The notes beneath the pieces were generated by a model. It searched no databases. It had not been told where the DNA came from and was given only the letters and a program-made list of their open reading frames with translations. A stretch of 23,770 bases of DNA from a virus, in the IMG/VR virus record IMGVR_UViG_3300043469_000558, positions 1 through 23,770 of that record; one strand, 5' to 3'. This document shows positions 1-23,770 of this stretch, piece by piece (position 1 is the first letter of the stretch; each line of letters opens with the position of its first letter). Both the position numbers and the translations under genes were made by a program.

Positions 1-214
1 AATAATATTTTTTTGTATATTCCTTTTTTTTAATACTTTTTTTTTGGTATTTTTTACTATATTCTTTAATCTTTTCTTTATTTTTTAAATAATATAGTTT
101 TGTATTTTTGTTTATACAACTTTTACAAGTAGTTTGATAACCATCTTTATAAGATTTATGTTTACTAAAAAACTCATAAGATTTAACTTCATTACATTTA
201 TTACAATTTTTCAT
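1..214 (-). CDS. Partial Zn-finger protein, Lys/Tyr-rich, possibly an HNH-type endonuclease N-terminus
   Basis: The reading frame starts at ATG 214-212 and runs off the left edge of the window, giving 71 codons. The N-terminus has two CxxC pairs (Cys4/Cys7 and Cys30/Cys33, inside CNKCNEVK and CKSCINK), which looks like a four-cysteine zinc site. After it comes a very Lys/Tyr-rich stretch with YxxKNKEKIKEY-like repeats. Many phage proteins with this start end in an HNH nuclease domain, but that part would lie outside the window, so the nuclease role is only a guess. The gene is set apart from the lysis cassette by about 295 bp and has its own candidate promoter (302-326) and a leader that can fold (239-291), which suggests independent expression, as is common for mobile endonuclease genes. 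Confidence 0.6.
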   Translation of the reverse strand, partial: MKNCNKCNEVKSYEFFSKHKSYKDGYQTTCKSCINKNTKLYYLKNKEKIKEYSKKYQKKSIKKKEYTKKYY

Positions 215-238
215 AAAAAAACAAACCCCTAAATAGTA

Positions 239-291
239 CCGCCAAGTAAACTATAAAGAGGTTGTTAAATTAATATTTTAAATCTTGGCGG
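239..291 (-). promoter_or_regulatory. Leader inverted repeat upstream of the Zn-finger gene
   Basis: Perfect 8-bp inverted repeat: CCGCCAAG at 239-246 and CTTGGCGG at 284-291, separated by 37 AT-rich bases. It is the most GC-rich element in this spacer. If transcription starts about 6-7 nt after the -7 box at 302-309, the stem begins almost at the 5' end of the mRNA and ends about 25 nt before the start codon. It could protect the mRNA or bind a regulator. It is not a terminator of the usual kind because the loop is long and the T-run (215-221 on the minus strand) is 17 nt away from the stem. Confidence 0.5.
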
Positions 292-301
292 ATTTATATT
301 A

Positions 302-326
302 CAAATATAATCTTTACTATTATCAA
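302..326 (-). promoter_or_regulatory. Candidate Bacteroidota-type promoter
   Basis: On the minus strand the box TATATTTG (309-302) matches the Bacteroidota -7 consensus TAnnTTTG, and a TTG (326-324) lies 14 nt upstream where the -33 element is expected. The spacer is shorter than the usual one in Flavobacterium, but the second promoter candidate in this window has nearly the same spacing. It would drive the partial Zn-finger gene starting at 214. Confidence 0.45.
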
Positions 327-426
327 TTACACATATAATTTTTAACAATTGTGTTAAAAACTAATTTTTAAATATTGCAATTTTGTAAAAAAAAACCTCG
401 AACTTTGCAAAGTACTTTTTCAATAT

Positions 427-480
427 AATACTAAAAAACTATAATAAATTAATAATACAATACTAAAATACTATAAAAAA
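427..480. repeat. Two imperfect 22-bp direct repeats
   Basis: The copies at 427-448 and 459-480 both begin AATACTAAAA and agree at 20 of 22 positions. Their starts are 32 bp apart, close to three helical turns, so a protein could bind both on one DNA face. The low complexity of the sequence makes chance similarity possible. Confidence 0.35.
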
Positions 481-492
481 ACAAAATATTTT
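475..492 (-). terminator. Weak terminator candidate at the end of the late operon
   Basis: About 20 nt after the stop codon at 509, the minus strand reads the perfect palindrome CAAAATATTTTG (492-481) followed directly by a run of T. The stem is all A/T apart from its end pair and has no room for a loop unless the central pairs open, so termination would be inefficient. I list it because of its position after the last gene of the operon. Confidence 0.25.
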
Positions 493-508
493 GCCAATAG
501 CTATGCCT

Positions 509-643
509 TTATCTACCTTGACCTGAATATTTCTTCTTATAGTTTTTAGAAGTTTTTAATTGTGAAGTTTTAGATTTAGCGTGAATATTTGGCCTTGAAA
601 TATCACGTTCAATTTTTACAATAACCGAAGTTTGTTTTGCCAT
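509..643 (-). CDS. Small basic conserved phage protein (44 aa)
   Basis: A 44-residue frame from ATG 643 to TAA 509 that begins MAKQTSVIVKIERDISRPN and ends KNYKKKYSGQGR. It is strongly basic, with Lys/Ser/Thr-rich middle and a KKKY-x-GQGR tail. The general pattern (short hydrophobic start, RPxxHxK, basic tail) resembles a small protein I recall from other Bacteroidota phages and prophages, but no function is known to me. It overlaps the end of the spanin gene by 28 nt, so it is probably translated from the same message. It may bind nucleic acid or membrane lipid, judging only from charge. Confidence 0.65.
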   Translation of the reverse strand: MAKQTSVIVKIERDISRPNIHAKSKTSQLKTSKNYKKKYSGQGR

Positions 644-1104
644 TTGTAAAATAAGTAAATTAAGATGATTATTAATAAAATCCACCAATAGTTTAAAATA
701 GATTCTTTTCTGTCTATATTTTTAACTTTAGTGTTTTCTTTAGTAGAACTTTTAGCTTCAGTATGCTTTATAACGTGTTTTAAGTGCATCTCTGACACTT
801 TATTATTATTTTTATATACACTATTATCTTTACGTTTTTTAATGCTTAATTTGACATTAAAATACGTTTTACCATTTACTTTAATTTCTTTTGTAGAATC
901 TAACGGAATAATGGAAATTTCAGTTTCTTCAGTATTAAAATCAATATTAGTGTTATCATCTGTATTTTTAATAGATTTACTACTATCAATTTGTGTTGTA
1001 GTCAAAGATGTATCTTTTTTAATTTCTGTAGTGTTTACCTGAACTTTTCTTGAACCACAAGATAGTAATACTAAACTAACTAAAATATATAAATGCTTCT
1101 TCAT
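616..1104 (-). CDS. Unimolecular spanin (u-spanin) candidate, lysis lipoprotein
   Basis: 162 aa. The N-terminus is a lipoprotein signal: Lys2-Lys3, hydrophobic residues 5-14 and lipobox LLSC with Cys16. The C-terminus has one strong membrane segment at about 136-155 (ILNYWWILLIIILIYLFYKW) followed by a short basic tail. The middle is polar, Thr/Lys/Asp-rich and could span the periplasm. An outer-membrane lipid anchor plus an inner-membrane helix in one chain is the plan of the phage T1 gp11 u-spanin, which fuses inner and outer membranes in the last step of lysis of Gram-negative hosts. The position straight after the lysozyme, with a 29-nt overlap, supports this. The name is inferred from topology and context; I see no sequence signature that proves it. 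Confidence 0.7.
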   Translation of the reverse strand: MKKHLYILVSLVLLSCGSRKVQVNTTEIKKDTSLTTTQIDSSKSIKNTDDNTNIDFNTEETEISIIPLDSTKEIKVNGKTYFNVKLSIKKRKDNSVYKNNNKVSEMHLKHVIKHTEAKSSTKENTKVKNIDRKESILNYWWILLIIILIYLFYKWQNKLRLL

Positions 1105-1522
1105 TTCTTCTTAATGTTAATCCACGTACTACTTTACCACCTGCTTTATTCCATCGTAAAAATTGGTCTTTTATTTTTGGATTCTTTGCGTTTTCATTTA
1201 CCATTTTTAACAAAGTAGATAATTGAAATGCTGCTATTCCAATGTTGTACGATAGTGAAACTAATGCATTAAACTGATTTTGATTAATAGGGTAGGTAAC
1301 TAACTTGCTTACTTTATCAGCAAATTTATCAGCTATTGTTTTAAACATTTCAAACGCTTCAGTTTCTGTAATTTGTTTATCTAATAAAGTTACTTTTTTA
1401 CCATTTGTGTAGTAAGTATTCCCGTAACCAATAGTTGGCACTTTAGCTGAACACAAATATGGTTTAGCACTAAATCCTTCAAATTTTGTGATTAACCGGT
1501 AACCTTCTGAGTTTAATTTCAT
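1076..1522 (-). CDS. Endolysin, T4-type lysozyme (GH24 muramidase)
   Basis: 148 aa, normal length for a single-domain phage lysozyme that cleaves the MurNAc-GlcNAc bond of peptidoglycan. The catalytic region reads FEGF (Glu15), then Cys24 in PYLCSAK, then Thr30 in VPTIGYG, so the spacing is Glu-8aa-Cys-5aa-Thr. This is the T4-type triad with Cys in place of the usual Asp, a substitution known in the family. NQFNALVSLSYNIG (about 81-94) and RRNEEA near the C-terminus are also family hallmarks. No signal peptide or SAR segment is seen, so release should depend on the holin upstream. The gene overlaps the stop of the upstream coiled-coil membrane protein by 4 nt (ATGA). Confidence 0.92.
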   Translation of the reverse strand: MKLNSEGYRLITKFEGFSAKPYLCSAKVPTIGYGNTYYTNGKKVTLLDKQITETEAFEMFKTIADKFADKVSKLVTYPINQNQFNALVSLSYNIGIAAFQLSTLLKMVNENAKNPKIKDQFLRWNKAGGKVVRGLTLRRNEEAFIYFS

Positions 1523-1812
1523 TTAGCAAATGTTTTAAAAATTAAAGTAACTAATGCAGCAGTAAAAGCAGCTACAACAAATTTAGCCTGTTTAATGTAA
1601 ACTTTTATTTCGTTATCGTTATCTTCTAAATCAGTTACTCGATTATCAATATCTGATATTTTCCAAACAAGGCCACGAAAACCATTTAAATCATTTCCAA
1701 GTAATGCCTGTTTAATTTCTTTAATATCAGATGAACGTATTTCACTATCTTGTTTTAATAACTTTAAATGTTGTTCTATTCTGTCTAATCTTTCACTTTC
1801 TAAATTACTCAT
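1519..1812 (-). CDS. Coiled-coil membrane protein of the lysis cassette
   Basis: 97 aa. Residues 1-75 are charged with heptad-like hydrophobic spacing (RLDRIEQHLKLLKQDSEIR and DIDNRVTDLEDND), indicating a coiled coil. A single membrane helix follows at about 77-93 (VVAAFTAALVTLIFKTF) with a short basic end. This N-out soluble/C-terminal TM layout is common next to phage lysozymes, where such proteins are often called haemolysin-XhlA-like or holin accessory proteins. It overlaps the holin-like gene by 8 nt and the lysozyme by 4 nt, so the three are translationally linked. It may assist or control the holin; that is inferred from position. Confidence 0.65.
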   Translation of the reverse strand: MSNLESERLDRIEQHLKLLKQDSEIRSSDIKEIKQALLGNDLNGFRGLVWKISDIDNRVTDLEDNDNEIKVYIKQAKFVVAAFTAALVTLIFKTFAK

Positions 1813-2005
1813 TTCTTAACTTATTAGGTTGCGATAAATATAACTTTACTGCACCAAGTGTTATTACTAATATTTTAAATATAGTTCCTACGTATTCAGG
1901 TAAACCTAATTGACTAATTAACTCAACAAGTAAATGCGTTGTTTGGTCAAGTATACCCAATACAATTAAAATAATCGGCAGGATATGTTCTTTAATTTGC
2001 TGCAT
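1805..2005 (-). CDS. Holin-like small membrane protein
   Basis: 66 aa with two hydrophobic segments, about 8-19 (ILPIILIVLGIL) and 39-57 (ending LVITLGAVKLYL), joined by a short loop, and a charged C-terminus (PNKLRNE). Size, two membrane helices and a place two genes before the lysozyme fit a holin, which would form the inner-membrane holes that free the endolysin. No family motif is recognised, so the call is from topology and context. Its start overlaps the end of the preceding 45-aa gene by 14 nt. Confidence 0.6.
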   Translation of the reverse strand: MQQIKEHILPIILIVLGILDQTTHLLVELISQLGLPEYVGTIFKILVITLGAVKLYLSQPNKLRNE

Positions 2006-2129
2006 TTTCTTTGAGTTTTGTCTCTAATTTATCCAATATTTGCGACAAAGCCACAACATCGGCCATTTGATAAACGCCCGCTTTTACTGCGATTTCGATT
2101 GCTTGTTTAAGTACTTGTAACTCTTCCAT
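1992..2129 (-). CDS. Small helical protein of unknown function (45 aa)
   Basis: Frame from ATG 2129 to TAA 1992 beginning MEELQVLKQAIEIAVKAG and ending KLKENAAN. It is predicted to be almost all helix with regular leucine/isoleucine spacing (ALSQILDKLETKLKE). It fills the gap between the 83-aa tail accessory gene and the holin and overlaps the holin start by 14 nt. Short helical proteins of this kind appear in the same place in other Flavobacterium-type phages as far as I recall, but no function is known. Confidence 0.65.
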   Translation of the reverse strand: MEELQVLKQAIEIAVKAGVYQMADVVALSQILDKLETKLKENAAN

Positions 2130-2130
2130 A

Positions 2131-2382
2131 TTAATAGCTTAAAATTGTGATATTTTTGTCTTTTGCTACGCAAGTTTCCACCCAAGTGTTATCCTCGCCC
2201 CACGCTGCAAATTCTGCATCGGTTAGGGTGTAGTTCCAATTTGCGCACATTACACCGTCTTCAGTCAAAAGTTCATTGTAAGTTGTGCAAGTGTTTGCAT
2301 CGGTTGGGAAGTTTAGTATTAAAACTTTTAGTTGTGTCGCTTCGCCTGTAAAGGGGAAATCAATCGGTTGAATTTGTGCCAT
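2131..2382 (-). CDS. Small acidic protein downstream of the tail fibre (83 aa)
   Basis: 83 aa, acidic, beginning MAQIQPIDFPFTGEATQLKV. It contains several Thr/Asn/Trp/Cys positions (TDANTCTTYNELL, NWNYTLTDAEFAAWGEDN). It starts 1 nt after the stop of the tail-fibre gene, so it is co-expressed with it and is probably a structural accessory or fibre-associated protein. The composition, with few Lys and many small polar residues, resembles virion surface proteins. I do not recognise a named family. Confidence 0.6.
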   Translation of the reverse strand: MAQIQPIDFPFTGEATQLKVLILNFPTDANTCTTYNELLTEDGVMCANWNYTLTDAEFAAWGEDNTWVETCVAKDKNITILSY

Positions 2383-2383
2383 T

Positions 2384-4459
2384 TTATAATGATGTTATGG
2401 TTTCCCAAGTTGTTGTATATAAACATAATTTATTCAAAGTCGTATCGTAAACAACCAATCCCGCAGCGGGTGTAGCTATTGCGTTCTTTTGCGTGGTTGT
2501 CATTCTCGGTGGTAAAAAGCCTTTTGTAGTACTTGCAATTGTTAATTGAGAACTTGCAATATCCGTCGTGGTGTTTATTAGTACGTTGCCTGTTGTAGCA
2601 ATACGCATTCTTTCTACATTATTTGAATAAAATGTAGGAAAATAACCTGTAGCAGTTGCCAAATAACGAATTTCTCCCGTTGCAATGTTTGCCATTATAC
2701 CTGCTCTTGGAGTACCATCAAGAGCATTAAAATAAAGAGCTGAAGTTTGAGTGTTTGCCGTTACATTAACATTTAAAACAGGAGTAGCTGCAACAATTGT
2801 AGTATTTCCCTGCACCCTCGCCGTGCCGTTTACGTCTAATTTAAAACCTGCGTCTGTTGTGGTTCCAATTTGAAAATTTGAATTTCTAATATTAGCAACT
2901 TGTACACCTGAATTATCAAAAAGTCTATTTCCTGTGCCTGTAAATTGAATTAATGTAACCGTATTTGCTGTATTATTAAGCACATCAGCCCTTAAAGTAC
3001 TTGCTCTTATTGTTCCGTTTACATCTAAAGCAGTTGCAGGAGTTGTAGTTCCAATTCCTAAACGATTATTCGTGTTATCCCAAAAGAAACTTGCATTTTT
3101 CTGCGCTATAGTTGTGCCATTTGAAAATAATACGCTGCCGCTTGTAAGTGATGGAAGTTGAAAAGGTGTATAACCTAAAGCAGTTTCAACTGTTTTATTC
3201 TCCCAAATGTCAGTTGCTGAAGTGTAAGCCAATACGTTGTTATTCGCTGCGCTTGTTATTTTAACGTTGTGAAGTTCGTCTAATTCGTATCCGTTATCCA
3301 CTTTTACAAAAATACTCCCTTGATTTGCGTGTGCGTGTACTACATACCCAACGATGACTAAATGATTTGGCGCAGTAGGTTTCACTTTTGTAACGTTCCC
3401 CGCAGTTGTAGGACTCAAATATAATATATCGCCATCTGCCCACGTTTCGCCCTGTAAACTTCCCGTTGTGTTAATATTACGAACAAGGCCGCTTGTGGTA
3501 ATGAATCCCTCTTGGTTGTTGTTGATTGTTTCAGTAACTAAACCAATAGTTTCTGCGCTTAAATTGTCGGTTGTGGCTTGTGCTAAATCAACTTTCAATC
3601 GTTGACCTTGCGCACCTGTTACCCTAACCGCTTGATAGTTGGCCTCTAATAAGTTTATATTGGTAGCGGTTTTATTAACCACTCTTAAAACTGACTCTTG
3701 GCCTACTTGCAATTTTACGTTGCCGCCTTTTAAAATCAAATCTGCCGTTCCGTCTGCATCGTTCCAATACATCGCCCCCGAAGTTGTCGGTATATTTGTG
3801 GGTGTATTGTCAAATTCAATATTACCTGTTAATAGTCCAAACTCGCCCAAGTTCACATCTTCAGTCGCGCCTGTGTAAGGAACAAAGCCTGTAACATCAG
3901 GTATTACATTGTAAAGTTCCCACACAGCAGCAGCTTCTGTAGCATCAGTACAAATGTAATTAGTGCCATCATCTAAAGTCCAAATAGAACCTATTTTAAA
4001 TCTTTTTGTAATATCAAAAGTTGGTTCAGGTGTGAGTTCAAAGCAGTTAGTAGCATTTCTTATATACCCATTATTATCAAACACGTATCTTATACCACCC
4101 TGCCACATATCTTCATAGTCTACACCGCAAACACGTGAAACACCACCACCTTGACCGAAGTCGTAAGTTCCTTTTCTTAGTGAAGAATTATTTTCTAATA
4201 AAATAGAATCAGTACTATTTAAAAGTATATTAGTTCCACCTGTATTATTTCCAAACTCAAGTGTTTGTTGTAATGTTTGTTCACCACCACCACCGGTTAC
4301 TTTGTTTATGTTTACTTGTATTATTTCTTCTGTGATGTTTAAAGTAACATCTTCAGTAGTTTCAAACACATTAATATCAATTACTTCCTGAATTTCAGAA
4401 GATACTATATTAATTGTTTCATTTGTTTCAGAAACGTTTATGTTTACATTTTCACACAT
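2384..4459 (-). CDS. Tail fibre / receptor-binding-type protein (691 aa)
   Basis: The N-terminus (1-55) is rich in Asn/Val/Ile with repeated VxINVxET-like strands, followed by a GGGGEQ linker, which suits a virion attachment segment. The middle is rich in Thr, Asn and Gly and includes AxNNVLAYTSATDIWEN and ALGYTPF, common in phage fibres. The C-terminal half has repeats of the form NRLGIGTTTPATALDVNGT, and FKLDVNGTARVQGN, then ends with STTKGFLPPRMTTTQKNA-type sequence and a terminal VVYDTTLNKLCLYTTTWE, all typical of trimeric fibres in Bacteroidota phages. No intramolecular chaperone (peptidase S74) domain follows. The DNA of the middle part looks richer in G+C than its neighbours, which hints at exchange. 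Exact receptor is unknown. Confidence 0.8.
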   Translation of the reverse strand: MCENVNINVSETNETINIVSSEIQEVIDINVFETTEDVTLNITEEIIQVNINKVTGGGGEQTLQQTLEFGNNTGGTNILLNSTDSILLENNSSLRKGTYDFGQGGGVSRVCGVDYEDMWQGGIRYVFDNNGYIRNATNCFELTPEPTFDITKRFKIGSIWTLDDGTNYICTDATEAAAVWELYNVIPDVTGFVPYTGATEDVNLGEFGLLTGNIEFDNTPTNIPTTSGAMYWNDADGTADLILKGGNVKLQVGQESVLRVVNKTATNINLLEANYQAVRVTGAQGQRLKVDLAQATTDNLSAETIGLVTETINNNQEGFITTSGLVRNINTTGSLQGETWADGDILYLSPTTAGNVTKVKPTAPNHLVIVGYVVHAHANQGSIFVKVDNGYELDELHNVKITSAANNNVLAYTSATDIWENKTVETALGYTPFQLPSLTSGSVLFSNGTTIAQKNASFFWDNTNNRLGIGTTTPATALDVNGTIRASTLRADVLNNTANTVTLIQFTGTGNRLFDNSGVQVANIRNSNFQIGTTTDAGFKLDVNGTARVQGNTTIVAATPVLNVNVTANTQTSALYFNALDGTPRAGIMANIATGEIRYLATATGYFPTFYSNNVERMRIATTGNVLINTTTDIASSQLTIASTTKGFLPPRMTTTQKNAIATPAAGLVVYDTTLNKLCLYTTTWETITSL

Positions 4460-4791
4460 TAGCGGGTTACATCATTTTTAATTAAAAAATTCCCTGAAAT
4501 ATAAGTTTTTACAATTCCGTCAAAATCAAACTCAATATCATAAATATAATTAAAAGCAGGTATGTTTATGATTTGCTGATTAATGCGAAATAAGCCGTTT
4601 GCAGCGTCTGTAATTGTAATTCCTGCATCACCTACAGAAGTTAAAGATAAACCTACTACACCACCATATTCTTTGCGTAATTGCATACGAATAGTAGTAT
4701 CTGATAAATCTACCGGTACATCATCTACATTAATCTCGAAGTTTACCGCCTCGAACGTGTCCGCTTTTATGTGTGTAAAGTTTAAACTCAT
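4459..4791 (-). CDS. BppU-like N-terminal domain protein, probable fibre/baseplate adaptor
   Basis: 110 aa predicted to be mostly beta strand. It shows the pattern seen in phage baseplate upper-protein N-terminal domains: an early F-x-x-N-x-D (VNFEINVDD), then DLSDTTIRMQLRKEYG, then GITITDAANGLFRI and a final YDIEFDF-x-G-x-VKTYISG strand pair. In other phages such domains fix host-binding proteins to the tail tip. It overlaps the fibre gene by 1 nt (TAATG-type junction), which supports a partnership with that protein. The start at 4791 is preceded by the A-rich tract AAATAAAATAGAAA, a usual Bacteroidota initiation context. Function is inferred from fold pattern and position. Confidence 0.6.
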   Translation of the reverse strand: MSLNFTHIKADTFEAVNFEINVDDVPVDLSDTTIRMQLRKEYGGVVGLSLTSVGDAGITITDAANGLFRINQQIINIPAFNYIYDIEFDFDGIVKTYISGNFLIKNDVTR

Positions 4792-4870
4792 TTTCTATTT
4801 TATTTAAAAATAATTGTAATTTTTCTACGTTTTTTGTCTTTGGCTTATATGTTTCTTTTACAGTATCCAT
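4730..4870 (-). CDS. Possible small ORF (46 aa), uncertain
   Basis: A 46-codon frame from ATG 4870, which overlaps the stop of the connector gene (ATGGATACTGTAA), to TAA 4730 inside the next gene. The first half (MDTVKETYKPKTKNVEKL) looks protein-like and basic and would fill the 66-bp gap between 4858 and 4791. The second half overlaps the BppU-like gene in another frame by 62 nt and looks less convincing. The tight stop/start overlap is the same kind used by certain genes here, but the frame could also be chance. Confidence 0.3.
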   Translation of the reverse strand: MDTVKETYKPKTKNVEKLQLFLNKIENEFKLYTHKSGHVRGGKLRD

Positions 4871-5358
4871 CCGATAAAATTTGCGTTTGAATCAGGGTAT
4901 ACATCAGCGTTTGAATTTTGATTATACTCAGGAAAAGAAGCCTGATTAAAACACATATAATCTATAAATCTATTTGTATAAGATTGTGCAATATCACGCT
5001 CTTTTTCAATAAGAAAATCTATTTCGTTTTTCTCTACGTTTGAACTTGCTTCAGAAGAATGTTTAAATACACCTTTATTAGCTATCGTGTAAGCTGCGTA
5101 AGGCAAAAACTCTACCATTGACCAATGTATTACCATAGGTTTAATATAAGTGCTTAAAAGCGATGTATATGGTTCTGCTAAATCACCTGAAACTATATCA
5201 TCATTAATCCTTTTAAATAATCGAGTTCCAAGATAATTCTGTATATGAATATCCTGAGCGATTTTAATAAACTGTATAAATTTATCAGTATCAATGTTCC
5301 CATTTAATGCAGTAAATTTTACAATATCATCACGAGTTATAAATAGTGCCTGTGCCAT
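4858..5358 (-). CDS. Head-tail connector / adaptor-like protein (DUF6712-like)
   Basis: 166 aa, mainly helical. It starts MAQALFITRDDIVKFTALNGN and continues with a helix containing IQFIKIAQDIHIQNYLGTRLF, the pattern of Bacteroidota phage proteins grouped as DUF6712 and thought to be head-completion adaptors. A second conserved feature is KPMVIHWSMVEFLPYAAYTI in the middle. The gene sits 3 nt after the portal gene, where an adaptor that docks under the portal ring would be expected. I am confident of the family resemblance and less so of the exact role. Confidence 0.7.
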   Translation of the reverse strand: MAQALFITRDDIVKFTALNGNIDTDKFIQFIKIAQDIHIQNYLGTRLFKRINDDIVSGDLAEPYTSLLSTYIKPMVIHWSMVEFLPYAAYTIANKGVFKHSSEASSNVEKNEIDFLIEKERDIAQSYTNRFIDYMCFNQASFPEYNQNSNADVYPDSNANFIGWIL

Positions 5359-5361
5359 CTG

Positions 5362-7161
5362 TTAGTTTTTAAATCCCATTTTATCCCAATATTCTTGTGT
5401 GTAACCTTTTGTTGGCATATCAGCAGGCTTCATAGATACTTCTTTTTCGTTTCTAATTCTATATCCATACTTTTCAGCTATTCTATTGCTTAATGGTTTA
5501 GCAGTTCCACTTGTAGGGTCAACTTTTACACCTTCTAAATTTGCATACGTTCTACGTAGCCATCGATGTTCACATCTCGGCCCGCCTTTGTACAACCATA
5601 TAGAATAATTTGCAGCACCACCTTTACCAAAACCTGCGTTTACAGCTAAATTTTCCATAGCAATTATATCTTCTTTACGATATACTTTATCTGCATTTAA
5701 CATTTTATTGCAAAATTCTCTTTCGCCTGTTAAATTACCGCTATAAACGTATCTTGTAATAAAGTTTACACCATCAATTACTTTATCTTGCTCAGGACTT
5801 TTAATGTTTGGCTTTGCAGTACCTGTACTAACAAATTTCCATACTTTAGATAGTAAAGATTTATCGTTTTGCTTCTGATTAATAAAGTTTATTTCAGCAT
5901 CTAATTCTTCTTCTGCATCGTAATCTACTTCTGTTTCATCAATCATTAACCATTCTTCACCTAATACTTCGCCTTTGTTTATTAATTCATCAGCTACTGA
6001 TTCAGAACCTAAACAAGTGTGTGAACTTAAACCTGTTTCTTCTGCTACTTGTTCTTGTGTAGTAGTATTTTCTAAATCAGTAAATTCTAAAGGTTGAATA
6101 GTTTTAAAGTATAATTTTAAAGAAATACCATTAACTGCTAAAATTTCATCTAAAGCAGCACATAATTCTTCTTGGTATGGTTTAATAACAATGTTATCCA
6201 TTAACAAAGTAGCAGTTTTAATTTCATCTGCATTATTACCTAAACCACCATCACCTGTACGAACTCCTAAAAGCATAGGTGAAGTTACACGGTGTCCTAC
6301 AATTAGTTTTTCAAAACATTCTCTGCTTAAATATTCGTAGTGTGCCGGTGCATCAGTTAAAGGTAAATCATCAACTGTAGTTTTACTTTCTGCATTGGCG
6401 TTAAAAGCTACAATTACTTTTTCACCACGTGCGCCTGTTAGTTTAGAAAGCACATCGCTTTTTAATCTTTCACGCATTTCTTCAGAAGGGATACCATTGT
6501 TAAAATTGATAACTTTAGTTCCGCTAAATCCGTTAGAAATATCGTTAATTAGATAATCAGAGATAGTTTCTTCTAAATAGGCGTATGGTAAAGAACCTGA
6601 ATAATCTATGGGTGTATAGTAGTGAAAGCCACTAACGTAAGGTTTTACAATATAAATTTCTACTTCGTTTCCGTTACCAAAACCAAAAGCAGGAATTTTA
6701 GTAGGTTCTTCACTTGGTTTTTTCTTTGTCCAATCAGGAAAATAAAACCAATTTTCAATTTCGCCTTTTTTGTTGCATTTTTCCGCCCTTAAGGTATGCA
6801 TAGGGAAGTGACTGATGGATTTAACCAACTTTTTTTCCATTACAACCTGCATTGCAGCCATTCCTAATAACTTGCGTTCTAATGCTACCTTTTTTAAACA
6901 ATCAGGTTTAATTAAAGAAACCATTTGTGCGTATTCATTAGGCTTTTTGTTTGCATCTAATGCACCAATACCTTTTCCGTATATCATATTAGTGATACCG
7001 GTAATAATAGCACCATTTGAAGTACTATATAAGAATCTATCTATTAAGTACTGAAAGTAGTTGTTATCGTGTCCGTATTCGATGTAATTATTTCTTTTAC
7101 TTTCTCGAATCTCAGGCGATGTATAAGCCGATAAATTAACAATTGAAATATTATTATCCAT
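5362..7161 (-). CDS. Portal protein with a fused C-terminal Mu-F/SPP1-gp7-like domain
   Basis: 599 aa. The first 400 residues have portal features: SNGAIITGITNMIYGKGIG near residue 50, a crown/wing region, and a segment ending in FEKLIVGHRVTSPMLLGVRTGDG followed by NADEIKTATLLMDNIVIKPYQ, as in Bacteroidota phage portals that form the dodecameric DNA channel. After an acidic linker, residues 464-599 form a separate domain with VYSGNLTGEREFCNKML, YRKEDI, and GGPRCEHRWLRR (Cys530, His532). This resembles the C-terminal head-morphogenesis domain of Mu gpF/SPP1 gp7-type minor capsid proteins, here joined to the portal in one chain. The gene lies downstream of the capsid and tail tube genes, unlike the usual terminase-portal order. 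It overlaps the preceding gene by 8 nt. Confidence 0.8.
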   Translation of the reverse strand: MDNNISIVNLSAYTSPEIRESKRNNYIEYGHDNNYFQYLIDRFLYSTSNGAIITGITNMIYGKGIGALDANKKPNEYAQMVSLIKPDCLKKVALERKLLGMAAMQVVMEKKLVKSISHFPMHTLRAEKCNKKGEIENWFYFPDWTKKKPSEEPTKIPAFGFGNGNEVEIYIVKPYVSGFHYYTPIDYSGSLPYAYLEETISDYLINDISNGFSGTKVINFNNGIPSEEMRERLKSDVLSKLTGARGEKVIVAFNANAESKTTVDDLPLTDAPAHYEYLSRECFEKLIVGHRVTSPMLLGVRTGDGGLGNNADEIKTATLLMDNIVIKPYQEELCAALDEILAVNGISLKLYFKTIQPLEFTDLENTTTQEQVAEETGLSSHTCLGSESVADELINKGEVLGEEWLMIDETEVDYDAEEELDAEINFINQKQNDKSLLSKVWKFVSTGTAKPNIKSPEQDKVIDGVNFITRYVYSGNLTGEREFCNKMLNADKVYRKEDIIAMENLAVNAGFGKGGAANYSIWLYKGGPRCEHRWLRRTYANLEGVKVDPTSGTAKPLSNRIAEKYGYRIRNEKEVSMKPADMPTKGYTQEYWDKMGFKN

Positions 7162-7495
7162 AAATTATAAATTCATTAGATGTAGCGTTTGCAACGTAAA
7201 CACCCTGATTAATTGTATAAGTAGAAATAGATTGATTTGTACACATTACTTTATCTCTATAAACCACGTTTTCGCCATCAAAACAAGTTAAAGCATAAGT
7301 ACGACCATCTATTAAAAATTCAAACGTTAAATCTTCTTGAAATTGCATCCAATACTTTTCTACTACAAGTACAGGGTTTTCTATTTCGTGTTCTACATTC
7401 GCTAATTCATCTTTAAACACCATAGAAGTAATATTACAACTACGTGGCATAAATTTAAAATTTTGTGAGTATGTAGAATCCTTTAAAACTATCAT
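7154..7495 (-). CDS. Small virion-module protein of unknown function (113 aa)
   Basis: 113 aa, mostly beta-type composition, beginning MIVLKDSTYSQNFKFMPRS and ending ATSNEFIIYG. No signal or membrane segment. It lies between the tail-tube gene (after a terminator) and the portal gene, overlapping the latter by 8 nt. The repeated short strands and the position suggest a structural or assembly protein, but I do not recognise the family. The first 93 bases upstream hold the tail-tube terminator and no clear promoter, so it may rely on read-through. Confidence 0.6.
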   Translation of the reverse strand: MIVLKDSTYSQNFKFMPRSCNITSMVFKDELANVEHEIENPVLVVEKYWMQFQEDLTFEFLIDGRTYALTCFDGENVVYRDKVMCTNQSISTYTINQGVYVANATSNEFIIYG

Positions 7496-7542
7496 TCTAT
7501 TTTTTATTAAATAATAAATAAAAGTCTAAATTGTTTTAAAAT

Positions 7543-7568
7543 AAAAAAGGGCAGCTAATGCCACCCTT
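7543..7568 (-). terminator. Rho-independent terminator after the tail-tube gene
   Basis: On the minus strand the RNA would form AAGGG paired with CCCTT, with an inner pair CA/TG and a 3-nt bulge, followed at once by a run of six T. It begins about 20 nt after the stop codon at 7589. The imperfect stem suggests partial termination, which would lower portal expression relative to the tail tube. Confidence 0.7.
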
Positions 7569-7588
7569 AATTAAATTGTAAGAATTAA

Positions 7589-8110
7589 TTAGTCAATTAC
7601 AACAGTAAATCCAACTTCCTCTAAAGTATCACCTAAGAAATTAGCAGGAACTCTTTCCATTCCTTTTAATTCTAATGTGTAACCTGACAAATCACCCATT
7701 GCAGTACCTGTAACAATAGTTCCACCTGTAACATCCATTCCGTGTTCTAATCCACAGAAGAAAAAGTTTCCGTTGTTATCTTCTACAATTACTTGTGGTC
7801 TACCATAAGCAAGTAGTTTAATTTGTTTATGTGTTGTAGCATCTAAACTTTTCAACTGTAGTTTTAAACTTTGGTCAAAAAATGTAGTTCCGTTTTCACG
7901 TGAAGAAGTTATAGTTTGGTCGAAACTATTTGTTCCTTTCAATTCGTATTTATATGCTGTTGGTGAACCTGTTACAGCATCAATAATATCAGTGCTTCCT
8001 GAATAAGTATATCCTGTTACTTCACCCCAATTAACGAAATAAGCAGCCTTCAAACCGCCCGCCGCTGATTTACAGGGTTCTAATCTTCCAAGTGTTAAAT
8101 CACAAGCCAT
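7589..8110 (-). CDS. Major tail tube protein
   Basis: 173 aa beginning MACDLTLGRLEPCKSAAGGL, then AYFVNWGEVTGYTYSG; this start is distinctive for tail tube proteins of Bacteroidota siphophages. The remainder is beta-rich with TYKYELKGTN-like and GYTLELKGMERVPANF strands expected of a stacked hexameric tube subunit. It is flanked by two terminators (8135-8164 before, 7543-7568 after), so it sits in a short transcript segment. It follows the capsid gene, although most tail genes are located upstream near the terminase. Start context is the A-rich AAATATAAAAA before ATG. Confidence 0.8.
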   Translation of the reverse strand: MACDLTLGRLEPCKSAAGGLKAAYFVNWGEVTGYTYSGSTDIIDAVTGSPTAYKYELKGTNSFDQTITSSRENGTTFFDQSLKLQLKSLDATTHKQIKLLAYGRPQVIVEDNNGNFFFCGLEHGMDVTGGTIVTGTAMGDLSGYTLELKGMERVPANFLGDTLEEVGFTVVID

Positions 8111-8134
8111 TTTTTATATTTTTTTAAGATTAAT

Positions 8135-8164
8135 AAAAAAAAAGGTGGTGTTTATTCCACCACC
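8135..8164 (-). terminator. Strong rho-independent terminator after the capsid gene
   Basis: Perfect 7-bp stem GGTGGTG/CACCACC (8144-8150 with 8158-8164), a 7-nt loop, and nine T in a row on the minus strand directly after the stem. It starts about 24 nt after the capsid stop codon. This is the clearest terminator in the window and would allow high capsid yield with reduced read-through into the tail-tube gene. Confidence 0.88.
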
Positions 8165-8187
8165 CTTTTCTTGTTTATTTGTTATGA

Positions 8188-9132
8188 TTATGCAGCAGGA
8201 GTGTAAAGTACAATTTCACTTCCAATTCCGTAGTTAACGGTAGCAGTAAAACGCATTACAACTCTTACATTTTGTGAACCATCGATTGGCGACATATCAA
8301 TTAATTGAACTTCGTTTTGGTCTGATAACAAACCAGTTCCGAAGAATAAATTAGATTTTTGTGCAGCCATTACGTAATCATCAGCCATTCCATTTGCAAC
8401 GAAGATTTTTACACCATCAAAAGACAAACTTCCGTTATTCCACCATTGTGTACCCATTGAGTTAGTACCATTAGCACCTAAACCAGAAGCTCCAAATCCT
8501 CCTAATGCTCTAACATAAGCACGTGCAGCTGATTGTGAAAGGTATAAGTACAAATCTTCTTTTCCGTATAATGCAGCAGGGATAGCATCTACAACTTTTC
8601 CAAGTTCAGCAATTACGTTAGCAGCAGTAATACCACCTGAAGCCGGAGAAGCTACATCAATAACAGTAGCATCAGCAGTAGCCAATGTTACAAGGCCTGC
8701 AAACTCACCTGCATTAGCGTTAACACCTTTCCAAATGTTTTGTTCTGTTTTTTCAGCAACCTTAGCAGCTACGTGTGAAATTAAGAAATCAGCAAATGAA
8801 GGTGGCAAATTATCGAAAGCTGAATAACCCATTGTGATAGCTTCCCAAGTTTGGTGAAAGTCTTTTTTACACAATTGTAAATTCACTTGGAATTCTTCAG
8901 GTTGTAAAATTCTTTCAGTCAATGTAACAGTAGAAGTAGCATCGAAATCACAAGTAGCATCTTTAACGATACCATCTGTAGCAATTCTTTGAATTACTTG
9001 TTTGTATTTTACATTAGGCATAACTTCGATTCCACCATTTGCGATAGTAGAACCTGAAAGTAATGCAGCAGAAATATATTTTCCTGCAAATTCGCCTGCA
9101 TAGGTCGAAGTAATAGAAGTAGTAGTAGCCAT
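8188..9132 (-). CDS. Major capsid protein (HK97-fold type)
   Basis: 314 aa, normal for Bacteroidota siphophage capsid proteins. The N-terminus is MATTTSITSTYAGEFAGKYI with SAALLSGSTIANGGIEVMPN, followed by TSTVTLTERILQPEEFQVNLQLCKKDF split by conserved Cys, and an A-domain-like C-terminal part with FTATVNYGIGSEIVLYTP. Gly/Ala-rich loops (GGFGASGLGANGTN) are typical. The gene lies directly after the scaffold-like gene and before a strong terminator; its ATG is preceded by AAAAATAAAAA, a good Bacteroidota initiation tract. No N-terminal delta domain long enough for an HK97-type cleavage is obvious, so the scaffold role is probably supplied by the separate upstream protein. Confidence 0.88.
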   Translation of the reverse strand: MATTTSITSTYAGEFAGKYISAALLSGSTIANGGIEVMPNVKYKQVIQRIATDGIVKDATCDFDATSTVTLTERILQPEEFQVNLQLCKKDFHQTWEAITMGYSAFDNLPPSFADFLISHVAAKVAEKTEQNIWKGVNANAGEFAGLVTLATADATVIDVASPASGGITAANVIAELGKVVDAIPAALYGKEDLYLYLSQSAARAYVRALGGFGASGLGANGTNSMGTQWWNNGSLSFDGVKIFVANGMADDYVMAAQKSNLFFGTGLLSDQNEVQLIDMSPIDGSQNVRVVMRFTATVNYGIGSEIVLYTPAA

Positions 9133-9141
9133 TTTTTATTT

Positions 9142-9693
9142 TTAGTTAAAAAGTTTAGACATTACAATATCTTGTGTAGACATTGCTCGATTAGGTGATA
9201 TTTTATTTAATTTAAAAGAAGATACAACTTCAGGTGAGTGTGTTAATGGTTGAACATCAACTTCAGCACTTAATTGTACTTCTTCTTTTACTGATTTTAA
9301 TTCAGCAATTTCCGCACGTAGTTTTTCAATTTCAGAAAAAAACATTTCTTTAGTAATTGATTCCACTACACGTTTAGGGGCAGCAGGAGCAGCACTCATT
9401 TCTTCTTCATTAGTAGTTTCTACTTCTTCAGTTTCGGGTGCAACAACTTCTTCTTCTTCAGGCATTTCAATAGAAGCAATAACACCTTCTACTTCAACTT
9501 TTAATTCACTGCCATCTTCAAGTTTGTATTCTCCTACAGGCAAAGCAATTCTATCTTCACCATTTACAATAAAAACGGCTGCTTCAGGTTCAAACACTTC
9601 TGCTTCAATTACTGTAACACCATCTTCAAGTTTCATTTGGGCAAGTTTTACCTCCATTCCCAATAACGTTTTGATTTCGTTAATTACATTCAT
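9142..9693 (-). CDS. Capsid scaffold-like protein
   Basis: 183 aa. Residues 1-75 contain a beta-rich part with GEYKLEDGSELKVEVEG. Residues 76-105 are extremely acidic (EEEEVVAPETEEVETTNEEE). A coiled-coil helix follows (MFFSEIEKLRAEIAELKSVKEE), and the C-terminus ends with KISPNRAMSTQDIVMSKLF, the sort of short terminal helix that binds capsid subunits. Acidic, helical proteins just before the capsid gene are usually scaffolds that guide procapsid assembly and are removed by the protease. The role is inferred from composition and the protease-scaffold-capsid order; the protein stop lies 10 nt before the capsid start. Confidence 0.65.
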   Translation of the reverse strand: MNVINEIKTLLGMEVKLAQMKLEDGVTVIEAEVFEPEAAVFIVNGEDRIALPVGEYKLEDGSELKVEVEGVIASIEMPEEEEVVAPETEEVETTNEEEMSAAPAAPKRVVESITKEMFFSEIEKLRAEIAELKSVKEEVQLSAEVDVQPLTHSPEVVSSFKLNKISPNRAMSTQDIVMSKLFN

Positions 9694-9740
9694 AGTACAT
9701 TTTTTATTTATTAATAATTGTTGTTTTAAATTGTTATAAA

Positions 9741-9896
9741 TTAGTTTGGTGCAGGTTCGTTACCTTGACCTACTAAACTACCTATGCCTTGCGCTCTTAA
9801 TTCACCGGTGCAGCATTTAGAGTTGTACGTGTTATCTTTACACAAGCACCCACGTTTACCGCCTTTTGGAGATGTTACTTTTAGTTTCTTACTCAT
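9741..9896 (-). CDS. Small Cys-rich conserved phage protein (51 aa)
   Basis: Frame from ATG 9896 to TAA 9741 that begins MSKKLKVTSPKGGKRGCLC and ends LVGQGNEPAPN. Four cysteines in CLCKD (17, 19) and CC (28, 29) could bind a metal or form disulphides. The pattern RGCLCKD-NTY-x-S-KCC, then AQGIG, matches small proteins I recall from many Bacteroidota phages in the capsid region. It overlaps the end of the HAD frame by 8 nt (ATGAGTAA), so it is translationally coupled. Function unknown; a minor virion component is possible. Confidence 0.7.
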   Translation of the reverse strand: MSKKLKVTSPKGGKRGCLCKDNTYNSKCCTGELRAQGIGSLVGQGNEPAPN

Positions 9897-10224
9897 TTGT
9901 AAATAATTTACCTATTCCTTCAATTTGTTTCACTACGTTTTCGTTATTATCGTAATGTGTTTCTATTTTTAAACTTTTAATTTTAGCTATTTTGTTTACA
10001 TTACTACCGGTAGCATAAACTCTACTTAATGGAATATCTAATGCTTTTGCTTTGTTTATCATTCCACTTTTTAAATGCCGTGCAGAAATTATATAAACAT
10101 CGTTACCTTCTTCAATTAATCGTTTAGCTATTTCAGTTCCTTTAGCAGTTGATAAAGTAGAATCGTAATCAAAACTAATTTTTGTTAATTGAACTTTTTT
10201 TTTTCGTCTGCTAAAATCAGTTCT
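9889..10224 (-). CDS. HAD-like hydrolase domain, reached by -1 frameshift from the protease gene
   Basis: The frame is open from 10224 to TAA 9889, but has no ATG, GTG or TTG before the conserved core, so it has no ordinary start. The core from 10194 (101 aa) shows HAD phosphatase landmarks: motif I FDYDSTLS, then GTEIAKRLIEEGNDVYIISA with the Ser of motif II followed by RH, Lys-rich NKIAKIKSL in the motif III place, and HYDNNENVV as the acidic motif IV. Ten A residues at the protease C-terminus put this frame in register by a -1 shift. Fusion would give about 300 aa. HAD proteins usually remove phosphate groups; the short cap-less form gives no substrate. A homopolymer sequencing error is the main alternative to programmed shifting. 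Confidence 0.7.
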   Translation of the reverse strand, partial: RTDFSRRKKKVQLTKISFDYDSTLSTAKGTEIAKRLIEEGNDVYIISARHLKSGMINKAKALDIPLSRVYATGSNVNKIAKIKSLKIETHYDNNENVVKQIEGIGKLFTNE

Positions 10225-10790
10225 TTAATTAATTCAATCAGTTCATCATCTTTAGCTTTTTGAAAATTCATTTCTACTTTGTCGCTAAAATATCCTTCAA
10301 CACTTAAACCTAAATAAGTTCCGTTTTTAACTTCTTTCCAAACTTCATCATTATCAATTTTCATAATAACCGCCCAAGCACCTTCAACTGCATTTAAGTT
10401 ATACAAAGCAGTTTTATCCATTTTAGGATTTTCAACTACCCAAGATTCAATAGTAGAAACACCTTCTGTTTTTTCTTTATGTTCTAAAGTAGCATTATTG
10501 TTTTTTAAATTCTTTAAATACAATTCAGCAGCCTTTCTAACTGTATCTTTTGAAAATGTAATGTTATATTCATAATCACCATTTCTTCTATAAATAAGTT
10601 TATCAGGAACTAAAGCCAAACCTATAATAATTCTCTTTTCATCATCAATAGATTTAAACTCTATTTTGTGCTGATTCAATGCCACAAAGTTTTCCTCTAT
10701 TGCAGGCATCTTTACCAAGCTAATAGCGTCTACACCTTCTTTAATGTTTTCTTCATCAATAAACAATTCTATTGTATCTAATTTACCCAT
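10185..10790 (-). CDS. Prohead protease, XkdF-like
   Basis: 201 aa. Residues 1-40 have the lead-in typical of XkdF-like proteins, IELFIDEENIKEGVDAISLV followed by KMPAIEENFVAL. A beta-rich domain follows with RIIIGLALVPDKLIYR, then the likely catalytic histidine His104 in NATLEHKE, then ESWVVENPKMD, then the likely nucleophile Ser163 in GLSVEGYF. Phage prohead proteases of this group mature the capsid by removing scaffold and sometimes capsid N-termini. The tail is helical and acidic, ending DEKKKFN at the A10 site. It is placed right before HAD, scaffold and capsid genes. Its start overlaps the homing endonuclease stop by 13 nt. Confidence 0.75.
   Translation of the reverse strand: MGKLDTIELFIDEENIKEGVDAISLVKMPAIEENFVALNQHKIEFKSIDDEKRIIIGLALVPDKLIYRRNGDYEYNITFSKDTVRKAAELYLKNLKNNNATLEHKEKTEGVSTIESWVVENPKMDKTALYNLNAVEGAWAVIMKIDNDEVWKEVKNGTYLGLSVEGYFSDKVEMNFQKAKDDELIELIKELILADEKKKFN
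10195..10204 (-). promoter_or_regulatory. A10 slippery site, candidate programmed -1 frameshift
   Basis: On the minus strand the protease codons read GAA AAA AAA AAG, so A-AAA-AAG lies in the correct phase. This is the heptamer used in Escherichia coli dnaX. A -1 slip continues into the HAD frame, while normal reading stops three codons later at 10185. I see no clear stimulatory hairpin or upstream Shine-Dalgarno-like helper. Transcript slippage adding one A in the run would give the same fusion. Confidence 0.6.
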
Positions 10791-11329
10791 TTTAAATTTG
10801 TTTTATTATCTTTTTTATTGTTCAACATTTGACTTAACATAGTATAGCTAATATTATTTAATTCAGCCGCTTTTCTTAATGATTCAAATATTACTTTTGT
10901 TTCTAAATCAATTATTTTTTTATTATTCTTACCTAAACAAGAATTTCGCATATTAGATTTATAACTTTCGTTTTGAGTAAAAGAATAATCTTTATTGTGT
11001 TTGTTATAATCAATTAATCTAATTTTCTTTTTTTGTTTTTCTTCTGCATTTATGTTTGTAGCACCTTCACCACCATCAGTCATATTTACTAAAGTTCCTT
11101 TATCTAAATCTTTCCTTCCGTAAAAAGAAATTAAATCAACTTCTATTTCTTTAGCTAATTCATATTCTATATCGGTAATTAAAATTTGAACTTCATAACC
11201 ATATTTATTTATAGTATTAATCCAATGTTTATTTCTACCATATTTAGAATATGCTCTTTTTTTAGAAACACCTATTCCAATATAAAAAACTTCACCGCAA
11301 GGTTTTAAATGTCTATAAACTAACGCCAT
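10778..11329 (-). CDS. GIY-YIG homing endonuclease with NUMOD1-like tail
   Basis: 183 aa. The nuclease core shows VYRHL (residues 4-8, GIY strand variant), FYIGIG (15-20), Arg25 in KKRAY, an acidic helix with Glu62/Glu64 (KEIEVDLISFYG) and the closing LVNMTDGGEGA (81-90). A basic linker follows, then KKIIDLETKVIFESLRKAAE (137-156) and TMLSQMLNNKK, the pattern of the NUMOD1 DNA-binding module of homing endonucleases. Such genes cut related phage genomes lacking them and spread by repair. It is free-standing, between tape measure and protease genes, and its end overlaps the protease start by 13 nt. No flanking intron or intein is visible. All core residues look present, so it is probably active. 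Confidence 0.88.
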   Translation of the reverse strand: MALVYRHLKPCGEVFYIGIGVSKKRAYSKYGRNKHWINTINKYGYEVQILITDIEYELAKEIEVDLISFYGRKDLDKGTLVNMTDGGEGATNINAEEKQKKKIRLIDYNKHNKDYSFTQNESYKSNMRNSCLGKNNKKIIDLETKVIFESLRKAAELNNISYTMLSQMLNNKKDNKTNLKWVN

Positions 11330-11364
11330 ACTTTTAAAATTAATTTACAAGCATTTTGTTTTAT

Positions 11365-12993
11365 TTATCCTAATGTAGCTGAGCGTATTATGTTACGGTC
11401 TAAACTTTGTGCAGTAGTCACGTTATTTGCTACTACATACGCTTGGACAGGTTGTTGTTCTCTATTGCTAATTGCACCTGCTAATTGATTAACTCCCGTT
11501 GCACCTACTACGTTAAATTGTGGAGCAGAACCAGGAGCACCACCACTTGGAGAAGCGCTACCACCTCCACCTGCACTACCCCCACCTACAGCTTGTAATG
11601 CTTTTGCTGTTGAAGCTAATGTGGTTGCTACGCCTAACGCAGTTGTAATATTATTAAACGCTATAACAGGAGCAGCAGAAGCTCCACTTGTAGCAATAGC
11701 TTGTGGAGTTGCTAAAGCACCAATGTTAGCAGCGTTATTAGCCATAATCATTTTAGCTATAGCTATCGCATTTTCAGCTATAATAGCCGCTTTTTGAACT
11801 GCTTTATTTTTACCCGCTACTTCTTTTAAAAATCCAACTGCACCTGAAGCTAAGTTTAATCCTGCTTCTTGTATTGCTCTTTTTTGTTCAAGTTCAGCAG
11901 CAGCAATTGCTATTTTATCTTTAGAAGCCTTTTCTTCATTATCATAAGATATTTTTTGATATTTTAAATTAATATCATTAATTTCATTTGCTTTAGCTAT
12001 TTCTTGTTCAACTGTAGATATTCCTGCCTCTTTTGATTTTGCTATTTTATCATCGTAATTTTTAGCTATTAACTCAAGTTCTTTTTCTTGGTCAGTCATT
12101 AATGCTAAACGATTTCTTTCACGTGCATCTGCTTCAGTTTTTAATAATTCATCATATCTTGCTTCTGCATCTTTTCCTAAATCACTTGCTCTTTTACTTC
12201 TTTCTTCTCGTGCTTTTTCTTCTGCTTCTTTTCTCTTTTTTTCTAATTCAGCTAACCTTTCTAATTCTTTTTTTCTTAATTCAGCACGTTTTTCAGCTTC
12301 TTCTTTTTCAGCTTTAGTCATTTCTTTTGTGCCTGAAACAAATCTTTTAGAAGCATCATCATAGTTTTTACTAAATGATGTTACTGATTTTTTTGCATCT
12401 TCCCAAGCACCGCTAAAATCACCTGAAATTAATTTCTTTACTGCACCACCCAACATTCCCAAAGACTGAAATACCGCAGTAACACTTGAATAAACTACGT
12501 TAAAAGCTTGGGAAACGTAAGGCAATGCTTTTAAAGCTAAATCTACTAATATGTTAAACAAAGGTTCAACTACACGAAATATTCCTTGAAATATTTTTTC
12601 CATTCCTTCTAATAATGGTTGTAGTTTTTTCATTGCTACTTCATTATCTTGGAATGCTTTTACTAATCCACCAATAACTGCTACTATTAAACCAATTACA
12701 GAAGCCTTTAAAGCACCATTAAAGGAACTAAATGTTCTTTCAGCATTACGTATGCCTTGACCCAACATACCTAATGGTCCTGAAGCATTTTCTAATTGCC
12801 CAAGAAAATCATCATTTGTAGCTTTAGCATCAGATATGGCATCATCCATATCACGTATTTGAGCAGAAATTTTATTAAATTCAGAACTACCTGCAGCTGT
12901 TTCTTTTAACTGCTTTTTTAATTCTCTTAAATTCTGAATTGTTGGCTCTAAATTACTTTTTACTTCTAAGTCAACTTCTATTTTTTCTGCCAT
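11365..12993 (-). CDS. Tail tape measure protein
   Basis: 542 aa, short for the family. The N-terminus is helical (VDLEVKSNLEPTIQNLRELK), then there is a hydrophobic stretch with SVIGLIVAVIGGLVKAF (about 96-112) and further amphipathic helices. A long charged coiled coil rich in Lys/Glu/Ala runs about 220-370 (KAEKEEAEKRAELRKKELER and so on). The C-terminal region has Ala-rich segments with AEN-AIAIAKMIMANNAA, then a Gly/Ser-rich linker and a final Asn-rich strand segment. The sequence is typical of short Bacteroidota siphophage tape measures, which fix tail length and help DNA entry. At roughly 1.5 A per residue this would give a tail near 80 nm. It lies after the two large baseplate-like genes, the reverse of the usual order. 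Confidence 0.85.
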   Translation of the reverse strand: MAEKIEVDLEVKSNLEPTIQNLRELKKQLKETAAGSSEFNKISAQIRDMDDAISDAKATNDDFLGQLENASGPLGMLGQGIRNAERTFSSFNGALKASVIGLIVAVIGGLVKAFQDNEVAMKKLQPLLEGMEKIFQGIFRVVEPLFNILVDLALKALPYVSQAFNVVYSSVTAVFQSLGMLGGAVKKLISGDFSGAWEDAKKSVTSFSKNYDDASKRFVSGTKEMTKAEKEEAEKRAELRKKELERLAELEKKRKEAEEKAREERSKRASDLGKDAEARYDELLKTEADARERNRLALMTDQEKELELIAKNYDDKIAKSKEAGISTVEQEIAKANEINDINLKYQKISYDNEEKASKDKIAIAAAELEQKRAIQEAGLNLASGAVGFLKEVAGKNKAVQKAAIIAENAIAIAKMIMANNAANIGALATPQAIATSGASAAPVIAFNNITTALGVATTLASTAKALQAVGGGSAGGGGSASPSGGAPGSAPQFNVVGATGVNQLAGAISNREQQPVQAYVVANNVTTAQSLDRNIIRSATLG

Positions 12994-13130
12994 TTTATTT
13001 CTCGTTTAAGTTGTGTAAATCCTTTTTTAAATGTTGTAGGCAGTTCATATTTGCCTTTAGCAATTTCTATTAATTCGCTTTGCCCGTAATGTTCGGTACA
13101 TTGCAGTAGTTCAAATATTTGTTTAAGCAT
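12978..13130 (-). CDS. Small protein between the baseplate-like and tape measure genes (50 aa)
   Basis: Frame from ATG 13130 to TAG 12978. It begins MLKQIFELLQCTEHYGQSE, continues LIEIAKGKYELPTTFKKGF and ends REIKWQKK. It fills exactly the space between the neighbours, overlapping the 798-aa gene by 8 nt and the tape measure by 16 nt, so it is probably real and translationally coupled. The amphipathic helical look and the place next to the tape measure would suit a small tail chaperone or tail-tip part, but there is no family evidence. Confidence 0.65.
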   Translation of the reverse strand: MLKQIFELLQCTEHYGQSELIEIAKGKYELPTTFKKGFTQLKREIKWQKK

Positions 13131-15519
13131 ATTGTAGTACAGGTAAAGTTATTATTGTTGAAACTCCATCTTTAAAGTATTCTAAAAATACTGCATCAAG
13201 TCTATCAGCTGCCGTAGCATTAGCAGGTATAGTTACATCTAACAATATATCAGCATCGTTATCTGTAGATAGTGTATAACTTAAAAAGTCAGTAGATAGC
13301 TTTACATCAAACGTATCGTAGTTATTCTTGTAAATTATGTATTGAACTTCTTGCGCAGTATTATCTACTTGTAATGTTTGAATGTTTGAATACCTTAAAT
13401 AAGTTGTGTTTTGTGTTATATCACGAAAATCATTTATCAATTCTAAATCTACTTCACCTGTTGTTAAATCGGTTGTAAGTGTGTTTATAATATAACGTTT
13501 ATTAGAAACTATTACCCTATCGTTTAACTTTAAAGAAGATAGCAAATAAGGATTAAAATTGCCTTTTGCTTTTATAACTCTTGTACGTTGGTTGTATAAG
13601 TTATTTATATATTGACTATAAAACTGTTGATACAAACCATTAGGTGCAAAGCTCAAATTCCAAACTGAATTCTCAACACCCCAATTTAGGGTTTGCAAAT
13701 AATTTAAATCAGTTCCTGCGAGTTGTATTTCGTTTGAAAAACGACGGTATTTATTTGATAGAATATTTGCACCACTTGAATTTTTAAAGTAAATGCTATT
13801 TGTAGAAGCACCTTCAAAAGTTTCAATTCCATTATTATACATCAATATAGGTTTTGGCGTGTATGGTTGTAAATCCTTAGTCCACATTGTTGTAGTTAAA
13901 AAATCAGTTCCTGTAGTACGCTCCCACATTACATCTTCAAACGGTGTTTTAACTTCGTAACTGTCGGAAAATGCTGAATTAGGATTATCAAAAAATAAAT
14001 CGCCATACTCAAGTAGCTGATTCATTTCTCTATAATTTGTATTTAAAACATTCTCGGATTTTTCGTGTTTGAAATCAATTCTTTTAAATAATTTAGGTTT
14101 TCCTATTTCTATTTCGTTTGCTTGAACAAATTTAGTTATATCTATTTCATCACCATCTTGATACCATTTTTCTAATGGTAAAAACTCAAATGTATTTTCA
14201 GCAGTTGGAACGATTACCATATTGAACATCTTAACCAATCCTGTAACAAAATCGCTGACTTTAATATCAGGAACTAAACTTGGAATGTTTAACTGTCCGC
14301 TTGTTGTTTGGATTGCTGAAAATGCGCCAATTAAATCATAGTAATATCCATCTGTAACACCATTAAGATATAGAAGATACCTTATTTGTAATTGACTCGT
14401 AAATGTAACAGCACCAATATCTGAATTAACAAAAAAAGTAAAATTAAAAGTTTCAGGAAAAAATCCGCTAAGCTGAAAAAAAGTTGTTGTAGTATTTCCA
14501 CTTAAATTTAAAAAAGATGTATATGGAACTCCATTATTATAAATATGAAGGTTATAATTTGTTGAGCTTGTATTTATTTTTAAATATAAATTAACACCAT
14601 CAGGGAATAAAGTATCAGGATCAGTATATGATGGCGGAGGACCATATGGACTAATCCAATCCATTGTAACTGCTCTATAAGCTATATTTAAAGTGTCAGT
14701 TGCCAAATCTAAATAATACATTGAGGGGGCTTTAGTTGTAAAATTAACTTTTGTTAAATTACTTCTATAAACCATTTTATCAGCGTTTTTGCAATATAAA
14801 AACAACTTGCTAAAAGTTTGACTATTTAAAAATTCCCCTGTAAATGTTAGGCCATATTGTGATTGGATATACTCGAATATTTTTGTGACAGGAATAGCAG
14901 GGAATAAATCCTCGTAATTAATTGCACCGGTAAGCAAAGTAACATCGTTTGCAGTATTGCCCGTTTGGTATTCGTATCTTTTATCGTTTCCAATAATTGG
15001 GAAGTAAACTTCGGGAACCATATCAAAACTCATTGTTGCGAAAACTGCGGCTAAATTGTAATCTAAATTTAACTCACTTAATCGGGGCAAACTTGCGATT
15101 TTATCCTCTAAAAATTTATCTTTAAGCTGCACCAAATTACCAACGAAATTAACCGAATAGCTTTCTATAAAGCCGTTCTTTTTATTGGCTTTTTCCATTG
15201 TAAACTTTCCGTCACGAAAAGGAATAGTGTCTATTTCAATATAACCGTAATACTTTACCCTATGGTCAAACGCTGTACCTTCTACTAAATTAATTCCGTC
15301 TAAATCAGTTTCACCTACTGCTGATTCGTACCAATGTTTGAAAATAGCGTTGTTGTGCTTACTTGCGGGAATCGTAAAACTCTGTGAATAATCCGTAAAC
15401 AGCTTTCCTAAATCATTAAAATTCTGAATAGAAGAAGTTATACTAATCTTTTCATCTTTGAATAATTCAATTCGATTAACTACACCATCTACGTAAATAT
15501 AAATTTGTACTGTTTGCAT
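13123..15519 (-). CDS. Large tail/baseplate structural protein (798 aa)
   Basis: 798 aa, one of the largest proteins of the window, mainly beta-rich. The N-terminus VQIYIYVDGVVNRIELFKDE followed by ISITSSIQNFNDLGKLFTDY and SFTIPASKHNNAIFKHWYE is characteristic of a Bacteroidota phage protein found next to the tape measure. Later segments include YLLSSLKLNDRVIVSNKRY and INTLTTDLTTGEVDLELINDF, reminiscent of tail hub proteins where a ring-forming core meets the tube. I infer a baseplate hub or tail-tip role from size, beta content and position. No peptidase or lysozyme motif was noticed. It overlaps the preceding 366-aa gene by 1 nt. Confidence 0.65.
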   Translation of the reverse strand: MQTVQIYIYVDGVVNRIELFKDEKISITSSIQNFNDLGKLFTDYSQSFTIPASKHNNAIFKHWYESAVGETDLDGINLVEGTAFDHRVKYYGYIEIDTIPFRDGKFTMEKANKKNGFIESYSVNFVGNLVQLKDKFLEDKIASLPRLSELNLDYNLAAVFATMSFDMVPEVYFPIIGNDKRYEYQTGNTANDVTLLTGAINYEDLFPAIPVTKIFEYIQSQYGLTFTGEFLNSQTFSKLFLYCKNADKMVYRSNLTKVNFTTKAPSMYYLDLATDTLNIAYRAVTMDWISPYGPPPSYTDPDTLFPDGVNLYLKINTSSTNYNLHIYNNGVPYTSFLNLSGNTTTTFFQLSGFFPETFNFTFFVNSDIGAVTFTSQLQIRYLLYLNGVTDGYYYDLIGAFSAIQTTSGQLNIPSLVPDIKVSDFVTGLVKMFNMVIVPTAENTFEFLPLEKWYQDGDEIDITKFVQANEIEIGKPKLFKRIDFKHEKSENVLNTNYREMNQLLEYGDLFFDNPNSAFSDSYEVKTPFEDVMWERTTGTDFLTTTMWTKDLQPYTPKPILMYNNGIETFEGASTNSIYFKNSSGANILSNKYRRFSNEIQLAGTDLNYLQTLNWGVENSVWNLSFAPNGLYQQFYSQYINNLYNQRTRVIKAKGNFNPYLLSSLKLNDRVIVSNKRYIINTLTTDLTTGEVDLELINDFRDITQNTTYLRYSNIQTLQVDNTAQEVQYIIYKNNYDTFDVKLSTDFLSYTLSTDNDADILLDVTIPANATAADRLDAVFLEYFKDGVSTIITLPVLQYA

Positions 15520-16619
15520 TATACTACATCGTTTATTAGGTTGTAAGAATATTCAAACTCAACTTCATAATTAATCATTTTATCCTGCAATCCTGTTTTA
15601 ATTGGCATTGATTTAGTTTTAATATTTGCAGGTTTGTTATCTAATAAAATAGTTTCTGAAGCCATTAAATCAAACATCAATTCAGAATAGTTTTCATCTA
15701 CCCAACCTGTGTTTAGTTTAACTGATTGTGTACCTACAAAATTAAACTGCTGTGTTTGGTTTCTTAACGGATTGTAATCCCAATTATCGGGTAGTAATCT
15801 AAATTCACTATTCTTTACTTCTACATTGTTTGTTTGTGCCTTCCAAAATGTAAGAAACTGCCATCCACCATAACGATTAATAAACGTACAAACTACAGGA
15901 GTGTATTTACTTTCGCATACCGGTAAAAAAGTAACTGTAGGTAATATAGTTTCCATTAATTCAGATTCTATAATTACATCGTTTCCAAAGTTATGATTTG
16001 CTAATTCTACATTCTTTGCAGGTATCTTAAACATATATGTTCCTGCATCATCATCTGAAGTTAGTATTTCTAAAGTAGAAGAAGTTAAATCCCTTCTATT
16101 TGTCCATTTTACTTCTGTTAAAGAAGTTCCATCGTGTTCTATTAATACATTGAAGTAAGGTAATTGTGATTGTGTAGAAGCTTCGTTGTAATACTGAATA
16201 ATATTGTGGTTAGTTAAATACTCAACTTTATCGTTTTGCGTTTGATTAGCGCCACCTAAATAGCTTGTAAACGATTGTGTACCTACATAGTAAATACTTC
16301 TAACTAATTCCCATTCTTTATCGCCTTCTGTATTAAAATACCATTCAGCATAAACATATACCCACATTTCATCAGAATCTTCTTTTGGATATACTTCTAT
16401 GTAAGCATTTATAGTTTCTATTTGCTCAGCTATGTAAGGCGATATATTAAATACAATTGCAGGTAAATCTTCAGATGGTATTTTCTTTTCAATAGTATAG
16501 GTAGCCGTTGCAGGTTGTGTTTCATTTTTATTCCAAACCCATAAACGCAATTGTGCAGCAGCTTGTCCTGCTTCATCTACTTCTATAAAATACGGTGAAC
16601 GTGCATTAATTACTTTCAT
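15519..16619 (-). CDS. Tail structural protein, possibly distal-tail type (366 aa)
   Basis: 366 aa, beta-rich and acidic, starting MKVINARSPYFIEVDEAGQ. The RSPYFI motif at residues 7-12 recurs in Bacteroidota phage tail proteins as far as I know. Other visible points are FNISPYIAEQIET, a Trp-rich strand region (WVYVYAEWYF) and a C-terminal VEFEYSYNLINDV that resembles repeated beta strands. It lies between a tail-completion gene and the 798-aa hub-like protein with 4-nt and 1-nt overlaps. A distal-tail or baseplate ring role is likely but not shown by sequence. Confidence 0.6.
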   Translation of the reverse strand: MKVINARSPYFIEVDEAGQAAAQLRLWVWNKNETQPATATYTIEKKIPSEDLPAIVFNISPYIAEQIETINAYIEVYPKEDSDEMWVYVYAEWYFNTEGDKEWELVRSIYYVGTQSFTSYLGGANQTQNDKVEYLTNHNIIQYYNEASTQSQLPYFNVLIEHDGTSLTEVKWTNRRDLTSSTLEILTSDDDAGTYMFKIPAKNVELANHNFGNDVIIESELMETILPTVTFLPVCESKYTPVVCTFINRYGGWQFLTFWKAQTNNVEVKNSEFRLLPDNWDYNPLRNQTQQFNFVGTQSVKLNTGWVDENYSELMFDLMASETILLDNKPANIKTKSMPIKTGLQDKMINYEVEFEYSYNLINDVV

Positions 16620-17158
16620 TTCTTAATATCTTTTAAACTTGTTTTCATTAAATCTTCTACATCTAAAGCAAATCCTTTTATTAAATCTTCTGTTATGTAT
16701 TTTTTATATCCTGCTTCAAATGGTTTTGTAAAAAATAAACTTGGTCGTATACCTTTTGCGTAAATACTACGTGTAATTAAAAATGCAGTAGATTCATAAG
16801 ACATAAATTTTCCGTCTTTTCTTTTAAATTGAATCCTACGTGCTTGTACCCACTTTTTAATTCCTTCAGTTAATCCACCTTTCTTACCTGTACCACTACC
16901 AAACTTAAATGGTGAATTAGGCGCTTTTAATGAACTGAATTTACCCTTTACTCCTTTGTCCTGAAATTGGCCATATTGTGGCATTTCAAAATATATACCT
17001 ATTGAATTAGGCATTGCTTTTACTTCGCCTTTTAAACCTCTATACAGTTCGCTTGTAACGTTTTTATCACCTTTAGTTAAGTTAGTTCTACTTTGTTGTA
17101 TTACGTAGTCTCTAAAGCGTTCTAAAGTCTTTTGTGTATGTTGTAGATTATATGCCAT
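16616..17158 (-). CDS. Tail-completion / minor tail protein (HK97 gp10-like)
   Basis: 180 aa, basic. The sequence pattern YGQFQDKGVKGKFSSLKAP in the middle, WVQARRIQFK, then AFLITRSIYAKGIRPSLFFT and KPFEAGYK near the C-terminus matches phage minor tail or head-tail joining proteins of the HK97 gp10 type, with the central Gly-rich loop and the terminal 'R-P-S-x-F-F' signature. These proteins cap the head-tail interface. It follows the tail-terminator candidate with a 1-nt overlap, the common gp10-then-terminator pair in inverted order. Confidence 0.65.
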   Translation of the reverse strand: MAYNLQHTQKTLERFRDYVIQQSRTNLTKGDKNVTSELYRGLKGEVKAMPNSIGIYFEMPQYGQFQDKGVKGKFSSLKAPNSPFKFGSGTGKKGGLTEGIKKWVQARRIQFKRKDGKFMSYESTAFLITRSIYAKGIRPSLFFTKPFEAGYKKYITEDLIKGFALDVEDLMKTSLKDIKK

Positions 17159-17619
17159 TAACAGATAGTAGTGTTATTTGCAGTTTCTACATTTAATGTA
17201 ATTGTCCATCCTACTAACTTATTTTCAAATCTATCAGCAAATGCTTCAAAGCTAATGCTACCATTTAATCTAAAACCCATATCGTACAAATTGCCTCTAC
17301 GTAAACTCGCAATCAATCGTTTACCAACTTCTAACTGAGTGTTGAATATATCCTGTTCATTGTCATTGTCTAACCAAATATCAGTTGAATTAGCTTTAGA
17401 TATATCGCACACATCCATAAGCAAAATAGAAACGTTAAATATATTTGTGTTTCCTGATTCAGATTCTGTTACATTGTTTACAATAATATGCGACAAAGGG
17501 AATATAGTAGTTTTGTTTAAATCGACATTGAATATATCACCGGTAGTTACATTGTTTACTATTCCATCTTCGTAGAGTGAATCTCTTAATACTTCGGTTA
17601 CTTTATAATATTGGTTCAT
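17158..17619 (-). CDS. Tail terminator-like protein (153 aa)
   Basis: 153 aa beginning MNQYYKVTEVLRDSLYEDG and containing NVTTGDIFNVDLNKTTIFPL, SHIIVNNVTESESG, and a C-terminal GWTITLNVETANNTTI. The plan of a helical start and a beta sandwich with ligand-like middle resembles tail terminator proteins of siphophages, which cap the tube. The support is position: it lies between the tail chaperone frame (1-nt overlap at 17619) and the gp10-like gene. No family signature is strong enough to be sure. Confidence 0.5.
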   Translation of the reverse strand: MNQYYKVTEVLRDSLYEDGIVNNVTTGDIFNVDLNKTTIFPLSHIIVNNVTESESGNTNIFNVSILLMDVCDISKANSTDIWLDNDNEQDIFNTQLEVGKRLIASLRRGNLYDMGFRLNGSISFEAFADRFENKLVGWTITLNVETANNTTIC

Positions 17620-17867
17620 TACTTTCTAATTTGTTGTATTTCTATTTCGTTCTTTTCTTTTTCGAATGTTAAAAATGTTAAGCAAGTTGTAAGTCGTAAT
17701 TGGGAAACTTCGTCAAATCTTCTAACATCTCCCTGAGCAAGGCCATAGTAGGAACTATACCAACCCCACTTTTTTCCAAACTGTGCTTGTCTATCAAATC
17801 CATCAGCTGCTTGTCCGTCTCCAAATAATTCAGGGTAGAGTTCAGTAACGCGTTGCCTAAATTGTAA
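17619..17867 (-). CDS. -1 frame extension of the tail assembly chaperone (82 aa)
   Basis: After codon 163 of the chaperone gene, a -1 shift at the T9 run opens 82 codons ending in TAA 17619, overlapping the next start by 1 nt. The protein text is convincing: LQFRQRVTELYPELFGDGQA, then FGKKWGWYSSYYGLAQGDVR, then LRLTTCLTFLTFEKEKNEIE. The pattern KKWGWYxSxYxLAxGD and LTFLxFEKEKxEIE fits the second part of Bacteroidota tail assembly chaperones. The 0 frame over the same DNA also encodes plausible protein, so the region is dual-coding. The fusion would be 245 aa, equivalent to lambda gpGT made with gpG. Confidence 0.8.
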   Translation of the reverse strand, partial: LQFRQRVTELYPELFGDGQAADGFDRQAQFGKKWGWYSSYYGLAQGDVRRFDEVSQLRLTTCLTFLTFEKEKNEIEIQQIRK

Positions 17868-18355
17868 AAAAAAACCATAGCACCTAATGCAACTTCTAAT
17901 GGCATATCTAACATAGCATCAGAATACGCAGCAGAACCTTTATATTCTTCTATCAGGTACTTCTTATTCAGTTTGTTTATTACAGGTCTGTAAAGAACTG
18001 CCATAGCTTTGTGCATATTATCCCAATCAGAAATGTATGTTTCTAAATCGGTATATTCTCCTAAGCTTATTTCATCTAAATTAGGAATGAATCCAAATTC
18101 TAAACCTTTGTGTTTAAATGTTTGAGTTAACTTATAACTACCGGTAAACATTTCACCTAACTTATTCGTAATCGTTGTAATATCTTTTAACTTCATTAGC
18201 GATATTTCTTTTAACGATACACCACAAAATATTTCTATCATCTTGTGCTGCAAAAATTCGCCCTCAGGATTATCTTTAGCTATACGTGTGAATCTTTGGT
18301 ACTGTTCTAATGTTATTTCGTTTAAAGATGTTGGTATAGATATTTCTAACTTCAT
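17678..18355 (-). CDS. Tail assembly chaperone, 0-frame product (gpG-like)
   Basis: 225 aa, starting MKLEISIPTSLNEITLEQY. The first 163 residues are predicted helical with EYTDLETYISDW and MPLEVALGAMVFF, common to Bacteroidota phage tail chaperones that bind the tape measure during tail assembly. Residues 164-225 (YNLGNALLNSTLNYLET to the stop) are read only without frameshifting; the alternative product switches to the -1 frame at the T9 run. In lambda the ratio of the two forms sets correct tail assembly. Two products from one gene upstream of tail genes is the classical arrangement, though the tape measure here is five genes further on. The stop lies 60 nt before the terminator-like gene. 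Confidence 0.75.
   Translation of the reverse strand: MKLEISIPTSLNEITLEQYQRFTRIAKDNPEGEFLQHKMIEIFCGVSLKEISLMKLKDITTITNKLGEMFTGSYKLTQTFKHKGLEFGFIPNLDEISLGEYTDLETYISDWDNMHKAMAVLYRPVINKLNKKYLIEEYKGSAAYSDAMLDMPLEVALGAMVFFYNLGNALLNSTLNYLETDKQLMDLIDKHSLEKSGVGIVPTMALLREMLEDLTKFPNYDLQLA
17866..17874 (-). promoter_or_regulatory. T9 slippery site of the tail chaperone gene
   Basis: Minus-strand codons read GTT TTT TTT TAC (Val161-Phe-Phe-Tyr164), giving the in-phase heptamer T-TTT-TTT. A -1 slip moves into the frame encoding the 82-aa extension. The upstream part of the -1 frame (Cys/Arg-rich) does not look like protein, so the switch should be at this run and not earlier. No obvious hairpin follows. 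Confidence 0.7.
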
Positions 18356-18413
18356 AAAGTTTTTTATTTAATAATAACTTTTATGTGAAATTGTATTAAA
18401 CGTATTTAAACAG

Positions 18414-18438
18414 AAAAAGGGTAACATTTCTGCTACCC
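18414..18438 (-). terminator. Rho-independent terminator between terminase and tail genes
   Basis: Minus-strand RNA forms a 7-bp stem GGGTAGC/GTTACCC (one G-U pair) with a 6-nt loop, followed by five T and then CTGTTT. It lies about 28 nt after the stop of the 90-aa gene (18466) and ends a transcript that began upstream or at the promoter 18761-18786. The tail genes from 18355 then need their own promoter or read-through; none is obvious in the remaining 58 bp. Confidence 0.75.
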
Positions 18439-18465
18439 TAATTCCAACTATTTAACCAACTCTAA

Positions 18466-18738
18466 TTATGCTTTAAAATACTCTATCCAAAAATCCCGAA
18501 GTGATTGTGATATTTGACTATAAGGAATCCATACATCGTTTCCTTCATTTACTTTTAATTCTATTCTACGTTCTAAGGTCATTGCAGGCAATTCTTCTAC
18601 CTTGTATATACGTTTGCATATTGTTTTAGAATTAAACGTTATAAGCGCATCGTAAATGCCTGTAGCTTGAACTTCTGTTTCAAAATCAAAGCATTCATCT
18701 TTGTGTTCTGCGTAGTAACTTATTCTGTATGTTCTCAT
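18466..18738 (-). CDS. Hypothetical protein (90 aa) downstream of its own promoter
   Basis: 90 aa, MRTYRISYYAEHKDECFDF at the start and SLRDFWIEYFKA at the end, alternating charged and aromatic residues with mixed alpha/beta character. No motif is recognised. The gene stands alone: a candidate promoter about 20-50 nt upstream (18761-18786) and a terminator after it (18414-18438). Such a single-gene unit within a phage operon may be a moron or a regulator, expressed apart from the neighbours. Between it and the terminase-linked 49-aa gene is a 67-bp AT-rich spacer. Confidence 0.6.
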   Translation of the reverse strand: MRTYRISYYAEHKDECFDFETEVQATGIYDALITFNSKTICKRIYKVEELPAMTLERRIELKVNEGNDVWIPYSQISQSLRDFWIEYFKA

Positions 18739-18760
18739 TTGTTATTTGTTTTTGTTTCAA

Positions 18761-18786
18761 CAAATGTAAACAAGTTATTTATGCAA
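18761..18786 (-). promoter_or_regulatory. Candidate Bacteroidota-type promoter
   Basis: TACATTTG (18768-18761) exactly matches TAnnTTTG on the minus strand, and TTG (18786-18784) lies 15 nt upstream. Transcription would start near 18755, about 16 nt before the ATG of the 90-aa gene. It lies in a non-coding spacer and is followed by a complete transcript unit with a terminator, which adds weight. Confidence 0.55.
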
Positions 18787-18805
18787 ATTATATTTTAACA
18801 AATAT

Positions 18806-18955
18806 TTAACTACTTAAATAAGCACTTGCTATTTCGTACATCTTATGCATCTTCTTTATTTCACCAATATTTCTTGGTAAAGCTATATCTACTTCTACAC
18901 CTTTAACGTGATGTATGTAGCATTGTATAGTAGCTATGAATTGTCCGTATGTCAT
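18806..18955 (-). CDS. Small protein translationally coupled to the terminase (49 aa)
   Basis: Frame from ATG 18955 to TAA 18806; it starts MTYGQFIATIQCYIHHVKG and ends MHKMYEIASAYLSS. The start shares one base with the stop of the large terminase (TAATG), a typical coupled junction. The product is small, helical, with an HH pair and Cys12. No function recognised; it might help terminase, but position alone supports this. Confidence 0.6.
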   Translation of the reverse strand: MTYGQFIATIQCYIHHVKGVEVDIALPRNIGEIKKMHKMYEIASAYLSS

Positions 18956-20163
18956 TAGTAGACAAAGTAATTACCCTTGTTTTTATTTTCTAATTGGTAA
19001 GTAACGCAGTATCGAAGTGGGTCCAATAAATGGTTGTGCGCATCTTGTGGAGTTTTAGACTTCTTTTCTAACCAACAGTAGTTATTTAGTTCCCTGATTA
19101 AATTAATAGATTCAGGTGATACTATCAAATCGTAATCTTGTAAAATGCTAATACCATACGTTACTGAATCAGGACCTTTAACTGCAGGTACAATATTTAA
19201 ACCTAATGCTTGTAGTTCACTAATCAATCTCGGTTCTGCTGAATCAGCAACTATTAAAGCATCGTTTGCGTGCTGCTTGTTTAAACTGTATATCTGTGAT
19301 GTTGTTAAACCTTTTAAGTAAAACCTTTCGTTAATGTAAATACGTTTGTTAGATGTATCTATATTGCATTCTAATAATGTTGATTCATCTGCTGCAAATC
19401 CGTAATCCTGCCCAAAGATAGATTTACCTATTTGTTTGTATTCGCCTATAGTCCAATTAGTAAATATAACTCCTTCTGCTTTGTCCATCCATCCACCTAA
19501 GATTTGGTGGTTGTACTTTTCAGGCCTTCTTTGTTTTATGTTCTCTATCTGTGTTATAAATGATTCAGATAGGTTTTCTATATTATCTAAGTATGTAGTG
19601 TGAATATAAGTAGTATCACCTTTTATTAAATTGCTTCCTGCTTGTACACCTTTATCTTCAAAGAACTTTTTATAAATGAAGTGTTCTTTTGTTGCAGGAT
19701 TTAACACCAATAAAACCCTATTGTGTATGCCTTTTGTTCTTATACTAAAATCAATCTTTTCAAATGTTTCTTCATCTGTTAGTTCTTCTGCTTCATCTAA
19801 CACCCAAGTTGTAACTCCTGCTAAAGATTTAAGTGAAGCAGTTTGTGTACCACTACTTGTTTTAATGCCTTTAAATAGAATCTTAGAACCTGTTTTAAGA
19901 TTTACTATTTCATCCTTAGTTATATAAAAATCGTTGCTTAAATCAGCTCTTTCAATCTTATCTATAAATTCGGGAATAATAGAAACGTTTGCAGAAGTTA
20001 AAGTGTAACGTGTAAATAATATAACGTGTCCTGATTCATAAGTAAGCAATAGTAAAAAGGAATTAAGGGAATATGATTTACCACTTCCCCTTCCACCTGT
20101 AATTACAAAGTACCTACTATCTGAACCAAGTAAATTATATTTCTGATTTATTGCTATTCCCAA
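18955..20163 (-). CDS. terL: Terminase large subunit (ATPase and nuclease)
   Basis: 402 aa, complete for the family. Walker A GGRGSGKS at residues 23-30, Walker B TTWVLDEAEE with Asp123-Glu124, and coupling motif LVLNPAT at 152-158. The C-terminal nuclease has the acidic metal-binding residues Asp253 (FGQDYGF), Asp307 (IVADSAE) and Asp381 (LDPLRY), with the final DPLRY-CVTY typical of Terminase_3 proteins. It pumps DNA through the portal and cuts the genome end. It overlaps the small subunit by 29 nt. All catalytic positions look intact. Confidence 0.95.
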   Translation of the reverse strand: MGIAINQKYNLLGSDSRYFVITGGRGSGKSYSLNSFLLLLTYESGHVILFTRYTLTSANVSIIPEFIDKIERADLSNDFYITKDEIVNLKTGSKILFKGIKTSSGTQTASLKSLAGVTTWVLDEAEELTDEETFEKIDFSIRTKGIHNRVLLVLNPATKEHFIYKKFFEDKGVQAGSNLIKGDTTYIHTTYLDNIENLSESFITQIENIKQRRPEKYNHQILGGWMDKAEGVIFTNWTIGEYKQIGKSIFGQDYGFAADESTLLECNIDTSNKRIYINERFYLKGLTTSQIYSLNKQHANDALIVADSAEPRLISELQALGLNIVPAVKGPDSVTYGISILQDYDLIVSPESINLIRELNNYCWLEKKSKTPQDAHNHLLDPLRYCVTYQLENKNKGNYFVY

Positions 20164-20431
20164 CTTTGAAGATATCTTTTATATTAAAATCATTTACGTT
20201 GTGTGTAGCTTCTATAATTTCTTTTGGTTTACCAAATATATGTTCAGCTATAAACAACTGCCCACGTTGTGATTCCATTAAAGTAGTTTTAACAAATTCA
20301 ATCTTTGTTTCTTCTTCAGTTTCTTTATTGTAAAGTTGGCCTAATGCTTTTAGAAAAATGTTGTTTACTTTTTCTTCTTCTACTTTAGGTGGTCTACCTT
20401 TTCCTAATTTATTTCCTTTTTCAAATCCCAT
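20135..20431 (-). CDS. terS: Terminase small subunit candidate
   Basis: 98 aa with a basic start MGFEKGNKLGKGRPPKVEEE, an AT-hook-like or DUF5681-like pattern seen in small proteins before TerL. Residues 60-75 hold RGQLFIAEHIFGKPKEIIE, a helix-turn-like segment. It comes directly before TerL with a 29-nt overlap, the usual place for the DNA-recognition subunit that selects phage DNA. It is short compared with most TerS, which often exceed 130 aa, so the call is from position and basic start. Confidence 0.7.
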   Translation of the reverse strand: MGFEKGNKLGKGRPPKVEEEKVNNIFLKALGQLYNKETEEETKIEFVKTTLMESQRGQLFIAEHIFGKPKEIIEATHNVNDFNIKDIFKVGNSNKSEI

Positions 20432-20471
20432 AGTTAAAAGTAATGTTTAAATATATTTCAATAAAAATAAT

Positions 20472-20651
20472 CTATTCTTCTTTTTGTTTATCAGGCCAAT
20501 AGTATTCACATTCTTGTTCACCATTTTCATTTAGCGTTAATGGTGGTGTGCTAAAATAAGATTGTCTAAACTCACTTGCTTTAGATGTGTATCTATAACA
20601 CGTTTCTTTTATTTCGCATTGCCTACCTTGGCATTTACTTATATCAGGCAT
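20472..20651 (-). CDS. Small Cys-containing phage protein (59 aa)
   Basis: Frame from ATG 20651 to TAG 20472, beginning MPDISKCQGRQCEIKETCYR and ending ECEYYWPDKQKEE. Cys7, Cys12 and Cys18, with a fourth later (ECEYYW), look like a metal-binding or disulphide cluster. The pattern MPDISKC-x4-C-x5-CYRYT is familiar from many metagenomic Bacteroidota phages, where it stays unnamed. It overlaps the previous membrane-protein gene by 13 nt and lies directly before the terminase genes. Confidence 0.7.
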   Translation of the reverse strand: MPDISKCQGRQCEIKETCYRYTSKASEFRQSYFSTPPLTLNENGEQECEYYWPDKQKEE

Positions 20652-20752
20652 ATAAACATAATAGCTAAAGTAAATAATAAACCTACATAAACTTTAAAAG
20701 CAGTTTTAGCTAAAAATTTAATTTCTTTTCTTTCTTGTTCTGTTAGTTTCAT
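20639..20752 (-). CDS. Tiny membrane protein (37 aa)
   Basis: Frame from ATG 20752 to TAA 20639 beginning MKLTEQERKEIKFLAKTA, with a single membrane helix at about 19-37 (FKVYVGLLFTLAIMFICLI). A charged start and a C-terminal helix suggest N-in anchoring. It shares overlaps of 4 nt with the upstream and 13 nt with the downstream small genes, consistent with a coupled string. Unknown function. Confidence 0.5.
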   Translation of the reverse strand: MKLTEQERKEIKFLAKTAFKVYVGLLFTLAIMFICLI

Positions 20753-20844
20753 TTTCTATCGTTATAATTAATTAAGTAATACCATAGCCAAATTAGTTTA
20801 GGCCTTATGAATTCGTACATCAGTAATATAAATAAGTAAATCAT
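20749..20844 (-). CDS. Very short hydrophobic ORF (31 aa), uncertain
   Basis: ATG 20844 to TGA 20749 with ATGA overlaps at both ends. The product begins MIYLFILLMYEFIRPK and is hydrophobic and aromatic. The chain of 4-nt overlaps speaks for it; the very small size against it. It could simply be a spacer that keeps ribosomes moving between its neighbours. Confidence 0.4.
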   Translation of the reverse strand: MIYLFILLMYEFIRPKLIWLWYYLINYNDRK

Positions 20845-20981
20845 TTGTAAAGTTGTTTTAGTTCTTTTCCTATTTCTATCCATTCCGGATAACCTTGTTT
20901 AATATATCCACTTACTACAAATCGTAAATAGTCTTTAGTGTATTTCTTATGTAGTAGTTCTGCTCTTTCTTTATTTGTCAT
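20841..20981 (-). CDS. Small protein of unknown function (46 aa)
   Basis: Frame from ATG 20981 to TGA 20841, starting MTNKERAELLHKKYTKDYLR and ending EIGKELKQLYK. It is helical and basic, with GYIKQGYPEWIEIG in the centre. The ATGA overlap with the Zn-ribbon gene upstream and with the following ORF supports translation. No family recognised. Confidence 0.6.
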   Translation of the reverse strand: MTNKERAELLHKKYTKDYLRFVVSGYIKQGYPEWIEIGKELKQLYK

Positions 20982-21211
20982 TCTTTATCTTCATCTATTA
21001 GTTTAACTTCTATTTCTTTTATACAACTTTCACACATTATTTCATCTTGTAATCCTGTTGTTATTATTATGCTGCATTTATTACATAGTGTAGCACCTAA
21101 ACCATTATTGTATTTATGTATTGGTTTGTATCCTGCTTTTAGTCGCATTAATATCTGCGCTCTTTCTTTTGCTTCTTGCTCGTATGCGTGAGCGTTACAC
21201 GGTTGTTTCAT
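20978..21211 (-). CDS. Small Zn-ribbon-like protein (77 aa)
   Basis: 77 aa with two CxxC pairs: LCNKCS (Cys43/Cys46) and MCESC (Cys59/Cys62), separated by 12 residues, which is a short zinc-ribbon layout. The N-terminus MKQPCNAHAYEQEAKERAQI is helical and charged; the end is acidic. It may bind nucleic acid or a protein partner in the phage's takeover of the cell. It overlaps the 68-aa gene by 4 nt (ATGA). No specific family is recognised. Confidence 0.6.
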   Translation of the reverse strand: MKQPCNAHAYEQEAKERAQILMRLKAGYKPIHKYNNGLGATLCNKCSIIITTGLQDEIMCESCIKEIEVKLIDEDKE

Positions 21212-21414
21212 TGTTTAAATGTTTCGTTGTAGTATTGTTCTGTGTCATAATATTTCACATAAAAATCTGTTCTTTGTGCGTTATCACAAGCATCAATAAT
21301 CTGTTGCTTTTCCATTTCTTTGGCTTGTTTGATATCTTTTTTAATATGATAAAAGTCAATATCATATTTTAATTTTATCTTTTCTACTAACCATTCTACT
21401 GCTGTTTGTTTCAT
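21208..21414 (-). CDS. Conserved small phage protein (68 aa)
   Basis: 68 aa beginning MKQTAVEWLVEKIKLKYDI, then AKEMEKQQIIDACDNAQ, and ending TEQYYNETFKQ. This text is familiar from many phages and prophages of Bacteroidota, where the start MKQTAVEWL and end YYNETF are conserved, yet it has no known function. It is helical and slightly acidic. It sits in a chain of 4-nt overlaps with its neighbours. Confidence 0.7.
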   Translation of the reverse strand: MKQTAVEWLVEKIKLKYDIDFYHIKKDIKQAKEMEKQQIIDACDNAQRTDFYVKYYDTEQYYNETFKQ

Positions 21415-22031
21415 ACTTTATCTTTTTTATTATATTTCATATTATCTAATAATGCAAAATCAATATTTTTTAATCTTGCATAATCATCATTAGTATCTAT
21501 TGGCCTATCATTAGGAACTTCATTAATATCATTGTATATTTTAACATTTTTTAATTTATATTCAGATATTAAATCATCGTTTTTACCACCATAACTTGCA
21601 GTTAATACAAGGTTATTTGGTATATCATTTAATCTATTTACCCAATATTTTAAGCTTTTAGTATATGCCCACATTTCTATATTAGGGTTTTCTTTAGCTA
21701 ATTCAATCCAACTATCAAAATACTTTTGATTAAAAAAATCACCGCTGCTATGTATTCGTATTGATTTACAATCTTTTGGTATTATTAATTTATAACCATT
21801 TTTTACATATTCAAAATTATCCCATCTATGGTTTCTTACTGCAGGGAATCTTTCAGCACTTGCTGCATAACATCTATATTGTCCTTTAGTTACATCAAAT
21901 TTTCCTGTGTATCTATCTACAACAACTTTACATTCTAATGCAAACGGGCAAGTAGTTCCGGTTGGTAAGTTGAATTCATAAACTTCACCTGTATAATAAT
22001 TTTTCTTTTTTACAAACTTTGCTATACTCAT
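21411..22031 (-). CDS. gp88-family protein with Cys cluster
   Basis: 206 aa. TCPFALECK (Cys28, Cys34) followed by RCYAAS (Cys54) forms a cysteine trio, and then come RIHSSGDFFNQKYFDSWIEL (92-111), MWAYTKSL (120-127) and LVLTASYGGK (141-150). This is the pattern of the gene product 88 family, first seen in mycobacteriophages, whose function is not established. The SGDFF and YTKS strands look like an active-site core of a TIM-barrel-like fold, and the Cys group could hold a metal or an iron-sulphur cluster. It lies between the DnaA-like gene and the 68-aa gene with ATGA overlaps, in the same run as Mom-like and MazG-like genes. Confidence 0.7.
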   Translation of the reverse strand: MSIAKFVKKKNYYTGEVYEFNLPTGTTCPFALECKVVVDRYTGKFDVTKGQYRCYAASAERFPAVRNHRWDNFEYVKNGYKLIIPKDCKSIRIHSSGDFFNQKYFDSWIELAKENPNIEMWAYTKSLKYWVNRLNDIPNNLVLTASYGGKNDDLISEYKLKNVKIYNDINEVPNDRPIDTNDDYARLKNIDFALLDNMKYNKKDKV

Positions 22032-22540
22032 ATCTTTCTTTTGCTATTTATTTCTACTAATTGATTTAATCTAAACAAAAATAATTCGTGGTGTTCTGTG
22101 CCTTCAAATCTATGAAAAAGTAATTTAATATTTTGTATTGTTTCGTGTTCATCTCGTAGTAATTGTTTCTTTAGTTTTTCATTCTCTATTTGTAAATCTA
22201 TTAATTCGCCCTGTAAGCGGTTAATTTGTTTGCGCAGTAAATCTATATCAGTTGAATCTATTTCTTTGTCAAACATCTTTAAAATGCGTTCTTTATATTT
22301 GTTTAGTGTTGGGTTGTATCTTACAAGCATATCCCATTGATTCAAACCATAAATAACTGTAGCGTGATTCTTTTTAACTGAATTACCTATTTGTTTTAAA
22401 GTTGTTTTAGGTGCTATTTCTTTTATTAGTGTGTAGTATAAACTACGTGCTTCTACTTGCTCACGTGTACGTGTAGTATCATCTACGTTTATGTTTGTTT
22501 GTTGTAATACTAATTCTTTTATTTTTTCGTTTATTTCCAT
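22028..22540 (-). CDS. DnaA domain-IV-like DNA-binding protein with coiled coil
   Basis: 170 aa. Residues 16-70 resemble the DNA-binding domain IV of DnaA: TREQVEARSLYYTLIKEIAP followed by TLKQIGNSVKKNHATVIYGL, where the second part matches the signature IG-x-x-x-x-x-x-H-(S/A)TV of DnaA helix-turn-helix proteins, with Arg32, His59 and Thr61 in corresponding positions. No AAA+ domain is present. Residues about 96-130 form a coiled coil (LLRKQINRLQGELIDLQIEN). The protein could bind a DnaA-box-like origin and act as phage replication initiator or as a host-DnaA competitor. It overlaps the 73-aa gene by 10 nt. Confidence 0.7.
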   Translation of the reverse strand: MEINEKIKELVLQQTNINVDDTTRTREQVEARSLYYTLIKEIAPKTTLKQIGNSVKKNHATVIYGLNQWDMLVRYNPTLNKYKERILKMFDKEIDSTDIDLLRKQINRLQGELIDLQIENEKLKKQLLRDEHETIQNIKLLFHRFEGTEHHELFLFRLNQLVEINSKRKI

Positions 22541-22752
22541 TTTAATTTTTTTGTTTTTATTGGTTCTTTTCTTGCTAAATCAAATAATATATGAAATCTA
22601 ATTACTTCTACTGCTAAATGCACACCCTGACACACTTCAAATAGTTCTAAATCTTCGTAATGCTTTATAACCTCACGTAGTTCTTCTAAACTCATTCCTT
22701 GTTCGTATTCGTACAAAGCAAGGTGATAATGTTCAGCAGTAATTTCTTTCAT
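22531..22752 (-). CDS. Hypothetical protein (73 aa)
   Basis: 73 aa, starting MKEITAEHYHLALYEYEQG and ending KEPIKTKKLKWK; helical, with HYEDLELFEVCQGVHLAVEV in the middle. No motif is recognised. It sits between the MazG-like and DnaA-like genes with 1-nt and 10-nt overlaps, so it belongs to the same operon. Function unknown. Confidence 0.55.
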   Translation of the reverse strand: MKEITAEHYHLALYEYEQGMSLEELREVIKHYEDLELFEVCQGVHLAVEVIRFHILFDLARKEPIKTKKLKWK

Positions 22753-23048
22753 TAATCCTTTTTAAATGTTCCGTTTTCCATTTTGCCTGTGCGTTTAGAA
22801 ATAACATCATAAGCAGAAGCAATACAATTTTCAAGTATTAAACCTTCTAAATGTGCAATATTAGTTAATACTACAATGCAATCACCAATAGCATCTATTA
22901 TTTCATCCCTATCGTTATGTAGTAATGCTTTTGCTAATTCTCCTGCTTCTTCTTGTAGTTTTAAAAACTGTGTTTTTGAATCGGAATTATTATAGATTCC
23001 TTTATTAAATGCCCAAACTCTAATCTGATTAAAAATTTCTATTGTCAT
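22752..23048 (-). CDS. MazG-like nucleotide pyrophosphohydrolase
   Basis: 98 aa, the single-domain MazG size. The metal-binding helices fit the family exactly: Glu34-xx-Glu37 in QEEAGELAK, then Glu49-xx-Asp52 in DEIIDAIGD, giving the ExxE...ExxD pattern with 11 residues between. Such enzymes hydrolyse nucleoside triphosphates to monophosphates and are thought to clear ppGpp or non-standard nucleotides during infection. In a region with a Mom-like DNA-modifying protein, a role in keeping the nucleotide pool clean is plausible, but the link is only inferred. It ends in a TAATG junction with the 73-aa gene. Confidence 0.85.
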   Translation of the reverse strand: MTIEIFNQIRVWAFNKGIYNNSDSKTQFLKLQEEAGELAKALLHNDRDEIIDAIGDCIVVLTNIAHLEGLILENCIASAYDVISKRTGKMENGTFKKD

Positions 23049-23054
23049 AATTAT

Positions 23055-23750
23055 TTATTTATAATGTTTTGGATATGGTTGTTCTTTTAATAAACATTTC
23101 TTTTTCCATTTTTGATTTAAAAATTTTATGTATCTAAATTGTCTTAAACTTTCTTTTAATAATTCATCTTTTCTTGCTCTAATTTTTTGGTATAATGGTC
23201 TTTTATCTGCGTGATGTGTTAAAGCTATTTTATGTACATATTCACCATCTAAGCTATAAAATTCTGATGTATGTTCACCGTAAAAATTAAAAGAACAAGC
23301 CTGATAAACTATACCAAAACCTCCACATCTTTCATCCGCAAAAGATTGAATCCATTTAATTTTTGGAAACTTTCTTTTAATATATTTAATTGAAAAAGAT
23401 ATTGCCCGACTTTCAGGATAAATAATTTTTATTTCATCACTTAACCACATTCTATTTAATTCTAAATGTTCATATATTCCTGTACCATCAACTATGTTTT
23501 TTGCTGCGGCAGGATTCATCATAAATCCATATTGCAAACTACCTAATAAAACATCTTTTTCAAATACACCTAAATAAATATATGTAGTAGCAAATCCCGC
23601 TACTTTTTTTGAATAATGATTTTTAATTATAATTTCATTACTTATTTTTTTAGGAATTTCTTTTATATAAAATTCATCATTACCAAATCCAATGCAATCA
23701 GCTTCGCCATATAAACTTATTTGTTCTGATAATATATATTTATTTTCCAT
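23055..23750 (-). CDS. Mom-like DNA adenine-modification protein (GNAT-like fold)
   Basis: 231 aa, close to phage Mu Mom in length. The features are IIKNHYSKK (41-49), GSLQYGFMMNPAAAK (70-84), ELNRMWLSDE (97-106), and WIQSFADERCGG (133-144) with IVYQACSFNFYG (147-158), which agree with the Mom family: an N-terminal NHYS element and a C-terminal SFAD-x-RCGG. Mom of Mu converts adenine to a carbamoylmethyl form that blocks host restriction. Here the protein could protect phage DNA. It lies at the upstream edge, 6 nt before the MazG gene; the codons KIKELENGK at 23769-23743 may be the tail of a gene before it. The exact chemistry cannot be read from sequence, and it may be a sister GNAT family. 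Confidence 0.6.
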   Translation of the reverse strand: MENKYILSEQISLYGEADCIGFGNDEFYIKEIPKKISNEIIIKNHYSKKVAGFATTYIYLGVFEKDVLLGSLQYGFMMNPAAAKNIVDGTGIYEHLELNRMWLSDEIKIIYPESRAISFSIKYIKRKFPKIKWIQSFADERCGGFGIVYQACSFNFYGEHTSEFYSLDGEYVHKIALTHHADKRPLYQKIRARKDELLKESLRQFRYIKFLNQKWKKKCLLKEQPYPKHYK

Positions 23751-23770
23751 TTTCTAATTCTTTTATTTTA

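Follow-up and report, generated by a model that had tools for sequence, protein, structure and literature searches.

Alternative reading frames at a T run in a viral gene

The locus described here raises the question of how a single viral gene could give rise to two proteins with different C-terminal ends, and whether both of these ends are maintained by selection. The gene is encoded on the minus strand of an IMG/VR virus record of 23,770 bases, the whole of which was analyzed and is referred to below as the window. It contains an unbroken run of nine T (T9), which opens an alternative -1 frame while the original (0) frame continues for 62 codons beyond the slip (Table 1). The initial annotation had described an in-phase T-TTT-TTT at codons 161-163, an 82-codon -1 frame extending to the next gene start, and a 0 frame of 62 codons ending at 17678; every one of these coordinates was confirmed. 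The 225-aa unshifted product and the predicted 245-aa shifted product have residues 1-163 in common, and base 17619 belongs to both the stop of the -1 frame and the ATG of the next gene (TAATG overlap).

Table 1. Features of the slip gene and of its surroundings in the window
Feature	Positions	Strand	Basis
0-frame ORF, unshifted (putative gpG-like) product, 225 aa	17678..18355	minus	ORF translation; homologues in all 161 loci
T9 slip run, GTT TTT TTT TAC at codons 161-164	17866..17874	minus	sequence
Slippery heptamer T_TTT_TTT, in phase	17873..17867	minus	sequence
-1 frame extension, putative gpT-like C-terminal domain of the shifted product, 82 aa	17622..17867	minus	
Stop of the -1 frame, TAA	17621-17619	minus	
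Early overlap, ~22 codons, amino-acid constraint in both frames	17801..17866	minus	substitution classes, model
Late overlap, ~40 codons, -1 strongly constrained, 0 frame weakly constrained but stop-free	17678..17800	minus	
Next gene, 153 aa	17158..17619	minus	downstream in 123/123 loci long enough to test
Terminase large subunit	18955..20163	minus	Pfam Terminase_3, E 5.9e-29; upstream in 114/114 testable loci
Probable tape measure protein, same tail cluster, non-adjacent	11365..12993	minus	phrog_1538 tape measure, E 5.7e-5

In related loci, the gene order terminase, slip gene, 153 aa, 180 aa, and 366 aa is conserved, and the ATG of the next gene is found within about 15 nt of the -1 stop in nearly all cases. 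Two other features of the window were observed at a distance from the slip gene. A 183-aa protein encoded at 10778-11329, between the tape measure gene and the genes after it, resembles by eye what we take to be a GIY-YIG-type homing endonuclease. A run of ten A (10195-10204, minus strand) lies in the last codons of the gene at 10790..10185 and may be a slip site or a chance occurrence.

Conservation of the run and of both frames in homologues

Homologues were collected using either the -1 peptide (293 viral loci) or the 0-frame protein (at least 593 viral loci) as the sole query. Both frames are carried by 161 of 161 loci, including 80 that were picked by the 0 frame only, and none of the loci retrieved by the 0-frame protein alone lacks the -1 domain. 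The heptamer TTTTTTT occurs in phase and at the same place in all 129 distinct loci, 126 of which have nine and three of which have ten T in the run; the -1 extension in these loci is usually 79-93 aa long, and the 0-frame tail comprises 47-92 codons. Viral contigs and bacterial MAGs together provided approximately 180 distinct sequences covering the site; their runs are T9 or, in a few cases, T10 and never shorter, and in all of them the run is followed by the -1 domain FGxKWGWYSSxYxLAxGD...FEKEKNEIE. The run is broken in none of the homologues and their -1 frames are free of stops, as the initial annotation of a frameshift site would lead one to expect. Conservation of the -1 frame starts directly after the run. 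Upstream in the same reading frame, an in-phase TTTTTTT was found at none of the 5,452 codon positions of 35 representatives. Other A or T runs of at least nine were rarer in 186 kb of related loci than expected from a third-order Markov model (7 vs. 17).

Distant relatives were found starting from the Nonlabens phage P12024S, together with seven MAG contigs, and all of those whose contigs reach the site keep the run. Short 0-frame tails occur among these relatives, namely 16 codons (L172), 25 codons (P12024S), and 39 codons (L169), and the tail length across the family is 16 to 92 codons. The relatives occur in Flavobacteriaceae, Winogradskyella, and Flavobacterium MAG bins and in Nonlabens phages. 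The L169 homologue comes from a MAG labelled Pseudooceanicola, an alphaproteobacterium, whereas the other named relatives are in Bacteroidota bins or phages; this label is probably a binning error. Overall, the comparison of these sequences shows that the slip run is conserved, that the -1 frame starting at it is open and constrained, and that both frames are under selection.

Possible ribosomal or transcriptional slippage

Genes of the tail chaperone G/GT type usually rely on a -1 ribosomal slip, with a shifted product that amounts to a few percent and is needed for tails, and with products that are absent from the virion. The locus studied here probably makes its two products of near-equal size in the same way, as gpG/gpGT-like tail-assembly chaperones, with the shift, its rate, its ribosomal nature, and the role of the products all forming part of this proposal. 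Most translation would remain in frame and yield the gpG-like product, while a fraction of ribosomes would shift by -1 on T_TTT_TTT to yield the gpGT-like product, which would end in a different, highly conserved domain of 82 residues. If the two proteins act as their counterparts do in phage lambda, the unshifted one would coat the tape measure protein, the shifted one would recruit the tail tube protein, and the shift rate would set the ratio of the two. The T_TTT_TTY class of heptamers is efficient in E. coli (PMC4066793), although T_TTT_TTT was much less shifty there than A_AAA_AAG (PMC5009743).

Ribosomal slippage is ranked first on the strength of precedent, with transcriptional slippage as a serious rival. 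RNA polymerase slipping on T9 would add one U to some of the mRNAs, placing translation in the -1 frame and giving an identical fusion protein, and we regard this as possible. According to a recoding review (PMC5009743), nine consecutive A or T are enough for the polymerase to slip efficiently in vivo, and a homopolymer of at least nine A or T, as expected for programmed transcriptional slippage, is found in every sequence as T9 or T10, while ribosomal slippage needs seven. Moreover, no stimulatory RNA structure was found downstream of the slip, where folding energies were no different from those of shuffled sequences.

A natural test between the two mechanisms is offered by the eighth T of the run, a base that can be changed silently in both proteins. 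A C at this position would leave both proteins unchanged (Phe TTC; Leu CTA/CTG) and produce U_UU.U_UU.C, which works as a slip motif in E. coli (PMC4066793), yet none of the sequences has it. Elsewhere in the slip gene TTC accounts for 26% of Phe codons, and CTA/CTG account for 30% of the NTA/NTG Leu codons in the -1 frame. The lack of any C at this position in 35 representatives, against 26-30% expected, would have a probability of about 1e-5 for independent representatives, whereas these are only partly independent. Since ribosomal slippage does not obviously require that the eighth T never be C, and the heptamer would still be slippery, this observation counts against the ribosomal reading and keeps RNA-polymerase slippage among the possible mechanisms. 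On the other hand, the first and the ninth T are set by amino acids (V/I/L/F before and Y/W/F/L after), so that the length of nine is partly explained by the proteins and these two end positions are uninformative, and in these hosts the shift rate on T_TTT_TTT may be better than that on T_TTT_TTC. In addition, known tail chaperones use ribosomal slippage, and a literature search found none that uses transcriptional slippage. The combined proposal of polymerase slippage on T9 with both alternative C-termini as functional domains encoded by the same DNA, in a tail-assembly chaperone family, appears doubtful.

Selection on both frames past the slip

The openness of the two frames was assessed by resampling synonymous codons under the codon use of the phage while keeping the protein of one frame, in 35 representatives with less than 85% nucleotide identity. 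With the -1 protein kept, the 0 frame stayed open as far as observed with a mean P of 0.012 per locus; with the 0-frame protein kept, the -1 frame stayed open with a mean P of 0.003. For the late part (codon 21 onward), the 0-frame P averages 0.039 and is below 0.05 in 26 of the 35 loci. These P values are not to be multiplied because the representatives are related. The null model was calibrated on the two other frames of the single-coding region (584 and 594 stops vs. 604 and 605 expected), on the -1-only region (86 vs. 74 expected), and on the third frame of the late overlap (182 vs. 181 expected). The 0 frame of the late overlap has no stops against about 96 expected, a zero that is partly so by definition, and the per-locus P values are thus the fair measure of stop avoidance. 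The open frames past the slip are not due to chance.

Nucleotide differences in 53 disjoint homologue pairs with equal tail lengths were further classed by their effect in each frame. Relative to doubly silent changes, 0-frame-only changes in the overlap occur at a ratio of 0.20 (0.14-0.27), compared with 0.97 where the 0 frame has ended. The omega-like ratio of the -1 frame, expected by the initial annotation to be low in relatives, is 0.13 in the overlap (95% interval 0.09-0.17) and 0.79 upstream, where this frame is non-coding; the -1 extension is therefore under selection as a protein. Because the doubly silent class is small (37 changes), the single-coding synonymous rate served as a second reference; measured against it, the 0 frame stands at 0.48 and the -1 frame at 0.31 across the full overlap. 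As judged by these substitution patterns, both frames are under selection in the overlap.

The constraint is distributed unevenly along the overlap. In its early part, 0-frame-only changes occur at 0.17 and -1-only changes at 0.41 of the neutral rate; up to approximately codon 22, the 0 frame changes at 0.006-0.012 per opportunity vs. about 0.056-0.066 for neutral sites, and the -1 frame is moderately held. Doubly silent sites in this part change fast, so a constraint on the RNA itself is an unlikely reason. Past approximately codon 22, tight constraint passes to the -1 frame and the 0 frame climbs toward neutrality, with a 0-frame-only rate of 0.57-0.70 of neutral, close to what is seen once the 0 frame has ended. 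These patterns amount to a hand-over, in which the 0-frame protein is held first and the -1 protein after about codon 22. Selection on both products, as initially proposed, thus stands for the two frames, but strong amino-acid constraint on the 0 frame is confined to some 22 codons and is weak thereafter. At this locus, dual coding with a hand-over between frames has been measured, and two alternative tails both selected over part of the same DNA are unusual.

The weak late constraint, along with the variable length of the 0-frame tail across the family, would suit an arrangement in which function past the slip lies with the -1 frame alone and the 0-frame tail shadows it passively. We consider this improbable: strong 0-frame constraint over the first ~22 codons largely refutes it for the early part, stops are avoided in the late part according to the per-locus P values, and among 60 pairs taken without the equal-tail rule the 0-frame end is the same in 51 and differs within the last 2-11 codons in the others. 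A pair of distinct overlapping genes, with an independent start for the second, would correspond to the annotation of P12024S, where gp39 begins at an internal ATG in the -1 frame. Such an arrangement is very improbable, given that the -1 frame has no conserved start codon (ATG in one of 35 extensions and none upstream), that its conservation begins right at the end of the T run, and that the run is invariant, P12024S included. Finally, homopolymers of nine are error-prone on some sequencing platforms, but a sequencing or assembly error is refuted by the same run in the ~180 distinct sequences, which come from many metagenomes, an isolate phage, and MAGs, since a run present in every covered locus is no homopolymer error of one assembly.

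Predicted structure and identity of the proteins

The structural model of the 0-frame protein has a mean pLDDT of 80 and includes a helix (residues 153-180) that crosses the slip point, the remaining tail being of low confidence. The constrained early 0-frame tail would thus complete this helix, in line with the shortest natural tails of 16 and 25 codons. The -1 domain alone was modelled poorly by AlphaFold (pLDDT 60).

The tail protein profile phrog_166 weakly matches 16 of the 35 members (best E 6e-4), Foldseek weakly matched a protein that bears the name tail assembly chaperone (E 0.055, probability 0.97), and Phage_TAC_7 weakly matches one member (E 0.12). No Pfam chaperone match exceeded the threshold, and PDB sequence and fold searches gave no usable match. 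The VIA matches, mainly to helical residues 162-225 with Z under 6, were set aside. In Flavobacterium phage 6H, one of the Foldseek matches, the gene inspected shows no slip with long overlap of this kind; it was presumed from its length to encode the matched protein. A literature search on tail-chaperone frameshifts in Flavobacterium or Bacteroidetes phages found nothing in the collection of papers covered. Based on the layout, the gene neighbourhood, and the weak profile and fold matches, we infer a tail-assembly chaperone pair of the gpG/gpGT type. The name tail chaperone given initially agrees with this evidence, but direct comparison detected no similarity to lambda G, lambda T, or HK022 gp13.

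Comparison with known frame-changing systems

The lambda gpG/gpGT proteins are tail assembly chaperones made by a -1 ribosomal frameshift on G_GGA_AAG. Like the locus studied here, they have a shared N-terminal part, a -1 extension into a second domain, an extended product that stops at the next gene, and a place in a tail gene cluster. In contrast, lambda has only 5 codons of the 0 frame after the slip vs. 62 here, and its gene adjoins the tape measure gene, whereas four genes separate our slip gene from the tape measure gene, which lies farther downstream on the same strand. The P2 gpE/gpE+E' pair (T_TTT_TTG) also combines a T-rich heptamer with a -1 extension, but it has 6 codons of the 0 frame after the slip and a heptamer ending in G rather than an unbroken T_TTT_TTT; in TM4 the 0 frame continues for 7 codons. 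The slippery site with its open -1 extension is thus found here farther from the 0-frame stop than in lambda or P2, within a small, hand-picked set of comparators (lambda, P2, TM4, and HK022).

The long overlap, at first contrasted with lambda, is indeed unlike lambda but is not unique. In HK022 gp13/gp14, the slip on G_GGA_AAG is followed by 48 codons of the 0 frame, which gives the long overlap a precedent, although the HK022 tail is a Ser/Lys-rich low-complexity sequence. The features that distinguish our locus are the tested dual selection, the T9 run, and the near-equal products.

A true homologue is present in the Nonlabens phages P12024S/L (gp38 and gp39; genus Inhavirus), with T9 and the same -1 domain directly behind the terminase, but with a 0-frame tail of only 25 codons and an annotation as two separate hypothetical genes. 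The deposited annotation of P12024S (L162:6001-6695) splits one frame-changed gene into two. The G/GT strategy of frame change would extend to a large, mostly uncultivated phage group, in which the gene is annotated as hypothetical even in an isolate phage. Outside phages, a T9 run changes the frame of Thermus thermophilus dnaX, a cellular gene in which T9 is used productively for transcriptional slippage, a mechanism that is only possible at our locus (PMC5009743).
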